Below are positions 1 through 64,000 of a DNA stretch of 64,000 nucleotides, piece after piece. This DNA comes from Streptomyces misionensis. Lineage in GTDB: Bacteria; Actinomycetota; Actinomycetes; Streptomycetales; Streptomycetaceae. Within the stretch, counting starts at the first letter, position 1. Each line of letters starts with the position of its first letter. Location: contig NZ_FNTD01000003.1 in NCBI RefSeq assembly GCF_900104815.1, positions 139,422 to 203,421 on the forward strand, given 5' to 3'. A program made the translations under genes and the position numbers. Under the pieces are notes generated by a model. It had not been told where the DNA came from. It ran no database searches and was given only the letters and a program-made list of their open reading frames with translations.

Positions 1-189
1 AGCCCGTTCGAGGCCCAGGTCGCCGAATTCCTCACCGTTCGGGCCGAGATCCTCGAACGGGCGGGAGGCACGGCCGAGCGCGCCACCTCCCTCGGCCGAC
101 ACGACGACACCCTCGCCGAGCCGGGCATGTTCCCGAACCCCGCCCGCAGCGCCCTGCTCATCGCCCGCGCCTACCTCGGCAAGGCGTAA
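1..189 (+). CDS. C-terminal part of an unidentified protein (cut by window edge)
   Basis: An open frame enters from the left edge and runs 62 codons to a TAA at 187-189, only three bases before the ATG of the recombinase gene, so the two are probably co-transcribed. The residues (VAEFLTVRAEILERAGG ... SALLIARAYLGKA) predict helices and fit a C-terminal domain. The family is not recognised and the start lies outside the window. It could be a plasmid or integrative-element gene linked to the recombinase. Confidence 0.6.
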   Translation, partial: SPFEAQVAEFLTVRAEILERAGGTAERATSLGRHDDTLAEPGMFPNPARSALLIARAYLGKA

Positions 190-192
190 CCC

Positions 193-1371
193 ATGGAGCT
201 GCACGAGGAGGAGGTCGTAGACGCCGAGCTGGTCGATGAGGACCACCTGCCGGCCGCGCTCACCGACCCGGGCATCGTCCTGGGCGGCGCTCTCGGTCGG
301 CCGGTCCTCACCCAGCACACCGTGCTGCGCCCCGGTGAACTGCCCACCACACAGCGGCCGCAGTACACGCCCCAAGAGTTCTACCTCTCCGAGCAGGCCG
401 CCCGCCTCATCGATGAGGAGTCCCTGCCGGAGAACACCAAGCGGAACCGCCGCTCACAGCGCGGCATGTTCGAGGACTGGTGCGCCGAGATGGGCCGGGT
501 GGCCGTCCCGTGCCTGACCACCACGTACATCGAGTACATCGCCTCCCTCATCGCCCAGGGCAGGTACAGCCCGAACACCATCCGGGCCCACAAGAGCGCG
601 GTGCGCGCCATGCAGCCCGAGGACGCCAAGCCCGGCACCACCGAGGTCAACCGGCTCGTCAAGGAGTACGCGAAGAACTGGCACCGACGGAACCAGGTAA
701 AGAAGGCACCACCCATCTCCGACGACCACTACCGCGCCATGGTCGCCACCTGCGACCAGCGCCACCCCATCGGCATCCGCGACCGCTGGGCCCTCCTCGT
801 CGGCCGCGGCGGCCTCCACCGCCGCAGTGAACTCGCCGACCTGCTGCTGGAGCAGATCGAGGTCGAGGACGACTGGGTGACGCACTACGTCGCCATGTCC
901 AAGACCGACCAAAACGCCCACGGCGAGCACACCGACATCCCGGCCGACCCCGACGACCCCCTGATGTGCCCCGTCGACGCCACCCGGAAGTGGCTCAACT
1001 GCCTGCGGCGCCTCGGCATCCGCAGCGGCCCCGCCTACCGCGCCCTCACCGTCGCCGGAACCCTCCAGGACCGCCGCACCGCCACCGCCCGCGGCGACCA
1101 CGTCACCGGCGACGCCATCAACGACATGATCCGCGGCCGCGCCTTCGCGGCCGGCCTGCCCAACTGGCAGGACATCAGCGCCCACTCCCAGCGCCGCACC
1201 GGCGCCCAGCGGATTGCCGCAGTCGGCGGCGATCCGACCAAGCAGGGCCGCTGGAAAGCCGGGTCGGCCGTGGTCAAGCGCGAGTACCTGGACCGGGCCC
1301 AGTCCCGCGCGGAGAACCCCTGGCTGCTGGTGCAGGAGAAGCGGCGGACGGCGAAGAAGACCGCCCCGTAG
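193..1371 (+). CDS. Tyrosine site-specific recombinase (phage-integrase family)
   Basis: The 392-residue protein has the catalytic layout of tyrosine recombinases, which cut and rejoin DNA through a 3'-phosphotyrosine. Visible are a core-binding domain (about residues 60-165, with the SPNTIRAHKSAVRAM helix), the first catalytic Arg in GGLHRRSEL (R210), the second box HSQR (H331, R334), a Trp in the His/Trp position (W354) and the Tyr nucleophile in VKREYL (Y365). The set looks complete, so the enzyme may be active. The first 55 residues form an acidic extension of unknown role. The ATG follows the upstream stop by three bases. I see no att site nearby. It could act in plasmid integration or dimer resolution; the substrate cannot be told from sequence. 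Confidence 0.85.
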   Translation: MELHEEEVVDAELVDEDHLPAALTDPGIVLGGALGRPVLTQHTVLRPGELPTTQRPQYTPQEFYLSEQAARLIDEESLPENTKRNRRSQRGMFEDWCAEMGRVAVPCLTTTYIEYIASLIAQGRYSPNTIRAHKSAVRAMQPEDAKPGTTEVNRLVKEYAKNWHRRNQVKKAPPISDDHYRAMVATCDQRHPIGIRDRWALLVGRGGLHRRSELADLLLEQIEVEDDWVTHYVAMSKTDQNAHGEHTDIPADPDDPLMCPVDATRKWLNCLRRLGIRSGPAYRALTVAGTLQDRRTATARGDHVTGDAINDMIRGRAFAAGLPNWQDISAHSQRRTGAQRIAAVGGDPTKQGRWKAGSAVVKREYLDRAQSRAENPWLLVQEKRRTAKKTAP

Positions 1372-1458
1372 CAGGCTAGATGTGATGCGGCTCACGGACT
1401 TCCCGTACTGTGCTGCGCCCCCCTTCAAGCCGAAGGGGTGAGGAAGGAGGTGATGCCC

Positions 1459-1608
1459 ATGTGCCACATCTGCGGTCACCCTGGCCCGGAACACGCGGTC
1501 ACGCTCGCGCCCGGCCAGTCGCTGCCGAAGCCCGGCACGTACGCGCCGCTGTGCACCGACCAGTGCGCGGCCTGCCGCAAGCAGCGCGCCGAGACGGACG
1601 CCCGCTGA
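1459..1608 (+). CDS. Small zinc-ribbon-like protein (49 aa)
   Basis: A short frame begins MCHICGHPGPEH and ends ACRKQRAETDAR. It holds two Cys pairs (CxxC at residues 2-5 and CTDQCAAC in the second half), the pattern of a small zinc-binding protein. The ATG at 1459 is chosen over the one at 1453 because the strong ribosome site AGGAAGGAGG (1441-1450) lies 8 bases before it. A long-stem terminator follows directly. Function unknown; many actinobacterial mobile elements carry such tiny Cys-rich proteins. Confidence 0.6.
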   Translation: MCHICGHPGPEHAVTLAPGQSLPKPGTYAPLCTDQCAACRKQRAETDAR

Positions 1609-1610
1609 CG

Positions 1611-1650
1611 CGACGACGCCCCGCCGGTACGGTCCGGCGGGGCGTCGTCG
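1611..1650. terminator. Long-stem hairpin terminator
   Basis: A perfect 17-bp stem (CGACGACGCCCCGCCGG and its complement) closes a 6-base loop, TACGGT. It starts two bases after the stop of the small Cys-rich gene and also faces a minus-strand frame coming from the right, so it may work in both directions. Confidence 0.8.
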
Positions 1651-2004
1651 TCTGTCCAGACGGAGCCCGGGTCGCATGGCGCCGAGCCCGATGGCGGCGT
1701 CGTCACGCCAGGTGCGCCGCTGCCCGTCGGCGGTGCGCAGCGCCACCAGGACCCCGAGCCGGGCGAACCACTGGCCGGCCGTGAGGGTGGCCTGTCCCTC
1801 GCCGCAGATCACGCACACCGGCTCGGTCGGGTCGCCGGGGTGCCGGGCAATGGCCCCCATCCAGCCGAGGGCGATGGCCCCGGCGCACTCCATACACCCG
1901 AGCAGCGGGTCCGCCTGGTCCTGGTCGGTGACGAGGCGGCCGTCCCGGGCGACGACTGCGCCGGTCCCCAGGTCGACCACCGGGCCGTCGCCGCGCGCGC
2001 TCAT
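1651..2004 (-). CDS. Possible Cys-rich protein, 3' end not defined
   Basis: A minus-strand frame starting at an ATG (2004-2002), with AGGAGG about 11 bases upstream, encodes MSARGDGPVVDLGTGAVV and contains the metal-type pairs CMEC and CVIC separated by about 30 residues. Composition is normal for a protein up to about residue 118. It then has no stop before the hairpin at 1650-1611 and stays open far beyond into the recombinase region. Either the 3' end has been lost or shifted, or the whole frame is spurious. The end given here is the terminator edge, not a stop codon. Confidence 0.35.
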
Positions 2005-2050
2005 GCGGCGCAGCGCCTCCTGGAGCTGACGGCGTCGATGGTGCCGTGCG

Positions 2051-2262
2051 GGAGCTACCCCCGCGAGCGCGGGGACGACCGGTCGGGCCAACCAGGCCCG
2101 TCGCGCCTGGAGGAACTACCCCCGCGGGCGCGGGGACGACAGTCCAGCGGACTCGGTCCGTTGGAGGCGTAGAGAACTACCCCCGCGGGCGCGGGGACGA
2201 CGCGGCGCCCACGGTCAGTGCGTGCAGCCGGGAGGAACTACCCCCGCGGGCGCGGGGACGAC
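2051..2262 (-). CRISPR. Orphan type I-E-like CRISPR mini-array (4 repeats, 3 spacers)
   Basis: Four 29-base repeats sit at 2051-2079, 2112-2140, 2173-2201 and 2234-2262 with an exact period of 61 bases, so the three spacers (2080-2111, 2141-2172, 2202-2233) are all 32 bases. On the minus strand the repeat contains the stem CCCCGCGCCCGCGGGG, and length, stem and spacer size are those of type I-E arrays. The leftmost copy differs (GCGAGCG for GCGGGCG and GGAGCTA for GGAACTA), as the leader-distal repeat usually does, so transcription is inferred to run right to left. No cas gene is present in the window, so processing would depend on Cas proteins encoded elsewhere. Confidence 0.9.
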
Positions 2263-2435
2263 ACTTCGTGACCTGCGGTGTTGTCCGGTGGTCAAGTCAT
2301 TCTGCTTTACCTCGGTTGCGGACCGCCAGGGCTCGGCTTTTCGCCCGGGTGACTCCCGCTCTCGTGGCGCGTGTTTTGTACGGGCCCAGTGCAGGACCCA
2401 GCGATCCCCACCGGCAATGCGACCGATCTGCGCAT
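2263..2435 (-). promoter_or_regulatory. Presumed CRISPR leader
   Basis: The DNA to the right of the most regular repeat is less GC-rich than its surroundings (the stretch TCAAGTCATTCTGCTTTACC is notable here). It is the expected position of leader and promoter if the array is transcribed leftwards. No promoter boxes are clear. Confidence 0.35.
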
Positions 2436-2648
2436 TTACGCCGTGCGCCGCGCTACCGGCAGCTGCGCGACTGATGATTCGCAGTCGGCCCGTTGAGCGC
2501 GTTCGGCCCGGGCCCGGCGCAGCGCAGCCGCTTCGGCGGCTGCTGCCTGGCGGCGCCGCTGTACGCGGACGGCTTCGATCGGGCCGGGCTGGTCGTCGGG
2601 GTCCGGGTCGGGGAAGGCGAGCCGGCTGAGCGCGCGCAGGGCGCGGGT
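2436..2648 (-). other. In-frame continuation of the DciA-like gene after an amber codon
   Basis: Directly after the TAG that ends the DciA-like gene (2651-2649) the same frame stays open for 70 codons to a TAA at 2438-2436. The text (TRALRALSRLAFPDPDP ... RRARAERAQRADCES) looks like real coding sequence rather than a shadow frame, with no other stop. It has no start codon of its own near the amber. The ancestral protein was probably longer and an amber mutation has cut it; readthrough is possible but unproven. Confidence 0.5.
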
Positions 2649-3299
2649 CTATGACTCGATCGCCTTCTGGCTAGGCAGGTCTGCGTGCCTGTCAGGCCGT
2701 GCTGCTTGGTGAGCGGCGAGCGCCTGGTGGTAGCCGTGGCAGGCCATCTCGCGGGTCTTCAGCGGTGTCTGGGGCGCGGCCGCGGTCTGCGGGGCGGGCT
2801 TCACCGCGGGGGGTTCGGGCGTGGCGCCGGCGGCCAGGACGCGGATGGTGCGAACAGCGTCGGTCCCGACTTCCTGATTCACCGTGGCGATGATCCGGGC
2901 GGTGATCAGCCGCAGCTGCGTGGCGTATGCAGGCGAGTCGGGGCGCAGGTCCAGCTGTCCGGACTCGGGGTGGAACGCGACGGCCTGGACATGCTCGGGC
3001 ATCCGGGGCGAGACCGCGGCCGCGATGTCCGTCCAGCGGTCCAAGACGCTGCCGCCGGCAGCCGGAATGGCCCAGGCGCGCTCCGTCATCAGGCCCTGAA
3101 GCACGGCGGCGAACCCGGTCGGCTCGCGGCCGTCGCGCTTCACGGCACGCTGGGTGCGGCGGCGCGGCATCGCGGCCTCGCTGTCGCCGCGTTTACGGGC
3201 AGCCTCCCGAGCGGAGCGCAGCGCGACCCGTGCGAGGTCGACGCCCGACAGCTCCGGGCCGTCTGCGCCAGCCCGCTCGATGCGGGTGGTGTCGGTCAT
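2649..3299 (-). CDS. DciA-like (DUF721) protein, putative replicative-helicase loader
   Basis: This 216-residue protein carries a DUF721/DciA-type core at about residues 55-160 (FAAVLQGLMTERAWAI, LDRWTDIAAAVSPRMPEHV, LDLRPDSPAYATQLRLI). In the family this domain binds the replicative helicase DnaB and helps load it. The N-terminal part is charged and the C-terminal third Pro/Ala-rich. The gene starts 9 bases after the stop of the Rep-like gene, so the two form an operon, which supports a replication role. The frame ends at an amber codon followed by 70 further open codons (2436-2648), suggesting truncation. Alternative: a nucleic-acid-binding protein unrelated to helicase loading. Confidence 0.65.
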   Translation of the reverse strand: MTDTTRIERAGADGPELSGVDLARVALRSAREAARKRGDSEAAMPRRRTQRAVKRDGREPTGFAAVLQGLMTERAWAIPAAGGSVLDRWTDIAAAVSPRMPEHVQAVAFHPESGQLDLRPDSPAYATQLRLITARIIATVNQEVGTDAVRTIRVLAAGATPEPPAVKPAPQTAAAPQTPLKTREMACHGYHQALAAHQAARPDRHADLPSQKAIES

Positions 3300-3308
3300 C
3301 TGGGCCTC

Positions 3309-4820
3309 CTACCGGTGGGTGATGGTCGTGTGCGAGCTGCGGGCGGTACTGGCCAGCTGGCGGGCACGGCGCATCATGTCCGCGCCGTAGATGCGTTCGG
3401 CTGCCTCGCGGCCCATGGAGTCGACCGCCAGATCGATCAGGTCGGTCACGCCCCGCATGAGCTCACCTCGCGCCTGCGCACGCATCTGCTCAAACTGCGG
3501 GTCAGCCAGCCCCAAGTCCTCGTACCGGTCATCCGTGCTAGGGGCTTGGGCCTGGCGGTGGCCGCCGTTGGCCGCCTCGTGGACGTAGGCGATTGCCCGC
3601 GCCACCTGGCGCGTGACGGCGCGGCTGCTGGGGGCCTGCCAGTCGCCCTCGAACCGCTCCCGCTCGGCACGGACCTGCCGGATACGGTCACGGCGGGCGG
3701 CCTCGAGGGCGCCGCGCCACCGCTCGATCGCGTCGGCGCGCTTGGCGGGGGTATCGAGGATGTTCTCCCCGCCTGAGAGCAACACGGCGAGCAGGCCGGA
3801 GCCCCGACGGACGTGGGCTGCCTCGCCGCGGAAGTGCAGCCAGGCGCGGACGTCGGTCACGGTCCATCCGGCATCGGCCACGTTCCGGGCCACCCAGGCG
3901 ATCCGGGGCACCGAGCACCCGCGCAGCCACCCGAGCTCCTGGGTGAGCTCCCTCGCCAGCTGGAAGCGACGGCCCACTGCGTTCAGCTTCCGGCGGCCGC
4001 CGGCCTTCGCCTTGGACTTCTTCGGGGTGGGGGACTTGCTGGCCCCGCTTGCGAGCTTGCTCTCAGGGGGGAGGGAAGTACCACCCGCAGAAGAAACAGT
4101 TGAGGTACCGACCTGCATTGGGGTGCAACGGACCTCATCCGAAACAGCCGTCACACGCCCCTGCTCAGCGCCCCTCACCGAGGCCTTCGCCCGGGCCTTC
4201 GACGACGTCTTCGAACGCGGCTTGCGCACCTTCCGGGCCGCCTTCTTCGCCAGCTTCGCCATCAGCTCCCGGCCGGCCTCCGCGATCCCGGACACCGCCC
4301 GCGTGTACGCCGGAGCATCGGCATCGCGCTGCACCGTGCGGATCCCCAGCGCGGCATCGAACTCCACCGGGATCATCCGCGCGAACTCGCTGGCCTGCGC
4401 CGGGCCGCCGGACACCCGTGTGCCCTTGACGATCCACGCGAGCAGCCCCGCCTCCCGCAGCATCGCCAGGTGGTATTCCACCGACCGCTCCGACAGCCCG
4501 GTCCGGCGCACCAGGTACTCGATGCCCGGACGGCACGGAAAGAGCTGCGCGAGCTCCTGGGCGACGCGCACGGTCGTCGGCCCGAAGGAGCGAGGGCCGT
4601 GCGAGCGGTGCCGCCGCGGCTTGTAGAGCCCGGACCCGGCTACCCAGTGGACCGCCTGCATCCAGGAGTAGCCGTCGCCCGCGATCCGACTCGACGACGT
4701 CGACAGCCACTGGCTTGCCTCCGGCACGTAGAGACCGGGCAGCACGGAGACGCCCTCGTCGTCGACCGACGGACGCGGAGAAGGGAGTAGCACGGCGGCC
4801 GGTGCCGCCACGCTGCTCAT
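3309..4820 (-). CDS. Putative plasmid replication initiator with winged-helix domain
   Basis: The 503-residue protein has a winged helix-turn-helix at about residues 80-145 (VAQELAQLFPCRPGIEYLVRRTGLSERSVEYHLAMLREAGLL), a Lys/Arg/Ser-rich linker at about 185-290 and a conserved-looking C-terminal region with RFQLARELTQELGWLRGCSVPRIAWVARNVADAGWT and WLHFRGEAAHVRRGSGLLA. This organisation matches replication proteins of actinobacterial plasmids, which bind the origin. The downstream DciA-like gene strengthens that view. The ATG at 4820-4818 has only a weak GGGTGGG ribosome site. The large non-coding region upstream is the natural place for an origin or copy-control RNA. It could instead be a transcription regulator. 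Confidence 0.6.
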   Translation of the reverse strand: MSSVAAPAAVLLPSPRPSVDDEGVSVLPGLYVPEASQWLSTSSSRIAGDGYSWMQAVHWVAGSGLYKPRRHRSHGPRSFGPTTVRVAQELAQLFPCRPGIEYLVRRTGLSERSVEYHLAMLREAGLLAWIVKGTRVSGGPAQASEFARMIPVEFDAALGIRTVQRDADAPAYTRAVSGIAEAGRELMAKLAKKAARKVRKPRSKTSSKARAKASVRGAEQGRVTAVSDEVRCTPMQVGTSTVSSAGGTSLPPESKLASGASKSPTPKKSKAKAGGRRKLNAVGRRFQLARELTQELGWLRGCSVPRIAWVARNVADAGWTVTDVRAWLHFRGEAAHVRRGSGLLAVLLSGGENILDTPAKRADAIERWRGALEAARRDRIRQVRAERERFEGDWQAPSSRAVTRQVARAIAYVHEAANGGHRQAQAPSTDDRYEDLGLADPQFEQMRAQARGELMRGVTDLIDLAVDSMGREAAERIYGADMMRRARQLASTARSSHTTITHR

Positions 4821-5577
4821 CGGCCCACCCCGGCCGGAGAGACGCGCGTTTCCTGATCCACCCGCCGACCCTGCACGTGACGGCCTGTGGAAGGAGCCCG
4901 CCGAGCCCCGATTACTCCCGGCGCTCCCGTCAGGCGGTTAAGAACATTGGAATTGGTCCCGTCACACGGAACAGGGCGCTTGGCCGCAGTGGTAGCGCTC
5001 GTCGGACCGGCGCACGACGTGATGTCAGCTACGGTCAGACGGCGATGTGGCTGGTCTGCGTGGTATGGCGGGTATATGCGGGCATGCCGAAGCTGGCGCC
5101 CCGCAGGATGGTCATGCACAATGACTCCTGTGTCGAGGGGCTTGCCTCACGGCATGACGAAGCCCCTTCGCGGTGCTTCGGGTTCTGGGAGAACCGAGTT
5201 CGAACCGCTCGCAGCCGGGTGGCACCGGGGCGGGCAGCTCCTCCAAGAGGCGGCAACCTCGAGGAGAGCAGGTGGGCTCAGGTCCTGGTGACGGCAATCA
5301 CCGGTGAACCGAAGCCCGGGGCGGCCAGAAGTCCTGCCGAGCAGGCGCCGCCCCTGAAGACTTACGTCATAACCGCCCCCTCAATAGGGGTGTGGGACGT
5401 CTGAGACATCACGAACGCCCCGTCGACGGACCAGCGGCCGGCATGGCTACTGACCCCACGGCGGGGTGCTGTGTGTCCGGTGATGGGTACGGGTACCCTG
5501 ATCACGTCGGCACCTTCCTTCACGCGAAAAGGGTGCTCGGCAGGCCTTCGGACTCCTTCCACAAAGTCCGTCGGCCC
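4821..5577. other. Structured non-coding region upstream of rep (candidate origin or regulatory RNA)
   Basis: No convincing gene lies here. The stretch holds several hairpins on the plus strand: AGGGGCTT/AAGCCCCT (5136-5143/5160-5167), GGTTCT-GGG-AGAACC (5181-5195), GGTGA/TCACC (5286-5301) and, near 5482-5506, a stem made of GTGAT and GGTAC elements. It runs into a strong terminator at 5578-5626. I saw no clear direct-repeat iterons. A regulatory RNA opposite or upstream of rep, or the replication origin, are both plausible. Confidence 0.4.
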
Positions 5578-5626
5578 GTGGCCCCTCCCGGCTTGCCAAG
5601 GCCGGTCGACGGGGCCACTTCTTTTT
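5578..5626 (+). terminator. Strong intrinsic terminator
   Basis: The stem GTGGCCCC/GGGGCCAC (5578-5585/5611-5618) encloses an inner CCGG-rich stem and is followed by TTCTTTTTT. Such a T-run is rare in this GC-rich DNA and marks a plus-strand transcript ending here although no plus-strand gene is evident upstream. Confidence 0.8.
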
Positions 5627-5866
5627 TGATCAACGCTGTTGGTCACTCTACCGTTCCCGAGATCCGCACAGCACACCTGTGCGTGACGTGTCGTCACCAC
5701 AACGCGCTGAGGTATGGGCTAGACAGATCCGGGCGCCAGCTTGGGGCCGTCCTCACCGACGATGACTGCGCCGACCGAGTAGGAGCCCGCGGCCGGAGGC
5801 ACAGCGCGGCAAGATCGATCACGCGTTGTATCCAGCGGATGTCCTGGTCTCGGTCGGGCGTGTACA

Positions 5867-6547
5867 TCAGCCCCGATCCTTCGGGGCGTAGCGCAGCAGC
5901 ACGACGTCGCCGATCGCGTGGGTCTCCAGCAGCCGCATACGGGCGGTCGACCCGCCCGGGTAGTCGGCGGTGCCCAGAAACTTCGGGGCGCCAGCCTGCC
6001 CCACCAGCAGCGGGGCGACGGCGATGTGGACCTCGTCGGCCAGGTTCTGGGACATGAGCTGGGTGTGGATTGTGCCGCCGCCCTCCACCATGAGTCGGCC
6101 GACTCCACGGCGCCCCAGCTCGTCCAGGACCAAGCCCCAGTTAAGCTCGGGGCCGAGGCTGACCACGTCAGCGAGGTCCCCGAGGGTCGCCTTCACCTTG
6201 TCGACAGCGGAGTCGACCGTGAAGACGAGCTTCTGATCCCCAAAGTGCCAGAACTTCAGGTCAGCGTCGAGGTCGCCGGAGGCCGTCACCGTCACCTTCA
6301 GCGGGTACTCCGACCGACCCTCCGCGAGCCGCTTCGCGCGGCGCTCCTCGGAGTTGACCAGCAGCCTCGGGTTGTCCTTCCGCATGGTCGTCGCGCCGAT
6401 CAGGATCGCGTCGCAGGAGGCACGCACCTCGTCCACGCGGTCGAAGTCCTCAGCGTTGGAGAGCAGCAGCCGCTCGGGGCTGGTGTCGTCCAGGTAGCCG
6501 TCGACCGACATGGCGGCGGACAGCAGAACGTACGGGCGGGCAGTCAT
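5867..6547 (-). CDS. RibD C-terminal-domain reductase (dihydrofolate-reductase-like)
   Basis: The 226-residue protein begins MTARPYVLLSAAMSVDGYLDD, the typical start of the RibD_C/DHFR-like fold, and contains DAILIGATTMRKDNPRLLV and LMVEGGGTIHTQLM, the last being the conserved VEGG NADPH-site motif. Family members reduce the ribosylamino-pyrimidine intermediate of riboflavin synthesis or related substrates; stand-alone copies in Streptomyces are mostly uncharacterised. The start at 6547 lies 4 bases after the stop of the XRE/TPR regulator gene, so both share a transcript and the regulator probably controls it. No riboflavin genes are close, so a role in bulk riboflavin synthesis is doubtful. 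Confidence 0.8.
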   Translation of the reverse strand: MTARPYVLLSAAMSVDGYLDDTSPERLLLSNAEDFDRVDEVRASCDAILIGATTMRKDNPRLLVNSEERRAKRLAEGRSEYPLKVTVTASGDLDADLKFWHFGDQKLVFTVDSAVDKVKATLGDLADVVSLGPELNWGLVLDELGRRGVGRLMVEGGGTIHTQLMSQNLADEVHIAVAPLLVGQAGAPKFLGTADYPGGSTARMRLLETHAIGDVVLLRYAPKDRG

Positions 6548-6551
6548 CTGC

Positions 6552-7985
6552 TCAGGCTTCCGTTTCAGTCTCGTGTACGAGGGTGGAGTCGAAGGCGGCG
6601 CGGAACTCATCTACGACCGGCTCGCGCTGCCAGGGGATCAGGGCCTTGTCGAGGCGGGCGAGCTCGTTGGTGATGCGGCCGGAGCCGGTGTCCTCCGCCA
6701 CGGTCAGCGCGTGCATCCCGATGGTGGCGGCCTGCTCCGGGGCGCGGGCACCGGCCAGCGCAACGGCCTGCCGAGCCATGTAGACGCCGCGGTCGCGGTG
6801 GTAGCCGTCGGGCATCATCCGGATCGCGGCGGCGAACGCCTCCGCGGCCTGGGCGTGCTTGCCCAGAGCCTCCAGGCCCTGGGCGCGGTGAATCTCCACG
6901 TACGACGCGGTCAGCCACACACCCCACGGGGTGGGGTCGGCGGCGGCGCCATCGAGGACGTTGCGGACGTCGTCGATCGCCCGCTCGCTCTCGTCAGCAT
7001 CACCGCGCAGCGCGTGCCCGTAGGCCTCGTACGTGCGCGCGACGGCGGCGAGTCGGCTGCGTGGCCGCGCCATCCGCTGGGCGGCTTCGGCGAGGTCGAC
7101 CACATCGACCAGATCTCCGGTGTCGCCGGCCAGCTGGGCCTTGCGGGCCATGACATACGTGCTCAGGTCGCCGTCGCCGACCGTCTGCGACCACTGCATC
7201 GCCCGGTCCAGCCAGTACGACGCCGCCTTCGGGTTGCCCAGGTCCTGGTAGAGCCAGGACAGGAGTTCGCCGTACTGGGTCTGCAGCTCCATGAGGTCAT
7301 GCCGGTCGACGCCCTTGGCGTCGCGTCGGAGCACCTGGATGACCTCGATGTGGTCGCGCACTGCGCTGACCGCACGCCGGGGCCCGAGCAGGTTGTCGGT
7401 GTCGATCAGCACCCGGCGCGTGCGGCGCAGGTGCTCCACCGGCGTCGAGCCGTACGCCGACGCGGCCCGCGCCTTGCGAACCAGCCCCGGTACCGAGCGT
7501 GAATCCGCGGACGCCGGCGAACCGACGCCGACCGTCGCAGCGGCTCCCAGCCCCACCCCCGCGCGCAGCAGCGCACGCCGATCCAGAGCCACCCAAACCA
7601 CCGACCCATCAGCTAGACGACAGGGGACAGAGATCCCTTCACCGTCCGACGCTGCCTCGTCCGGTAAGGCCAGGGCCAGATCCACAGACGACTTGGCCAC
7701 ATAAGCCGGCGAATTGGCCACATGGCAACGATCGTCGTCGATCCGCTCCCACAGCCGGAAGAGCATCCCGTTGGCGCCCAGCACCTGGTCCAGGAGCGCG
7801 GCCTGCGCTCGGTCAGCCTTCCGCTCAGCGCGCTCGAATCGCCCCAGGTGGCTGTGGTCGATCCGTGCTCGCTCGGCCAGGCCGCGCAGGGTCAGTCCAC
7901 GCGTCTGACGTAGCTGCCGCAGTTCGTAACCCCAGTTATGCAGGGGGGACAACCAGGGCGTCAGCTCCCGTGGTTTCTGTGCCAT
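6552..7985 (-). CDS. XRE-family regulator with tetratricopeptide-like sensor region
   Basis: The 477-residue protein starts with a helix-turn-helix at residues 18-70 (LRQLRQTRGLTLRGLAERARIDHSHLGRFERAERK). A stretch near 137-160 (RRALLRAGVGLGAAATVGVG) looks like a vestigial signal or hydrophobic helix. The remaining 300 residues are helical repeats of TPR type (for example EAAQRMARPRSRLAAVARTYEAYGHALRG). This architecture is common in Streptomyces single-domain regulators that bind a small ligand or peptide through the TPRs. The RibD-like gene follows 4 bases later. Inverted copies of GGCCACAT just upstream suggest self-regulation. Confidence 0.8.
   Translation of the reverse strand: MAQKPRELTPWLSPLHNWGYELRQLRQTRGLTLRGLAERARIDHSHLGRFERAERKADRAQAALLDQVLGANGMLFRLWERIDDDRCHVANSPAYVAKSSVDLALALPDEAASDGEGISVPCRLADGSVVWVALDRRALLRAGVGLGAAATVGVGSPASADSRSVPGLVRKARAASAYGSTPVEHLRRTRRVLIDTDNLLGPRRAVSAVRDHIEVIQVLRRDAKGVDRHDLMELQTQYGELLSWLYQDLGNPKAASYWLDRAMQWSQTVGDGDLSTYVMARKAQLAGDTGDLVDVVDLAEAAQRMARPRSRLAAVARTYEAYGHALRGDADESERAIDDVRNVLDGAAADPTPWGVWLTASYVEIHRAQGLEALGKHAQAAEAFAAAIRMMPDGYHRDRGVYMARQAVALAGARAPEQAATIGMHALTVAEDTGSGRITNELARLDKALIPWQREPVVDEFRAAFDSTLVHETETEA
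7695..7723. promoter_or_regulatory. Two GGCCACAT elements inside the regulator gene
   Basis: GGCCACAT occurs at 7695-7702 and 7716-7723, exactly 21 bases apart (two helical turns), within the coding part of the XRE regulator. The same octamer forms the inverted repeat upstream of the gene, so these may be extra operator sites. Confidence 0.4.
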
Positions 7986-8006
7986 CCCGCCTCAATCCTG
8001 TGGCTG

Positions 8007-8031
8007 ATGTGGCCATTTCGCCCGGCCACAT
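8007..8031. promoter_or_regulatory. Inverted-repeat operator upstream of XRE/TPR gene
   Basis: ATGTGGCC (8007-8014) and GGCCACAT (8024-8031) form a perfect inverted repeat with a 9-base gap, 22 bases upstream of the regulator's start. Position and symmetry suggest an autoregulatory operator. Confidence 0.5.
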
Positions 8032-8104
8032 GGCAGTTATGGAACCGGTGGCTCCCCGCGGGCTAGAACCGAAATGGCGGTTCGAGTCCAGCGAGGGGGT
8101 GATG

Positions 8105-9424
8105 CTAGTGCTTGGTATCCGACGCTGCCGTCTCAAGCACCGGTCCGGTGCCTCGGGCGTAGTTGGCCGGGCGCTGGAACAGGGCACCGCTACTGCGCCC
8201 GTCGGCCTCTACGGTTCGTACGTGCGTGAAGCCGCGGTCGGCGTAGTACTGCTGCAACGCTTCGTTGGAACGCCACGCGTCAAGGCGCAGCAGCTCCTTG
8301 CCCTGACTCAGGGCCTGCTGTCCAGCCCAGTCGAGCATGGCCGATCCGAGGTCCAGGCCCGCGACGTCACGGCGTACGACCATGCGGTGTACGTAGAGGG
8401 CGGGTTCAGCGGCCTCGGCGGGGCTCCAGAAATCGGCGTCGGCGTGCTCGTCGAGCGTGATGGTCGCCACGGGGGCCCCGTCTGCTTCGACGATCCAGCA
8501 TTCGCCGGCCTCGATGTTCGTCTTGATACGGTCCTCGCGCGGCGGGTACTGCCACTGATCGATCCCGCGCTTGTTGAGCCACGATGCGGCGTGCTCCCAC
8601 AGGCCGGTGACCGTGCGCAGGTCCGTCTCGGTGGCCTGACGGATGGTCGGCGCGCCTTCGAGCTGCGGTCGGCTGCGCTCGTACGTGATGACGTGGCGGT
8701 CGCCGGGCAGGACATTGACCACGGCGCGGACGGGTTCTCCCTCCCTCGTGTAGCCCGTGCACAGATGCACTGCGACAGGCGTACCGGGGCCAAGTTGCAG
8801 CCGGTCGGCTTCCTCAGGGGTCGGCATGCGGACGTGGAACTCATCGAGGGCGCGGACTTGCTCGTAGCCCAGCTCGGACAGGACGACGTTCGCACCTCGT
8901 GCGATGTCGTCCGGGTTCATGATCTCGCTGTTCTGGACCAGGGACAGCGGGAAGTGGCTGTCGTTCGTGTTGTACGGGATGCCGTCGATGAAGCGGACGC
9001 GTCGGCGGACAACGACCAGTTCGCCCTCGCGGAGCTGGAGACGCTCACGGACCTGACGCGACGGAGCCTCCACCTTCACCTCGATGTGCTGGCTGGCCTC
9101 CCGGCCTTCCTCGGACATCTGGGTGAGGAACTGATCCATCTCCGGGCTCAGCGGCCGCTTCCGGAACTCGCCCTGTGGCCTGTAGACCATCGGCCTCTTG
9201 CTGCGGACGAAGTAGCCGCGAGGGCGGTCGCTGATGATGAGGCCCTCGTTGACCAGTACTTTCAGTCCCTGGACGGCGGTCGATCGAGTGGTGTCCCACT
9301 CGGAGGCAATCTCGGCCTCCGTGGGCAGGCGATCACCCGGGGCCAGGGTCCCGTCTGTGATCTGGGCACGGATCTTGTCCGCGATGCGCTGGTAGAGGGC
9401 CCGTGCCCTGCCGCTGACTGCCAT
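8105..9424 (-). CDS. GntR/UTRA regulator fused to a GNAT acetyltransferase
   Basis: The 439-residue protein joins three domains. Residues 8-76 are a GntR winged helix (IADKIRAQITDGTLAPGDRLPTEAEIASEW). Residues about 95-255 are a UTRA ligand-sensing domain (VVVRRRVRFIDGIPYN, AVVNVLPGDRHVITYE). Residues about 262-420 are a GNAT acetyltransferase fold (IRQATETDLRTV, VHRMVVRRDVAGLDLGSAMLDW). GntR proteins of this type (KorSA-like) repress transfer genes in Streptomyces elements. The acetyltransferase tail could modify a ligand, the regulator itself or another protein. Two repeated operator-like sites lie just upstream, and the divergent conjugation cluster begins about 370 bases away. Confidence 0.85.
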   Translation of the reverse strand: MAVSGRARALYQRIADKIRAQITDGTLAPGDRLPTEAEIASEWDTTRSTAVQGLKVLVNEGLIISDRPRGYFVRSKRPMVYRPQGEFRKRPLSPEMDQFLTQMSEEGREASQHIEVKVEAPSRQVRERLQLREGELVVVRRRVRFIDGIPYNTNDSHFPLSLVQNSEIMNPDDIARGANVVLSELGYEQVRALDEFHVRMPTPEEADRLQLGPGTPVAVHLCTGYTREGEPVRAVVNVLPGDRHVITYERSRPQLEGAPTIRQATETDLRTVTGLWEHAASWLNKRGIDQWQYPPREDRIKTNIEAGECWIVEADGAPVATITLDEHADADFWSPAEAAEPALYVHRMVVRRDVAGLDLGSAMLDWAGQQALSQGKELLRLDAWRSNEALQQYYADRGFTHVRTVEADGRSSGALFQRPANYARGTGPVLETAASDTKH

Positions 9425-9448
9425 GGGAGATGTCTACATGCCAGGGAA

Positions 9449-9534
9449 TGACTAGTCAATCTAGCCGAAGGACTTGACCCCACGTCGCGCAGCGTGCATG
9501 CTTCATTGCGTCGGGCATTGAGTAGTCAATCTAA
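9449..9534. promoter_or_regulatory. Twin TAGTCAATCTA operator sites
   Basis: The 11-mer TAGTCAATCTA occurs at 9453-9463 and 9523-9533, exactly 70 bases apart, each preceded by TGA(C/G). The first copy lies 25 bases upstream of the GntR-GNAT start codon. AT-rich repeated sites stand out here and fit operators of a GntR-type repressor controlling its own gene and the divergent transfer genes. Confidence 0.6.
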
Positions 9535-9789
9535 GCCTACTAGCTAAATGCCCAGTTGCTTGACCATTTGCAAGATCGCAGGAAGCCCCTTCCCCTCATG
9601 GGGAGGGCCGGGGTTGATAGCTCCACCAAATCCCCCGGACCAGTCCTCTGGCTGGTGTGGCTCCCGCGTTGCACGTCGCAGCGCAGATGCGCTGTCCGTC
9701 CATCAGGACGCCGGGGCCGACCCGTGCGGCCTGGCGGGCGGAGAGAGCACCGCGACACGCCCCGTCCCTCCGATCACGAGGAGTCCCCA

Positions 9790-10584
9790 ATGACGACCAC
9801 GACGCCCGCCATGCAGAAGGCCCGCAAGCGCCGCCGCAAGACCCGCACCCCGAACGTCAACAGCCGACCACCGATCATCGCTTCGGGCCTCAAGGCCAAC
9901 CAGATCGACCTGACCCCTGGCAAGGAGCACATGGTCTGCCCCGACTGCTCCACCTGGGTCCCGATCACCGGCATGCTGGGCACGCCGAAGCTGGCCCCCC
10001 ACCACACCGGCCGAGCCAACACCGCCGAACCGCGCCGCTGCACGGCTGGCACCAACCGCCAGGTCACCATCGACGTCGAGGTCGACGCCTGGCGTACGAC
10101 GCTGATCGAGGCGGTTCCGACCACCGCCTCCCGCCGCGCCACCAAGGTGCTGCCGAAGCCGAAGGTGAAGCCCGCCCCGGCCGCCAGCCAGATCACGCCC
10201 GCCCCGCTCAGCGCGGAACAGGTCCGCCGGGCTTTCCGCCAGCACCAGCAGCGGTGCCTGGCCTGCAAGGGCGAGGTCGCCGGCCGCGACGGACAGCCAC
10301 TGCCCTGCCGCGACGGTGAACGCCTGGCCGTCACCTTCCTTCGACTGCACCGCCAGGAGCCCAAGCGGCGGGTCGTCCGCGAGTTCTTCGCCCGGGAACG
10401 CCGGCGCTTCGACCGCCGGTACGCCGCGGCTGCCCCCGCCAAGCGGACATCCGAGTGGGCGGCGGTCCTCCCGAAGGTGAAGGACGCCGACACCCGCCGT
10501 GCGCAACTGCCCAACGGTGACACGCCGCTCGGTGCACGGCCGGTGCCGATCACGACGCTGCACCCCGAGCGCCGCGCGAGCTGA
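9790..10584 (+). CDS. Cys-pair-containing basic protein at the head of the transfer cluster
   Basis: The 264-residue protein begins with a strongly basic stretch (KARKRRRKTRTPNVNSRPP), has a zinc-type pair CPDC near residue 55, and a second Cys group (CLACKGEVAGRDGQPLPC) near 160 followed by RLAVTFLRLH. This last block closely resembles the small protein encoded at 11856-12038. ATG at 9790 follows GAGGAG. Family unknown; the basic start and Cys pairs suggest nucleic-acid binding. It is the first gene downstream of the GntR-type operator region. Confidence 0.6.
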   Translation: MTTTTPAMQKARKRRRKTRTPNVNSRPPIIASGLKANQIDLTPGKEHMVCPDCSTWVPITGMLGTPKLAPHHTGRANTAEPRRCTAGTNRQVTIDVEVDAWRTTLIEAVPTTASRRATKVLPKPKVKPAPAASQITPAPLSAEQVRRAFRQHQQRCLACKGEVAGRDGQPLPCRDGERLAVTFLRLHRQEPKRRVVREFFARERRRFDRRYAAAAPAKRTSEWAAVLPKVKDADTRRAQLPNGDTPLGARPVPITTLHPERRAS

Positions 10585-10607
10585 CCTGCTCCGGACGAAC
10601 GACCACA

Positions 10608-10640
10608 GCCCCGGCCACCCCGCAAAAGGGAGGCCGGGGC
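10608..10640. terminator. Hairpin terminator
   Basis: GCCCCGGCC (10608-10616) pairs with GGCCGGGGC (10632-10640) just after the preceding gene's stop. Confidence 0.6.
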
Positions 10641-10703
10641 CGTGGCTGCTCGTACGAGCAGCCGAAGCAGCTCACCCCCGGCCGGTTCGGCCGCCACAAC
10701 ATG

Positions 10704-10737
10704 CAACAGCCCCGGGGTGGCCGCCCCGGGGCTGTTG
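10704..10737. terminator. Hairpin terminator
   Basis: A perfect 14-bp stem, CAACAGCCCCGGGG and complement, encloses TGGCCG. It isolates the WhiB gene from the gene before it. Confidence 0.75.
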
Positions 10738-10762
10738 CGTACTGACCTTTTGGGAGGCCCTG

Positions 10763-11071
10763 ATGAATCGCACCTCCATCGTACGCACCAGCTACGCCCC
10801 CTCCGCCGACCTGCCGGTCAACACCAACTGGCGCGAGTACGGCGCCTGTACACGGGAGGACCCCGACCTGTTCTTCCCCATCGGCAACACCGGCCCGGCG
10901 CTCCTGCAGATCGAGGAGGCGAAAGCGGTGTGCCGCAGGTGCCCGGTGCTGGAGCGCTGCGCCTCCTGGGCCTTGGAGATGGGTGAGGCCCACGGCGTCT
11001 GGGGTGGCATGAGCGAGGGCGACCGCCGCCGCATCAAGCGCCGCGCCGCCCGCAACCGCACCAAGGCCTGA
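10763..11071 (+). CDS. WhiB-family iron-sulfur transcription factor
   Basis: The 102-residue protein has the four Cys ligands of WhiB proteins, C29, C57, C60 and C66 (EYGACTRED and AVCRRCPVLERC), which hold a [4Fe-4S] cluster, then the GVWGG turn (residues 78-82) and a basic C-terminal tail (RRRIKRRAARNR) for DNA contact. WhiB-like proteins work with the principal sigma factor. Plasmid-borne copies are frequent in actinobacteria. Terminators on both sides suggest a monocistronic unit; GGGAGG precedes the ATG at 10763. Confidence 0.9.
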   Translation: MNRTSIVRTSYAPSADLPVNTNWREYGACTREDPDLFFPIGNTGPALLQIEEAKAVCRRCPVLERCASWALEMGEAHGVWGGMSEGDRRRIKRRAARNRTKA

Positions 11072-11085
11072 CGGCCTGCCACGGT

Positions 11086-11126
11086 CCGTCTCCCGCCCAC
11101 CAGAGCAGAACAAGGGCGGGAGACGG
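11086..11126. terminator. Hairpin terminator after the WhiB gene
   Basis: CCGTCTCCCGCCC (11086-11098) pairs with its complement at 11114-11126. A second outer stem, CGGCCTGCC/GGCAGGCCG (11072-11080/11132-11140), strengthens it. Confidence 0.75.
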
Positions 11127-11156
11127 GCCGCGGCAGGCCGACCGGCCAGCCGAAGA

Positions 11157-11192
11157 GGACAGCCCCGGAAGGTCAGAGGTCCGGGGCTGTCC
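11157..11192. terminator. Hairpin terminator
   Basis: GGACAGCCCCGGA (11157-11169) and its complement (11180-11192) form a perfect 13-bp stem before the next gene. Confidence 0.7.
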
Positions 11193-11217
11193 GTGATCAA
11201 GAAAGCGAGAATCTCTC

Positions 11218-11559
11218 TTGAACACGACGATGATCACACGCCCGGTTCCCCGGGCGCCACAGAGGGACGACCGGTTCGCACGGGTCCTGAACGCCATCAA
11301 CTCCCACCGCACCCGCCCGCCCAGCCGGCCGCGCGGCGTCGAGCCGGGTGCCGCGCTCGGCGCTCACCTCCTGGCCGTCGTCCGCGCCCAGGACGCCGCG
11401 ATCCCCGCCGAGCGCCGCGCGGCGCGCACGGTCGCCGAGATGCGGGCCCGCCTGGCCGGGCTGTACGAGGAGGAGCAGGACGCCTGCGGCCTGTGCGGGA
11501 ACTGGACGTGCACCTGCGCCCAGGGCCGTGCCCGCGCGGCCGGGGCGGCGGTGGCCTGA
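11218..11559 (+). CDS. Unidentified helical protein with C-terminal Cys cluster
   Basis: This 113-residue frame may start at TTG 11218 or at ATG 11230; neither has a good ribosome site. The middle is helical (ERRAARTVAEMRARLAGLYEEE) and the C-terminus holds four Cys (CGLCGNWTCTC), likely a zinc knuckle. The stop TGA shares its A with the ATG of the next gene, so the two are translationally coupled. Function unknown. Confidence 0.55.
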   Translation: MNTTMITRPVPRAPQRDDRFARVLNAINSHRTRPPSRPRGVEPGAALGAHLLAVVRAQDAAIPAERRAARTVAEMRARLAGLYEEEQDACGLCGNWTCTCAQGRARAAGAAVA

Positions 11560-11663
11560 TGCGCGACCGCGTCCCCGCCCTGGCCCTGGACGACAAGGAG
11601 CGCGACGAGCTGTCGCGCAAGGTCCGCGAGGTCAACGGCCAGTCGGAGAAGCGCCCGAAGTGA
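11559..11663 (+). CDS. Very small coupled protein (34 aa)
   Basis: MRDRVPALALDDKERDEL and a charged tail make a short soluble helical peptide. Its ATG overlaps the previous stop and its TGA overlaps the GTG of the next gene, a chain of coupled starts that argues it is translated. No family recognised. Confidence 0.5.
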   Translation: MRDRVPALALDDKERDELSRKVREVNGQSEKRPK

Positions 11664-11863
11664 CCCCGCTCATAGACGCGGCCCGGGCGGCGCAGCACCG
11701 CGCCGCCCGGGCCGCGCTCGCGGTCGGTCCCGCGCATCCCCTGGCACGTCTGCTGCTGGCTGCCGCCGCGCTTGCGGCCGCGGCCGCGTGGGACGCAGGG
11801 CACCGCGTCACCGACCTGCACTCCGCCCGCCGGCACCACCAGGAGAGACGGGTCCGTGCCTGA
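11660..11863 (+). CDS. Small single-span membrane protein (67 aa)
   Basis: The GTG at 11660 overlaps the previous stop (GTGA). A hydrophobic segment LARLLLAAAALAAAAAW (about residues 28-44) would span the membrane, followed by a basic tail. No family is recognised; placement in the transfer cluster suggests a conjugation-related membrane role. Confidence 0.5.
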   Translation: MTPLIDAARAAQHRAARAALAVGPAHPLARLLLAAAALAAAAAWDAGHRVTDLHSARRHHQERRVRA

Positions 11864-12038
11864 CGACCTGTACCAGCGCTACCAGGCAGCACACCGCGCC
11901 TATCAGACGCATTCCGCGTCCTGCGGCGACTGCACTCGCAACACCCCTGACTGCCGGGACGGCAAGCGGCTGTTTGTCACCTTCGCCCGGCTGCAGGACG
12001 CCTACCTCACCCGACTCAAGCAGCGCCGCACGCGCTGA
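11856..12038 (+). CDS. Small Cys-rich protein (60 aa)
   Basis: A GTG start at 11856 overlaps the end of the preceding gene. The protein carries CGDCTRNTPDC followed by GKRLFVTFARLQDAYL, the same block seen in the C-terminal half of the 264-residue protein at 9790-10584. Three Cys in close spacing suggest metal binding. Function unknown. Confidence 0.55.
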   Translation: MPDDLYQRYQAAHRAYQTHSASCGDCTRNTPDCRDGKRLFVTFARLQDAYLTRLKQRRTR

Positions 12039-12051
12039 GAGGAGACCCCTC

Positions 12052-12642
12052 ATGACCATGCTCGCGCCCGCCCAGACCGCTGCGACGACCACGGTGGTGT
12101 TCACCGACGCCACACTGGCCAAGGCGGCCGAGCTCGCCGCCGACTCCTACCTCCCGGTCTGGACCGGCCCGTCCGGCGAGGAGTCCACCGGCGAGTCCGT
12201 AGCCCGCCACCTGGAAGCCACCAGCGTCCTGCTGGAGAAGGACGGCTGGATCCGCGTCTACGACTACAGCCAGGACTGGTTGACCGGCGGCGTGGACGTC
12301 CCCGCCGACGACGACTCCATGACGGTCAAGGAAATGCTCCGCGTGCTGCTGCGCTTCATCCGCGAGGAGAGCGAGAGCGGGAGCGGTGCCCGGCCGCAGC
12401 GGACCCTGTCCGCCGCCCTGCGCCACGTCGGTGAGGACGGCAGCCACGGTGACACGGACACCGCGGTCGTGGCGGGCTGTGTCCTGGACCGGGTGATCCA
12501 GGCCCACACCGGATCGGAAGCGGCCCGCGCCGCGGCGTGGTCGGAGCGCCAGCATCGTACCCACGCGGACATCACCGCGCTGCTGGCCGCCGGCGCCGCG
12601 TTCGCCCGTACCTACGGGCCCGCCGCCGGGCAGACGGTCTGA
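12052..12642 (+). CDS. Unidentified cytoplasmic protein (196 aa)
   Basis: The ATG at 12052 is preceded by GAGAGGAG. The protein is acidic and mostly helical, with GWIRVYDYSQDWLTGG and KEMLRVLLRFIREESE as notable segments. The N-terminal part predicts metal- or ligand-independent alpha/beta structure; no motif allows a function. Genes of this kind sit between whiB and spd genes on actinobacterial plasmids. Confidence 0.6.
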   Translation: MTMLAPAQTAATTTVVFTDATLAKAAELAADSYLPVWTGPSGEESTGESVARHLEATSVLLEKDGWIRVYDYSQDWLTGGVDVPADDDSMTVKEMLRVLLRFIREESESGSGARPQRTLSAALRHVGEDGSHGDTDTAVVAGCVLDRVIQAHTGSEAARAAAWSERQHRTHADITALLAAGAAFARTYGPAAGQTV

Positions 12643-12758
12643 CCCGCGTCTGACGGCTGCCTGACCCGCCCGGACCAGCCCCGCTCCCGCGCGGTGGCTG
12701 GGCCGGGCGCGGTCCAGGGGAGCCGGACAGCCCGGACCGACAGTCGAGGGAGGCCCTC

Positions 12759-13118
12759 ATGGCCACGACGATGACCCCGCTCCAGCCCGGCACGGAGGCC
12801 ACTGCTCAGGCCGCTGCTTTCGCGATCTTCGGCAGCGACATCCCGCCGATCGACCCGGAGGAGTACGACGGCAGCTGGCGTACCACCCTCCACGTCATCG
12901 CGGAGGAGTGGGTGGGCGAGGGCCGCTTCGAGCGGCACGCCGCCCGCACCGCGGCCGCGCTAAACGAGCTGTTCGCCACGCAGAAGCGCTACGGCGTCGG
13001 CTCGCCGGAGACACGCGCCGACAGTGACAGGCTCCGGCCGCTGATCGACCGGTGCCGCCACTTCGGCATCACCACCGCCGACCTCATCCGGCATGGCGCG
13101 CAGTTCCCCGCGAGCTGA
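12759..13118 (+). CDS. Unidentified small acidic protein (119 aa)
   Basis: GGGAGG stands 7 bases before the ATG at 12759. The text (FGSDIPPIDPEEYDGSWRTTLHVIAEEWVGEGR) and the C-terminal helix (DRCRHFGITTADLIRHG) show a compact soluble protein. No family is recognised. It immediately precedes the repeat-rich leader of the DUF2637 gene. Confidence 0.6.
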   Translation: MATTMTPLQPGTEATAQAAAFAIFGSDIPPIDPEEYDGSWRTTLHVIAEEWVGEGRFERHAARTAAALNELFATQKRYGVGSPETRADSDRLRPLIDRCRHFGITTADLIRHGAQFPAS

Positions 13119-13492
13119 TTTCGCGCCCGCCCGGCGGGAGCCGCATCCAGTTTCGTGCCCGCCCTGCGCTGCTTCGCGAGTACGGCCGCCCGCCTCCCGG
13201 GCTGCCGGCCTTTTCGTGCGCGCGGAGCGGGTAGAGCCGGTGCCAGTTTCGTGATCAACCGACCGCGCCGACCGCCGCTTCGGGAACGCGCCGCCGCGTT
13301 TCGGGAGCAGCCCCGCCGTTTCGCGCACGCTCTGAACGACCCTCTCGGAGGCCCCACATGACGCTCACCGACTGGCCGCGATCCGCGGCTGAACCCGACC
13401 CCGACTCGGCTTCACCGGCCGCCGTTTCGGGGACGCCCAAGCCGGTTTCGCAGCCGCCCGGCACCGTTTCGGAGACGGCGGCGTTCGTTTCG
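13119..13492. repeat. Helically phased TTTCG repeat region across the DUF2637 gene start
   Basis: (T/C)TTCG elements, most of them followed by a purine-rich or G(A/G)G step, start at 13119, 13151, 13172, 13212, 13247, 13278, 13299, 13319, 13425, 13446, 13467 and 13488. The last four are exactly 21 bases apart and code for Val-Ser every seven residues; others are spaced by 20-21 or 31-32. Most intervals are close to whole helical turns. The region spans the intergenic leader and the first 45 codons. Confidence 0.5.
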
Positions 13493-15265
13493 GAGACGGA
13501 AAGCGGAACCGGAACGAAGCCTTCCTCGGCGAGGCTGACCGGTACCCAGAAGTGGACGGCCGGAGCGATCGTCGCCGCCGCGCTCGCCCTCGCGGGCATC
13601 GGCCTGTACCTGTCCTTCGAGCACGTCGCCCAGTTCGCCCACGAGGAGCTGCGCTTCGGCTCGCTCGCCCAGGGCCAGCTGTTCGCGGTCGGCGTCGACG
13701 TCGGCATCATGGTCATGATCGCGGTCGACCTGCTGATGGCCTGGCTCAAGCGCCCCATCAGCTGGATCCGCTACCCGGTGTGGCTGCTGACCGGCGCGAC
13801 GGTCGTCCTCAACGCCGCGTCCGGAGCCCCGGCAGGGTCCTGGACGCTGCTCGACTACGTTGCCGCCGGCGCCCACGGCGTCGTCCCGGTCCTCTTCATC
13901 ACGGTGGTGGAGCTCGGGCGTACCGCGATCGACCGCGTTGTCCGCCCTGAGCAGGCCGAACGGGACTCGATCCCGTGGCTGCGATGGGTGCTCGCCCCCG
14001 TGGCGACGGCCCGGATCTTCCGACGGATGCGGCTGTGGGGCGTCACCTCCTACCCGGAGATGATCCGCCGTGACCAGCAGCTCATCGCGTACGAGCAGTG
14101 GCTCAAGCGCAAGTACAAGGGCGACATCTCCAAGGCCAGCGAGGACGAGCTGCTGCCGATGAAGATGGCCCCCTACGGCTACACCGTCGACCAGGCCCTG
14201 GCCATGCCCGACGAGCAGGAACAGGCAGCCCAGGAGCGAGCGGAAGAAGCCGAGCGCCGGCGCCTGGACGCCGAGACGCGCAGTGAGGTCGCCAAGGCGG
14301 AGTCCGAGGCGGAGCGGCTGCGCGCCAAGGGCAGGGTGGAGCTGGTCCAGGCGGAGGTCGACGGCCAGACCGGCCAGGCCCGCGCCCATGCCCGGGCCCA
14401 GGTCAGCGCCGCAGAACGGGCCGCTGAGCTGGAGCAGCAGGCCCTCGACAACGCCGTGGTCGCCGAAGCCCGCGCCCGAGAGGCCGAGGCGGACCGGAAG
14501 GCGGCCCAGGAACGCAGGGCGGCAGCCGCCGCTGACCTGGAGAAGGCCGAGCTCGAGCGCCAGGCAGCCGAGCAGCGCAAGGCGGCGGCCGAGGCCGACA
14601 AGGTCGCGGCAGCTGAGGCCAGGGCGATCGAGACCGAACGGATTGCGCTGGCACGCCGGAATGCGGCGGCCGCGGACCTGGAGGCGGCCGAGCTGGAGCG
14701 CCAGGCAGCCCAGAAGCGGAAGGAGGCGGCGGAGGCCGACCGCATCGCCGAGGCGGAGGCACAGGCCATCGAGACCCAGACCATCGCCGAAGCCCGCAGG
14801 GCTGCCGCCGAAGCGGACCGGGCCGCTGCCGAAAGGGAGAAGGCCGCCGCCGAAACGCGGCGCGCTGCTGCCGAAGCCGACTGCAAGAAGGCGGAGGAGG
14901 AGCGCCTCAAGGCGGTCGCGCTCGCCGAGATCGCGCGCTCGCAGAAGGAGGCCGCCGAAGCCGAGCGGGCTGCTGCCGAAACGCGGCGGGCCGCTGCCGA
15001 AATCGAGCGGCGCGCGGTCGAAATTGAGGACGCCGCGAAGCTGACGCCGCGCGAGCGGGCGGTCCGCAAGGTCGCGCGCATGGCATTCGCGGCCGGCGCG
15101 GTGTTCGTCGGCCTGGACGCCGACGGGATCCACCGCGAGCTGTGCCGGGTCGTCTCGATCGCCGACGTCCAGCGCGAGTTCGACGTGTCGTCCACCGACA
15201 CCGCCTCCAAGTACCGCCAGGAGGCCGTCGCGCTCATCGCCGACGGCTACCGACCCCAGCAGTGA
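13358..15265 (+). CDS. DUF2637 (SpdB-type) membrane protein with long coiled coil
   Basis: The 635-residue protein has four predicted membrane helices (about residues 67-86, 108-129, 139-155, 168-187), with the DUF2637 signature GLYLSFEHVAQFA and GQLFAVGVDVGIMVMIAVDLLMAW. A very long Ala/Glu/Arg-rich coiled coil follows (about 235-545, with repeated AEA, RRAAAEADRA units). The C-terminal 80 residues (LTPRERAVRKVARMAF ... STDTASKYRQEAVALI) look like a helix-turn-helix. DUF2637 proteins of Streptomyces plasmids assist intramycelial spread. The coiled coil may tether the membrane to DNA or to TraB. GGAGG precedes the ATG. Confidence 0.75.
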   Translation: MTLTDWPRSAAEPDPDSASPAAVSGTPKPVSQPPGTVSETAAFVSETESGTGTKPSSARLTGTQKWTAGAIVAAALALAGIGLYLSFEHVAQFAHEELRFGSLAQGQLFAVGVDVGIMVMIAVDLLMAWLKRPISWIRYPVWLLTGATVVLNAASGAPAGSWTLLDYVAAGAHGVVPVLFITVVELGRTAIDRVVRPEQAERDSIPWLRWVLAPVATARIFRRMRLWGVTSYPEMIRRDQQLIAYEQWLKRKYKGDISKASEDELLPMKMAPYGYTVDQALAMPDEQEQAAQERAEEAERRRLDAETRSEVAKAESEAERLRAKGRVELVQAEVDGQTGQARAHARAQVSAAERAAELEQQALDNAVVAEARAREAEADRKAAQERRAAAAADLEKAELERQAAEQRKAAAEADKVAAAEARAIETERIALARRNAAAADLEAAELERQAAQKRKEAAEADRIAEAEAQAIETQTIAEARRAAAEADRAAAEREKAAAETRRAAAEADCKKAEEERLKAVALAEIARSQKEAAEAERAAAETRRAAAEIERRAVEIEDAAKLTPRERAVRKVARMAFAAGAVFVGLDADGIHRELCRVVSIADVQREFDVSSTDTASKYRQEAVALIADGYRPQQ

Positions 15266-15296
15266 CCTGCGTATTCGCCGAAGTGAGGAGTTCGAG

Positions 15297-15464
15297 ATGA
15301 GTACCCCGATGTACGCGGTCGGCGTGGTCCTCGTCCTGGTGACCCTGGTCATCGCGCTGGCCACGCCGTTCGTGCTGGTCCACTACCGCATCCCGTACGA
15401 GCACGGTCCCGAGTGCTGGTGGTGCCACCCGCACCTGCTGCCGCGCCGGCGCCGCGCCCGCTGA
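15297..15464 (+). CDS. Small membrane protein with CxxC tail (55 aa)
   Basis: MSTPMYAVGVVLVLVTLVIA starts a single hydrophobic span, followed by HYRIPYEHGPECWWCHPH with a CxxC pair and a basic tail RRRRAR. The GAGGAG ribosome site lies 8 bases before the ATG at 15297. It is probably a small spread or transfer accessory protein; no family recognised. Confidence 0.6.
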   Translation: MSTPMYAVGVVLVLVTLVIALATPFVLVHYRIPYEHGPECWWCHPHLLPRRRRAR

Positions 15465-15499
15465 CACCCCAGCCGCTCCATCGTCCGGCACACACCAGT

Positions 15500-15532
15500 G
15501 AGGGCCAGCCCGCTCGAATCGGGCTGGCCCTC
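15500..15532. terminator. Hairpin terminator
   Basis: GAGGGCCAGCCCG (15500-15512) pairs perfectly with 15520-15532 around CTCGAAT. Confidence 0.75.
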
Positions 15533-15593
15533 CGCTGTGCGCTGCCGGAAGCAGCCAACAGCCCCACCAGTACACCAGGAGGGAATCCTCACC

Positions 15594-16070
15594 GTGAACA
15601 GCAACGACCCGAACTACTCCCCTCTGCGCGATGTCGCGCAGAACCCGGAGGCAACCGCCCGGTACCTGGCCGACGTTCAGCGGGTCCTGCTGGACATCGG
15701 CAGGAACCTGGAGACCCTCGCCCAGGAGATCCGCGTCCACTGCCGCGACACCCACGTCGAGGGCGACCGGTTCTACGACGCCTGGCTGCGCGCCCAGCCC
15801 GTGGAAAGGGCGTTCAAGGACGTCCTGAGGAACGTCGAGGCCGTCACCAAGGGCCTCGAAAAGGGCGCCTACAAGCGCCGCGCCCACGATGAGGCGGTCG
15901 CAAATACCGCCCGAAAGCGAAAGGAAAAGGAGCTGGAAAGGCAGCGTAAGAAGACCCCGCAGCCGCTCCAGGCCGCGCCGACTCCGCCGCAGCAGGGTGC
16001 GTCAAGCCAGAATATCGGCTATGGTGGCCCCACGTCGATTTACGACATGGGTACCAGGGAGTCGGCGTGA
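15594..16070 (+). CDS. Transfer-cluster protein with charged C-terminal region (158 aa)
   Basis: The GTG at 15594 follows an AGGAGGGAATCCTCACC leader. The protein has a helical N-terminal half (YLADVQRVLLDIGRNLETLAQEIR) and a Lys/Glu-rich helix near the C-terminus (RKRKEKELERQRKK), then a Pro/Gln/Gly-rich tail. Its stop overlaps the GTG of the next gene. No family is recognised; position suggests a role with the TraB-like system. Confidence 0.55.
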   Translation: MNSNDPNYSPLRDVAQNPEATARYLADVQRVLLDIGRNLETLAQEIRVHCRDTHVEGDRFYDAWLRAQPVERAFKDVLRNVEAVTKGLEKGAYKRRAHDEAVANTARKRKEKELERQRKKTPQPLQAAPTPPQQGASSQNIGYGGPTSIYDMGTRESA

Positions 16071-16375
16071 CGCGCCCCCTCACCAGCATCGAACGCTCCA
16101 TTCAGGGGCGGAACGACTGGCTGAAGGAAGAGGAGCGCAAGGCGATCGAACGTCGCGGTGAGATCGGCCGGATGGAATTCTGGCTCCGCGTTACTCGATC
16201 CCGAATCACCAAGGACGTCAAAGCCGGACGCAATGACGTCATTCCCGGGTTCACCAGCGTCTGCCGCCTTTTCAAGCTCGCGATCGACAAGCGTGCCGAG
16301 GGCGACGCGAGGCTGTGGAACCACCTCATGCAGTACGCGAGCCAGGTGCTGGAACAGCACGACCCGCGTAACTGA
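16067..16375 (+). CDS. Small helical basic protein (102 aa)
   Basis: The GTG start at 16067 overlaps the previous stop by 4 bases, so translation is coupled. The text (RNDWLKEEERKAIERRGEIGRMEFWLRVTRSRI, VCRLFKLAIDKRAEGDARLW) indicates a charged helical protein. Function unknown. Confidence 0.55.
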   Translation: MTRPLTSIERSIQGRNDWLKEEERKAIERRGEIGRMEFWLRVTRSRITKDVKAGRNDVIPGFTSVCRLFKLAIDKRAEGDARLWNHLMQYASQVLEQHDPRN

Positions 16376-16427
16376 GCGTCACCAACGAAGGTCCCGCCGG
16401 GCTCCGGCGGGGCCTCGCGCGCGTAAA

Positions 16428-16462
16428 GCGTGCACACGTGCACGTGCACGCGCGTGCACACG
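16428..16462. promoter_or_regulatory. 35-base alternating purine-pyrimidine tract (candidate operator or Z-DNA)
   Basis: From 16428 to 16462 purines and pyrimidines alternate without a break. The tract contains two overlapping palindromes, CGTGCACGTGCACG (16437-16450) and GTGCACGCGCGTGCAC (16444-16459). It lies 42 bases before the GTG of the large transfer protein. Such DNA can adopt the Z form, and the palindromes fit a dimeric repressor. Confidence 0.55.
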
Positions 16463-16503
16463 AGACCCCACTGTCTGTCAAGTCCCTGGAGGGGAGGTGC
16501 ACC

Positions 16504-18657
16504 GTGTCCGACGAGTCCGACGACTCCGGCAGCGGAACCCTGGTCCGCGGCCCCTGGAGCGGTGATTCCACGTTCGCACCGCCACCGATCCCGAATTTCG
16601 CCGACACCATTCCACCGCCGGAAGACATTCCGGAGGCTCCTCCGGAGTCTCCGGAGGAGACGACGATGGAACTTCCGGTGATTCCGGCTGCACCGGATCC
16701 GGCAACGGCGCTGCGTTCGGAGGGAATCACGGCGCCCGATCCGGAAGATGACGCGGATATCGATTTGGAAGGCGAATACGTTCAGCCGCGTTCTCTCGCT
16801 GACCGTCTCGGTGACTGGCTTGAATTCCGGCTGGAAAGGGCGCGGGCGCTTCATGAGGGTGAAGCACCTTTCCGTGAGGCTGAAATAGCGCGGAAGGCTG
16901 CACTGCTGGAGGGCCGCACCGCGCAGGAAGTCGCGATGATGGAGCAGAACGGAAAGCTCCATGCCGCGATGATGAAAGCGAAGGGAGACAAGGCGGCGGC
17001 GCGCGGAAAGGCGGATGCCGACCGCATGAGGTCGTCCGGCTCCGGCCTGGGGGTGGACAAGGGCCGATCGAAGGCCGGCGGCGGGGGAGGGCCCTCGCGC
17101 GGCGGTGGCGGCAGCGGCGCCTCCCGCAACGTCTCCGGGCCCGGGCCGAACCGCTCCAACTCCGGCGGCAGCAACGGGCGTTCCGGCTCCGCCGGTGGCG
17201 GCAAGGGCGGCGCGAAGGGCCCTGACCGGCCCTCTGGCAGCCGTACACCCAGTTCCGGTCGCAACGGGTCGTCCGGGGGGTCGAAAGGCTCTCAGACGGG
17301 CTCTGGCGGCTCCGGCAAGAACGGCAACTCCAAGGGCGACGGGGGCGGCCGGGGCCAGAACGGCCCGGCGTCCAGCGCCCGTGCCGAGCGGGCCCGCAGC
17401 CGCCAGGAGCGCGCCGGGGCCCGGCAGGCCGGACGGCAGGAGCGGCGCAGTGCCGGTCACGCCGCCGGCCTCGCCGACCGGACCAAGGACCGCGACCAGG
17501 CCCGCGCCAACCGGCAGCAGGCGTGGGAGTACCGCCGGGCCAGGAAGGCGGAGCGGGAGGCGGCGCGGAAGGCGAAGCGGGAAGCCGCGGCGTCGGCCAC
17601 GCCGGGCCGCACCACGTTGGGCCGGGCCGTCGCGGAGGAAGCCCAGCGGCGCTTCGACAAGCGCCGCGCCGACGCGAAGGACGCGAAGGCGGGCACTGAG
17701 AAGGTCAGCCTGATCAAGGACAAGGACGCCAAGGGCAAGGGCACCGACGGCAAGGACGAGAAGACCGCCAAGGACGGCCCTGACGGGGCCTCCAGCGCGA
17801 CAAAGGACGTCCCGTCGTCCGATGAGCCGGGGAAGGGCTCAAAGGCCGGTGACAGGCCGTCTGATGACTCGAAGAAGCGGCGTCGGTTCCGGCGTCGGCG
17901 CAGCGGTGCGACGGGACCGGCCGGATGGCGTGGACGCGCCCGCCGCACCGGTCGCACCGGGCGTGCTGGGCGCGCCGGCCGACGTGGCCGCCCGGAAGGC
18001 AGCCCGTTCGGCGCGCAGGACCCTCCCACGGTGGAGTGGCCCGATCGCCCCCGCCGCCCGCCGCGCACCGACGGCAAGGGCACGGGCGAGGACGACATCG
18101 TCGACGCGGACATCGTCCCCGATAGGCCCGCGGCCGTGACGACCGGCGTGAAGGGCCTGCCGCCCGCGCCGGAGAAGCACACTGCCCGGCCCGGAACCAG
18201 CCGACCCACCGGCACGGAAGGGAGCAGCGTGAGCAGCTCGGAAGTCAGCAGGCCGTCCGGGCAGAGCGGCCTGGCCGTCCAGCACCGTACGGACATCACG
18301 TTCGACGAGTACCTGATGGAGATGGCGAACATCGCCATTCAGGCCGCCGTCGACCAGGAGCGGGCCGAGGCCCTCATGGAGGCGCTCGGCAAGGTTGCCG
18401 ATGCCCTGCGGGACATGGCCACCGACCTGGTCGGTGACCACAACGTCTCCACTCAGGTCACCGACTTGATCACCGACCTCGCCGACGCTGCGGCCCGTAT
18501 GAAGTCCCAGGCCGAACAGTGCGCGATCGAGTGCGGCCTGGCCAAGGAGGCCGCCAAGCTCGCGGCCGCCATGGTCGCCCGCGTCTACGGCCAGGACATG
18601 GACGCCAAGGAGGACGCGGGCCTGACCTACGCGTCGTCCGCCACCCACCACGACTAA
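16504..18657 (+). CDS. Large low-complexity transfer-cluster protein
   Basis: The 717-residue product starts at GTG 16504, behind GGAGGGGAGG; an upstream ATG at 16438 lies inside the operator-like tract and is less likely. Residues 1-75 are Pro/Glu-rich. Residues about 95-180 are helical (LADRLGDWLEFRLERARALHEGEAPFREAEIARKAALLE). A Gly/Ser/Arg-rich disordered part with charged tracts follows to about 560 (GGGGGPSRGGGGSGAS, RRRFRRRRSGATG). The last 125 residues form a helical domain (FDEYLMEMANIAIQAAVDQERAEALMEALGKVADALRDMA). It precedes the translocase gene and could be a DNA- or membrane-bridging factor for transfer. Confidence 0.6.
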   Translation: MSDESDDSGSGTLVRGPWSGDSTFAPPPIPNFADTIPPPEDIPEAPPESPEETTMELPVIPAAPDPATALRSEGITAPDPEDDADIDLEGEYVQPRSLADRLGDWLEFRLERARALHEGEAPFREAEIARKAALLEGRTAQEVAMMEQNGKLHAAMMKAKGDKAAARGKADADRMRSSGSGLGVDKGRSKAGGGGGPSRGGGGSGASRNVSGPGPNRSNSGGSNGRSGSAGGGKGGAKGPDRPSGSRTPSSGRNGSSGGSKGSQTGSGGSGKNGNSKGDGGGRGQNGPASSARAERARSRQERAGARQAGRQERRSAGHAAGLADRTKDRDQARANRQQAWEYRRARKAEREAARKAKREAAASATPGRTTLGRAVAEEAQRRFDKRRADAKDAKAGTEKVSLIKDKDAKGKGTDGKDEKTAKDGPDGASSATKDVPSSDEPGKGSKAGDRPSDDSKKRRRFRRRRSGATGPAGWRGRARRTGRTGRAGRAGRRGRPEGSPFGAQDPPTVEWPDRPRRPPRTDGKGTGEDDIVDADIVPDRPAAVTTGVKGLPPAPEKHTARPGTSRPTGTEGSSVSSSEVSRPSGQSGLAVQHRTDITFDEYLMEMANIAIQAAVDQERAEALMEALGKVADALRDMATDLVGDHNVSTQVTDLITDLADAAARMKSQAEQCAIECGLAKEAAKLAAAMVARVYGQDMDAKEDAGLTYASSATHHD

Positions 18658-18678
18658 CAGCTCGGAGGACTCCCGCTG

Positions 18679-19095
18679 ATGAGTGACCTCGCACCGCACA
18701 CCGGCAGCGCGGCGCCCGCGCCGGCCGACGGCGACAACCGTTACAAGGCCGTCCAGGCCAAGCTGGGCAGGCTGGGCAAGGCCATGGACGACGCCGCTCT
18801 CGAGCTGGAGTCGCTGCGGCGCAGCATGCAGGCCAACGCCACCCGCACGGAGGGCGTCGCCGTTGACATCGTCAACGCCGGCCTGGACCCGAAGTTCGTG
18901 GAGCTGACCAACAACGTCGCGCTCGCCCTGGGCGGCGCGGCCGTCCAGGTCAAGAAGCTTCACGAGACGGCCGAGGAGGCCGCCGATCTCACCCACCAGA
19001 CCAAGCGCACCCACTCCAAGCTGTACGGGGCGCTGGACGACATCCGCTCCAACCGGCGTGAGAAGACCCCCAAGCCGGGCTTCCTCACCCGCTGA
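18679..19095 (+). CDS. Helical protein preceding the translocase (138 aa)
   Basis: Starting 22 bases after the previous gene with CTCGGAGGA as ribosome site, it encodes a helical protein (KAVQAKLGRLGKAMDDAALELESLRRSM; VALALGGAAVQVKKLHETAEEAADL). Its style resembles the C-terminal helical domain of the large protein before it, so the two may interact. Family unknown. Confidence 0.6.
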   Translation: MSDLAPHTGSAAPAPADGDNRYKAVQAKLGRLGKAMDDAALELESLRRSMQANATRTEGVAVDIVNAGLDPKFVELTNNVALALGGAAVQVKKLHETAEEAADLTHQTKRTHSKLYGALDDIRSNRREKTPKPGFLTR

Positions 19096-19175
19096 TCCCC
19101 CACCCACCCATCCCGTCACGGGCGGCCCTGCGGCAACCGCGGGCCGCCCGTCCTGCTTCTGTGAAGGAGACACCG

Positions 19176-21323
19176 GTGTCCACGCCGCGCAGTGTCGCGC
19201 TCGAACGCCTCGCCTACACCCTCGCCGCGCCTGTGCTGGCCGTGGCTCCGAACCTTTACCCCGACAGCCCCGTCAACCAGGTGGTGCAGCTGGCCGGTGC
19301 CGCCGGGGTCGGCGGCATCGTCCTGGCCGCCAAGGGTGAGGAGACCGGCGCCGGACGCAAGATCCTGCGCTGGGCGCCGCTGGTCCTGGCCGCTGCCGTC
19401 GACGTCGCCGCCAAGCACACCCTGGGCTGGGGGCCGTACTGGATGGACGGACTGCTTGCCGCCGGATGGGCGGTGGCCGGCTACCTGGTGATGCCGTTCT
19501 CCCGGCACACCCGCCGCCGTCACCGTCCTGCTCTGGCCGCCCCGGTCCCGCAGCCGGTGGCCGTCGCGGCTTTGGAGCCGTCGGTGGCGCAGCCGGACGA
19601 CGGAGCCGGAGCCGACCTGCTCACCCGCGAGGCGCGGATGATGTGGGAGCGCGCCGGGATGCCCGCCCGCACCCGCGTCGTCAAGGCCACCCGGCACTCC
19701 GGCATGCGGGTCGACCTCACCCTGCTGCTGCGCGCCTCGGAGACCGGAAGGCCGATCACCGGCCTGTCCCCTGAAGCCGTCGGCGCCGCGTTCGGCGTGC
19801 CCGCGGCTGACGTCACCCTCGCGGACGTTCCGGTCCAGCCCGGCCGGCAGGGCGGGCCCGGCTGGATGGAGGCCCGGATCACCCCGGAGGCCAACGCCCG
19901 GCGCCGCACCGCGCCGACGCCCCAGGAGCGTTGGATCGACCGGGTCGGCGGACCCAAGGGTGGCGCGCCCGGCTCCGAGCTGGTCCACAAGACCCGTGAC
20001 GAGGCACGGGGGGTGACCTTCTACCGGGCGGGGATGACCGATTCCACTGAGACGCCGCGTATCGACCTGGCCAAGGTCTGCCGCGCGCTCGGGCTGCCCG
20101 AGGACGACTCGTGCGTGTTCGTCCTCATCGACGGGTCGGAGTTCCTGATCAGCGCGTTCGACGAGCCGCCGCTGAGCCAGATCTTCGCCGCCACGCGTGA
20201 GCTGCTCACCCCCGACGCCAAGGGCATGTACGTGTGCGGGTTCACCATCACCGGCCAGCCGGTGAAGACGATGGTGTTCCAGCACGACAAGAACGCCGCG
20301 GCCCACGGCCTGACCCTCGGGGTCAGCCGGTCAGGCAAGACGCAGTTCTTCGCGATCAACATGGCCGCCCAGTCCCTGGCCGGTCAGGTGGTGTGGCTGT
20401 CCACCGTCCGCAAGGACGAGAAGACCACCGTGCTCGGGAAGTACATCGACCGGCAGGGCTCGAACGCGCTGTGGATGGCACGCCAGCTGCGGGCCGCGAA
20501 GGCGCTGTGCGAGATCAGGGCGGAGATGCCCTGGCCGCACGACGGCCAGCCGCACGACTACAAGCCGGGTGACCCGCGTTGCCCCTACCGGCAGCTGAAT
20601 GTGTACGCGGATGAGTTCATGACCGCGGCGCAGGACGGGGACTTCGGAGAGTTCATCCAGAAGGACGGCGAGGACCTCACGGTCACCGGGCTGAAGTACG
20701 GCATCGGCTTCAACCCGGCCGGGCAGTCGCCGTTCGCGCACAACGGGTTCTCCACCGAGATGAAGGACAACCTGCGGCAGAACAGCCGCCCGGTCATCTT
20801 CAACATGGGTTCGCCCGGCGCCACCCGCAAGGCGGCGGAGGGCACCATGGAGAACCCGTACGACGTGCCGACCATCCCGGCCCGCTACTCCCGCAGCGAA
20901 GGCTCCGCGATCGAGCGGGCCATGCGCGGCGAGGCCGACCCCGAGAACGGCGTCTCCACCGGTGGCGTCGCGGTCATCGTCCTCGACAACGGCCGTGCCG
21001 TTCTCATGCGGTCGCTGTACGCGGACTTCGATACCGACCTCTCCGAGCTGTTCCCCGACGAGGTCAACCGGCTCACCGACTACGAGATCAGCGAGCTGGA
21101 GAAGCGCGGCCTGTGGTTCGACTGGAACGAGCCCGTGCGGCCCGGCGAGTTCTGGCCCGAGCCCGACGAGGACGACGACGGCGAGGGCCGCTCCCGCCGG
21201 CGCGGCGGAGGCGGCGGCAAGGGTGGTGGCGGGCGCGGCTCCAAGAGCGGCAACCGCCGCTCCGAGCAGGTCGCCTCGCCCCGCCAGGCGCTGGAGGCCA
21301 TCAAGAGCCTCACCGAAGCCTGA
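19176..21323 (+). CDS. traB: FtsK/SpoIIIE-type conjugal DNA translocase (TraB-like)
   Basis: The 715-residue protein (GTG 19176, behind AAGGAG) has N-terminal hydrophobic segments (about residues 15-55 and 65-110), a cytoplasmic ATPase with Walker A GVSRSGKT (about 382-389) and Walker B LNVYADE (about 474-480), and an acidic then Gly/Arg-rich tail. TraB proteins of Streptomyces form hexameric pumps that move double-stranded plasmid DNA into the recipient with no relaxase. Flanking Spd-like genes support the call. I see no clear winged-helix gamma domain for clt recognition at the C-terminus. It could be a related plasmid ATP-binding protein rather than a strict TraB. Confidence 0.75.
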   Translation: MSTPRSVALERLAYTLAAPVLAVAPNLYPDSPVNQVVQLAGAAGVGGIVLAAKGEETGAGRKILRWAPLVLAAAVDVAAKHTLGWGPYWMDGLLAAGWAVAGYLVMPFSRHTRRRHRPALAAPVPQPVAVAALEPSVAQPDDGAGADLLTREARMMWERAGMPARTRVVKATRHSGMRVDLTLLLRASETGRPITGLSPEAVGAAFGVPAADVTLADVPVQPGRQGGPGWMEARITPEANARRRTAPTPQERWIDRVGGPKGGAPGSELVHKTRDEARGVTFYRAGMTDSTETPRIDLAKVCRALGLPEDDSCVFVLIDGSEFLISAFDEPPLSQIFAATRELLTPDAKGMYVCGFTITGQPVKTMVFQHDKNAAAHGLTLGVSRSGKTQFFAINMAAQSLAGQVVWLSTVRKDEKTTVLGKYIDRQGSNALWMARQLRAAKALCEIRAEMPWPHDGQPHDYKPGDPRCPYRQLNVYADEFMTAAQDGDFGEFIQKDGEDLTVTGLKYGIGFNPAGQSPFAHNGFSTEMKDNLRQNSRPVIFNMGSPGATRKAAEGTMENPYDVPTIPARYSRSEGSAIERAMRGEADPENGVSTGGVAVIVLDNGRAVLMRSLYADFDTDLSELFPDEVNRLTDYEISELEKRGLWFDWNEPVRPGEFWPEPDEDDDGEGRSRRRGGGGGKGGGGRGSKSGNRRSEQVASPRQALEAIKSLTEA

Positions 21324-21401
21324 TCACCCCCCTATCCCCTGGGCCGGCCTGTCCGAGCGCGGCCAGCCCCACCCGATCCCTCGCGAAGGAGCACCACCAC
21401 C

Positions 21402-21590
21402 GTGGCCCTGTCCATCTCCGCCGCCGTGCTGCTGGGCATCATCGTCGTCGTCCTGGTCAAGGGCGGCTACGTCCGCGTCGGCTCCGCGCTGGCCTGCACC
21501 CTGTTCGGGTTCACCCTCGCCGCGACCGGCCTGGCCCCGACCATCAACAGCGGCCTCGCCTCGCTCACCGGACTGCTCTCCAGCCTCTGA
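21402..21590 (+). CDS. Small two-span membrane protein (62 aa)
   Basis: The GTG at 21402 is preceded by GAAGGAG. Two hydrophobic segments (ISAAVLLGIIVVVLVKGG and GSALACTLFGFTLAATG) fill nearly the whole protein. Tiny membrane proteins directly after the translocase gene occur in many actinobacterial plasmids and are thought to help spreading. The function here is inferred only from position. Confidence 0.6.
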   Translation: MALSISAAVLLGIIVVVLVKGGYVRVGSALACTLFGFTLAATGLAPTINSGLASLTGLLSSL

Positions 21591-21752
21591 CTACGCCTCG
21601 GTCCACGGCGGGTCCGGGGTGTCATTGAGTCCCTCGCAGTTCCAGCAGTCCCACTCCGAGGGGAGTTCCCACTTATCCACCCAGAAGCCGACCTGCTTGC
21701 CCACCAAGTAGTTGTCCTCGCCGCACCACCCGCACTCGAAGACGAACTCCAC
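21591..21752 (-). CDS. Small zinc-ribbon protein (53 aa)
   Basis: On the minus strand a GTG (21752-21750) opens a frame beginning VEFVFECGWCG and containing CWNC near residue 36, a classical two-pair zinc ribbon. It ends with a TAG touching the stop of the convergent membrane-protein gene. The Trp-rich centre (FWVDKWELPSEWDCW) is distinctive. Role unknown. Confidence 0.55.
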   Translation of the reverse strand: MEFVFECGWCGEDNYLVGKQVGFWVDKWELPSEWDCWNCEGLNDTPDPPWTEA

Positions 21753-21840
21753 CCCAGCCCCTTCCCCGCGCTTGTAGGTCCGAGGATGCCCGGGGCGCGG
21801 GTTCGATGACACCCGAACACCCAATCCCCCGCTGCACAAC

Positions 21841-21885
21841 GCCGAAAGGGCGCCGCCAGACACCAACCGGCGGCGCCCTTTCGGC
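21841..21885. terminator. Long hairpin terminator
   Basis: GCCGAAAGGGCGCCGCC (21841-21857) pairs perfectly over 17 bp with 21869-21885. It separates the translocase region from the next gene block. Confidence 0.75.
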
Positions 21886-21905
21886 GTCCCCTGCCTGGAG
21901 CCCCG

Positions 21906-22472
21906 ATGCCCCATGCCGCGCACTCCCCCGCCATAGACCCACCCTCCCCGACCACCACCCAGGCCGCCGCACCGCCGGCAGAACTGTCCCTCGAGGAACG
22001 CCTCACCCTGGTCGACGCGAAAATGACCGTGAAGCTGGACGAAGCGGCCGTCAAATACGAGGTCAACACGGCCCACATCCCCACCGAGCCGGTGGACCTG
22101 GCCGACATCGTCACCGGCCCCGTCGACACGGAGCCCGTCGCCACCGGGCCCGCCCCGCTGCCGGACCTGCACCCGACCCCGGTCGCGGCCCTGCTGCAGC
22201 GCGCCCACCACCGCCTGCTCACCGGCGGCTGGTGCAAGGACGTCCTGGTCGACGAGGACGGCGCCCGCTGCATGCTCGGAGCCATCCGCATCGAGGCCCG
22301 CGGCGACAGCGGCCTGGAAGCCAGCGCCGCCACCGTGCTCCTGGACACGATCCGCCGCAAGTTCGGCAACGTCGACTCCGTGCCGTCCTTCAACGACGCG
22401 CACGGATCGCCCCGCATCCCGCTCCGCATGGTCGACCAGGCCGCCCGCCTCGCCGACGCCCGCGGCCTGTAA
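21906..22472 (+). CDS. DUF6197-like protein (188 aa)
   Basis: Residues 1-80 are Pro/Ala-rich and variable. The C-terminal 95 residues (LLQRAHHRLLTGGWCKD, GARCMLGAIRIEAR and SVPSFNDAHGSPRIPL) follow the pattern I associate with DUF6197, a small family common in Streptomyces and their phages. No biochemical role is known to me. The ATG at 21906 is used; no strong ribosome site is visible. Confidence 0.6.
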   Translation: MPHAAHSPAIDPPSPTTTQAAAPPAELSLEERLTLVDAKMTVKLDEAAVKYEVNTAHIPTEPVDLADIVTGPVDTEPVATGPAPLPDLHPTPVAALLQRAHHRLLTGGWCKDVLVDEDGARCMLGAIRIEARGDSGLEASAATVLLDTIRRKFGNVDSVPSFNDAHGSPRIPLRMVDQAARLADARGL

Positions 22473-22586
22473 CCGCTCCGAGTCCCCTGCCTCGCGCCCG
22501 TACCCCGCACGCCCGGGGCCCGGACGCGGGGCAGGCCACCCGGCCGCAACGCCCACCACCCACACCAGCGAAGGAGTAACTGCCCC

Positions 22587-23354
22587 ATGTCCAGCAACGA
22601 CAGGCAGATGAACGGCCAGCCCCGCCCGAACTGCTTCCTCGACCATCTCGAGCTCCCGCCCGCCCGCAAGGACAAGCAGCGCCTGGCGCGGCTGCGCGCC
22701 GCATGGAAGGCGTCCTGGGAGGAAGGCGGCTTCCTCTACCAGCGGTGGGAAGAGCTCTACCAGGCCCGGCACGCCAGCTGGCACGAGCTCGCCGCCTGGA
22801 TCAAAACGGCCGCTCTGTTCGGCGGTCTCAGCCTCATCGTCATGATGGTGGACACCGCCGGCGACATCGCCTCCGCCGCCCTCAAGGGGCTCAACGACGT
22901 CCCGGCCACCAGCGCCGGTGACGGCAGCGGCCTGTGGGGCACAGTCGACCACCCCGTCCGCGCGTTCCTTGCCGACCAGGCCGCGCACCTGGCCGTCGCC
23001 CCCGCCGCCCTGTACGCGTTCTGGCAGCTGACCGGGCTGCTCGGGCTGGTCGGCGGGTTCTTCGGCAACGCCGGCGCCCGCATCGCCTGGCTGCTGTTCG
23101 GCATCGGCAGCCTCGCCATGATCTGGACCGCCGCCCCGATTGGGGGCCGCGCCGCCGCCACCGGGCTCGCCGCCCTCATGTGGGCACTGGCCAGCATCTT
23201 CGCCCTGCGCGGTCTGACCCTGCGGCCCATCGTCCACAACCACCCGCCGCAGTACCAGTTCAACCCCGCCCTCCACCTGCACGCCACCCTCCCCGCCCCC
23301 GCCCCGGCAGGCGACGACCTCGGCCCCGACAACGTCCACCCGCTCCAGCGCTGA
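22587..23354 (+). CDS. Multi-span membrane protein of the transfer cluster (255 aa)
   Basis: AAGGAG precedes the ATG at 22587. After an 80-residue soluble start rich in Trp and Arg, four hydrophobic segments are visible (AALFGGLSLIVMMV; HLAVAPAALYAFWQLTGLLGLVGG; IAWLLFGIGSLAMIW; ATGLAALMWALASIFAL), then a His/Pro-rich tail. The organisation resembles Spd-type spread proteins, though sequence similarity to a named family is not evident. Confidence 0.6.
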   Translation: MSSNDRQMNGQPRPNCFLDHLELPPARKDKQRLARLRAAWKASWEEGGFLYQRWEELYQARHASWHELAAWIKTAALFGGLSLIVMMVDTAGDIASAALKGLNDVPATSAGDGSGLWGTVDHPVRAFLADQAAHLAVAPAALYAFWQLTGLLGLVGGFFGNAGARIAWLLFGIGSLAMIWTAAPIGGRAAATGLAALMWALASIFALRGLTLRPIVHNHPPQYQFNPALHLHATLPAPAPAGDDLGPDNVHPLQR

Positions 23355-23403
23355 CCCCGCACCCGCACCGTCCGGCACCGCCACCACGCACCGAAGGAAT
23401 CCG

Positions 23404-23658
23404 ATGAAGACACACCTCGAACAGACCGAGGACTGGGTCGGCACCTTCCACGGGAGCCACCACGGCCGCCCCGCCACGGTCACCGCGACCCGCGACGACA
23501 CCCGCCCCGAGCCGTACGCCTGGACATGCACCTGCGGCGCATCCCAGTCCTTCCCGACCGAGGACGGCGTGTGGCCCACCGCCTGGCGGCACACCCACCC
23601 CACCCGCGTCGACCGGCTGCGCTCGTGGGTTATCCGCCGCTTGCGCACCGCCCGCTGA
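23404..23658 (+). CDS. Small protein with CTC motif (84 aa)
   Basis: GAAGGA precedes the ATG at 23404. The protein (DWVGTFHGSHHGRPATVTA; AWTCTCGASQSFPTEDG) contains one CxC pair, His residues and a basic end (RLRSWVIRRLRTAR), perhaps a small metal-binding fold. No family is recognised. Confidence 0.55.
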   Translation: MKTHLEQTEDWVGTFHGSHHGRPATVTATRDDTRPEPYAWTCTCGASQSFPTEDGVWPTAWRHTHPTRVDRLRSWVIRRLRTAR

Positions 23659-23676
23659 CCTGACGCCCTGCCTGGC

Positions 23677-23709
23677 CCTCGCCCCGCCCCGTTCGGGGGC
23701 CGGGCGAGG
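23677..23709. terminator. Imperfect hairpin terminator
   Basis: CCTCGCCC (23677-23684) pairs with GGGCGAGG (23702-23709), with additional G/C pairs inside. It ends the transfer cluster before a lower-GC cargo segment. Confidence 0.5.
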
Positions 23710-23890
23710 ACTGGACAGGCCGCCCGGCCGCACGCACCCACCCCGCCCACGGCCGTGTCCGGCCTGCTTCCTTAAACGCGACTGGACCGGCTACATCAGC
23801 AGCCGGCGAAGCGACAGTAAAGAAGTCGGTGTCTCTCGTTCGTGAGCACCGGCACCATGGTCGTCTGTAGCTTCATGCGCGAGAGGACGA

Positions 23891-24469
23891 GTGCGACGGG
23901 TGTCTGGAGACGGGCAGGCGGATCTGACGGAGCTGTGGCAGCAGCGTTGGCCCAGTTGCCCGCCGGTTGGGTACAAGCTCCGGGGCCCATATCGGGATGT
24001 CTGGGTACGTTTTCACAGCCTGCCGGAATCGAAGCGGTACGCGGAGGACGAGAGCGAGTACGCCGTCGTCCTGGAGCGTTACAACACCGTCCTCGATGAG
24101 CTGTTCGCTGGTGCGGACGTGTATGTGATCACACCACTCTGGACGACCGAAGCGGAGGTTCCACCCTCGCAGGCCGTCAGCGGGTATTGGCAGAGCTTGC
24201 TGGTGGAGGACGATCCTGACCCTGCGTTCCGCACGTACTGCCACCTCTTCGCCACCCGCCGGCCCTGGCGGCGTGGCTGCATCGACGAGCAACTGCGAGA
24301 CACCGCCGACGACAAGGTGGCGGGCGTCCTCATCACCGACACCAAGATGCAGCGCATCCACCACCCCTACGACGGTGGCGCCGACGTTTTCCTCGCCACG
24401 CCCGAGGAACGGGACCGGGTGCGCGATCGGCATGCCGACTGGCTTTCCCGTCACCCCTCGGGTCTCTGA
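23891..24469 (+). CDS. DUF3885-domain protein
   Basis: The 192-residue product has the typical DUF3885 line: RFHSLPESKRYAEDESEY, LERYNTVLDELF, VYVITPLW, the IHHPYDGGADVFL motif and the WLSRHPSGL ending. The family is widespread and usually cargo, sometimes linked to polymorphic-toxin immunity; its activity is unknown. The GTG at 23891 is used as start and alternatives slightly downstream exist. It faces a convergent YrhB-type gene 10 bases away. The surrounding DNA is visibly less GC-rich than the transfer cluster, in line with recent acquisition. Confidence 0.75.
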   Translation: MRRVSGDGQADLTELWQQRWPSCPPVGYKLRGPYRDVWVRFHSLPESKRYAEDESEYAVVLERYNTVLDELFAGADVYVITPLWTTEAEVPPSQAVSGYWQSLLVEDDPDPAFRTYCHLFATRRPWRRGCIDEQLRDTADDKVAGVLITDTKMQRIHHPYDGGADVFLATPEERDRVRDRHADWLSRHPSGL

Positions 24470-24479
24470 ACGGCTCGGA

Positions 24480-25034
24480 TCACCGCTCCGCTCGAATGGT
24501 CTTCACCGCAAGCACCGGGTTGAGGGGCTCCACCAGTTCCTTGGTCGCGACGGCTACGAGGCGCGCGGGCGCCTCACTCTCCAGCAACGCGCTCACGTAC
24601 TCGAGGGCTTCCGCAGGCGAGAGCACGGACAGTCTCTGGCGCAGTGTCCGCACAGCGTGCATGCGTCCGCGCGTAGCGGCAACTCCGCGGAGCGCATCGT
24701 GTAGATCGTCCACCGCCGTGCGCACTGGAAGCCCACGTATCCGGGCTCGGTAGTCGTCCTCCCATGCCCCAGTCAGCGCGGAGACGACGCCGACCTGATG
24801 CAGCCCCCCGTCGACACGGTCGACCAGGTATGGCCCGTTGCCCGCGAGCATGAACTTCGGATTCCGAGTGCGCACGAACTCCTCGGACGTCCAAGAGACG
24901 ATCCACACCAGTTCGTGCTCCTCAACGTCCATCACAGCCATGCGCAGTGCCTCCGCACTCGCAGCCCGCCACTGTTGATAGTCGCGCTCCAGCTGTTCCT
25001 CAACGGCCTGAACGGCGGCTTCTCGCTCGATCAC
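24480..25034 (-). CDS. YrhB-type (Imm35-like) domain protein
   Basis: The 184-residue protein contains VWIVSWTSEEFVRTRNP followed by FMLAGNGPYLVDRVDGGLHQ and the acidic helix TGAWEDDYRARIRG. The LAGNGPYLVDR box is characteristic of the YrhB/immunity-35 fold, found as immunity proteins next to toxins or as stand-alone genes. No toxin lies beside it here, only the DUF3885 gene, which converges on it. A role in protection is therefore a guess. Confidence 0.7.
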   Translation of the reverse strand: MIEREAAVQAVEEQLERDYQQWRAASAEALRMAVMDVEEHELVWIVSWTSEEFVRTRNPKFMLAGNGPYLVDRVDGGLHQVGVVSALTGAWEDDYRARIRGLPVRTAVDDLHDALRGVAATRGRMHAVRTLRQRLSVLSPAEALEYVSALLESEAPARLVAVATKELVEPLNPVLAVKTIRAER

Positions 25035-25191
25035 GCGTGCAGCATCCCGTACCGGCCCGGTCTCGACCAGCGAATTCCCTCAGACCCGGGCCAACACGCA
25101 GAAAGGGCCAACGAGCCACCTGCGCCCGCCTCCTACATCGCTCCCCCGGCCAAGCACCTGCTGGCCGCCTGACCCGAGAGGACCACCGCCC
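25035..25191. other. Short region with no clear gene
   Basis: The plus-strand text ending ASYIAPPAKHLLAA before a TGA at about 25170 could be the tail of a gene split by insertion of the DUF3885/YrhB pair. Apart from the GAGAGGA ribosome site of the next gene nothing else is seen. Confidence 0.3.
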
Positions 25192-25437
25192 ATGAGCACC
25201 GCCACCCTCGCCGCCTTCACCGAGCCCGACCGTCCCAAGAACCTGCTGATCCGGTTCATCACGGTCGGCGGCAGCTACGTGGACGTCACCGGCCCCGGCG
25301 AGCACTCGGACAAGAACCGCTGGAACTGCCACGGCTGCGGCGACTCCTCCAACCGGCCCGAGTACGACTTCCTGTTCTGCATCCGGCCGGACGCCAACAC
25401 CCACGCCGCCAACTGCCGCGCCATCCCGCTCAGGTGA
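25192..25437 (+). CDS. Small Cys-containing protein (81 aa)
   Basis: GAGAGGA lies before the ATG at 25192. The protein (LLIRFITVGGSYVDVTGPG; WNCHGCGDSSNRPEYDFLFC; AANCRAIPL) has a CHGC pair plus two more Cys, a probable zinc-binding mini-domain. It overlaps the next gene's GTG by 4 bases and heads the coupled accessory operon. Confidence 0.6.
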   Translation: MSTATLAAFTEPDRPKNLLIRFITVGGSYVDVTGPGEHSDKNRWNCHGCGDSSNRPEYDFLFCIRPDANTHAANCRAIPLR

Positions 25438-25730
25438 CCGCCCACCGTCCGCGCGCCGCCCTGCTCTGTGCCGCCGTCGTCCTGCTCGCCGCGGCGACGG
25501 CCGCCGCCGCGCTCAAGGCCGGCCACTGGCGGCTGTACGCCGACCGGCACCGCATCCAGCTGACGTCCCAACCCCGCCGCTCCTGCCCCGACTGCCGCGG
25601 CGCGGGCGGCTGGTGGACCGGCGACGCGAACCCGGAGATGGAGGCGTGCGGCTGCTGGGCGGACCGGCCCGAGCTGCGCGTCCGGCTCGTGCCCGTCCCG
25701 GCCTGGCCGGACAACGAGCCCCCGTTCTGA
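25434..25730 (+). CDS. Membrane-anchored Cys-rich protein (98 aa)
   Basis: A GTG overlapping the prior stop opens a protein with an N-terminal hydrophobic helix (AALLCAAVVLLAAATAAAAL) and an outer or inner domain with CPDCRGAGGWW and ACGCW, a zinc-finger-like set. It could be membrane-tethered or exported. No family name is known to me. Confidence 0.55.
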   Translation: MTAHRPRAALLCAAVVLLAAATAAAALKAGHWRLYADRHRIQLTSQPRRSCPDCRGAGGWWTGDANPEMEACGCWADRPELRVRLVPVPAWPDNEPPF

Positions 25731-25736
25731 ACGACC

Positions 25737-25763
25737 CGACCCCGGCCTCACCGGCCGGGGTCG
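25737..25763. terminator. Hairpin terminator or attenuator
   Basis: CGACCCCGGCC (25737-25747) pairs with 25753-25763 around a 5-base loop, 78 bases before the PycTM-like gene. Confidence 0.6.
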
Positions 25764-25840
25764 GACCGCCGGGTGGCCGCGCATCGGCAAAGGGCCGGCC
25801 ACCCCGCTCCCTCACCCTTTCGAGATTGGGAACCCAGCCC

Positions 25841-26296
25841 ATGACTACCACGGGCATCGACACCGACCAGAACCTGGACACTGCCTGTGCCTCGGTCGCC
25901 AGCGAGATCGGACGCACGGACGGCAAGGCGTCCTTACTGCTCGCCTTCAACGGCGCGGTGCTCGCCGGCCTCGCGTCCGTCGCCGACAAGGACCTGCCGC
26001 CCGCCACCAAGGTGTTCGGCTCGCTCGCCGTGCTCGCCCTGGGGGCGGCCGCCGTGCTGCTGCTCCTGGTCGTCAGGCCCCGCATGCGCGGCGACGACAA
26101 GGCGTCCTTCCCGTACTGGGCGCGCCTGGACGAGGACGAGATCCGGGCCTGTATGGACGGCGACACCCGAGCCGCCCGTGTTCGGGTCCTGTCCGTTCTG
26201 GCCGTCGCCAAGTTCACCCAGCTGCGGCGCGCGGTCGACCTGTCCCTGGCCGCTCTGGCCCTGCTCGCCCTGGCCGCCGCCGGCCTGGCGCTGTGA
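25841..26296 (+). CDS. PycTM-like membrane effector (Pycsar effector family)
   Basis: The 151-residue protein begins with a soluble helix carrying ASEIGRTDGKASLLLAFNG, the (R)xDxKAxxLL motif typical of PycTM/DUF5706 effectors, then two membrane helices (AVLAGLASV; FGSLAVLALGAAAVLLLLVV), a cytoplasmic loop (FPYWARLDEDEIRACMDGD) and a final membrane helix. In Pycsar defence such proteins are switched on by a cyclic nucleotide and damage the membrane of the phage-infected cell. No class III pyrimidine cyclase gene is beside it; a GGDEF protein gene is 2.3 kb downstream in the same operon. It may therefore be a solitary homologue with another role. Confidence 0.65.
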   Translation: MTTTGIDTDQNLDTACASVASEIGRTDGKASLLLAFNGAVLAGLASVADKDLPPATKVFGSLAVLALGAAAVLLLLVVRPRMRGDDKASFPYWARLDEDEIRACMDGDTRAARVRVLSVLAVAKFTQLRRAVDLSLAALALLALAAAGLAL

Positions 26297-26649
26297 TGGC
26301 GGCCGTGATGGCCCGCACCCGCCTGGAACGCGTCCGCGCCTCGGTCGGCATCGACGCCCTGGCCCTGAAGCAGATCCAGGACGACCTGACCGCCGACGAC
26401 ATCGTCGCTCCGGAACTCGCCGCGATCCTGCGCGAACTGAGCGAGGACACCGACCCGCCCGGTGGGTTCATTGCGGCCGTTGCGCAGCTGCTCACCACCG
26501 CCGCGCAGCGAGCCGAACGGATCGAGCCCGACCGTGACGGTGACGCCTCCTGCCCGCTGCACGAGGCCGCCGCCCTGCTCACCGACGACGCCGGGCAGCG
26601 CCTGATCTGGGCCGCCCGCTCCCTCGACCCTCAAGGAGATCTCGTATGA
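26296..26649 (+). CDS. Helical protein coupled to the PycTM-like gene (117 aa)
   Basis: Its ATG shares a base with the previous stop. The protein is all-helical (LERVRASVGIDALALKQIQDDL; APELAAILRELSEDTDPPGG) with no motif that names it. Its stop overlaps the kinase start, so the three genes are translated as a chain. Confidence 0.55.
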   Translation: MAAVMARTRLERVRASVGIDALALKQIQDDLTADDIVAPELAAILRELSEDTDPPGGFIAAVAQLLTTAAQRAERIEPDRDGDASCPLHEAAALLTDDAGQRLIWAARSLDPQGDLV

Positions 26650-27617
26650 CCTCGGTGCTGTACTCGGACCTGCCCGAGAACGGGCTGATCGTGCTGATCG
26701 GCGCCTCCGGCGCGGGCAAGTCGACGCTGGCCCGCACCTGGCCCACCTCCCAGGTCCTCTCCCTCGACGCCCTGCGCGGCACGGTCAGCGACGACCCTGG
26801 CGACCAGAGCGCCACGGCTGATGCCGCCGACGTTCTCAAGCTGATCCTGGAGCGCCGGATGGCCCGCAGGCTCAACACGGTGATCGACGCGACCAACGTC
26901 GAACAGTCCGTGCGAGAGGAGCTGGTGGCGGCCGCCAAGCGGCACGGCATGCCGACCGTCGCGGTCATCGTCGCCACACCTCTGTCGGTCTGCCTGGAGC
27001 GGCAGGGTCTGCGGCCGGACAACCGGCGCGTGCCCGGGGACGTCGTCCGCGCCCAGCACCAGGCCATGGTCCACTCGCACCAGCGGCTGGCCGCGGAGGG
27101 CTTCAACACGATCGTCTTCGCCGACACCCTCCATCGCCTGGAGCCGTTCCTGAAGCGGCTCTCCCAGGCGCGGGAGGCCGAACTCGGGCGCGACGGCCTG
27201 GGGGATCTGCTGCTGGTCCGCCGGTTCTTTGGCCCGGAGATCCTGCCGCTGTGGCGGTGGCGGCCGGGCTCGGACCTGGTGACCGGCCGGGACCGCGTCG
27301 CGGAGGTCCGCCTCGGGCAGCAGTACCTCACCCTGGCGTACCGCGACAACGTCGATGGCGACTTCGGCTTCGACGTCCTCCTGCCCTGCCCCATCGATCC
27401 GGAGTGCGCCGGCCAGGCGTGGGCCCCGGTCTACTCGGTCACCGACCTGCACCGGGCGTTGACCGGCGCCATGGACAGCGACCCGGACATCGTCTGCACC
27501 GTCCACGGCGGTCTCGACGACGTCGACCAGGAGGCCGACGACCACGACTTCCAGGATGACGACCCGGAGGGCCGCGCCGACCTGGAAGCGCAGTTCGCCG
27601 AGGCGGTCCGGGCGTGA
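26646..27617 (+). CDS. P-loop kinase (polynucleotide-kinase-like) with extra C-terminal domain
   Basis: The 323-residue protein opens with Walker A GASGAGKST (residues 19-27), then DALRG and INxD-like VIDATNVEQSVREEL and a lid region CLERQGLRPDNRRVP; together these resemble the kinase half of polynucleotide/Zeta-type AAA kinases that phosphorylate nucleic-acid or nucleotide ends. The C-terminal 140 residues (from about 185) form an unrecognised domain. Its neighbours (PycTM-like, zinc finger, GGDEF) point to nucleotide or RNA metabolism, and RNA end modification is one possibility. The ATG overlaps the preceding stop. Confidence 0.7.
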   Translation: MTSVLYSDLPENGLIVLIGASGAGKSTLARTWPTSQVLSLDALRGTVSDDPGDQSATADAADVLKLILERRMARRLNTVIDATNVEQSVREELVAAAKRHGMPTVAVIVATPLSVCLERQGLRPDNRRVPGDVVRAQHQAMVHSHQRLAAEGFNTIVFADTLHRLEPFLKRLSQAREAELGRDGLGDLLLVRRFFGPEILPLWRWRPGSDLVTGRDRVAEVRLGQQYLTLAYRDNVDGDFGFDVLLPCPIDPECAGQAWAPVYSVTDLHRALTGAMDSDPDIVCTVHGGLDDVDQEADDHDFQDDDPEGRADLEAQFAEAVRA

Positions 27618-27823
27618 GCCGCGCCGCCGACGGCCCGCACCCCCACCCGCTCACCCCGGCCGACCTCCCCGACGGCGACGACTGGTTCCACGGCTGCCCG
27701 GACTGCCACCTGCCCATCCAGGGCGGTACCGCCGGGCTCGCCGCCCACCGCCGCACCGTCCACAACCCCCGCCGCGACTACGGCGACCGCCGCATCCCCA
27801 TCACGATCCCGCTCGACTTCTGA
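27614..27823 (+). CDS. Small C2H2-like zinc-finger protein (69 aa)
   Basis: The GTG overlaps the kinase stop. The motif CPDCHLPIQGG ... HRRTVH has the spacing of a single C2H2-type zinc finger, with a basic tail. A DNA- or RNA-binding role is likely; target unknown. Confidence 0.55.
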   Translation: MSRAADGPHPHPLTPADLPDGDDWFHGCPDCHLPIQGGTAGLAAHRRTVHNPRRDYGDRRIPITIPLDF

Positions 27824-27836
27824 CAAGGAGGCCCAC

Positions 27837-28142
27837 ATGGCTGTCCAGACCCGCACCGACACCTTTGCCGCGCTCCGCGCCTGCTTCGCCGCCGACCTCG
27901 CCCTCCTCATCGGTGGCCAGCCGCCCCGCGACGCCACCCCGACGGCCTTCATCAACCTGGTCGGAGAGGCCCGCGACGTCCTCGGCTCGTCCAGCCTCGG
28001 CCACTGGCAGGACGCCAGCGAGGACCTGGACCGCGCCGCCGACTACCTCACCGACGCGCTTACCAACCCGGAGTGCGACCAGCGCTCGCTCCTGGCCCGG
28101 GCACGCACCCACCTGCGCGACGCCATCGCGACGGCCAGCTGA
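27837..28142 (+). CDS. Small helical protein (101 aa)
   Basis: AAGGAGG precedes the ATG at 27837. The protein (FAALRACFAADLALLIGG; WQDASEDLDRAADYLTDAL; LLARARTHLRDAI) is helical and acidic. No family is recognised. Confidence 0.55.
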   Translation: MAVQTRTDTFAALRACFAADLALLIGGQPPRDATPTAFINLVGEARDVLGSSSLGHWQDASEDLDRAADYLTDALTNPECDQRSLLARARTHLRDAIATAS

Positions 28143-28250
28143 ACCCTGCTGAGCTGAGCGCACTCTGTGCCGCCCCTGCCCCGGCGCGCTCGGGGCCGGG
28201 GCGGTCGCAGCGTCCCCTCAAGCCGGAAAGCCAGGAAGGAGATGGACGTC

Positions 28251-28553
28251 ATGCACCTGCGGATCTACGAGGTCGACGTCCCCATACACGACACCAACCA
28301 CCCCGACCGGCACGGTGTGCACGTCTTCACCGGCGTCGCCGACTCCCCCGCCGCGGCCCTGCGCCGCGCGCACGAGGTGTACGACGCCGCCCTCGCCGCC
28401 CACACGGCCGGACTCGAAATCCCCGGCAAACAGCCGGACAGCTGGGGAGCGCGCGGGCTGCGGCCCGGGTGGCAGCTGGAGTGGCCCGCCGCGAAGGCCG
28501 GCCTCTGGCACAACCCCCTCAGCTGGACCAGCCGCAGCGACTTCGCGCTGTAG
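28251..28553 (+). CDS. Unidentified small protein (100 aa)
   Basis: The ATG at 28251 is preferred over the one at 28242 because AGGAAGGA (233-240 of the same line) then has normal spacing. The text (MHLRIYEVDVPIHDTNHPD; HVFTGVADSPAAALRRAHEVY; WGARGLRPGWQLEWPAAKAG) suggests a small alpha/beta protein. Function unknown. A hairpin follows. Confidence 0.55.
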   Translation: MHLRIYEVDVPIHDTNHPDRHGVHVFTGVADSPAAALRRAHEVYDAALAAHTAGLEIPGKQPDSWGARGLRPGWQLEWPAAKAGLWHNPLSWTSRSDFAL

Positions 28554-28558
28554 CTCTG

Positions 28559-28603
28559 CCCCGGGACAGCCGCTCTGCTTGGCGGCTGGACGGCTGCCCC
28601 GGG
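28559..28603. terminator. Hairpin terminator
   Basis: CCCGGG-CAGCCG and CGGCTG-CCCGGG arms (28559-28572 and 28591-28603) form a stem with one internal mismatch between two genes of the accessory operon. Confidence 0.55.
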
Positions 28604-28642
28604 CCCATCCATCCCGTACGAGACGAGACGGAGAACCCAAGT

Positions 28643-29320
28643 ATGTCGTCCCTCCTACGCGTTCAGGGCCGTATCGGCCAGCGCACCCTCTTACTGACGA
28701 CCGCCGCCGTGCCATTGACCGGCTGGGCCGTGCACGCCGTCGCGCTGCACAAGCAGCTCGCCGCCACCCGCAAGGACCCGCTGACCGGGCTGCTGCGCCG
28801 TGACGCCTACACCGCCCGCGCCCGCCGGCTCCTGTCCCGCCACGGTGACGACACGGTCGTGGTCATGGTCGACCACGACGACTTCAAGGCTGTGAACGAC
28901 ACCTTCGGGCACGCGGCCGGGGACGCCGTCCTGGCCGCGACCGCCGCCCGGCTCACCGCGTGGGCGGGCCCGCACGCCGCCGTCGGCCGCCTTGGCGGTG
29001 ACGAGTTCGCCGTCGTCCTGGAGCTGCCCGCCGACCGTCTGGAGCAGCGCCTCGCGCAGCTGGTCCGCATGCTCCGCACCCCGGTCGTCCTCGAGGACGA
29101 CCGCACCGTCGATGTCGCCGCCTCGGTCGGCGCCGCGACCCCGCACGCGGTCGGTTCCCGCGACTTGACCGTGCTGCAGCGGGCCGCCGACGCGGCCCTG
29201 TATGACGGCAAGCACTCGGGCCGCGCGATCGTCGCCTCGCCCGCGCACACCACGGTGCCGTCCACCAACGGCCGCCGCGCCGGCCGCCCGGGAACGACCA
29301 TGTGGGGGCGGGCGGCATGA
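28643..29320 (+). CDS. Membrane-anchored GGDEF protein (diguanylate-cyclase-like)
   Basis: The 225-residue protein has one N-terminal membrane helix (RTLLLTTAAVPLTGWAVHAVAL, split here by the 20-residue rule as residues 14-35) and a full GGDEF domain with DPLTGLLRRDAY, VDHDDFKAVNDTFGH and an intact GGDEF signature at residues 118-122. Such domains join two GTP into cyclic di-GMP; relatives make other cyclic dinucleotides. The inhibitory RxxD site before GGDEF is absent (PHAA instead). No sensory domain is attached. It shares an operon with a PycTM-like effector. Its ATG follows a weak GAGA-type ribosome site. The stop overlaps the ASCH gene start (ATGA). Confidence 0.85.
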   Translation: MSSLLRVQGRIGQRTLLLTTAAVPLTGWAVHAVALHKQLAATRKDPLTGLLRRDAYTARARRLLSRHGDDTVVVMVDHDDFKAVNDTFGHAAGDAVLAATAARLTAWAGPHAAVGRLGGDEFAVVLELPADRLEQRLAQLVRMLRTPVVLEDDRTVDVAASVGAATPHAVGSRDLTVLQRAADAALYDGKHSGRAIVASPAHTTVPSTNGRRAGRPGTTMWGRAA

Positions 29321-29760
29321 GCACTGCACCCCTTCCGCAGGGCGACTGGATCCGCGGCATCAGCGTCCAGCAGCCCCACGCCACGTGCATCCTGACCGGC
29401 GCCAAGGGCATCGAGAACCGGCCCCGCCCCTGGAGCTGGCGCGGCTGGATGCTCCTGCACGCGGGCCAGCGGATCGACCGGTCCGCCCTGCGCGTCCCGC
29501 TGGTCGCCCGGACGATCCGCGGCCGCGAGCTGACCACCGGAGCCGTGATCGGCGTCGCGCGCCTGGTCGACTGCCACCAGGACCCCGAGGGCTCCGAGCC
29601 CTGCACGCCGTGGGCGCAGGCCGGCACCTGGCACCTGGTCCTTAGGGACGTCCAGGAACTGCCGCTGCCGGTCCCCGCCGCCGGGCAGCTCGGGCCGTGG
29701 AAGCCGACCGAGGACCTGCTGGACCGCGTGTTCCAGCAGCTTCCCGCCTTCCGGCCGTGA
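29317..29760 (+). CDS. ASCH-domain protein
   Basis: The 147-residue protein carries ISVQQPHATCILTGAKGIEN and RGWMLLHAGQR, the start of an ASCH fold, a beta-barrel related to PUA that binds RNA or modified nucleosides; some ASCH proteins are ribonucleases or amidohydrolases acting on modified cytidine. ATG 29317 overlaps the GGDEF stop, so translation is coupled; an upstream GTG at 29302 is possible. The linkage to kinase and zinc-finger genes again suggests RNA or nucleotide metabolism. Confidence 0.75.
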   Translation: MSTAPLPQGDWIRGISVQQPHATCILTGAKGIENRPRPWSWRGWMLLHAGQRIDRSALRVPLVARTIRGRELTTGAVIGVARLVDCHQDPEGSEPCTPWAQAGTWHLVLRDVQELPLPVPAAGQLGPWKPTEDLLDRVFQQLPAFRP

Positions 29761-30044
29761 CCCGCCCGGGACGCACGACGAAGGAGAAGCCGCCGTTCGA
29801 GCCGGGCCTGATCCCGGTTCCCGGCGCTCTCCTCGAATGGCGCGACAGCCAGCACTTCGACCGCTGGCAGGACCGCCCCTGCGTGCTGTGCGACAAGCCC
29901 ACGCCCATGCGCTCCCACTCCGGGGAGCCCGTGCACAAGGCGTGCGCTGAGGACTGGATCGCCGCGAACCCCGCTGAGGCCCGCCTCGGCAGGTTCGCCT
30001 CCGACATCCAGGCCAAACGCCAGCACGACGATGACCACGCCTGA
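29757..30044 (+). CDS. Small zinc-binding protein (95 aa)
   Basis: The GTG at 29757 overlaps the ASCH stop. The middle contains PCVLCDKPTPMRSHSGEPVHKAC, a CxxC plus HxxC set fit for zinc. The N-terminus is basic. Function unknown; probably a nucleic-acid-associated accessory protein of the operon. Confidence 0.55.
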   Translation: MTRPGRTTKEKPPFEPGLIPVPGALLEWRDSQHFDRWQDRPCVLCDKPTPMRSHSGEPVHKACAEDWIAANPAEARLGRFASDIQAKRQHDDDHA

Positions 30045-30066
30045 ACCCTCCCACCGGAGGCCCCCC

Positions 30067-30240
30067 ATGAGCAGCACCGACCGCGACGTCGACCACGCCC
30101 TCGCCTACCCCGAGCCGCCGGCCTCCCCGCTGTGGCACCGCCACGGCGCGAAGGCCCGCCCGCTCACCGAGGCCCAGCAGAAGCGCAACCGCGAGCTGCT
30201 GGTCATCGCCCAGCACAAGCCCCGCACCAGGGCCGCGTAG
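30067..30240 (+). CDS. Very small basic protein (57 aa)
   Basis: CCGGAGG precedes the ATG at 30067, which is chosen over an upstream ATG that overlaps the previous gene. The protein (MSSTDRDVDHALAYPEPP; LTEAQQKRNRELLVIAQHK) is short and charged, perhaps a DNA-binding or adaptor peptide. Confidence 0.5.
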   Translation: MSSTDRDVDHALAYPEPPASPLWHRHGAKARPLTEAQQKRNRELLVIAQHKPRTRAA

Positions 30241-30251
30241 GAGGGCCGGTC

Positions 30252-31118
30252 ATGTTCACCGACATGAAAGAGGCCCTCACCGCTGAGGACCTCGAACTCG
30301 CCCCGCTCGACAGCGACCAGAAAGCTGCGGCGGCCCTGGTGGTCGCCCACCACGCCCGCGACAAGAACGACCTCACCGACCTGCTGGGCGCGCTCGGTCT
30401 GCCCTGCAACGAGGACGACGTGGTGAGCCTGCTCCCCCACCTCGCCACCCCCGACACTCCGACGACTGGAGTCCCGATGCCCGACGTCAACGCCTTCACC
30501 GCGACCGCCGTCTCCATGCTGAACAACGGCGACAGCCCCGAGCACGTCCGCGACACCCTCGGCCTGTCGGAGGCCGAACTCGCCGACGTGCTCCAGCACG
30601 CCAAGATCGCCGAAGCCGTCCAGAACACCGGACTGTCCGCCACCGATGCGGAGGACGGCACCGGCACCCCGGAGACGGCCGCCGCAGAGTCCGGCAGCAC
30701 GAGGGACACCGACGGCATCGAGGCCCTGCTCGTGTGGGCGGAACACCACCACGCCGCCTCCATCCGCAACCGGGCCGCCCGCGTCCGCAGCGACCTCACC
30801 GAGCTGACCGAACGCCGTACCGCCGACGCCGCACAGCGCGCGGCAGAGGAGCGGGTCGCCAAGGCCAAGGCCGAACTCGAGGCCGCGCAGGCACAGCTGC
30901 GCCAGGTGAAGGCCGGCGGCCACCCCGCCACGACGGTAGCCGCCGCCCCGGCCCCGGCGGGCCAGCCCGGCAAGCGCAGCAAAAAAGAGCTGGCCGCGAT
31001 CCGCACATGGGCGCGCGCCAACGGCCACCAGGTCGCCGACCGGGGCACCCCGGCCAAGGCCGTCCTGGACGCCTACGACGCCGCCCACCGCACCACCAAC
31101 CTGGCGAAGGCGAGCTGA
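30252..31118 (+). CDS. Protein with C-terminal Lsr2-type DNA-binding domain
   Basis: The 288-residue protein ends with KRSKKELAAIRTWARANG and VADRGTPAKAVLDAY (about residues 241-280), the fold of the Lsr2 C-terminal domain, which binds AT-rich DNA minor grooves and silences foreign genes. The RGR-type hook appears as DRGTPAKA, so one key Arg is missing. The N-terminal 130 residues contain HTH-like helices (EHVRDTLGLSEAELADVLQ) and residues 175-222 a coiled coil, in place of the usual Lsr2 dimer domain. It may silence plasmid or host genes. Its stop overlaps the next ATG. Confidence 0.7.
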   Translation: MFTDMKEALTAEDLELAPLDSDQKAAAALVVAHHARDKNDLTDLLGALGLPCNEDDVVSLLPHLATPDTPTTGVPMPDVNAFTATAVSMLNNGDSPEHVRDTLGLSEAELADVLQHAKIAEAVQNTGLSATDAEDGTGTPETAAAESGSTRDTDGIEALLVWAEHHHAASIRNRAARVRSDLTELTERRTADAAQRAAEERVAKAKAELEAAQAQLRQVKAGGHPATTVAAAPAPAGQPGKRSKKELAAIRTWARANGHQVADRGTPAKAVLDAYDAAHRTTNLAKAS

Positions 31119-31861
31119 TGAACGCCATCCCGCTCGCACTGGACGGCTACCTGGCCGCCGACCCGGAACCCGGCGACCGTGACGGCACCGCCTCCTGGCG
31201 GCTGACCTGCTCCGCAGGCACCGACCACCTGGTGGAAGAAGCGGTCATCCCCTGCACCACCATGGAGCCGGACATCGCACACGCCATGCTCACCGAGCGG
31301 CAGCCCGGCGACCTGCTGCGCGTCATCGGCCACCTCACGCTCCCGGACACCGCCGACGGGATCATCCGGCTGCACGCCGACACCCTTGAAGTGCTCTGGG
31401 AAGCGCCGATGCTCGACGTGGACAGGGACGACACAGACACGGCGACCGCAACAGACACGGACCGCAACCGTGCCATCGCCGCCCTCGCCGAAGCCCTCAC
31501 CGGCTTCGGACAGGCCGCCCCCGGTCCCGGCCAGAGCATCCGCATCCACATCAGCCCGACTGGCTCCCTCGGCTCGGGCCTGGAGCACTGCCACAGCTTC
31601 GACGTCTCCCCGGCCATGGCCCACCGGCTCGCCGACTACGTCGACGCCATGAGCTGCTACCTGGACAGCGAACGCCTCGACAGCGGCGCCCTGGATCCGG
31701 AGACCATCGCGGACCTGACCGAGCTGTTCGAGGACATCGACCTGATCGGCCTCACCAACGCGGTCCTCAACGCGACCCGGCCCGAACACCGGCCCGCCGT
31801 CATACAGGCAATGGACGACATGTTCGGCGACGTCCCCGCACCCGAGGACACCGACCCGTGA
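31118..31861 (+). CDS. Unidentified acidic protein, possibly OB-fold at N-terminus (247 aa)
   Basis: The ATG shares a base with the Lsr2-like gene's stop. Residues 1-95 (LDGYLAADPEPGDRDGTASWRL; LLRVIGHLTLP; ADTLEVLWEAP) read like a small beta-barrel of single-strand-binding type; the C-terminal part is acidic and helical. No catalytic motif is seen. The assignment of an OB fold is only an impression. Confidence 0.5.
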   Translation: MNAIPLALDGYLAADPEPGDRDGTASWRLTCSAGTDHLVEEAVIPCTTMEPDIAHAMLTERQPGDLLRVIGHLTLPDTADGIIRLHADTLEVLWEAPMLDVDRDDTDTATATDTDRNRAIAALAEALTGFGQAAPGPGQSIRIHISPTGSLGSGLEHCHSFDVSPAMAHRLADYVDAMSCYLDSERLDSGALDPETIADLTELFEDIDLIGLTNAVLNATRPEHRPAVIQAMDDMFGDVPAPEDTDP

Positions 31862-32046
31862 CCACCAGCCACTCACGAAGGCAGGCCCAGCGCACGGTCC
31901 TGGAACGGTTCCCTGCCGGAGGCCCCCGCGGCTCCTGGCCGGCTGAAGAGTACGCCGCCGCTCAGCGGGCCCAAGGCACTACGGACGCCCGGGTCGTGAT
32001 GGACCTGGCCACCGACCAGTTCCTGGTCATCACCGAGATCAAGTAG
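31858..32046 (+). CDS. Small protein (62 aa)
   Basis: The GTG overlaps the preceding stop by 4 bases. The text (RQAQRTVLERFPAGGPRGSW; DARVVMDLATDQFLVI) shows a compact basic-to-acidic protein of unknown role. A strong terminator hairpin follows. Confidence 0.5.
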   Translation: MTTSHSRRQAQRTVLERFPAGGPRGSWPAEEYAAAQRAQGTTDARVVMDLATDQFLVITEIK

Positions 32047-32060
32047 CACCCGACGCCACC

Positions 32061-32095
32061 GAGCGCCGCCCGCCGCTTCAGGCCGGGCGGCGCTC
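32061..32095. terminator. Hairpin terminator
   Basis: GAGCGCCGCCCG (32061-32072) and its complement (32084-32095) form a perfect 12-bp stem. Confidence 0.75.
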
Positions 32096-32128
32096 CGGCG
32101 TCTCCCCCTTTGGAGCCTGGAGGCCCTC

Positions 32129-32986
32129 GTGCCCGACGTGTTCATCGACTCCTTCGGCGCCCGCTGGCAGGAACCGCCGCCGCCCCGCTACCGCGCCGCC
32201 GTCCTCGGCATCAACCTCACCAACGCCCTGCTGAACCCGTCCGACGACCCGGCCCTCGCGGACATCGTCGCCCGCCAGACCGGACACGAACTCACCGCGC
32301 TGCGCGCCGCCGCGCACGGCCGCCCCGTCCAGCTCCTGGTGAACTGCTGGTACGGACGCCACCGCGCACCCGCCATCGCCGACGCCATCGGCCGCCGGAT
32401 ACGGGAGGCCGGCGCCCACGTGCAGGTCACCCACCACCACATCAACCGGCCGCCGGTCCCCCGCAAGCACCCGCGCTCCGACTGCCCGTTCTGCCGGATC
32501 ATTCACGACGGGGCCTCGGCCACGATCGTCCACGAGTGGAGCGACGCACTCGCGATCGTGCCCCGCAGCGGCGGCTGCACCGACGGCCACCTCCTGGTCC
32601 TGCCCCGCGGCCACGTCGCCGACTTCACGACCGACCCCGTCGTCTCCGCCACCGTGCAGCTGCGCGCCGCCGAACTCGCCGCGCAGATCGGCGGCCAGTG
32701 GAACTACCTCACCTCCTGCGGCCCGGACGCCGCCCAGACCGTGTTCCACCTGCACGGCCACCTCGTGCCCCGCACCTCCGGGGACGGCCTCGCCCTGCCC
32801 TGGAACCACCCCAACCGCGAACAGGAGGCCGCCACCGCATTCATGGACCCGTGCCCACGGATGGCGCAACCTCCACCTGCACCCCGGCGGCGACCCCTCG
32901 GCGCAGATCCCTCGCATCCCGCGGGCAGTCCACACGCACGACGTCTTCTTACGCCACCCGCACCCTTGTGCACAGCCGGTCAGTGA
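32129..32986 (+). CDS. RapZ-C-like domain fused to a HIT-family hydrolase
   Basis: The 285-residue protein starts at GTG 32129 with GGAGG upstream. Residues 1-108 resemble the C-terminal RNA/ligand-binding domain of RapZ (LLVNCWYGRHRAPAIADAIG, then VQVTHHHINRP). Residues 115-225 are a histidine-triad domain with CPFC (119-122) and the catalytic HLHGHLVP run (207-214); HIT enzymes hydrolyse nucleoside phosphates such as AMP-lysine or dinucleoside polyphosphates. The last 60 residues are a Pro/Arg-rich tail. The combination is unusual and again points to nucleotide signalling in this operon block. Confidence 0.8.
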   Translation: MPDVFIDSFGARWQEPPPPRYRAAVLGINLTNALLNPSDDPALADIVARQTGHELTALRAAAHGRPVQLLVNCWYGRHRAPAIADAIGRRIREAGAHVQVTHHHINRPPVPRKHPRSDCPFCRIIHDGASATIVHEWSDALAIVPRSGGCTDGHLLVLPRGHVADFTTDPVVSATVQLRAAELAAQIGGQWNYLTSCGPDAAQTVFHLHGHLVPRTSGDGLALPWNHPNREQEAATAFMDPCPRMAQPPPAPRRRPLGADPSHPAGSPHARRLLTPPAPLCTAGQ

Positions 32987-33046
32987 CCAGTTGGAGAAGC
33001 TGTGAGCCCACCCCGTCGGCGCGGTAGGAGTTCACTCGCAGCGGGT

Positions 33047-33094
33047 TTCGAAAGACATGTTTCGAGCGTACAGTTTCGAAACATGTCTTTCGAA
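33047..33094. promoter_or_regulatory. Paired palindromic operator overlapping the ArsR start
   Basis: TTCGAAAGACATGTTTCGA (33047-33065) and its exact reverse complement (33076-33094) flank 10 bases that include a TACAGT -10-like box (33069-33074). Each arm is itself a palindrome of the form TCGAAA-N6-TTTCGA. The second arm covers the ATG at 33083, so the mRNA is probably leaderless and repressor binding would block both promoter and start. Confidence 0.8.
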
Positions 33095-33697
33095 GATGCG
33101 GGATCCTCTCCACGCGAGCACCGCAAGCTCACTGACCCAAAGGCCATGCGGGCTGTCGCTCACCCCACTCGCCTCGCCCTGCTCCAAGCTCTGGGCCGGC
33201 GCGAGCCGCTGACCGCGACCGAAGCCGCGCAGATGGTGGGCGAGTCCCCGACGAACTGCGCTTTCCATCTACGCACCCTGGCCAAGTACGGCTTCGTCGA
33301 GGAGGCTGGGGGCGGCACCGGCCGCAGTCGCCCATGGCGGCGTGCTCACATCGGCTTCACTTTCGAGGATTCCGATCCCGCGGGCGACCCCGAAACCACG
33401 ATCGCCGCTGCTGTGCTCAGCACTGTGCTGTGGGACTCATGGGTGGAACGGATCCGCAAGGTCGGTGCCATGCGATCCGCTTTCCCCGAGCACTGGAACA
33501 AGATCACCAGCTCTGCCGAGTCGATCTTCTACCTCACTCCGGAGGAAGCAGAGTCCTTCAGGACGGAGCTGACCGCCATTCTCTTCCGCTACCGCGAACG
33601 GCTCGAAGATCCGTCGCTGCGCCCCGAGGGCGCCATCCCGATGGAGCTGATCCAGTTCACCTTCCCCGCCGATGCTCTGCGCCCGCTGGAGGACTGA
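33083..33697 (+). CDS. ArsR-family winged-helix repressor
   Basis: The 204-residue protein (ATG 33083) has a winged helix in residues 20-90: KAMRAVAHPTRLALLQALG, then ATEAAQMVGESPTNCAFHL and LRTLAKYGFVEEAGG, typical of ArsR/HTH_20 regulators. No Cys metal site is seen, so the inducer is likely an organic compound. The C-terminal half is helical and may bind it. The start lies inside an inverted-repeat operator, implying autoregulation. The MFS gene begins 2 bases after its stop and is the obvious target. Confidence 0.85.
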   Translation: MSFEDAGSSPREHRKLTDPKAMRAVAHPTRLALLQALGRREPLTATEAAQMVGESPTNCAFHLRTLAKYGFVEEAGGGTGRSRPWRRAHIGFTFEDSDPAGDPETTIAAAVLSTVLWDSWVERIRKVGAMRSAFPEHWNKITSSAESIFYLTPEEAESFRTELTAILFRYRERLEDPSLRPEGAIPMELIQFTFPADALRPLED

Positions 33698-33699
33698 CC

Positions 33700-34959
33700 G
33701 TGCGTGCCCTGCTTGCTCGCCGTGACGTCCGCCTGCTCGTCCTTGCCAGGTTGATCGACATGGCCGGGAGCAACGCCTTGTGGATTGCCCTCGGTATCCG
33801 GGTCAAGGAACTCACCGGCAGCAGTTCCGCCGCGGGCCTGACCTTCTTCGCCTTCATCCTCGGCACCCTGGGCGCTCCCCTGGGCGGCGCCCTGGTGGAC
33901 CGATTACGCCGTCGGCCGCTGCTGATCGTCCTGAACCTGGTGTCCGTGGTGCTGGTCTTGCCGCTGCTGTTGGTGCACAACCGGCATGACGTCTGGATCT
34001 GCTACCTCGTCATGACTCTGTACGGGCTGGCCAGCGGCGTCACCAGTTCGGCCATGACCGCGTTCACACAGACGCTGATTCCACCGGAGCACTTGGGCGA
34101 TGCCAACGGCCTCCTGCAGACCCTGCTGCAGGGCCTGCGCCTGATCGCACCTCTCCTGGGTGCAGGGGTGCTGTCCGCATTCGGCCTGGGTCTGCTAGTG
34201 GTAGGCGATGCGGCGACCTTCGCTCTCGCAGCCCTGCTCATTGCACTGATCCGGCAGCGGGAGGATCGCCCGCAGCCGGCGCAGCAAGAAGAAACTGGCG
34301 CCCACATCGCGGCCGGCTTCCGTTACATCGTGCGGACACCCGCCTTGCGCCAGTTCACCGTCGCCGTGGTGCTCGCTGTTGTTGCCTTCGGATTCTGCGA
34401 GTCAGTCCTCTTTGCCGTCGTCGACGCAGGACTGCACCGTCCGCCGACCTTCCTCGGCATCCTCGGCTCATTGCAGGGTGCAGGTGCGATCGTGGCTGGG
34501 GCGGCCGCCGCGGTGTTCATGCGACGTGCAGGGGAAGGGCGGACCGTGGTGCTAGGCCTGGCCTGCGCTGCCGCAGGCTTCCTCCTGAGCGCAGCCCCGT
34601 CTCTTCTGGCGGTCGCGCCGGGCGCCGTGCTCATCGGTGCCAGCCTGCCTCTGATCATTGCGGGAGCCATGACCCTTTTCCAGCGGCGCACGCCCGCCTC
34701 TCTGATGGGCCGCACCGATGCCGCGTTGAACGTGCTGATAGGAGTACCGCAGACTGCGGCCATCGCCGGCGGAGCGGCTTTGATCGCGCTGGTGGACTAC
34801 CGCGTCATGCTCGCGGTGATGGGGGCCTTGGTGGTCGCCTCGGCGCTCTACCTGGCCACCCGCACCACTCACCAGCCGATCGAGACAGTAGTCACCGCAC
34901 GGCTGGCGCAAGGGTCCGGCGAAGGGAATCCGACAACACCACCACCGCACCGCAGGTGA
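33700..34959 (+). CDS. MFS efflux transporter
   Basis: The 419-residue protein (GTG 33700) has about 12 hydrophobic segments and the MFS loop motif GGALVDRLRRRPLL after helix 2. The pattern (LIDMAGSNALWIALGIRVKEL; HLGDANGLLQTLLQGLRL) is that of the MFS_1/MFS_3 drug-efflux branch. It is co-transcribed with the ArsR repressor, which suggests induction by the exported compound. The substrate cannot be predicted. Confidence 0.85.
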   Translation: MRALLARRDVRLLVLARLIDMAGSNALWIALGIRVKELTGSSSAAGLTFFAFILGTLGAPLGGALVDRLRRRPLLIVLNLVSVVLVLPLLLVHNRHDVWICYLVMTLYGLASGVTSSAMTAFTQTLIPPEHLGDANGLLQTLLQGLRLIAPLLGAGVLSAFGLGLLVVGDAATFALAALLIALIRQREDRPQPAQQEETGAHIAAGFRYIVRTPALRQFTVAVVLAVVAFGFCESVLFAVVDAGLHRPPTFLGILGSLQGAGAIVAGAAAAVFMRRAGEGRTVVLGLACAAAGFLLSAAPSLLAVAPGAVLIGASLPLIIAGAMTLFQRRTPASLMGRTDAALNVLIGVPQTAAIAGGAALIALVDYRVMLAVMGALVVASALYLATRTTHQPIETVVTARLAQGSGEGNPTTPPPHRR

Positions 34960-35008
34960 CACCAAGGTTCCAGAGCGTGGCTGGGGCGATGACGGTTAGG
35001 GTCCGCGG

Positions 35009-35548
35009 GTGTTGAGCAGACCCGGCTGGACGGTGCACTTCGTGAGCCGCGACTTGCCCGCACCGACGGCCACGCGTTTTCTCCCGGACGTACGGGCCGG
35101 CGACCTGGTGTCATGGCTGGATGAGGTAGGTCTGCCGGACGGCCTGCCGTTTCTGCTCTCGCCGTGGTTTGAGTACGACGTCGCGCTCAACTCGTACTTC
35201 CTTCACGCGAACCTGACGGCTCCGTGGAACAGCAACGCCAGCCGGGCCCGACCTCTGGCCCGGTTCTTCACGTGCCGCCACGGACGTCGCTCGCTTGACC
35301 CCCATTCCCTCCAAGCGGCTGAGCAACCAGCTGAGGAAGTGGTCAACGGTCAACTCCAAAACCTGGCCATAAGCACCCCCGACCACCCCTGCAGCTGCGA
35401 GTGGGAGGGCACCTGGCGCGTCGTGGGAGCGCCACCCACCGAACCCGGGGCCATCCCGATCACCACCATGCGACACCCTGCCGCACCGGCGGCTGGCGCC
35501 AGCGTCCCTAATCCCGACGAAGGCGCGCCTGCAACTTGGGCGCCCTGA
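35009..35548 (+). pseudogene. N-terminal remnant of a tyrosine recombinase
   Basis: The first 90 residues (GWTVHFVSRDLPAPTATRFL; DLVSWLDEVGLPDGLPFLLS; NANLTAPWNSNASRARPLARFF-like text) match the arm/core-binding start of Streptomyces-type phage integrases. After about residue 95 the similarity stops and an unrelated tail follows to the TGA at 35548; no catalytic Arg, His or Tyr boxes exist. The gene is therefore a truncated remnant, or a new chimeric small protein. Confidence 0.5.
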
Positions 35549-35554
35549 CACAAG

Positions 35555-35592
35555 GCCCGTTCTCTCCACGAACCAACGCGGAGAGAACGGGC
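35555..35592. terminator. Hairpin terminator with short T-run
   Basis: GCCCGTTCTCTCC (35555-35567) pairs perfectly with 35580-35592 and is followed by CTTTCT. Confidence 0.8.
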
Positions 35593-35678
35593 CTTTCTGC
35601 GTTCAAGGGCACTCTGACGAGGCGCGCCGCAAGAGAGCAGCGCTCAACTCGGGGCGCAACTCGTTGTTCAGCTCCGGC

Positions 35679-35694
35679 GTATACCGCGGTATAC
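35679..35694. promoter_or_regulatory. Partition-site-like palindrome upstream of parA
   Basis: The perfect 16-bp palindrome GTATACCGCGGTATAC lies 118 bases before parA. An identical copy is inside parB (37206-37221). It may be parS (ParB-binding centromere) or the par operator. Confidence 0.65.
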
Positions 35695-35812
35695 ACAGCT
35701 GCGCCCACGCCCGAAACCACCCCAATCCCACCTGTCGCCCACACGATCTGAGAAGCTATAGCCCGTCCGAGTACCAGAGCCCGCTCTGGGAAGCACACGG
35801 AAACGGAGCACC

Positions 35813-36475
35813 ATGCCCTCATCTGTCCTCGTCGTGTCCACCGACCCGCAAGGGTCCACAATTTGGTGGGCCGACCGCGTCGGCGACAACCTTCCCTTCG
35901 ACTTCGCCGCTGCCCACGAAGACCCCGACAGCCTCGCCGGCCTGAAAAACCTCGGCGCGCAGATCCACGTCATTGCCAACCAGAAGGGCGGCGTCGGGAA
36001 GACCACCACGGCCGTTAACCTCGCCGCCGTCACCCACGACGTCCTCGGCCAGAGCGACGACCGGCAGCACATCTTTATCGACACCCCCGGCAGCCTGGAG
36101 AACGAGCACATCCTCGCCGCAGCTCTCGACGTCGCCGACGACGTTCTCGTCCCGATGCCGCCCGAACCGCTCGCCTTCGACCCGACCGCTCGCACCATCG
36201 AACGTGTCATCGTCCCCCGCGGTCTGCCCTACACCGTCGTCATCAACGCCTGGGACCCGCGCGACGGCAAAGCCGACCTCGAGGACACGATCGCCTACAT
36301 CGACGCGATGGGATGGCCCCGCGCGAAGACCGTCATCCGCCGCTACAAGATCCACACCCGTGCGGCATCCGAAGGCAAGGTCGTCACCCAATACGCCGAC
36401 AACGGAACCACCCTCCGCGCACGCGAGGACTACTTCCGTCTCGCCCTTGAGCGCGGCTACGGAGGGCGCCGCTGA
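35813..36475 (+). CDS. parA: ParA partition ATPase with transposed N-terminal blocks
   Basis: The 220-residue product has all ParA elements but in an unusual order. Residues 1-50 hold the A' motif (LVVSTDPQGSTIWWADRVG), residues 51-83 the Walker A strand and P-loop (IHVIANQKGGVGKTTTAVNL), and residue 84 on continues normally with Walker B (HIFIDTPGS). In standard ParA proteins Walker A comes first and A' about 30-40 residues later. Frame and start codon are preserved. ParA drives plasmid segregation by ATP-dependent DNA binding with ParB. The ATG at 35813 follows ACGGAGCACC. The stop overlaps parB. Whether this protein folds is uncertain; assembly error must be excluded. Confidence 0.85.
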   Translation: MPSSVLVVSTDPQGSTIWWADRVGDNLPFDFAAAHEDPDSLAGLKNLGAQIHVIANQKGGVGKTTTAVNLAAVTHDVLGQSDDRQHIFIDTPGSLENEHILAAALDVADDVLVPMPPEPLAFDPTARTIERVIVPRGLPYTVVINAWDPRDGKADLEDTIAYIDAMGWPRAKTVIRRYKIHTRAASEGKVVTQYADNGTTLRAREDYFRLALERGYGGRR

Positions 36476-37530
36476 TGGCAGGCAAGCGCGTATCCCTCGC
36501 CTCTCTCGCCGCAAGCAAGGTAGAGGCTGTCCCCGGGGCCAGCCGCCCCGAGCTCATCCACGTACACCCCGACCTCGTTGCCCCCACGCCTCTCAACCCG
36601 CGCCGAGCGTTCGACGAAGCCGAACTTGTCGAACTCGGTGAGGACATGCGTAACGGGCAGCTCCAGCCCTGCGTTGCCGTGAACAAGACGGCTTACCTCA
36701 AGCTGTACCCGGAGCACGCAGACCAGCTGCCCGACACCTGCCGGTACGTCATGGCCGCCGGCGAACGGCGCTGGCGCGCCGCCCGTCAAGTCGGCCTCGG
36801 CAACCTCGACCTGATGCTGCGGCATGACCTCACCGAGACTCGCGTCCGCTTCCTCGCCGCGGTCCTGTCGGAGAACGTGCAGCGCGCCAACTTCAACCCC
36901 ATCGAAGAAGCCGACGGCCTACGCGCCATGCTCGAGCTCCACGACGGCAACCAGGCGGCCGCCGCCCGCGCGATGGGCAAGTCGAAGGCGTGGTTCAACC
37001 AGCGGATCGGACTGCTGCGCCTGTCCGACGAGATGGTGCAGCTTGTCCTTCAAGGAGAGCTGACCGCGTTCCGGGAGATGCGACGCTACGCCGCTATGCC
37101 ACGGGACGAGCAATACGCCGCGTGGAAGGCAGACCAAGAACAGCCCCGCCCCAGCAAGCCCGAACCGGGTTCACCTGCGCGGGAGCCGATTGAATCCTCA
37201 GAGATGTATACCGCGGTATACACGCCCAATACCCCGGCCTCTGCGTCACAGCCCGCCGCGGACAGTCCGCCAGCACCGGACGAACGGACCGGGTCCGCCC
37301 CGGTCTCTGCACAGTCCGATACGAAGCTGGAAGCGGCGCCACCGAAGCAGACGTCCACTGTTCCCGCCCAGGCTGCTGAGTCAGCAGGACGGCAACCGGC
37401 GACGTTCCCCTACCACGACGCCGTGTTCGCGGCCCAACTCTTGGTCCGCGAGATGCCTCAAGACCAGCTTGACCTGCTGACTGACCTCTTGGCCGAACAG
37501 CGGTCCAGGAAGACAGCGGAGACCGTCTGA
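36475..37530 (+). CDS. parB: ParB partition protein
   Basis: The 351-residue protein has the ParB/Srx N-terminal domain (TPLNPRRAFDEAELVELGEDM, then MAAGERRWRAARQVG), the central ENVQRANFNPIEEADGL motif and a helix-turn-helix (QAAAARAMGKSKAWFNQRIGLL). Residues 225-310 are a Pro/Ser linker and the C-terminus a short dimerisation-type helix (QDQLDLLTDLLAEQ). ParB binds parS and activates ParA. Its ATG overlaps the parA stop. The linker codes for MYTAVYTP through a perfect parS-like palindrome. Confidence 0.9.
   Translation: MAGKRVSLASLAASKVEAVPGASRPELIHVHPDLVAPTPLNPRRAFDEAELVELGEDMRNGQLQPCVAVNKTAYLKLYPEHADQLPDTCRYVMAAGERRWRAARQVGLGNLDLMLRHDLTETRVRFLAAVLSENVQRANFNPIEEADGLRAMLELHDGNQAAAARAMGKSKAWFNQRIGLLRLSDEMVQLVLQGELTAFREMRRYAAMPRDEQYAAWKADQEQPRPSKPEPGSPAREPIESSEMYTAVYTPNTPASASQPAADSPPAPDERTGSAPVSAQSDTKLEAAPPKQTSTVPAQAAESAGRQPATFPYHDAVFAAQLLVREMPQDQLDLLTDLLAEQRSRKTAETV
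37206..37221. promoter_or_regulatory. Second partition-site-like palindrome, inside parB
   Basis: GTATACCGCGGTATAC, identical to the site upstream of parA, is embedded in the linker-coding part of parB. Confidence 0.65.
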
Positions 37531-37538
37531 CGTGGCCG

Positions 37539-37573
37539 GGCCCCGCCCTCGCCGCCAAGGCACGGGCGGGGCC
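37539..37573. terminator. Hairpin terminator after parB
   Basis: GGCCCCGCCC (37539-37548) pairs with GGGCGGGGCC (37564-37573). Confidence 0.7.
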
Positions 37574-37710
37574 TCGCCGCGGGCCAGACCTCTTGGTGTG
37601 CCATCCACTTCGCTTCTCCAGACATCCCTGACGACAACGCCTCGCGCTGGCGGACGGTCAAGCGACCGACGAAAGGGCCGCGCCCGGCATCCGAAGGACT
37701 AGCTGCCGGT

Positions 37711-37840
37711 CACGTGCATCTGGCACCTGCACGATCCGACAAGGCAGGCGGACCGCCGCGGCGACCGGCGGAGCGGGCCCGTACGGTGCTCACGGACACG
37801 GTGACCGGGGCCGATCCGTGTCCGATCTGCCACCCAGGCC
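37711..37840 (+). pseudogene. Remnant of a DUF6233-type gene
   Basis: The plus-strand text CTGCACGATCCG ... GTGCTCACGGACACGGTGACC (read in pieces) and the translated end TVLTDTVTGADPCPIC parallel the C-terminus of the DUF6233 protein at 44293-44709 (MVLTDTVIGAEPCPIC). Start and most of the body are missing. It marks this interval as decayed DNA. Confidence 0.55.
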
Positions 37841-37981
37841 AGGACGCTCGACCGGGTCCATGGCCGTACATGCCGCGCGACGGGGCGGGATGAACGACGC
37901 GGGCCGCCGCCACGCTCGCGCGCGTCGCCGAGCTGGTTGTGAGTCGGACGCCGCCGTGCGCGCCGTCAGGGCGGCGTCCGA

Positions 37982-38110
37982 CTCGTGCCGCTCGTCCGAC
38001 AGCGCCCCGGTCGACGACCGAACTGGCAGGCCCTCGGCACGCCGCTGCTCGATGTCCTGCGCCTTGCGGGCGGCTGCTCGCTGGTTCTTCAGCCAGCCAG
38101 CGGCGTGTCC
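37982..38110 (-). pseudogene. Remnant of a telomere-type helicase gene
   Basis: A minus-strand segment reads LKNQRAAARKAQDIEQRRAE and then GLPVRSSTGALSDERHE. This is nearly the same as part of the helicase-associated region of the intact helicase at 60836-63361 (LKNARAAARKAQEIEQRRAE, GLPVESSAGALSDERRE). Only some 43 codons survive. It suggests that a second copy of such a helicase gene was once here. Confidence 0.7.
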
Positions 38111-38250
38111 TCGAGGTAGCGGTGCAGGATGATGACTGAAGCGTCGACCCACGGCCTCGACCCAGTCCCACCGCAGACGGTGGGGCCGCCGCCGTGTACG
38201 CGGTTGTCGTACGGAGACCCGGCTACCGCCCTCGCTGTCAGTCGAGAGTT

Positions 38251-38418
38251 CTAGGACATCTGGGACAATGCTGTTTCCAGGCGGCTCACGATGGGATCGA
38301 TCTGGTTAGGGTCCGCTGGCAAGTCGCCTCGCAGGTCTGCAAGGTCGTTGAGCACATCCTCGATCTGATAACGGCTGGTGCAGGCCGAGAGGATTTTTGG
38401 CGGCAGCAGCTCGGTCAG
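38251..38418 (-). pseudogene. Gene fragment without start
   Basis: A frame of 55 codons ending in TAG (38253-38251) reads LTELLPPKILSACTSRYQIE and DVLNDLADLRGDLPADPNQI, credible coding text. It continues in the same frame after the stop of the pseudogene to its right and has no start codon of its own, so it looks like a left-over C-terminus. Confidence 0.4.
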
Positions 38419-39112
38419 TCAGTGTGAGGCGACACCCTTGAACCCCGGACCGAGCCCGCGTCGCTTGCCGCGTGACGCAGCGCCGGGCCATGCGGTGAGG
38501 GCCGCGACCGCCGCCTGAGCGGTCTGCGGGGTGAGGCCGGCGCTCACCTGCCCGGAGGTCAGGACCCGTGCGTACGCGCCGGTGCCGTGGGTGCGGAGAG
38601 CGTCGGCGAGCGCGGCCGCCGCGGTTTCCGCTGGCCCGGCCTCCCAACCGCCCTCGACCCCCTGCTGCGCCTGTCGGGGGAGGGCGTCACGTCGGCTGAG
38701 GAGCACGGCCAGGGCCTGCCGCCTCGGATGCGTCCAGCGTGACCGTGACCAGCGCGGCCCCGAGCTGGTGGACACGGTGCCGGGTCAAGCCGTGAGCGAC
38801 GAGCGCCTGGCGCAGCGCCGTACTCGTCCCCGCCGTACCTCCGCCGCCGACGAACTCGCCCGCCCCGGCACCGGCCTGTTCGGCGCGCTCGACAACGGCG
38901 GCCGCCGAGACCGGCACGACGGAGAGGATCTCCGCACACTCCGGATCGAGCTGGGCAAGCGCGCCGGCCAGGACCTCAAGGGCAGCGGCCACGTCCTCCA
39001 CCGCGCCCGCGCTCCACCGCGCCGGGTCGGCGGCGTCGGCCAACATGCACGCCGCGACGACGGCCTCCTCCGCCAGCACCTCGACCCCGCCGGGCTCACC
39101 AGTCAGCTTCAT
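38419..39112 (-). pseudogene. Frameshifted gene of unknown function
   Basis: From ATG 39112 the protein reads MKLTGEPGGVEVLAEEAVVA through VTLDASEA, then shifts frame near 38715-38725; the text then resumes as RQALAVLLSRRDALPRQAQQ and runs to KGVASH and TGA (38421-38419). One missing base at the GAGGCGGCAGG site explains the break. The intact ancestor was a helical protein of about 230 residues; family not recognised. Confidence 0.55.
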
Positions 39113-39242
39113 GTCCCGTCCAATGAGATGTGACCGCGCCAGGTGGTGCGCGCTGATCACATGATGACGTTCGCGGCCCACCCCATCGACACAAGGTCGC
39201 GGACGCCCCGCCCCTTCGACGCGGACGCGACCCGGTGAGGTA

Positions 39243-39545
39243 CTACGGGCCGGTGAGGATGTCGTGGGTGCCGATGCGGCGCCAGATAACGTGCGGGGTG
39301 CCGGGACGGTGCTCGGGTCCGTACTCCCATGTGGCCCGGCCCGCGGGGCCGGTGCCCATGGACCAGGTGAGCTCGTAGACGCCCGGTGCGCGCTGGACAC
39401 GCTTGACGCGGAGGCCGGCGCGGAAGCGACCGGTGCGCAGGTCCTCGACGAAGGCCGTCACGGTCTGGCGGAAGCGGCGGCGCTGTTCCGAGGTGAGGCG
39501 GTCCAGATCGTTGTTGAAGCGGGGCAGGGTCTCGTAGGTCGGCAC
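39243..39545 (-). CDS. RelE/ParE-like small protein, copy 1
   Basis: The 100-residue protein (MPTYETLPRFNNDLDRLTSE; LRVKRVQRAPGVYELTWSM; PHVIWRRIGTHDIL) has the beta-strand pattern and the conserved Arg/His positions of the RelE/HigB toxin fold. No antitoxin gene sits next to it. It is transcribed divergently from a MobF relaxase, and an equivalent pair (51859-52197 and 52490-54451) exists 13 kb away, so it may serve the relaxase, for instance as an oriT-region repressor. GAGGACCGAC precedes the start. Confidence 0.65.
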   Translation of the reverse strand: MPTYETLPRFNNDLDRLTSEQRRRFRQTVTAFVEDLRTGRFRAGLRVKRVQRAPGVYELTWSMGTGPAGRATWEYGPEHRPGTPHVIWRRIGTHDILTGP

Positions 39546-39568
39546 GTCGGTCCTCCGGGCAGCAAGAA

Positions 39569-39883
39569 GCCCCCGGCGTTGCCGGGGGCGGAGAGTCGAT
39601 GACGTGGTGCAGGGGGCGGCGTCTTTGGCCGCTGGGTGGGGGAGCGGTACGCAGATGTGCGCTCTTTGACGGCGGAGGCGCTTACTGGCGGTTTTCGGGG
39701 CGTGTGAGGCGGGTGTGACTGGGGGCCGCAGCGCAGCATTTGCATGGCCCTGGTGGTGACCGCCGGGCGGGCACGGTGTCCGCGGAAGCGCCCGCCGTGC
39801 GGGATCGGCCGTGAAGTTCCGGTGAACCCTCCCGCCTCACGGGATCGCGCTTTTTTGCAGTTCAGAGCCGGTGTGTGCTGTGG
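39569..39883. other. Candidate oriT/regulatory region 1 between RelE-like and MobF genes
   Basis: The divergent spacer carries the hairpin GCCCCCGGC-GTT-GCCGGGGGC (39569-39589) and, right before the relaxase start, a T-run plus TTGCAG-N-TCAGAGC and GTGTGCTGTGG (39855-39883). The same elements in the same order recur in the spacer at 52223-52484. Origins of transfer usually lie beside relaxase genes and contain hairpins close to a nick site, so the shared block is a candidate. Confidence 0.5.
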
Positions 39884-39885
39884 CG

Positions 39886-41799
39886 ATGCTGAGTATGGCG
39901 AAGATCCAGAGCCCTAACGCGGGGCGGTACTACACACGCGGAGTCGCGGTTGGCGACGGCCACCGTCCAGTCGGCCAGTCGTTGGAGGACGCCCAGGAAC
40001 TGGCCGGACTCCCGCCGGGACGGTGGCTGGGGCGTGGTCTGCGTGCGCTGGGGCTCACCGAGGGCGGCCAGGTGTCCGAGCGGCAGCTGGAGCTGCTGTT
40101 CGGCGAGGGCCGGCACCCGGACGCCGACCGCATCGAGCGCGGCCTCCTGGACGACGGCGTCGACGCGGCCACGGCCGACCGGCGGACCGTGCTGGGGCAG
40201 CCGATCGAGGAGATCGAGGCCCGCAAGCAGACTCCGCTGCTGGGCATGGACCTCACCTTCCGGCCGCAGGCGTCGCTGGTCGTGCTGTGGGCGCTGGGCG
40301 ACGCCACCGTGCGCCGGGTCATCGAGCGGGCCCACGAGCGGGCCGTCGCCAGGGTGCTGCGCTGGCTGGAGGATGAGGTTGCCGAGACCCGGTGGGCGTC
40401 AGGCCGCGGCCGTGCGAAGACGCCCGCGCTTGTGGTTGCCGCCTTCCGGCACTTCGACAACCGCGACGGACTGCCGCTGCTGCACGAGCACTGCCTGATC
40501 CTCAACCGCGTCCAGCGCCCGGGCGCCGACGGCGATCCGGTGTGGGGCGCTCTGGACACCTACCGCCTCTACCAGAACGCGGTGGCCGCCGGGACGCTCT
40601 ACACCCTCACCATGACGACCGAGGTGTGCGAGACCCTGGGACTGGCGACGGTGCCGCGCGAGGTCACGCCGGGCCTGCGTCCGGTCATGGAGATCGCCGG
40701 TGTTCCCGAGGACCTCATCAACTGGCAGGCGTCCCGCCGCCAGCGCATCGAGGACGCCCTGGAGGCGCTCACCGACCAGTACGTGAAGGACCACGGGCAC
40801 CTGCCCTCAGAGCGCGCACGCCACCAACTGGGCTGGTGGGCGGCGCAGGAGACCCGGCCCGCGAAGAAGAAGCCGAAGCCGCTCGCGCAGCTGCTCGCGT
40901 GGTGGCGCGCCTCCGCGATCCTCCGCTTCGGCCATGACCTCATCGACAGCCTCCTGGAGAAGTGCCGGGTTGCCGGGGCGTTGATCCGGGCCCGGGTGGA
41001 TCCCACCGTGGACGTGGCGCTCGCCGCCGTCGACGTCGCCGCGGTCGTCTTCACCGTGCGCGAGAAGTTCTCCCGGCGTCACATCCTGGCCGAAGCGCGC
41101 CGGCACCTGCTGGAGACGCTGCGCGGCCGCGAGTTCACCCGCGGTCTGGACGACTACATCACCGACCGGGCCCTGCTCCGGTACTCCCGCCGTCACCCGG
41201 TCACGAAGCCCGGCCGGGAAGCGCCAGCGGCGGACCGCATGACCTACACCGCCGACTTCCCGGTGCCACACCGGTGGTGGATCGCCCCCGCCGAAGGCAC
41301 ACCGCCGCGGGAGTCCAGCCGCTACGAGCGCGCCCGGGTCGCCAGCCTTGCCGTGCAGAACGCGATCCGCGACGCCCGCATCCGAGCCGCCACCGCCACC
41401 ACCACCGAGGCGACAACCTCAGCCTCCTCCGCACCCGCCGATCACCGCGACCTCGAGGGCGAGACGGCGTCCGCTCCCCACGCCGTCGACCACCCGGGCC
41501 GGGCCGCCGCCCTGACCCCGGCGCAGCGGGCCGCCGCCGAACAGGCCCACCAGCAGGCCGCGATGCCCGAGGAGTACCTGGAGGGCCGCACCACCGACCC
41601 GGCGACGTGGCTGCGCACACCAAAGAACCTGGACCGGCTCGCCGCCTACACCCGCGCCGCCGACACCCGACGCCGCGCCATGGAGGACCGGAAGACGCTG
41701 GCCGCCGGTCCGGCCAGTCCGGTCGACCAGCACCACCAGGAGCACGAGCAACAGCGCCAGCAGCCCGACCCCGGCCAAGGTCAGGGTCTGCGGCCGTGA
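39886..41799 (+). CDS. MobF-family (TrwC/TraI-type) relaxase, copy 1
   Basis: The 637-residue protein starts at ATG 39886 (MLSMAKIQSPNAGRYYTRG), the usual MobF opening with a Tyr pair (Y15-Y16) for DNA cleavage. The metal-binding three-His site appears as FRHFDNRDGLPLLHEHCL (H189, H200, H202). Relaxases nick oriT and pilot the strand to the recipient. The C-terminal 300 residues contain a long Arg/Lys-rich helical part but no helicase motifs, so it is shorter than TrwC or TraI. Upstream GTG starts at 39871 are possible. A paralogue lies at 52490-54451. Confidence 0.85.
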   Translation: MLSMAKIQSPNAGRYYTRGVAVGDGHRPVGQSLEDAQELAGLPPGRWLGRGLRALGLTEGGQVSERQLELLFGEGRHPDADRIERGLLDDGVDAATADRRTVLGQPIEEIEARKQTPLLGMDLTFRPQASLVVLWALGDATVRRVIERAHERAVARVLRWLEDEVAETRWASGRGRAKTPALVVAAFRHFDNRDGLPLLHEHCLILNRVQRPGADGDPVWGALDTYRLYQNAVAAGTLYTLTMTTEVCETLGLATVPREVTPGLRPVMEIAGVPEDLINWQASRRQRIEDALEALTDQYVKDHGHLPSERARHQLGWWAAQETRPAKKKPKPLAQLLAWWRASAILRFGHDLIDSLLEKCRVAGALIRARVDPTVDVALAAVDVAAVVFTVREKFSRRHILAEARRHLLETLRGREFTRGLDDYITDRALLRYSRRHPVTKPGREAPAADRMTYTADFPVPHRWWIAPAEGTPPRESSRYERARVASLAVQNAIRDARIRAATATTTEATTSASSAPADHRDLEGETASAPHAVDHPGRAAALTPAQRAAAEQAHQQAAMPEEYLEGRTTDPATWLRTPKNLDRLAAYTRAADTRRRAMEDRKTLAAGPASPVDQHHQEHEQQRQQPDPGQGQGLRP

Positions 41800-41937
41800 A
41801 GCGCTGTGCGGCCCGCACGGCGGGACAGACGACGAAGTCACCACGCCAGGCGCCGGGACGCGACCGGCCGCCCACCCCCGAAGCCACCCGGGAGCGGGGA
41901 GGGTGCCGGGAACCGACCCTCAAGCACGGAGGCCCCC

Positions 41938-42135
41938 ATGGTTGCCCCGACCCTGCCGCACCTTTCGCCGGAGCAGCGCGAGCGCCTGGAGCAGCTCGCC
42001 GCCGCCGCCCGGCTGCGCATGGCGCTGTACCCGTCGCCGAAGCCGCCACCCGCCCGGCGCCGCTCCCGCTCACGGCAGTACCGCGGTGGCCGGCCGAACC
42101 CGTGGCGCGCCGCGCGGGGCCGCCGCCGGGGATAA
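41938..42135 (+). CDS. Small highly basic protein (65 aa)
   Basis: GGAGG stands 6 bases before the ATG at 41938. The peptide (MVAPTLPHLSPEQRERLEQL; ARRRSRSRQYRGGRPNPWRA) has a helix followed by an Arg-rich tail, as in nucleic-acid-binding accessory factors. It follows relaxase copy 1 and could be a mobilisation accessory protein. Confidence 0.5.
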   Translation: MVAPTLPHLSPEQRERLEQLAAAARLRMALYPSPKPPPARRRSRSRQYRGGRPNPWRAARGRRRG

Positions 42136-42151
42136 GTGGACGCGATGGACT

Positions 42152-42265
42152 CCACCGCGGTGGTGCGGATCGGCCGGTCCACTCGGTGCGCACCGCCCGG
42201 TGGGGGAGTGCGGAACATCCGGGCATCCGGTGCGCTCGGTGCGGTGCACCGGGCGCACCGGTGCG
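42152..42265. repeat. Cluster of short GC palindromes downstream of relaxase copy 1
   Basis: Within 114 bases lie CCACCGCGGTGG (42152-42163), CGGTGCGCACCG (42184-42195), CGGTGCACCG (42242-42251) and CGCACCGGTGCG (42254-42265). A related cluster occurs after relaxase copy 2. They may bind a dimeric protein. Confidence 0.5.
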
Positions 42266-42499
42266 GCAGCCGAGCTCCGGCCCGCCCGCTGACCTCCGAG
42301 CTAGGAGATGTGGCGTCGGCCACGGACAAACCCACACGACATGGGGGTGGTCAAGAAGGAATCGGACACCTGTTGTCGCTGACCGTCAGACCGCGGACAA
42401 GGGGTGGCTCCTCACGGTGGCCCCGGCCCGCGCGCACATCCGTGTACGGGCCGGACGACTGCCGACCCGGCCCGCAGGCCGGGGGAAACCGAGGACACC

Positions 42500-43984
42500 G
42501 TGCCCACCGACCACGCACCCCGCCCCGCCCAAGCCCGCCCCACCGTGCCCGGCCCGGCACCTGCCGGCGACCTGGACCAGGTCCCGCAGTCCCCCTCCAC
42601 GGGCCCCTCCATCGCCCCCTCCGCGGCCACTTCGCCCGCCCGGCGCGTCTCCGCAGCTCAGCCCAGGAAGTCAAGGTCCCGCGACGCGTTCGACAACCCT
42701 CCTAGGCCGACACAGGTCTGGGAGCCGACCGGAGTACGAAGGAAGGAAGTGCTGAGCGCTCTGGGCATCTTCCAGCGGGCTACCGCCGATCAGCTCTGGC
42801 GGATGCTGCGCCCTGCGGACCGGCACGACCGGTGCACCAGGGACACCCTGAAGGTGTTGGAGAAGACGGGCCTGGTGCGGGAGGAGACGCGACTGGAGTC
42901 GGGACACAAGCTGTGGGTGCTCACGGAGAAGGGCCACAAGGAAGCCAAGACGCTGCTGCCGAAGTCGGTGAGGATCTCCGCGCTGCGCAAGCCCCGGGTC
43001 GATGCGGAGGGCCGGCCGGTGAAGGACGTCGGGTACGACGAACACGCCGCCGCCGTCACCTCCACCGCCGCGGTGCTCACCGGGGCTGGGTACGGCACCC
43101 CGCTGTCCTGGCAGACCGAGATCGCCCACCGGCTCCCGTACGGCTACACCCAGCACGCCGACCTGACGATGCGCGCGCCGGACGCCGGGGTTCCCGCGAT
43201 GCTCCTGGAGGTCGACCGCGTCAACGAGCCCGTCGACGACCTGGTGGACAAGCTGCGCCGCTACCACGACTGGTTCGAGCTCCTGGCGCCGAAGGCCGAC
43301 GCGAACAAGGAGAAGGCGGCCCGGCGGCAGGGTGCGGCGGTGCACGAATTCCGCCTGTGGTCACGGATCTACCCGGCGACGGGCCGCGAGGGCTACGTGC
43401 CGGTGGCGTTCGTGTTCACGGGCAAGACGGAGGCGCAGCGCGCCAGCCGGATGCGGCGCCTGGAGCAGGCCGCCCGCGCCTACTTCGCCGGCACTCCGTA
43501 CCCGTGGGCTGGGTTCACGGCCGTCGACTACCACCAGGCGGTGCCTGTGGTCGTCACCGAGCTGGAGCGGATCACCGCCCATCCGGCCGGTGCTGCGGGC
43601 AGGGTGTGGCGCAGGCTCGGGCGCGATGAGTGGCAGACCCTGCCCGAGGCCCTCGACAACCCCGACGGCGAGCGGCTGTACCGGGTGGAGCTCCGGGAGG
43701 CCCGTCGGCGCCAGGCGGAGCGCGAGGCCGCGCACCGGGAGGCGCAGCGGCCGGTGTGCACCCAGTGCGGGGCGAAGTTCACCGACGAACGCTGGCAGCA
43801 GATCAGGCAGTCCTCGTGGCACGGTGAGCGAGACGGCCTGTGCGGGCCGTGCGCGAAGGAGGCCGCCGACCGCGCGGAGGCTGAGCGCGTCGCGCGCCGC
43901 CAGGCGGAGGAAGCCGACCGCGCGGCCGCCGAAGCGGCGGCGGTGAAGCCGCGCAGCCGGTTCAGCATCAGGCGCCGCCGGTAG
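42500..43984 (+). CDS. Replication-relaxation (Replic_Relax) family protein
   Basis: The 494-residue protein has a winged helix (VLSALGIFQRATADQLWRML ... TLKVLEKTGLVREETR) at about residues 75-150 followed by a PD-(D/E)XK-like core (HADLTMRAPDAGVPAMLLEVDR, then FRLWSRIYPATGREG). This arrangement is that of the Replic_Relax family of actinobacterial plasmids, thought to act in DNA relaxation at replication or transfer. A zinc pair CTQC/CGPC and a coiled coil close the protein. GTG 42500 is used; the first 65 residues are Pro-rich. Its place after the MobF gene fits a role in DNA processing. Confidence 0.75.
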   Translation: MPTDHAPRPAQARPTVPGPAPAGDLDQVPQSPSTGPSIAPSAATSPARRVSAAQPRKSRSRDAFDNPPRPTQVWEPTGVRRKEVLSALGIFQRATADQLWRMLRPADRHDRCTRDTLKVLEKTGLVREETRLESGHKLWVLTEKGHKEAKTLLPKSVRISALRKPRVDAEGRPVKDVGYDEHAAAVTSTAAVLTGAGYGTPLSWQTEIAHRLPYGYTQHADLTMRAPDAGVPAMLLEVDRVNEPVDDLVDKLRRYHDWFELLAPKADANKEKAARRQGAAVHEFRLWSRIYPATGREGYVPVAFVFTGKTEAQRASRMRRLEQAARAYFAGTPYPWAGFTAVDYHQAVPVVVTELERITAHPAGAAGRVWRRLGRDEWQTLPEALDNPDGERLYRVELREARRRQAEREAAHREAQRPVCTQCGAKFTDERWQQIRQSSWHGERDGLCGPCAKEAADRAEAERVARRQAEEADRAAAEAAAVKPRSRFSIRRRR

Positions 43985-44105
43985 CCGACAGCCTCGGAGG
44001 CCGGGGTGGTTGTCGGTGGCAGCTGCGAGGCTGGCCGAATGGATGTCCGCTGGGCGGTGGCGGGTCGACTGGAACAAGGATTCGAACAAGTGATTGAATT
44101 AGGTC

Positions 44106-44312
44106 ATGCGGCCGATTCCTGATGACCTCGCCCGGGCCCACGAGGAGTGGCACTCCACCTACCGCCAGCTCGCGGTCTCCCCGCACTCCGAGCTGCGCCG
44201 GCGCCTGATCCGGCTGTCGGCGCAGGCGTTGTTCCACCCGTACTGGCGTGGCCGGCCCTCGCAGGCCTGGGCGGCACTGCACGGTGCCCGTCATGTCCGA
44301 CCTGCCGCCTGA
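44106..44312 (+). CDS. Small helical protein (68 aa)
   Basis: MRPIPDDLARAHEEWHSTYR and LRRRLIRLSAQALFHPYWRG describe a short amphipathic protein. Start ATG 44106 has an AGG only. Its end overlaps the next gene's start by 20 bases, suggesting coupling. Function unknown. Confidence 0.5.
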   Translation: MRPIPDDLARAHEEWHSTYRQLAVSPHSELRRRLIRLSAQALFHPYWRGRPSQAWAALHGARHVRPAA

Positions 44313-44709
44313 CCCGCCCCGCCTGCGGGCGATCCTCGAGCACCTGGAGCGACAGGTCGCCGAGACCGAGACCATAGGCATCTACCTGCGGCTCCAGCGC
44401 GACGAGGTACGCAAGGCCCTCGCCCGGGCCACCTCGGCCCCCACCCGGGCCCAAGCCCGCACACCACAACGCCCTGAACCCCCGCGGCGCACGACGCCGG
44501 CCGAATACCTGATGGAGTCGAAGTTCGGCCCGGACGATCCCCTGCCGGTCGTCGTGCACGTCGGTGCCTGCACGATCCGGCAGGGGCGCCGGGCCCCCTC
44601 CGCGATCAGCGCGCAGCAAGCCCGCATGGTGCTCACCGACACGGTGATCGGAGCTGAGCCGTGCCCGATCTGCAGACCAGAGAACACGCTGGGAATCGAC
44701 CTTGCGTGA
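44293..44709 (+). CDS. DUF6233-type protein
   Basis: The 138-residue protein matches the layout I associate with DUF6233: helix LRAILEHLERQVAETETIGIY, a Pro/Arg linker, VVVHVGACTIRQGRRAPSAI and the ending VLTDTVIGAEPCPICRPEN. The family is very common in Streptomyces genomes and elements, with no known activity. A degraded relative is at 37711-37840. ATG 44293 lacks a clear ribosome site and is probably coupled to the overlapping upstream gene. Confidence 0.6.
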   Translation: MSDLPPDPPRLRAILEHLERQVAETETIGIYLRLQRDEVRKALARATSAPTRAQARTPQRPEPPRRTTPAEYLMESKFGPDDPLPVVVHVGACTIRQGRRAPSAISAQQARMVLTDTVIGAEPCPICRPENTLGIDLA

Positions 44710-44820
44710 GGGGTGCACATCTACCGGGCCTGCGGGACGGCTGATGTGCCTGACGCCCGGCGCGCTCACCCTGTTGGGCGCCGACCGGGCCACCGCGCCG
44801 GTCTCAGTGCGGCGGCTCTG

Positions 44821-45705
44821 TCAGACGGGGGACGTCGACGGGGGAGTGGTCGGGCCGGGCGCGGTGCCAGCGGGCGGGGTGACGACGTCGACGCCGACCT
44901 CCACCACCAGCCCGGGCTCCACCAGCGTAACGTCCAGCGTCTCCCCGCTGCCCCATCCGGCGGTGAACGTCCAGCCCGTCCACGGATGCCCACCCCGCCC
45001 TGGCGCAAGCAGACCGCCGACCGCAACGCTGGCCGTCTGGGCGAGGGTGGTCGTGCGGCCGACGTACTGAAGACGGCCTTCGTCGTCGTACCTGCCGAGC
45101 AACACGGTCCGAGGGGAGTTCAAGGTGCCGGTGACCGCGCCGACGATCGCCTCGCTCGTCTCACGGACCTTGTACTTCTTCCAGCCCCGCACCGACGGCT
45201 GGTAGGCACCGGTGACCCGCTTGAAGACCACACCCTCCATCTCGACCGATGACCACGTCAGCCACTCGCGCACGGTGTCCGGGTCGGTGGTCGACGGGCA
45301 CAGCGCCCACGGCGCAACGAGCCGACGGGCGGCAAACAACGACTCCAGCGCGGCTCTGCGCCGCCAGTACGGCCACCTGATCGTTTCCGTCCCGGACAAC
45401 CTCAGCAGATCGAACGCCACGAAGTGGGCCGGCCACTCACCCGCCGCCCGCTCCGCCCCGGCACCGCGTCGGGCCAGCCGGTTCTGCAGCCGCTCGAAGG
45501 CGAGGCGACCTGCGGCGTCCCAGACGACCAACTCGCCGTCCAGGGCCGTCGCGTCCGGGAGCTGTGCTGATCCGGCCACGATCTCCGGGAACGAAGCCGC
45601 CATCTCGGTGCCGCGCCTGGAGCGCAGCACGACCCGGCCCGCATCGATGGAGAACAGCGCCCGGAACCCGTCCTTCTCCAGACTTTGACGTGTCTCATGA
45701 GACAT
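44821..45705 (-). CDS. N-terminally truncated ATP-dependent DNA ligase
   Basis: From about residue 12 on the 294-residue product follows LigC/LigD-type ATP ligases: DGFRALFSIDAGRVVLRSR, ATALDGELVVWDAAG, VEMEGVVFKRVTGAY and WKKYKVRETSEAIVGA (motifs I-tail to V), then an OB domain. The adenylation motif KxDG reads EKDG with the Lys next to Asp, and the normal residues before it are replaced by MSHETRQSL. The break coincides with the palindrome TGTCTCATGAGACA. The enzyme is therefore probably inactive, or remade from an alternative start. It may repair double-strand breaks if active. Confidence 0.6.
   Translation of the reverse strand: MSHETRQSLEKDGFRALFSIDAGRVVLRSRRGTEMAASFPEIVAGSAQLPDATALDGELVVWDAAGRLAFERLQNRLARRGAGAERAAGEWPAHFVAFDLLRLSGTETIRWPYWRRRAALESLFAARRLVAPWALCPSTTDPDTVREWLTWSSVEMEGVVFKRVTGAYQPSVRGWKKYKVRETSEAIVGAVTGTLNSPRTVLLGRYDDEGRLQYVGRTTTLAQTASVAVGGLLAPGRGGHPWTGWTFTAGWGSGETLDVTLVEPGLVVEVGVDVVTPPAGTAPGPTTPPSTSPV
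45691..45704. repeat. Perfect palindrome at the ligase truncation point
   Basis: TGTCTCATGAGACA is a 14-bp perfect palindrome lying exactly where ligase similarity ends, with a resolvase fragment 70 bases away. It looks like a recombination or transposon-end scar. Confidence 0.45.
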
Positions 45706-45774
45706 CAGCTCGCGTCGGCCCCGGAGCCCTAGCTCAGACACAAGCCGCAAAGTAGCGATTAGGACTTCGTGAGC

Positions 45775-45930
45775 GCGGTCTTCTTGCGGGAGAGCCGGCC
45801 GAGCCGGGTGCCTTCAACGTGTCGCCATTGCGCAACAACTGAAGCGCGAGGTCGAGCTTCCGCCTGGACGCCTTCGCACCGCTCGCGGTGTCGATGCGGA
45901 CGTTGTCGCGGGCGCCATCGTTTGCCGACT
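45775..45930 (-). pseudogene. Serine resolvase fragment
   Basis: On the minus strand RDNVRIDTASGAKASRRKLD and LALQLLRNGDTLK are typical of the catalytic domain of resolvase/invertase recombinases; the following TRLGRLSR is in another frame, so a single-base loss has broken it. N-terminal and C-terminal parts are absent. Confidence 0.65.
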
Positions 45931-45984
45931 CTGAAGATCGGTCTGGTGCATGACCGGATCAGCCTGGGTGTGTTCGGGGGTTGC

Positions 45985-47412
45985 TCAACTTTGCGTGTGG
46001 CGACCGGGCGTCGCTTGTGGTGTTGGTGCTTGCGCCGGGCGTGAGGCGGTCGTGTCGTCTCCTTCCTGGTGGGCCGGGCGCCGGGGCAGCCGCGACGCGG
46101 GCAGCAGGCCGAGAGCGGCAAGTGCGGCCAGGATCAGCAGAGTGGAACTCGTGGTTGAAACAGCCGAGCTGGTTGCGCTGGCCGCGACGGCGATGCCGAA
46201 GGTCGGCCCGATGTTCATGGCGGTCTGCTTGAGCCCGCCGACGACTCCGGCGTACCCGGGCGGCGCGTCACCGACGACGGTCCCGGTGGCGGTGACCATC
46301 ACGGTGGCGAACCCGGCACCGATGGCGGCAAAGACTGCAGCCGTAGCCATCCATGTGCTGGCGGGATCGAGCCGGGACAGCCCCGCGATGCCGACCGCGA
46401 CGAAGAGCGTACCGGCGATCGCGGTGCGGCGCGCACCGTACCGGCGCAGTGCGGCGACCGCGGCGGGTGAGCCGAGGACCATGAGCACGGTCAGCGGGAG
46501 CACGCGCAGACCGCTGGCGAGTGGGTCGAGTCGAAGTACGTCCTGGAGGTAGAACGTGGCCCTGAACAGCGCGCCGAACACGCCGGCGGTGGTGACCAGC
46601 AGGAGCGTCATCGACGCCGTCACCGGTACGGACCGCGCTACGGCTGGTGGCACGATCGGGTGTGTGGTGCGGCGTTCGTGCCAAGTGAGCAACGTTGCCA
46701 CGCCGATGACGGCGAGGAATTCGAGCAGCATCGGCGTGGCGGTCCAGCCCCGCGTGGGTACATCGGACAAGGCGTGGACCAGGGTTGCGAGCGCGACCGC
46801 TAGCAGGCCCGCGCTGGTGAGGTTGAGCCGTGGAGAGTTGGCACGCTCGGGTGCTGGCGTCCGTACGGCGAGGGCGAGGACGGCGAGGACGAATGCGAGG
46901 GGCACGTTGACCCAGAAGACGGCGCGCCACCCCAGATGAGCCACGAGAACACCGCCCAGGAGCGGACCGGACCCTGCCGCCACCGCGATCGCACTGGTGC
47001 GAATGGCGATCGGCGTGCCGAGCCGGTCCGCGGGATACGCCAGCCGTAGCAGCGCGAGCGTCGCAGGTTGCAGGAACGCGGCGAACCCGCCCTGCACCGC
47101 GCGCAGAACGATCACCCAGCCGACGGTCGGCGCGAGCGCGATCCCGGCCGAGGCAGCCCCGAAACCGAGGACGCCGACGAACAACAGGCGCGGGTGCCCG
47201 TACCGGTCCCCGAGGCGCCCGGCGATCACGAGTAGCGCGGCCACGGCGACCAGATAGCCGGTGCTCGTCCACTGGATCTGCGCCACGCTTGCGCCGAGAT
47301 CACGCTGCATGCCGGGCTGCGCCATGAGCAGGATGGTTCCGTCCAGCGCGACGATCACCGCGCCGGCCACGCTGACCAGAAGTGCAATCTGCCGCTGTAC
47401 GGGTGCGGTCAT
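45985..47412 (-). CDS. MFS drug-efflux transporter (DHA2/EmrB type)
   Basis: The 475-residue protein has about 14 hydrophobic segments. The start VAGAVIVALDGTILLMAQPG, the loop GRLGDRYGHPRLLFVG and motif C (AVAAGSGPLLGGVLVAHLGWRAVFWVNVPL) are classic for proton-driven multidrug pumps of the DHA2 family. The last 45 residues are a cytoplasmic tail. It overlaps the tetR stop by 4 bases, so both are on one minus-strand transcript. Confidence 0.9.
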   Translation of the reverse strand: MTAPVQRQIALLVSVAGAVIVALDGTILLMAQPGMQRDLGASVAQIQWTSTGYLVAVAALLVIAGRLGDRYGHPRLLFVGVLGFGAASAGIALAPTVGWVIVLRAVQGGFAAFLQPATLALLRLAYPADRLGTPIAIRTSAIAVAAGSGPLLGGVLVAHLGWRAVFWVNVPLAFVLAVLALAVRTPAPERANSPRLNLTSAGLLAVALATLVHALSDVPTRGWTATPMLLEFLAVIGVATLLTWHERRTTHPIVPPAVARSVPVTASMTLLLVTTAGVFGALFRATFYLQDVLRLDPLASGLRVLPLTVLMVLGSPAAVAALRRYGARRTAIAGTLFVAVGIAGLSRLDPASTWMATAAVFAAIGAGFATVMVTATGTVVGDAPPGYAGVVGGLKQTAMNIGPTFGIAVAASATSSAVSTTSSTLLILAALAALGLLPASRLPRRPAHQEGDDTTASRPAQAPTPQATPGRHTQS

Positions 47413-48065
47413 GAGGTCACCGGGCCGAGGTGGGCGTCCAGAACTGTCGCGATGAGCCGGTCACGTTGGTTGTCGTCGGGGGCGCCGTCCAGCGGTGGGG
47501 CACCGAGGGCGAGTTGCAGGCTGCCCCAGGCCCACAGCTGGGCCATGCCGTGCAGGTTCGACCACAGGGCGGCGGCAGTCACCGCAGGCGGCGGTCCGGC
47601 CTCGTTCGGCCCGTCAGCGCGTCGCGCGGCATCTCTCTCCGATTGGCATCGGGCGACGAGTCCGGTGAAGTGCCCGAACAGCGGGAGGGTCGACTCGCGC
47701 AGCCTCGGTTGGTCCGATGCCTGCGCCGCGCCGTCGAGCAGGTCGTGCCGCCACATGAGCTCGAACATCCCGCGGCGTTCCAGCGCGTACCCGACGTACG
47801 CCCGCGCGAGGGCCTCCAACTGGCCGCGCGGTGTGGTCGTGCCGGCGACCGCGGCCTCGAACGTGGCTGCGAGGTCCTCGAAGCCGCGACGGCCGATAGC
47901 CGAGAGCAGCGCATGGTGCGTTGGGAAGTACCGACGCGGCGCCCCGTGCGACACCCCCGCTCGACGGGCTACTTCCCGCAGGCCCACGGACGCGGAGCCC
48001 TCGGTCAGCACAAGGTCGACCCCGACATCGATCAACCGCTCCCGAAGGGAACTCTCATCAGTCAT
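47409..48065 (-). CDS. TetR-family repressor
   Basis: The 218-residue protein begins MTDESSLRERLIDVGVDLV and has the TetR helix-turn-helix VGLREVARRAGVSHGAPRRY (residues 28-48), then a helical ligand-binding domain with a TetR_C-type region. Start ATG 48065 lies at the edge of the operator palindrome, so the message is probably leaderless. It most likely represses itself and the adjacent pump. The inducer is unknown. Confidence 0.9.
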   Translation of the reverse strand: MTDESSLRERLIDVGVDLVLTEGSASVGLREVARRAGVSHGAPRRYFPTHHALLSAIGRRGFEDLAATFEAAVAGTTTPRGQLEALARAYVGYALERRGMFELMWRHDLLDGAAQASDQPRLRESTLPLFGHFTGLVARCQSERDAARRADGPNEAGPPPAVTAAALWSNLHGMAQLWAWGSLQLALGAPPLDGAPDDNQRDRLIATVLDAHLGPVTS

Positions 48066-48101
48066 AGACACTGTCTACCACCTATTTGTAGACAGTGTCT
48101 A
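48065..48101. promoter_or_regulatory. Twin palindromic TetR operator
   Basis: TAGACACTGTCTA (48065-48077) and TAGACAGTGTCTA (48089-48101) are 13-bp palindromes whose centres are 24 bases apart. The first touches the repressor's start codon. Confidence 0.8.
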
Positions 48102-48459
48102 CTCATTAGGTGAGTGATCCTTCTCCTCAGCGGGTGGCGGGGTTTGCCTCGGCTCGCTCACGGCGGCACGCCGACCGGGAATGGTCACGCCCGACAGGTC
48201 GAGGCGCTTGTTCATGTCGAGGCGGAACGTGCCGTAGGGGGAGGCCCCGAGATGGCTCGGTGACCGCGGCCTGGGCATCGCGGGCGAGGTCGCGCCAGGT
48301 GCGCCACGCGGTTTCGTACGCCTCGGTCTGTTGCTCGCTCCAGGGCTGCGTGCTGGGTGGCCCGAACGTGTCCCGCAGCTGCTCGACCTGCGCCCGCGCC
48401 GCGTCCGCCGCCCGCTGCATCTTGACGAGTTCTTCGAAAGTGTGTGCCGCGCGCGGATC
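48099..48459 (-). pseudogene. Broken helical-protein gene upstream of tetR
   Basis: From 48459 leftwards the minus strand reads TFEELVKMQRAADAARAQVE and QLRDTFGPPSTQPWSEQQTE to RDAQAAVTE, preceded by an in-frame TAG with no start before it. After AVTE the sense continues in another frame (YGTFRLDMNKRLDLSGVTIP) to a TAG at 48101-48099. Both a lost start and a frameshift are present. An internal ATG at about 48420 could still yield a short product. Confidence 0.5.
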
Positions 48460-48554
48460 CTACGGGGCCAAGGAGCCGCGTCGGTTGTCGGGCTTGCCGC
48501 CCGATCGGGTGGAGCCCCGGTCTTTCCCGGGCGAGCCGCCGGCCGGAGCCACTA

Positions 48555-48583
48555 CGAAGATCACAGCCCTTCCGTGATCTTCG
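48555..48583. promoter_or_regulatory. Hairpin just upstream of the HNH nuclease gene
   Basis: CGAAGATCAC (48555-48564) pairs with 48574-48583 around nine bases. It lies 13 bases before the GTG, partly next to the GAGAGGA ribosome site, so it may be a terminator for upstream transcription or a translational control element. Confidence 0.5.
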
Positions 48584-48596
48584 AGAGGACCTCCTC

Positions 48597-49277
48597 GTGC
48601 GCTTCGCCCGGACCGCCGCGGCCGCTGCCGCTTTCACCGTGTTCCTCGTCCCGGCCGCCGCCCATACGGCCACCGCGGCACCGCACTCCCGTACACCCGG
48701 GCAGACGGTGACCGTGCCGGTCCGTGACGCCCTCGCCGCGCTGCTGGTGCGGCAGGAGGACCGCTCCGGCTACGAGCGCAGCAAGTTCAGGCACTGGGTC
48801 GACGCCGACCACGACGGCTGCAACACCCGCGCGGAGGTCCTCAAGGCCGAGGCGGTCGTGGCTCCGGTGCAGGGGGAGCGGTGCACGCTGACGCAGGGGG
48901 AGTGGTACTCGCCCTACGACGACCGCTACATCGCCGGTCCCCGGGGCCTGGACATCGACCACCTGGTCCCGCTCGCCGAGGCATGGGACTCCGGCGCCTA
49001 CGCCTGGACCGCATCCGTGCGCGAGGCCTACGCCAACGACCTCGGGGACGAGCGCGCGTTGATCGCGGTGTCGGCCGCCTCCAACCGGTCGAAGGCGGAC
49101 CAGGACCCCACCACGTGGCTGCCCCCGGCTGCCGGCTACCGGTGCACGTACGTATCGGACTGGGTGGCGGACAAGACCCGCTGGGGCCTGACCATCGACG
49201 CCGCCGAGCACGACGCCCTGGCCGGCCAGCTCAGCCAGTGCCCCAACACCCCGATCACCGTGACCCTGGCCCGGTAG
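48597..49277 (+). CDS. Secreted HNH-type nuclease (DUF1524/GmrSD-like core)
   Basis: GTG 48597 begins VRFARTAAAAAAFTVFLVPA, a signal peptide with likely cleavage after the ATAA region near residue 28. The mature protein carries GLDIDHLVPLAEAWDSGA (residues 117-134) and ALIAVSAASNRSKADQDPTTW, the His-metal finger nuclease core seen in extracellular HNH proteins of Streptomyces. Two Cys pairs (CNTR/CTLT and CTYV/CPNT) could form disulfides. It probably degrades external DNA for feeding or as a bacteriocin-like weapon. GAGAGGA is the ribosome site. Confidence 0.85.
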   Translation: MRFARTAAAAAAFTVFLVPAAAHTATAAPHSRTPGQTVTVPVRDALAALLVRQEDRSGYERSKFRHWVDADHDGCNTRAEVLKAEAVVAPVQGERCTLTQGEWYSPYDDRYIAGPRGLDIDHLVPLAEAWDSGAYAWTASVREAYANDLGDERALIAVSAASNRSKADQDPTTWLPPAAGYRCTYVSDWVADKTRWGLTIDAAEHDALAGQLSQCPNTPITVTLAR

Positions 49278-49742
49278 CACCGAGCCGGCCGACCGCGGCT
49301 CCGCAGCGGCCGGAGCGGGGCACGACCGACCGGGCGGTGGACGCACACCCCGGAGATTCCGGCCCAGCTGACTTCACTGCGAGGTCGGCGCTCCACGCCG
49401 CGCCAACGCGGCCGGTCATTCCGGGCCCGCCCGGCGGCGGCCCTGCCCGCGCACCGCCCGCCAGGAACACGAGCAGCAGCACCGGCAACTGGGCACCGGC
49501 CCTGCGTAGGCAGTACGCCAGTGTGGGCCGGGCACCGCACTGCGGTGCCCACCGGCGCGCAGGCCGTGCGCTGCTCGCTGGCCGTCCCGTGCCGCCTTGC
49601 CTCCTCGTATGCCTGAAAATATCCAAAACGGGATGCAATCAGGGCATCGGGCGTGCTTGTATACCGCCAACGCGATGGGGGCGCGCCGGAGTTGACTGCC
49701 GGGCCGACCCCTGTCGGTCGTGGTCAACACAGGGGGTACAAC
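49278..49742. other. Intergenic region without a clear gene
   Basis: The stretch between the two secreted nucleases contains GC-rich imperfect inverted repeats after the first stop and, near 49658, GTATACCGCC, a half of the par-type palindrome. A promoter for the second nuclease is expected before 49740; no boxes are convincing. Confidence 0.4.
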
Positions 49743-50792
49743 TTGAAATTGCGCGCCTTACTCACAACGGGGGCTGTGGCGATGGGGCTGCTGGGAACAG
49801 CTGCCGCACCGTCAGCTGTGGCCGACCAGTCCGATGCCGGCCAGCTGCGCGTCACCATCGGCGCGGCGCCCCGGGCCCAGGCGAACGGCTTCGCCGCCGG
49901 CCCCGCATCGAACGCCACCTGCACCATCAACAAGATCACGGTGAACCGGTACAGCGAGTGCGAGTGGGTGTCGATCCACGTCGACGTCATCAAGATCATC
50001 AACGGTAAGCCGGAACTCGAGGGCACCGTCGACTTCGACGTCAAGCACCAGATGACCCTGAAGGTGAACTCCGCGAACTGGTCGGAGAAGTTCCACGTCT
50101 CCAAGGCGCGCACCACCCGCGCGGGCAGCGGTGTCGCCGTCAACATCACCGCCGCTTCCGCAGGCGGCACCAAGGCCACGATCCACTTCCCGCAGGGCCA
50201 CATCCTCAGCAGCAGCGCGGCCGACGGCACCGTCGGCTACACGACCAGCATCGCGCCGAAGAAGATCAACCCCAAGGCGAAAACCACGTACGCCTACACC
50301 TTCACCAAGCCCGGCTACAGCCCGGGCAGCGTCACCTACAACTCGGCCGTCTACCGCTGCGACAACTACTACGGCAGCAGCAAGGCCAGCCGCGCCGGCT
50401 GCGCCGTCCCGGACGTCCCCACGGGCGTGAGCATGGTGGGCCTGGCCCGCATCGACGAGGGCATCCGCAAACTCCGCGCCAGCGGCGGCCACTACGGCGA
50501 CCCCAACGGCGGCAAGCCGCTGCACTGGATGATCAACAAGAAGCAGGAGGACGCGAACCGGAAGGCGGTGTGCCCGAGCAGCGCACCTGCGGACATGAAG
50601 CGCGCCGGCCGCACCTCCTGCGACGAGTACCCCTTCGCCTCCTCCCGTGAAGGCGGTACCCATCTTCCCGCCAAGCAGCGGGAGATCACCTGGGTGAAGG
50701 TCCAGGAGAACAAGTCCCAGGGCGGACGCATCACCGCCTGGCGCGGCCAGATGCACGTCATGGACGGCGACCCCTTCTACGTGATCGCCTAA
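49743..50792 (+). CDS. Secreted NucA/NucB-type deoxyribonuclease
   Basis: The 349-residue protein is read from TTG 49743 (LKLRALLTTGAVAMGLLGTA), a good signal peptide ending near APSAVA. Residues 30-215 form a beta-rich domain (ATCTINKITVNRYSECEWVS and following) of unknown function. The C-terminal 120 residues (YRCDNYYGSSKASRAGC, WMINKKQEDANRKAVCP, and SCDEYPFASSREGG around residue 295) are the NucA/NucB nuclease domain with its conserved DEYPFA catalytic stretch. It is likely an exported DNase. GGGGGT is the only ribosome-like site before the TTG, which makes the start slightly uncertain. Confidence 0.8.
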   Translation: MKLRALLTTGAVAMGLLGTAAAPSAVADQSDAGQLRVTIGAAPRAQANGFAAGPASNATCTINKITVNRYSECEWVSIHVDVIKIINGKPELEGTVDFDVKHQMTLKVNSANWSEKFHVSKARTTRAGSGVAVNITAASAGGTKATIHFPQGHILSSSAADGTVGYTTSIAPKKINPKAKTTYAYTFTKPGYSPGSVTYNSAVYRCDNYYGSSKASRAGCAVPDVPTGVSMVGLARIDEGIRKLRASGGHYGDPNGGKPLHWMINKKQEDANRKAVCPSSAPADMKRAGRTSCDEYPFASSREGGTHLPAKQREITWVKVQENKSQGGRITAWRGQMHVMDGDPFYVIA

Positions 50793-50877
50793 CCGCGCCT
50801 AGACTCACGCCGGCCCAGGTGCCCCGCTCCCGAAATCCCCGGGAGGGGGGCACCCTCTCCGTGGAAGGAGGATCCTC

Positions 50878-51471
50878 ATGCTGATCCGCGAAGCGGCCTT
50901 CACTGTCGACCTCGGCGAACACGGCTACCTCATCGGCTTCGACGACGACTACGACTTTCCCTCCGAGATGCCGTTCGGCTGGCGCTGCGGCCCGGTCACG
51001 GACGCCACCGCCGTCGTCCTGCCCACCACCGACACCGGCCCCCTGCAGATGACCGTCCAGACGCACGACAGCCCACCCGATACCGAACCCGGGGACGGCT
51101 GGGAACCGGCGGAGGAGATGAGCCTGCTCGCCGACACCCCCACGCTCTGCCTCGCCACCATCGGGCAGGGCGACTTCTGGGACGCCTGGCCCGAAGACCA
51201 ACCGCCCCTCGAGGCACCGGCAGCCGCCGGCAGCAGCGGCTGGGTCCGCATGCGCCTCTACTGCCACGCCGACGACCCCGAGCTGGGCACCGGCGATCAC
51301 GGGGAAAGGCACCTGGTCCAGCTCTGGCCCGCCCCCCAGACACCGCCCGTGCATCCGGACATCAGCGAAGCGGACCGGCAGGCACGAGCCGAGTACGCCG
51401 CGGACATGGCCAAACCCGTGGAGGACTACACCGCCGCATACCCCTACACCTACGGCGACGAGACCGGCTGA
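50878..51471 (+). CDS. Acidic cytoplasmic protein following the nuclease (possible partner)
   Basis: GAAGGAGGATCC provides a strong ribosome site for ATG 50878. The 197-residue protein is strongly acidic (GFDDDYDFPSEMPFGWRC; DTEPGDGWEPAEEMSLLAD; RMRLYCHADDPELG) and lacks a signal peptide. The gene sits 85 bases behind the secreted DNase. Its acidity and place suit an immunity protein or an unrelated sensor; there is no family evidence. Confidence 0.6.
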   Translation: MLIREAAFTVDLGEHGYLIGFDDDYDFPSEMPFGWRCGPVTDATAVVLPTTDTGPLQMTVQTHDSPPDTEPGDGWEPAEEMSLLADTPTLCLATIGQGDFWDAWPEDQPPLEAPAAAGSSGWVRMRLYCHADDPELGTGDHGERHLVQLWPAPQTPPVHPDISEADRQARAEYAADMAKPVEDYTAAYPYTYGDETG

Positions 51472-51525
51472 CGGCCGCAACCCGATCACGGGCCATGCAC
51501 CGAAATCAGAACGAAGAGGGGCCTG

Positions 51526-51777
51526 ATGTCGTCCCAGTCACCGTACGATGACCGCGTGACTGCCCGCCGCACTCTTGGCGCCGGCCCTCAGGCCCCGCAC
51601 AGCATTCGCGCCGCCCAGGCCGACCTGCTCGACGCCCTCCCCGGAGTCCGTCTGCCCGACGTGGAGGAGCTGCGGACCCGTGGCGTCCTCGGCGCTCACG
51701 CGGCGGCGCCTCCGGCCCCGCGGCGAACCCTCGGCTCCGGCGCACGTGCTGACGAAGTCCCCAGCCCCGCCGAGTGA
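51526..51777 (+). CDS. Small Arg/Ala-rich protein (83 aa)
   Basis: GAGGGG precedes the ATG at 51526. The text (AQADLLDALPGVRLPDVEEL; TRGVLGAHAAAPPAPRRTLG) gives a short helical protein. Its 3' end is also part of a terminator stem. Function unknown; it may be a decayed remnant. Confidence 0.45.
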   Translation: MSSQSPYDDRVTARRTLGAGPQAPHSIRAAQADLLDALPGVRLPDVEELRTRGVLGAHAAAPPAPRRTLGSGARADEVPSPAE

Positions 51778-51792
51778 TGCTGGGGTGACTTC
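51754..51792. terminator. Hairpin terminator
   Basis: GAAGTCCCCAGC (51754-51765) pairs with GCTGGGG-GACTTC (51779-51792) with one bulge. Confidence 0.6.
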
Positions 51793-51858
51793 AGGTGATC
51801 GACTCGGTCACGGTCTCGCTCGCTGCCACGCTGTGTCCCCTCCTGGTCATCGGAATGA

Positions 51859-52197
51859 TCAGCCAGCCAACCGGCGTCCCTGGCCCGCAAGATGGCCTTC
51901 GGCCAGGGGACGGTCCAGGATGCTGTGGGTCCCGATCCGGTGCCACACGACGTGCCGGGCCCCGGCGATCCGCTCCCGGCCGTAGGACCACGTCGCGCGG
52001 CCGTCCGGCGCCCAGGTGAGCTCGTAGACGCCCGGGGCGCAGCGGACGCGCTTGATGCGCAGGCCGGGGCGGAACAGCCCGGTGCGCAGGTCGGGGACGA
52101 AGGCTTCGCGTACGACGCGGTGGAAGCGCCGGCGTTGAGCGGGGGTGAGGTGCTGGAGGTCGGTGGTGAAGCGGGGGAGTGTCTCGTACGTGGGCAC
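51859..52197 (-). CDS. RelE/ParE-like small protein, copy 2
   Basis: The 112-residue protein (MPTYETLPRFTTDLQHLTPA; LRIKRVRCAPGVYELTWAP; HVVWHRIGTHSIL) is clearly homologous to the copy at 39243-39545 and shares its divergent position beside a MobF gene. The last 17 residues (LAEGHLAGQGRRLAG region) are an extra tail. No antitoxin partner is visible. A toxin-fold protein used as a regulator of the transfer region is possible. Confidence 0.65.
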   Translation of the reverse strand: MPTYETLPRFTTDLQHLTPAQRRRFHRVVREAFVPDLRTGLFRPGLRIKRVRCAPGVYELTWAPDGRATWSYGRERIAGARHVVWHRIGTHSILDRPLAEGHLAGQGRRLAG

Positions 52198-52222
52198 GGT
52201 GTCCTCCGGGCAGCACGACGAA

Positions 52223-52484
52223 GCCCCCGGCGGGTGCCGGGGGCTGGGTAGGCGATCGTCCTTTGGCGGTGCTCGTTCCTTGGCGCGTGGTGATGCTCAG
52301 TGGCGCTTGTTGGTGTCGGCCGGGTCGGGATGTGCGGGTTGCCGGAGAGCGATGACATTCGCTTTCGGCCTGGGGCCGCTTCCCGCCTGGCGGGCGCCTG
52401 AGAGGAAAGTTCGGCCACTGCTCCCGCCTGGCGGGACGTGGTGCTGATCGGCCTTTTCTTGCAGGTCAGAGCAGTGTGCTGTGG
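52223..52484. other. Candidate oriT/regulatory region 2 between RelE-like and MobF genes
   Basis: The spacer repeats the design of region 1: hairpin GCCCCCGGC-GGGT-GCCGGGGGC (52223-52244), CCCGCC(T)GGCGGG inverted repeats, a T-run and TTGCAG-N-TCAGAGC followed by GTGTGCTGTGG (52459-52484) just before the relaxase ATG. Conservation of these parts between otherwise diverged spacers suggests function. Confidence 0.5.
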
Positions 52485-52489
52485 TCCGC

Positions 52490-54451
52490 ATGACAGTGGA
52501 TATCAGGGTCATGCGGGCCGGTCAGATGTACCGCTACTACCTGCGCGAGACCGTGGTCGGCGACGGCCGCCGCCCGGCCCGCACGCCGCTGCGCGCCGCC
52601 CAGGAGCAAGCCGGTGTCCCGGCCGGCCGCTGGATGGGCCGGGGACTTGCCGCGCTCGGACTCGCGCCGGGTGAGGAAGCCACCGAGGCGCAGCTGCGGA
52701 ACCTGTTCGGCGAGCGCGGCCGCCACCCGTACGCGGACCGGATCGAGGCCGAGCGGCTCGCCGCGGGCGAGTCGGCGAAGAAGGCGTTCAAGGCCGGCGC
52801 CCTCGGACGCCGGGTGACAGTCACCGGGGTCGACTTCGTGTTCCGGCCGCAGCCGACGATCTACCTCCTGTGGGCGCTGGGGGATGAGGAAACCCGTCTG
52901 GTGATCGAGGCCGCGCACGAGTACGCGATCGAGCGGGTACTGGAGTGGATCGAGGACGAGGTCGCGGTGATCCGGTACGGCAAGGACGGCATCTACCGGG
53001 TGCGGCCGCCCGGCGGTCTGGTCGCCGCCCGCTTCCGCCACTACGAGGCGCGCTCCGGGCGGCCGTTGCTGCATGACCATCTGCTTCTGTCCGTGAAGGG
53101 GCAGCGTCTGGACGGGAAGTGGGGTTCGATCCACACCACGGCCCTGCACGAGAACACCGTGGCGGCCTCCGCGCTCTACAACGAGATCGTGGCCGCTGAG
53201 GTCTGCGAGGAGCTGGGGCTGGCGACCGAGCCGCGCACCGTCACCCCGGGGCGCCGACCGGTGATGGAGATCGCCGGGGTGCCCCACGAGCTGATCCGCT
53301 GGACCGCCCGGCGCAGTGACCAGATCGCCGCCTGCCTGACCGAGCTGGAGCACGAGTACGTCACCGCCGTCGACGACGACGGCGAGCTGCGGTTCCTGCC
53401 CGTGGTCTCCGAGCGGGCCCGCGCCAAGATGAACCAGATCGCTGCCCGCAAGACCCGCTCGCCCAAGCAGAAGACCCGGCCGCTCGCGCAGCTGCGCGCG
53501 TGGTGGAAGGTGAGCGCGATCCTCACCTCCGGGGCTGCCGCCGACGTCATCAACTCCCTCCTCGAGCACGCCCGCGCCGCAGCTGCGGGGATCCGGGCCC
53601 GGGTCGCCGCCGTGGTCGACATAGCGCTGGCAGCCGTCGACGTCACCGCGACCGTGTTCGTGATGAACGACGGCGGCCACTTCCACCGCCGGCACCTACT
53701 TGCTGAAGCCCGCCGCCATCTCGCCCTGGTCCTGCGCGGCCGCCGCCGCGACCCCGGCCTGGACGAGGAGATCGTGGCCGCCGCCATCTCCACCCACTGC
53801 CTGGACATCAGCGAGCCGAAGACCGTGCGAGGCCTGGAGGCCGGCTACCGCCTCTACACCGCCCGGTGGTCCCTGTCCGACCTCCCCGCCCGCCGCCCAC
53901 CCACCCTGGCGCCCGACCCGGCGCGGCAACCCCCGGCCGATCCCGGCGAGTCGGCCGCGCCCCGGCCCCAGGGCCAGGACGCGGGGGAGTGGGAGATCCC
54001 CCGCATCCCGCTCCCGTACGAGCGCGCCGTCCTCGCCGGCGCGGTGGTGCGCGACAAGCTGCGCACCACCGCCTCCACCGCCGTGCGGGGCCGGGCCGGC
54101 GACGTCGTCGCCCATCAGCAGGCGGCGATGCCCGAGCAACTGCTCGCGCCCCCGGTCGCCGAAGTCGAGCACGACGACCAGGAGCCGGAAACCGGGCGCG
54201 GGGAGGCGATCGACATGACCGCGCTGCGGGCCTTGCGGAAGTCCCGCACGGACGTGGAAGCCCTCGATCTCACCGCCGACCGACTGCGCCGCCTCCAAGA
54301 TGCGTTCGCCAAGGCGGGTGACGACTCCCGCGTCCGCGCGAAACGCAACACCGTCCAGGCCGACGACACTGGCCCGGTGCGCCCGTACGGCCAGCAGGCG
54401 TACCGCCCGCAGGAGCCCGGATCGCACCGCGGCCGGGAGGCCGGCCACTGA
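52490..54451 (+). CDS. MobF-family relaxase, copy 2
   Basis: The 653-residue protein (ATG 52490, MTVDIRVMRAGQMYRYYLRE) has the Tyr pair (Y16-Y17) and a His triad within FRHYEARSGRPLLHDHLL (H184, H195, H197). It aligns with copy 1 throughout (for example GRWMGRGLAALGLAPG; FRPQPTIYLLWALGD; GRRPVMEIAGVPHELI). The C-terminal half has charged helices and no helicase motifs. Two intact, diverged relaxases on one replicon suggest either separate oriT specificities or fusion of two plasmids. The residues before MTVD (a GTG at 52481) are less likely to be used. Confidence 0.85.
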   Translation: MTVDIRVMRAGQMYRYYLRETVVGDGRRPARTPLRAAQEQAGVPAGRWMGRGLAALGLAPGEEATEAQLRNLFGERGRHPYADRIEAERLAAGESAKKAFKAGALGRRVTVTGVDFVFRPQPTIYLLWALGDEETRLVIEAAHEYAIERVLEWIEDEVAVIRYGKDGIYRVRPPGGLVAARFRHYEARSGRPLLHDHLLLSVKGQRLDGKWGSIHTTALHENTVAASALYNEIVAAEVCEELGLATEPRTVTPGRRPVMEIAGVPHELIRWTARRSDQIAACLTELEHEYVTAVDDDGELRFLPVVSERARAKMNQIAARKTRSPKQKTRPLAQLRAWWKVSAILTSGAAADVINSLLEHARAAAAGIRARVAAVVDIALAAVDVTATVFVMNDGGHFHRRHLLAEARRHLALVLRGRRRDPGLDEEIVAAAISTHCLDISEPKTVRGLEAGYRLYTARWSLSDLPARRPPTLAPDPARQPPADPGESAAPRPQGQDAGEWEIPRIPLPYERAVLAGAVVRDKLRTTASTAVRGRAGDVVAHQQAAMPEQLLAPPVAEVEHDDQEPETGRGEAIDMTALRALRKSRTDVEALDLTADRLRRLQDAFAKAGDDSRVRAKRNTVQADDTGPVRPYGQQAYRPQEPGSHRGREAGH

Positions 54452-54473
54452 GTGCATCCGGTGTCGCGCACCC

Positions 54474-54659
54474 GATGCTGTGCATCGCACCGGCGATGCC
54501 GCGCATCCGCTCCACTCGGTGGGCTCCACCGAGTGGAGCCCACCGGCCGGGAGCGGCGACACCGTGCTGGGCATCCACTTACTGGGTGGAGTCCACCGGC
54601 CGGAGAGTGGACGACATCGTGCGGGAGTGCTCGGCATCGCCGCGACGATGCTGTGCATC
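54474..54659. repeat. Palindrome cluster downstream of relaxase copy 2
   Basis: The region holds GATGC-NNN-GCATC at 54474-54486, 54495-54507 and 54647-54659, the 27-base inverted repeat GGTGGGCTCCAC-CGA-(complement) at 54518-54544, and GGTGGAGTCCACC at 54585-54597. A similar group of CCACC/GGTGG palindromes follows relaxase copy 1. These may be binding sites or folded RNA elements. Confidence 0.5.
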
Positions 54660-54773
54660 CACCCGATGCATTTCCCCTTGACCTCGGCCCGTGACCCTGT
54701 TGGGCAATTCCGCTGAGTGGCTGTTGAAAGGCCCGCGTGGTCAAGTGTCAGTGGCCAGTTGTAATTCCCCACA

Positions 54774-54806
54774 GGCGGCCAGTTCCTGGGGGACTATCTG
54801 GCCGCC
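54774..54806. terminator. Hairpin (probable terminator of the rhomboid-like gene)
   Basis: GGCGGCCAG (54774-54782) pairs with CTGGCCGCC (54798-54806), just beyond the stop of the minus-strand gene. The GTGGCCAGTTGTAATTCCCC text next to it resembles insertion-sequence ends, which I could not confirm. Confidence 0.45.
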
Positions 54807-54821
54807 AGCCGTCACGCTGAG

Positions 54822-55481
54822 TCAGGACGCCAGAGGCGGGCGGGCAGGAGTTGCCAGTCCGACTCCCAGCGCGCTGCCGACAAGAAGGCCCACGCCGTGG
54901 TTATTGGTGAGGAGACAAAGGACAAGACCCGCGGCGGGGATGAGGAGAGCCACCCGCCGCAGGGCGACGACGCTGCCGCGCGCCGCGTACCAAGTGGCGA
55001 GTGCGCCCACGAGGCCGCAGATCGCCACGGAGTCCCCGCCTCCTTGGAGGCTCCAGCCGGCCATGCTCACCGCCTGCGCCGTCACGCCGCTTGCCGTAAA
55101 GACCAGCAACGTCCGCCAGGGGCCGAACTGCCGCTCGGCGAGCGGAGCGACAACCGCGAGCGCGGCCAGGTTGAACAGGAGTTGGAACCAGCCCGATGAC
55201 TGCACCATCAAGGCGGTCACGGCTCGCCACCACGCACCATGAGGGTGTCGCTCGAGCGCATCGATCATGGCGGGGGCGGTCGTCTGGGCCACGCCGAGCA
55301 CCACCATGGTGGCCACCAGCCCCGCGGCGGCTCTCGGGACAGGCTGCCGCCACACCCGCAGCAAGGCCAGGGGAGGAGGCATCGCCTCGCAGTCCTTCGT
55401 GGCGAGCGTCGCCAGGAGTGGGATGCCCGACACGATGACGACCACCGCGCACCCATAGAGCAACACACTGTGCATGTTCAT
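54822..55481 (-). CDS. Rhomboid-like intramembrane protein
   Basis: The 219-residue protein has about six hydrophobic segments. WWRAVTALMVQSSGWFQLLF and NLAALAVVAPLAERQFGPWR match the rhomboid loop and helix 2; GGGDSVAICGLVGAL offers a Ser in the GxSx position and LTNNHGVGLLVGSALG a His in the last helix, the two catalytic residues of rhomboid serine proteases. The usual GxSG appears as GDSV, so activity is uncertain. Substrate unknown. No partner gene is adjacent. Confidence 0.65.
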   Translation of the reverse strand: MNMHSVLLYGCAVVVIVSGIPLLATLATKDCEAMPPPLALLRVWRQPVPRAAAGLVATMVVLGVAQTTAPAMIDALERHPHGAWWRAVTALMVQSSGWFQLLFNLAALAVVAPLAERQFGPWRTLLVFTASGVTAQAVSMAGWSLQGGGDSVAICGLVGALATWYAARGSVVALRRVALLIPAAGLVLCLLTNNHGVGLLVGSALGVGLATPARPPLAS

Positions 55482-55745
55482 GATCGAAGCCTGTCAGATG
55501 GTCCAGCTGCACCGACAGGCACTGCCATGCGAGTGGCGACGCACTGCCCCTGCCCCTGCCCGGACAGCGTCAACGACACGGAGAGTGACACGCTAACTGG
55601 CCGTACGTGGGGAATTCGTGCTGGCCGCTGTCAGTCAAGGGGAAACACACTGTCCACACGGGCCCGCTCCACCGCACCGGGTCCACCCGATGCACACCAC
55701 GCGCCGTCGGCCGTACCGATGGCATCCACTCCCACGGTGGTGCGG

Positions 55746-56006
55746 CTACCGGTGGGCGCCGGGTGCGGAGTGGAACGCGTGCGCCAGCACCAGGTGCTCG
55801 TCCCGCATCGCCTCCAGGGTGTCGGCGGTGTCCGGGTGGTCGGGGTCCGGGATGACGTTCACCGTGAACCGGATGATGCTGCGGGCGATGCCCAACACCG
55901 CCGTGGTGGGGGAGTCCCGTGCCCAGTCCCGCAGCGCGGACAGCAGCACGCACCCGACCTCGTCCAGGGCGAAGGAGTCCGCGCACGGATCAGCTGCTTC
56001 ATGGAG
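55746..56006 (-). pseudogene. Truncated small gene
   Basis: A minus-strand frame open from 56006 to a TAG at 55746 reads DSFALDEVGCVLLSALRDWA and PTTAVLGIARSIIRFTVNVI, credible coding text, but no ATG or GTG lies at its beginning and a TAG precedes it. An internal GTG could give a 67-residue protein. It is probably a 5'-truncated remnant. Confidence 0.4.
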
Positions 56007-56126
56007 CTATGGCTCCGGCGGTCAAGGAAGCGTCACAGATCCGGCTGTGCGGGACATGGCCGATACAGACCTCCTGTCCCATAGGTTCCGCTCTTACGGT
56101 CTCGTATCTCAAGGAGAGGATCTTTC

Positions 56127-56618
56127 ATGCGATTAAGAACCATCGCGGGCGTGTTCGCCGCCGGACTGACGCTGGCCGCCGCTGGCACGCAGACAGCGCT
56201 GGCCGATCCGCCGCCCAACTCGGCCCCGCCCGAGGTCACGGTGACCGTGCAGGACACGTCGTCCCTGATGGACGTGTCCTGCACGTTCAACGCACTGAAG
56301 CCCAACCACAGCGGCTCCCGGATGACCGGCACCGGCGGCATCAAGACGTGCGTCGGCGCCCCCGTGACCTGCAACAGCGAGTCGGACCTGGAGTTCTACA
56401 ACAACTTCTCGGGCATGTGGATGACGGCGGCGACGTCCCGCCAGTCCCAGTGCGCGCCACCGCTGCGGTCCTCGACGGCAGCGGCAACCTGCGTGAACCA
56501 CCCGGGTGACCCGAGCGTGGGCTGGCGCACGATGACGATCGGCACCCTCGTGAGCTCCGGCGGACAAGTTGGAAGCGGCGAGGCGGACAGCCCCGTCTTG
56601 TACGTCTCCTGCGCATAG
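56127..56618 (+). CDS. Small secreted protein (163 aa)
   Basis: AAGGAGAGGA is an excellent ribosome site for ATG 56127. MRLRTIAGVFAAGLTLAAAG and QTALA form a signal peptide. The mature part has six Cys in pairs (VSCTF, IKTCVG, VTCNS, SQCAPP, ATCVNH, VSCA) and is rich in Ser/Thr/Gly, like small disulfide-bonded extracellular Streptomyces proteins. The C-terminus ends on Cys. Function unknown. Confidence 0.65.
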   Translation: MRLRTIAGVFAAGLTLAAAGTQTALADPPPNSAPPEVTVTVQDTSSLMDVSCTFNALKPNHSGSRMTGTGGIKTCVGAPVTCNSESDLEFYNNFSGMWMTAATSRQSQCAPPLRSSTAAATCVNHPGDPSVGWRTMTIGTLVSSGGQVGSGEADSPVLYVSCA

Positions 56619-56693
56619 TGGGAAGTTGGAGGGCCTGCGGAGCTCGGTCCGGCTGCGGGCCCTCCTGCAGGTCCCCCGGGAAAGGATCCGACC

Positions 56694-57194
56694 ATGTCTT
56701 CGTCCCGTGACGCGGTGTGGCGGCGTTGCGCCCATCTCGGTCGTGTCGTGCTGCCCCTGATCGACCAGGAGCCGGGGCGACAAGCCAGCCGACACGACAA
56801 TCTGCGGACGTGGGGTATCGAGCTAGGGGTCGGCGAGCGGCTACTTGAGACCTTCGCGGCCCTGGCCGCGCACGCTGCCCTGAGCGACGCCGCCTCACCC
56901 GAAGCAGGAATCGACGCGGTGCCTCTCAGCGCCGTCGCCGCGGCGGTAACCGGCAAGCGCGACTTCGAGTTACTCGCCGGCCTCCCGGAGCACTTCACCG
57001 ACGACCGGGACCAACAAGCCGTCAGCCTCTTCCGTCTCTACGCGTATAAAGGCGGCTCCTTCAGCCGCACGCTCTTTCAGCTGAGCCGCGAACTGCGCCA
57101 CACCCTCACCGTGCTCGCCGAACGATCACCCACGCCATCCCCGACGTGCGCAGACCTCATGCGCCAGGCCGACGACGCTGGTCTACCTAACTGA
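56694..57194 (+). CDS. Unidentified helical protein (166 aa)
   Basis: GGAAAGGATCC precedes the ATG at 56694. The protein (WRRCAHLGRVVLPLIDQEPG; LLETFAALAAHAALSDAAS; FRLYAYKGGSFSRTLFQL) is all-helical and soluble. No motif is recognised. It stands alone between the secreted-protein gene and a long non-coding stretch. Confidence 0.55.
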   Translation: MSSSRDAVWRRCAHLGRVVLPLIDQEPGRQASRHDNLRTWGIELGVGERLLETFAALAAHAALSDAASPEAGIDAVPLSAVAAAVTGKRDFELLAGLPEHFTDDRDQQAVSLFRLYAYKGGSFSRTLFQLSRELRHTLTVLAERSPTPSPTCADLMRQADDAGLPN

Positions 57195-57871
57195 CCATCC
57201 ACGAGCCTGGAGACGAGGGTGCCTGCCCCGTCGCTGACGGTGCAGAGCCGGAGCAGGGCCAGGCCGTGCCCGAGCAGAGGCCGGGCGGCGGGTGGTTCTC
57301 GCGCTTCCGGAGCTGACGCGGCGGGATCCAGCGGAGCCGGGGAGCTGATCGGGGCCGCTCAACGCGGCCCGCCCGCCCGCACGTCCGGGACAGGGTCTAC
57401 CGCTCCTAGGTCCCGCGTTCGTTTGTGCCCGCTGCTGCGGCGTTGTCAGAGGTCTGCGCTACGGTCGATGCGTCCGTTCGGACACTCCGTTCCCGCCTGG
57501 TCTCTACCTCAGACCAGGCGGGAACGGACGGGGCCACACCCCTTCTTGATCTCGGCACAGGGGGCGGCCTCCTTCCGGAAGGAAGGGCGACACCAAGGTG
57601 TCCTGTCTCCATTCGACGGGGTCGCCGCTCCAATTGCAAGGAAAACCGGGAACTTCACCCGCGAGGCCTCGTCCCGCGCTCGTTGCATGGGCCGGAACGG
57701 TCATTCTCAAACTTCCACCTAGCACTCCGTGAAACCTAATGTTCCGTGATTCCTTGATCACGTGGCGTAGCGCGCAGGCGGCGGTACATGCTGAGCTCCC
57801 CTCAACAGCGGTCCGGCACCCGCTTGTTGAGGCGTCCGTTCGACGTGACTTCCGGAAGACAAAGGAGTGCG
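57195..57871. other. Long intergenic region with a strong inverted repeat
   Basis: No convincing gene is visible. Its main element is the 18-bp perfect stem at 57486-57528. A weak promoter region for the downstream sigma-factor-like operon is expected in the less GC-rich part (57715-57760). Confidence 0.45.
57486..57528. terminator. 18-bp perfect inverted repeat (terminator or cruciform)
   Basis: TCCGTTCCCGCCTGGTCT (57486-57503) and its complement (57511-57528) enclose CTACCTC. No T-run follows. It is 290 bases beyond the nearest plus-strand stop, so it may be more than a terminator. Confidence 0.6.
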
Positions 57872-58096
57872 ATGGATGCCAGGAAGATAGTGATCGCCGT
57901 AGTGCTGATCACGATCGTCGTCTTCGGCTGGGGCGCGGCGATGGCTGTGACGGGCCACGAGGCCGTCATCGCTCCGCTGGCCCCCGCTCTTGGACTGACC
58001 GTGCAGCAGGTGCTGCGCACGGTCCGCTCGCGGAACGCCACCGCCTCGACGCACCCCGCGGCAGCGGTACCGGACAAGGAGGACGGCGCCCCGTGA
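57872..58096 (+). CDS. Small membrane protein (74 aa) in sigma-factor operon
   Basis: AAGGAG precedes the ATG at 57872. A hydrophobic helix (IVIAVVLITIVVFGWGAAM, residues 6-24) is followed by a second weak one and a hydrophilic tail. Its stop overlaps the start of the sigma-factor-like gene (GTGA), so they are co-translated; it could be an anchor or anti-sigma-like partner. Confidence 0.6.
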   Translation: MDARKIVIAVVLITIVVFGWGAAMAVTGHEAVIAPLAPALGLTVQQVLRTVRSRNATASTHPAAAVPDKEDGAP

Positions 58097-58998
58097 CGAC
58101 GCCCTTCGAGTCGCCGGCGCCGCCGCCCCCCGGGCTGGCACCGGTGCGCCCCGGACGCAAACTCGGCCCGATCGCGGACCGGGTGGGCAGTTCCCACAGG
58201 GCCTGGCTGGAGCCCACGCGCTGTAGCTACATCACCAGCGGTCGCACTCTGAGCGATCTGAGCGAGCACGTCCTCCTGGCCAAGTCCAAGCTCTCCGAGC
58301 TGCTGCGCGGAGTGGGTCACTATCCGCGGTGGGAGGTCGTCCATCGCCTGTCGATCGAGCTGGGCATCCCCAACTGGCCTCTCTACCGCCTGTGGCGGCA
58401 GGGCGCCCTCGACATCGGCAAGTCCAAGGAGTGGATCGATCGCTCCAGCGAGAACACCGGTGCAGTCCCCCCCGGTGACCAGCCCCTGGAGCACAGCGGC
58501 CTGCGGTTCATGATGGAAGACGACTACCGCTGCTACGCCGCGGCGTTCCTGGCCGCCGGCCCGTGCGACGACGCCATCGAGGACACCTTCGCCATCCTCT
58601 GGCTGTCCTGGGAAGATGCTCTGGCCAGCCCGGACATCCGCCGGTACGCCTGGAACATCCTTCGCGCCACCGTCCTCGCCAAGGCCACCTACCGCGACAA
58701 CCTCCCCGAGCTGGAGAACGCGGCCTTCGACACCGTCGCCATGTACACCCACCGCTCCGAGACCGGCCGCATCACGCAGCTGACGGAGAGCCTCGAGCTG
58801 TACAAGGCGATCAGTAAGCTGCCCCCCGCCCAACTCGACGTCATGGTCCTGCGCTATCTGTGCGGCGCCTCCGAGGAGAGGACCTCCCACCTCCTCGGTG
58901 TCCCCCTGGCCGTCGTACGGTCCGACGAGCGCCACGCCCACCGCTTTTTGCACAGTGCCATCACCCTGCCACCAGAGACCGAAGGACCCGTCACGTGA
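58093..58998 (+). CDS. ECF-like sigma factor with N-terminal XRE-type helix-turn-helix
   Basis: The 301-residue protein (GTG 58093) has an XRE-like helix-turn-helix at residues 51-95 (LSDLSEHVLLAKSKLSELLR; WEVVHRLSIELGIP). Residues 141-200 resemble sigma region 2 (YRCYAAAFLAAGPCDDAIED, ILWLSWEDAL) and residues 238-288 sigma region 4 (LPPAQLDVMVLRYLCGASEE; RTSHLLGVPLAVVRSDERHA). This combination is known from Streptomyces but not well studied. It may direct RNA polymerase to element genes. It overlaps both neighbours by 4 bases. Confidence 0.7.
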   Translation: MTTPFESPAPPPPGLAPVRPGRKLGPIADRVGSSHRAWLEPTRCSYITSGRTLSDLSEHVLLAKSKLSELLRGVGHYPRWEVVHRLSIELGIPNWPLYRLWRQGALDIGKSKEWIDRSSENTGAVPPGDQPLEHSGLRFMMEDDYRCYAAAFLAAGPCDDAIEDTFAILWLSWEDALASPDIRRYAWNILRATVLAKATYRDNLPELENAAFDTVAMYTHRSETGRITQLTESLELYKAISKLPPAQLDVMVLRYLCGASEERTSHLLGVPLAVVRSDERHAHRFLHSAITLPPETEGPVT

Positions 58999-59801
58999 CA
59001 CCGCTCGAAGAGATCCTGTCCAGGGCGCTGCTGGTCCGCGACCGCACCGTGCCGCCCGACGTCGTCCCGCCGACCCACGCCCGCCGCTGCCCACGCGCTC
59101 CCGTTCGTCCGGTAAAGGTGGGCGAGGCGGCCAACACTGCTGCGGCACAGGACCTGCGCGCGCTGTGCGAAGCCCTGGTCACCCATACGCCACCGACGGC
59201 GGTGGCCGCGTTCCTCACCGAGCAACTGCCCGAACCCCGAAGCGCGATGATCCTGGCCTGCGTCCTGCAACTGACCGACACCGACGACGGCGCCCGCTTC
59301 TGGTGGCAGTACGCCGCAGGCGCCGGCCAGGCCGCCGCCGCGTACTGCCTCTACCTCCACCACCTCGCTCTGGGGGAGGACGACGCGGCCCGGTGGTGGC
59401 ACCGCCAGACCGATGACATTCACCCTCTCCCCCACGACGACAGCACCGTCGACCGCGACCGCATTGACACAGCACCGACCAGCACGATCCTGCGCGTCCT
59501 GCGGCACCTAGCCAGACAAACCGACCGAGGCCCTCGCTCCGCCATAGTCCGAGAACTCATGAAATACGTGCCGGTAGCCGTCGCCACCGGATACCTCCGT
59601 GAGCCTGATATCGAACTCCCCATGCCGGGCTCCGACTTCGCTGACAAGATCCGCAACCTGCTCACGAACGTCGCCAGACACGCCAGCACACCACCCAGCC
59701 ACCTCCCCACCCGCCTCGAGACACGCCGCCGTAGACGACGCGAGACCCCTCGCAGCGTTGCCTGGCTCCACGAACAGGTAGGAGAGGCCGCCACACGCTG
59801 A
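58995..59801 (+). CDS. Helical-repeat protein coupled to the sigma-like factor (268 aa)
   Basis: GTG 58995 overlaps the previous stop. The protein contains ARFWWQYAAGAGQAAAAYCL and YLHHLALGEDDAARWW, a repeat style found in proteins encoded next to Streptomyces sigma-like factors, and a basic C-terminal part (LETRRRRRRETPRSVAWL). It may regulate the sigma factor. No named family. Confidence 0.6.
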   Translation: MTPLEEILSRALLVRDRTVPPDVVPPTHARRCPRAPVRPVKVGEAANTAAAQDLRALCEALVTHTPPTAVAAFLTEQLPEPRSAMILACVLQLTDTDDGARFWWQYAAGAGQAAAAYCLYLHHLALGEDDAARWWHRQTDDIHPLPHDDSTVDRDRIDTAPTSTILRVLRHLARQTDRGPRSAIVRELMKYVPVAVATGYLREPDIELPMPGSDFADKIRNLLTNVARHASTPPSHLPTRLETRRRRRRETPRSVAWLHEQVGEAATR

Positions 59802-59907
59802 GTCCCACGCCGGGCCCATGGCGAGCACTTGGAGCACGACCACGACGGCCCGAGCAGAAAGCCGGCGGCACCTGGCTCCCGCTTCCGCGGCCGACGTCCG
59901 GGCGAAA

Positions 59908-59941
59908 CCACGGCCGGGCAGGACGTCCTGCCCGGCCGTGG
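59908..59941. terminator. 34-bp perfect palindrome (bidirectional terminator)
   Basis: The sequence from 59908 to 59941 equals its own reverse complement, with the centre in GGACGTCC. It lies between convergent genes (ends at 59801 and 59945) and should stop transcription from both sides. Confidence 0.8.
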
Positions 59942-59944
59942 CGG

Positions 59945-60175
59945 CTACTCCCAGGGCTTCGGCAGCGCGTGCCATAGGGCCCTGAGCCAGTCGGGCGGGT
60001 CGGTGAGGAACTTGTCCACCAGCCGGGCGGTGATGGACCGGGCGGCTGCCTTCGCGGCGCCCTGCGCGGCGCCCTGGCCTATCGCGGCGGTCAGGCCGGC
60101 ACTCACGGCGGGCTGTTGCGGGACGGGCGCAGGGGCGGGCGGTTGGACGGGCGCGGGAACGTTGTCCCGGGTCAT
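59945..60175 (-). CDS. Small Pro/Ala-rich protein (76 aa)
   Basis: AAGGGAGC precedes the ATG at 60175-60173. The start is Pro-rich (VPAPVQPPAPAPVPQQPAVS), followed by a helix (GLTAAIGQGAAQGAAKAAAR) with Gly/Ala surfaces and DPPDWLRALWHALPKPWE. It resembles membrane-interacting or peptide-type products; function unknown. Confidence 0.5.
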   Translation of the reverse strand: MTRDNVPAPVQPPAPAPVPQQPAVSAGLTAAIGQGAAQGAAKAAARSITARLVDKFLTDPPDWLRALWHALPKPWE

Positions 60176-60713
60176 GATGCTGCTCCCTTGAGCAGAGGGA
60201 TCGAGGACAGCGGACACCTGTGGTGGTGTCGTCCGCGTGGGGGTGGTGCGCGCCTCGCGGTCGGCGGTCCTGTTGCGTCTCTCTGCGTGAGAGCGTCCCT
60301 GTGGGGTCTCGGCCCTGGCCCAGGGTGGCGTGTTCAGCGTAGCGGTGATCGGCGCAGGTGTTGCCCTGGGTGACTGGCGGTTGGTCATCGGTACTGCCTC
60401 CGGCGTGAGTTCGGCTGAGCGAGCGGGACAGTGACAGGGCGCAGGTGCTTGCGTCTCGTCCTGGCGGCCACGGTTCCTTCACCGCTTAGGGCCGGAAGCT
60501 GGGACCTGGACAGCAGCGGCCGGGAAGGAAAGTTCCGGGAGCACGAGGAAGGCCCGGACGTTTTTGGTCCGGGCCTTGCCTTTCACAAGTGCTCTAGCGA
60601 GTCGAATGCCAGTAGGGGAGTCGCTGTCGGCGCCTCCCCTACAGTTATCGGGCGTAGACGGCCGGATGTGACGCTCGTCTTGCAACTTTGCTAATTGCGG
60701 CGCCGCCCCGGAC
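60176..60713. other. Intergenic region with one terminator
   Basis: No gene is convincing here. The left part may hold the promoter of the minus-strand small gene. The right part contains the terminator at 60549-60577 and the inverted repeat AGGGGAG/CTCCCCT near 60614-60640. Confidence 0.4.
60549..60577. terminator. Hairpin terminator
   Basis: AAGGCCCGGAC (60549-60559) pairs with GTCCGGGCCTT (60567-60577) around GTTTTTG. It is placed to end the minus-strand helicase transcript or a short plus-strand RNA. Confidence 0.7.
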
Positions 60714-60845
60714 CTACGCCCCGGTGAAGCGGACTTGATCGGCCGTCCAGTCGCCCAGCCGCTGCCACGGGCGCAGTCGCCCGAGCAGATAGCCGGCCGC
60801 GAGCGCGGCGGCCGCGGTGACGACGACGCCCACGATCAGGACCAC
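60714..60845 (-). CDS. Small membrane protein coupled to the helicase gene (43 aa)
   Basis: A GTG at 60845-60843, inside the last codons of the helicase, opens VVLIVGVVVTAAAALAAGYL followed by LGRLRPWQRLGDWTADQVRF and a TAG. The 10-base overlap with the helicase stop makes translational coupling likely. One membrane helix plus a basic tail could anchor something near the replicon end. No family recognised. Confidence 0.55.
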   Translation of the reverse strand: MVLIVGVVVTAAAALAAGYLLGRLRPWQRLGDWTADQVRFTGA

Positions 60846-63361
60846 CGCATTCCGATCGCGGACAGCAGCTCCATCCGCTCCGGCGTCAGTGTCGCCGCCC
60901 GGGAGCGCTGGTTCCCGATCCAGGCGCCCAGCTTGTGCTCCCGCTCCTCCTGGTCCTCGCCGCCGACGATCCGCTCGACGTGCTTCCTGGGGACCTGGAG
61001 GTGTCCCTCGCGCTCGTAGAACTGGCGGGCGGCCTCGTAGTGCATGGCCCACTTGTCGGCCTGCGTACGGCGCGGCTTCGGCTTCTCGTCCTCGCTCGCG
61101 GGTGTGATGCCGAGGACCTGCTCGCACAGCCACTGCTGGACGGTGGTGAGCTGGTCCCAGCCGAGCCGGACCGACTGCACCCACCGGCCGAGGTCCTCGC
61201 CCTGGCGCACGACGTCGCCCGTCTCGGTGGGCAGCGCCTCACCGGCGTCCAGGTGCATCCGCACGAGGTGGAAGCACCGCTGCCACGTCACCGGCCAGCT
61301 CGGGCACCAGGCGGGGTCGATGTCCTCCAGCTGCTCGCGCCGTTCGTCCGACAGGGCCCCGGCCGACGACTCCACCGGCAGCCCCTCGGCACGCCGCTGC
61401 TCGATCTCCTGCGCCTTGCGGGCGGCGGCCCGCGCGTTCTTCAGAAAGATGCCCACCCGGTGCCCCTGGAACGTGGCGTCCAGCGGGGCCAGGAGGTGGC
61501 CGTGTTCGGCCGCCCACCCGCGCGCGGCCGCGAGGCCCTCCTCCCACGCGACGTCGTAGTGCGACCAGATCATGCCGAGCTTCTCCAGTTGCGCGACGCG
61601 GTCCTCGTCCATGTCGCCGCGGGCGTAGAACCGGCGAGCGTCGGCGGTCCACTGCCCCAGCGGGAACCCGGCGAGCGAGGCCGGCCACCCCTCGCCCTCC
61701 GCCTCCTGGTCGTCGACGGCGGGCACGCGGAACGTGAACGGCACCTTCAAGTCGCCGTGCTCGCGGGCGTAGATGACGGCGGCCTCCACGCCGCGCCGCC
61801 AGTGCTCGTGCTCCGGGTTGAGCACGCGCAGGTTGATGAACGCGGCGAGCGCGGCCGGGTCACGGGGCGTGGAGAACTTCAGCAGGGCCTTGGCAGGGGC
61901 GCTCACGCCTCCGGAGCCCTCGCCGCTCCCGCCCGTGCTCTTCCCGCCCTCGTCCTTGCTGACGGGCTTGTAGCGGCTCGGCGCCTGCTGCTCCGCAAGG
62001 CTTTCCACGATCCGCGCGTCGTGCGCCCGCAACGCCTCCAACAGCTTCGCCAGCCCGCCGAACGCCCGCGAGGTCAGCATGTTGTCCGCCGTCTCGCCCG
62101 GCCCGAGCAGCACCGGCACCACGAGCGAGGCCACCTTGCCCTCGCCGGGCTGCATCCGCAGCGCCCGGCCCACGGCCTGGACCAGGTCCGGCATCGAGCC
62201 GCGCACGTCGGCCCAGTACACGGAGTCGCAGTTCTTGGTGTCGACGCCCTCGCCCAGCACCTTCACCGAGGACAGGAAGCACTTCTCCACGACGGTGCCG
62301 TCCGCAGCGATCCCGGCCGCGAACTCCCCGAGCAGCCGGCGGCGGTGGAGCGGCTTGTGGTCGCCGCACAGCCAGTTGGCCCAGATCGTCTTGGGGTACA
62401 GCTCGGGGTCGGCGGCGTGCAGCTGCGCGGCGACGTCGGGGAGGCCGGCCGCGAACGCTTCGGCCTCCTTGACGACGTGGTGGAAGACGAGCGTGCGCCT
62501 AAAGCCCTCCTCCGCCGACGCCTTCACCAGGGCGGTCTGGAGCGCGGCGAGCCGGGCCCCGCGGACCTCTGCCGAGCGGCTTTCGGCGCCCAGGAGCTGC
62601 GCGGCCTGGAGCGCGGTGTCGGTGACGTCCACGCAGACGACCTGGTAGGGGGCACAGATTCCCCGGTCGATGGCCTCCGAGAGGGTCAGGGTGAAGCAGC
62701 GGCTGCCGAAGGGGCCCTCAGGGTCGTCTTCCATGCTCGCGACCAGCTCGCCCGGTGCGCCGGCCCCGTCCTCGTCTCCGAGCTGCCACAGCCGGGGCGT
62801 GGCCGTCATGTAGAGGCGGCGCAGGGACGGGATCTTCTGGTTGTCGTGGACGACCGCCCACGGCTTCCCGATCCGGCCCGAAACGCGGTGGGCTTCGTCC
62901 ACGACGATCAGATCCCAAGCCGCGAGGCCCCCGGCGTGCGCCCGCTCCAGCGTGCCCAGACCGAGGCTGGCGTACGTGGCGAACACGGTGACCTTGTCCA
63001 GGCCCCGCGTCCACTCCACCAGCTCGTCCACGTCCGTGGTGTTGGGGAAAGACACCTCCTCACCCCGCAGCGAGGACACCCCGATCATCGGCCCCCGGCG
63101 GCCTCCCTCACGCCACGCGGCCTCGGTCTGGGCGAGCAGGTCCAGCGAGGGCACGAGCACCAGCACACGGCCCGCGTGGAGCTCCTCCGCGCTGCGGACC
63201 GCCACCCTGGTCTTCCCGGACCCGGTCGCCATGATCACCTGCGTTCGAAGCCCTCGTTCGGGCACAAGTGATCTTGCAGGCAATTCGAGGGCGCGCACGA
63301 CCGCATCAATGGCTTCTCGCTGGACTGCCTCGCGCTGGTCAACGCGGTCTGTGCTCGACAT
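60836..63361 (-). CDS. Telomere-proximal DEAH-box helicase with helicase-associated domains
   Basis: The 841-residue protein starts at ATG 63361 with GGAGAAGG upstream. It has ATGSGKTRVAV (Walker A, about 45-54), VVDEAHR (DEAH at 155-158), MTATP (185-189) and QAVGRALRM (motif VI), a full superfamily 2 helicase core. The C-terminal half shows helicase-associated repeats (HWRRGVEAAVIYAREHGDLK; WEEGLAAARGWAAEHGHLLA; WAMHYEAARQFYEREGHLQV). Genes like this are found at the tips of Streptomyces linear chromosomes and plasmids (the ttrA type, linked to conjugal transfer). A fragment of a close relative lies at 37982-38110. Confidence 0.85.
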   Translation of the reverse strand: MSSTDRVDQREAVQREAIDAVVRALELPARSLVPERGLRTQVIMATGSGKTRVAVRSAEELHAGRVLVLVPSLDLLAQTEAAWREGGRRGPMIGVSSLRGEEVSFPNTTDVDELVEWTRGLDKVTVFATYASLGLGTLERAHAGGLAAWDLIVVDEAHRVSGRIGKPWAVVHDNQKIPSLRRLYMTATPRLWQLGDEDGAGAPGELVASMEDDPEGPFGSRCFTLTLSEAIDRGICAPYQVVCVDVTDTALQAAQLLGAESRSAEVRGARLAALQTALVKASAEEGFRRTLVFHHVVKEAEAFAAGLPDVAAQLHAADPELYPKTIWANWLCGDHKPLHRRRLLGEFAAGIAADGTVVEKCFLSSVKVLGEGVDTKNCDSVYWADVRGSMPDLVQAVGRALRMQPGEGKVASLVVPVLLGPGETADNMLTSRAFGGLAKLLEALRAHDARIVESLAEQQAPSRYKPVSKDEGGKSTGGSGEGSGGVSAPAKALLKFSTPRDPAALAAFINLRVLNPEHEHWRRGVEAAVIYAREHGDLKVPFTFRVPAVDDQEAEGEGWPASLAGFPLGQWTADARRFYARGDMDEDRVAQLEKLGMIWSHYDVAWEEGLAAARGWAAEHGHLLAPLDATFQGHRVGIFLKNARAAARKAQEIEQRRAEGLPVESSAGALSDERREQLEDIDPAWCPSWPVTWQRCFHLVRMHLDAGEALPTETGDVVRQGEDLGRWVQSVRLGWDQLTTVQQWLCEQVLGITPASEDEKPKPRRTQADKWAMHYEAARQFYEREGHLQVPRKHVERIVGGEDQEEREHKLGAWIGNQRSRAATLTPERMELLSAIGMRWS

Positions 63362-63740
63362 ATTCGCCTGCCTTCTCCTGGGGTGTCGCCCGGTCGATTC
63401 GAGCGGCGGAAAACGGGAAACCTGCACGTAGAAGAGCCTTGAGGGCTACGGTTGGACGGATGCGATCGGCTGGTGGCTTGGCTCCACTGGAGCACCGGCA
63501 AGGCCGGGGGACGGATCTCGATATCGCTCCGGAGGAGTCCGGGTGGTGTGATCTGAGTCCATAGCTTATCTCGACTCCAAAAATGAAGCACACAGAATCG
63601 CGAGATTCCCTCTAACGTGGCCGAAAGCTGCTAGTCTTGCCTTATCGTTAGCCAATCCAACGTCTTGACGCCCCCTCAGCCCCCGCTCCCTTTCTGCGGG
63701 CGATCGACCCCGCACCCGTCACTCTCCCGACGGCCCGTCA
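63362..63740. other. Subtelomeric spacer and promoter region of the helicase gene
   Basis: This is the least GC-rich stretch near the end (TATCTCGACTCCAAAAATGA; TGCCTTATCGTTAGCCAATC) and contains no credible gene. It should hold the helicase promoter and separates it from the palindromic end. Confidence 0.5.
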
Positions 63741-64000
63741 CCCCTCCCCTCCTTGCTGCCGCTTCGGGCCGAAGGCCCCTGGGTGGGCCGCGCGGAGCGT
63801 GGCACGCCTTGCCCGCACGGGAGTTGGCGGGTGCGCTGGAGTGGCTGGAGCGCAGCGGAGGCCACGGGCCGGGCCGGAGGCCGGCCCCGGCCCGCAACGC
63901 GGGCCGCCTTCCCTGCGGTTGGCGGGGCGCGCGGAGCGCGTGCCGCCTGGCGGTGAGCGGAGCGAGCCGCATCCGCTCACGCGGAGCGGGAGCGGCCGGG
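63741..64000. repeat. Telomere-like palindrome-rich end of the linear replicon
   Basis: The last 260 bases are crowded with short inverted repeats having 3-base loops, for instance GGGCCGG-AGG-CCGGCCC, CGCGGAGCG-type units (GCGCGCGGAGCGCGT; GAGCGGAGCGAGC; CACGCGGAGCGGGAG) and GGGCCGAAGGCCC. Streptomyces telomeres consist of such palindromes, which fold in the single-stranded 3' overhang and are recognised by the terminal-protein machinery. The exact terminal bases of the archetypal telomere are not matched, so the window may stop slightly short of the true end or the telomere may be of a non-archetypal class. Confidence 0.65.

Follow-up and report, generated by a model that had tools for sequence, protein, structure and literature searches.

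In canonical ParA-type partition ATPases the block carrying the P-loop is located at the N-terminus and the A' block, whose usual motif is D-x-D-P-Q, follows it. ParF, the ParA of TP228, has this normal order; its partner is ParG and not a ParB of the ParB_N/HTH type. It resembles the protein described here in being small and without an N-terminal HTH, but differs from it in the order of its blocks. Working P-loop NTPases with permuted chains are known among the GTPases of the TRAFAC class, where in RsgA and RbgA the whole G domain is permuted. Precedents of that kind, RsgA/YloQ and RbgA/YlqF, are discussed in an excerpt of PMC6912228; the ParA motif itself, a deviant Walker A of the form KGGxxK[S/T] with its signature lysine, is given in an excerpt of PMC9178275. 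ParAs of Streptomyces plasmids retain the ATP-binding residues according to the excerpted text of PMC13245405, in which no word beginning with "permut" occurs.

The window, i.e., the whole stretch of 64,000 bases that was analyzed, is the final part of contig C3 (203,421 bases), which belongs to a genome of 8.47 Mb in five contigs; the named sequences closest to it are from Streptomyces. Its parA codes for a ParA-family ATPase in which the A' block stands ahead of the P-loop block, the reverse of the canonical arrangement (Table 1). The reading of ORF and motifs agrees with the original prediction, which had described an intact 220-codon frame with A' before the P-loop and the usual ParA order thereafter; its block limits (residues 2-50 and 51-83) match those from relatives, and frame, start and parB overlap are kept, as it had stated.

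Table 1. Features of the par locus (window coordinates)
Feature	Position	Strand	Remarks
parA, block-permuted ParA-family ATPase, 220 aa	35813..36475 including stop	+	start ATG, stop TGA at 36473-36475
A' block, residues 4-48	35822..35956	+	in the model: strand 5-9, helix 15-26, strand 30-33, helix 38-47
P-loop (deviant Walker A) block, residues 49-84	35957..36064	+	strand 50-54, KGGVGKTT 58-65, helix 63-78
C block, residues 85-220	36065..36472	+	Walker B strand 86-90 onward, usual order
parB, 351 aa, ParB_N + HTH_ParB	36475..37530	+	ATG shares one base with the parA stop (TGATGG)
palindrome GTATACCGCGGTATAC, putative parS	35679..35694	.	perfect, 16 bases; starts 134 bases before parA start
palindrome GTATACCGCGGTATAC, copy two, putative parS	37206..37221	.	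within 3' part of parB

The N-terminus of the protein is MPSSVLVVSTDPQGSTIWWADRV, while IANQKGGVGKTTT does not appear before residue 54 and is followed by HIFIDTPG of the Walker B motif. In terms of motifs, STDPQGS (A', within VSTDPQGS) occupies residues 9-15, the deviant Walker A motif residues 58-65, and FIDTPG lies near D90. Because the order is A', Walker A, Walker B and not Walker A, A', Walker B as is usual in ParA, the protein is a permuted variant and not a standard member of the family. KGGVGKTT, which conforms to KGGxxK[S/T], is unchanged in all 44 aligned members, and so are D11, P12 and Q13 of A' as well as D90 and P92 of Walker B (hhhDTP). The first Asp of the A' motif is replaced by Ser, which is also found in the closest canonical relatives. 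When compared with Synechocystis ParA (3cwq) by phmmer, the protein aligned in three stretches, their order exchanged (query 52-73 on chain 3-24, 4-30 on 30-54, and 84-200 on 68-182), of which query 4-30 is not significant on its own. Chance is excluded, since these stretches come in exchanged order and canonical proteins match the three blocks separately.

Profile libraries recover the protein in parts. Pfam AAA_31 and CbiA score above cut-off, restricted to residues 51-73 and 53-73, respectively; NCBIfam NF041546 (ParA family partition ATPase) has its best stretch at 81-199 and reaches 72.4 bits, which is below the curated cut-off of 180; PHROG 164 (ParA-like) fits best on residues 81-211. 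As profiles thus see either a 23-residue P-loop stretch or the C-terminal part, and records say ParA, the swap passes unseen. Modeling of the fold, which had been proposed together with the original prediction, yielded a confident AlphaFold model (pTM 0.90), whose best structural matches in the PDB are ParF/TP228 ParA (4dzz, 5u1g). The A' strand would probably take the same site in the sheet as in canonical ParAs. The viral structure library BFVD was uninformative (best match E 4.8e-4, TMq 0.39).

The gene adjacent to parA, and overlapping it, encodes a protein with ParB_N and HTH_ParB domains. GTATACCGCGGTATAC is present in two exact copies in the 8.47-Mb genome, with no third; in shuffles of the window the mean number of copies expected is 0.00. 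A slightly looser palindrome pattern is found in six of the 12 permuted loci examined, the window locus included. The 16-base palindromes are likely candidates for parS sites; an arrangement around and inside the par operon is likewise reported for the parS sites of SCP1 in the excerpt of PMC13245405. Upstream of parA, at 35552-35595, lies a terminator-like 19-base inverted repeat (95% complementary, loop of 6). Further along the window's plasmid contig there are two ORFs for TrwC-type relaxases (39871-41799 and 52481-54451), a Replic_Relax ORF (42404-43984) and, near the right end of the contig, a helicase ORF with three stretches of helicase-associated (HA) domains (60836-63427).

The gene would, with a probability of roughly 0.9, encode a real, permuted and functional plasmid partition ParA of the deviant Walker A, SIMIBI type. 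The conserved Walker A, A' and Walker B residues, together with the overlapping parB and the palindromes, lead one to expect a ParABS motor, most likely a normal one with rewired chain connections. The first two structural units are exchanged, with beta2-alpha2-beta3-alpha3 (the A' block) ahead of beta1-alpha1 (the P-loop block), from which the chain continues into the Walker B strand. If the units keep their canonical places in the folded sheet, the ATP site would be reassembled from unchanged components; the protein would bind ATP, dimerize and bind DNA, it would be stimulated by the neighboring ParB at the palindromic parS, and plasmid copies would be moved apart as they are by other ParAs. 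These mechanistic steps are less certain than the reading of the gene as real, permuted and functional.

Among the alternatives, the one that survives best, though improbable, is a real non-ATPase derivative, in which the motor would have been broken by the permutation and the protein retained as a regulator that binds DNA or ParB. The residues of the deviant Walker A, the D-P-Q of A' and the Asp of Walker B, all invariant in the 44 aligned members, would not be needed by a non-ATPase and count against it. The gene is under purifying selection: the window parA and that of locus L116 are set apart by 33 synonymous differences and by no non-synonymous one, dN/dS is 0.00-0.11 in nine of 12 pairs and 0.20-0.32 in the three deepest, and dN is smaller than dS in each of the three blocks in all seven pairs that include the window parA.

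The closest P-loop-first proteins found are Micromonospora-type ParAs and their kin. In a block-by-block comparison with 38 canonical rows, P0240, P0234 and P0245 reach 71% identity, and in the ten closest of these rows the three blocks match separately with 64-75% identity; P0245 has 27/36 identical residues in the P block, 33/45 in A' and 93/136 in C, while plain BLASTP with the same protein leaves a 34-residue gap over residues 54-87, corresponding to the P-loop block. These canonical actinobacterial plasmid ParAs, to which the Micromonospora proteins P0121 and P0122 also belong, have the same motifs and 64-71% blockwise identity, but are 228-247 aa long, compared with 220 aa for the window ParA, and have the P-loop block first and A' second. 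The genes of P0121 and P0122 are located on plasmids, beside parB. A search started from a Micromonospora ParA gave 1457 matches, of which the best 120 were all P-loop first (111 read by script and nine by eye, one of the nine being truncated inside the P-loop). Two Micromonosporaceae plasmid ParAs that are close canonical relatives (L183, L184) have a long loop from the P-loop helix to the A' strand.

In the densest tree, one of 77 rows rooted with an outgroup, 39 permuted rows group in a single clade (94/90), seen in 94% of 200 bootstrap trees; the other 38 rows are canonical, and the clade is nested within P-loop-first ParAs. For this tree, 36 permuted proteins (out of 119) and 26 canonical ones (out of 120) were hand-picked, and 15 other rows were added; it is without five canonical proteins that the block parser could not cut (P0163, P0175, P0203, P0221, P0223), and its outgroup is not one side of a branch, one row being misplaced. 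The one-clade result varied with sampling. In a 70-row tree, from which 26 ORFs are missing because the parser failed to cut them (24 distant ParAs plus L089 and L156), the permuted rows are one side of a branch (99/59); in a 75-row tree with close canonical relatives added and L091, L159, L160, L161 and L162 dropped beforehand, a single permuted clade appears in 48% of bootstrap trees and is neither established nor rejected (p-AU 0.507); the 77-row tree is the one to which the Micromonospora-type sisters were added. As the permuted proteins in that last tree are a clade nested among P-loop-first ones, the swap is derived, and it probably arose once. The permuted rows that were printed share both junctions, from the end of alpha3 to the P-loop strand and from the end of alpha1 to the Walker B strand.

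The simplest history would be a single tandem duplication of the P-loop + A' segment in a canonical actinobacterial plasmid parA, followed by loss of the outer copies, i.e., the leading P-loop block and the trailing A' block. Tandem duplication and loss had already been suggested in the original prediction; the block structure fits it, while no intermediate with two P-loops turned up in 258 ORFs and 125 proteins. No remnant of the lost P-loop was seen in the 800 bases upstream of the window parA: the best ungapped match to the P-loop word has a score of 10, and the five highest of 40 base-shuffles reach 20-22; upstream of 11 other permuted loci the word scored 11-19, values that carry no shuffle baseline (581 bases in the case of L117). 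The similar x-H-V start that is frequent in the P-loop and Walker B strands of this family may, at a guess, have helped the joint. Still less probable than a non-ATPase derivative is a fusion, in which A' and P-loop blocks from different ParA genes would have been joined by recombination. Recombination between plasmid par loci is plausible, and the genome itself contains another, canonical relative; against this, the P, A' and C blocks, taken separately, all match the same group of canonical rows best, and with similar identity.

That the permuted ParA is natural, as had been considered in the original prediction, is borne out by the A'-first order in a family of actinobacterial plasmid and phage-plasmid proteins. 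A search among 5.8 billion proteins, for which 8000 candidates were scored, gave 1032 relatives at E <= 0.001; of the best 120, 118 align in one piece across 95-100% of the query and two across 75-76%. The database search for ParAs with A' before Walker A, advised at the outset, thereby found this order (DPQ before the P-loop) in 119 of the 120, the remaining one, P0051, being a fragment that begins at the P-loop. Source names among them are Streptomyces, Kitasatospora, Embleya, Yinghuangia, Actinomadura, Actinoallomurus, Actinocorallia, Streptosporangiaceae and one Leifsonia. Replicons known by name to encode a permuted ParA are S. ambofaciens pSAM1, S. leeuwenhoekii pSLE1, pFRL2 of Streptomyces sp. 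FR1 and the phage-plasmid ZL12; the ParAs of ZL12 (pZL12.17c), pSLE1 and pSAM1 are permuted like the window ParA, with 66-99% identity.

Among ORFs with a deviant Walker A, the order was read in 96 rows (94 of them different), which showed the permuted order in 25 and the P-loop in front in 71, of which 46 were read by script and 25 by eye. Counting one-piece matches of the whole query with at least 66% identity and the order checked in each, a permuted parA is present in 12 of 392 genomes of the genus sample, 12 of 200 of the family, two of 394 of the class and one of 396 of the phylum, where the samples overlap, each contains the window's own genome, and part of the candidates per genome was scored. 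Twelve weaker or partial matches that were read, two from the phylum sample (both long and weak, 28% and 31%), nine from the genus and family samples and the other relative in the window's own genome, are all P-loop first. The latter (L273, G000:C1:11000-15000) lies on a 15,918-base contig and has 51% identity to the window ParA over residues 96-218; both orders occur together in at least five genomes, this one and G536, G743, G1149 and G1268. A scan of genome contigs gave mostly P-loop stretches among the matches listed, and L007-L086 were excluded as evidence.

In the plasmid collection, 34 of 253 records matching by tblastn did so in one piece across 98-100% of the query with at least 63% identity, the order being read directly in four of the 34; all are from Streptomyces, Kitasatospora or Embleya and range from 65 kb to 3.1 Mb. 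Among viral contigs, 80 loci were kept and nine of them are permuted, the contigs concerned measuring 71-93 kb; four of these contigs are identical in length to plasmid records, and each is probably the same element as its plasmid counterpart. The permuted form is carried by phage-plasmids and by other plasmids too. An assembly or local recombination artefact in the window genome, with the true gene in standard order, had been the other possibility considered and has the oddity of the order in its favor, but it can be dismissed, as A' is first in 119 of the 120 best-matching proteins from several sources, in sampled genomes and plasmid records, in the 25 loci read directly (ZL12 and pSAM1 among them) and in the nine viral contigs, and as the copies differ synonymously, which excludes a single error passed on by copying.

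No report of a permuted ParA was found in the open-access literature, as judged from titles and abstract openings among the matches listed. "Permuted" refers there to phage genome ends (PMC3585329), a plasmid map (PMC5870499), methylases (PMC10853773), Rossmann folds (PMC7758060) and GTPases (PMC6912228), all unrelated to ParA; the permuted ParAs of ZL12, pSLE1 and pSAM1 are labeled plainly ParA, and the excerpt of PMC4487206 leaves the permutation unmentioned. By sequence and structure the window ParA is nearest to ParAs, and RsgA and RbgA serve as precedent alone: in place of a permutation of the whole domain, two neighboring units are swapped in a SIMIBI ATPase. This appears to be a natural, probably single-origin and selectively maintained exchange of two core units in a P-loop ATPase whose canonical sisters still stand at about 71% identity. 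It would offer a natural experiment on the chain connections that a ParA motor requires, and it would show how a nucleotide-binding core can be rewired.
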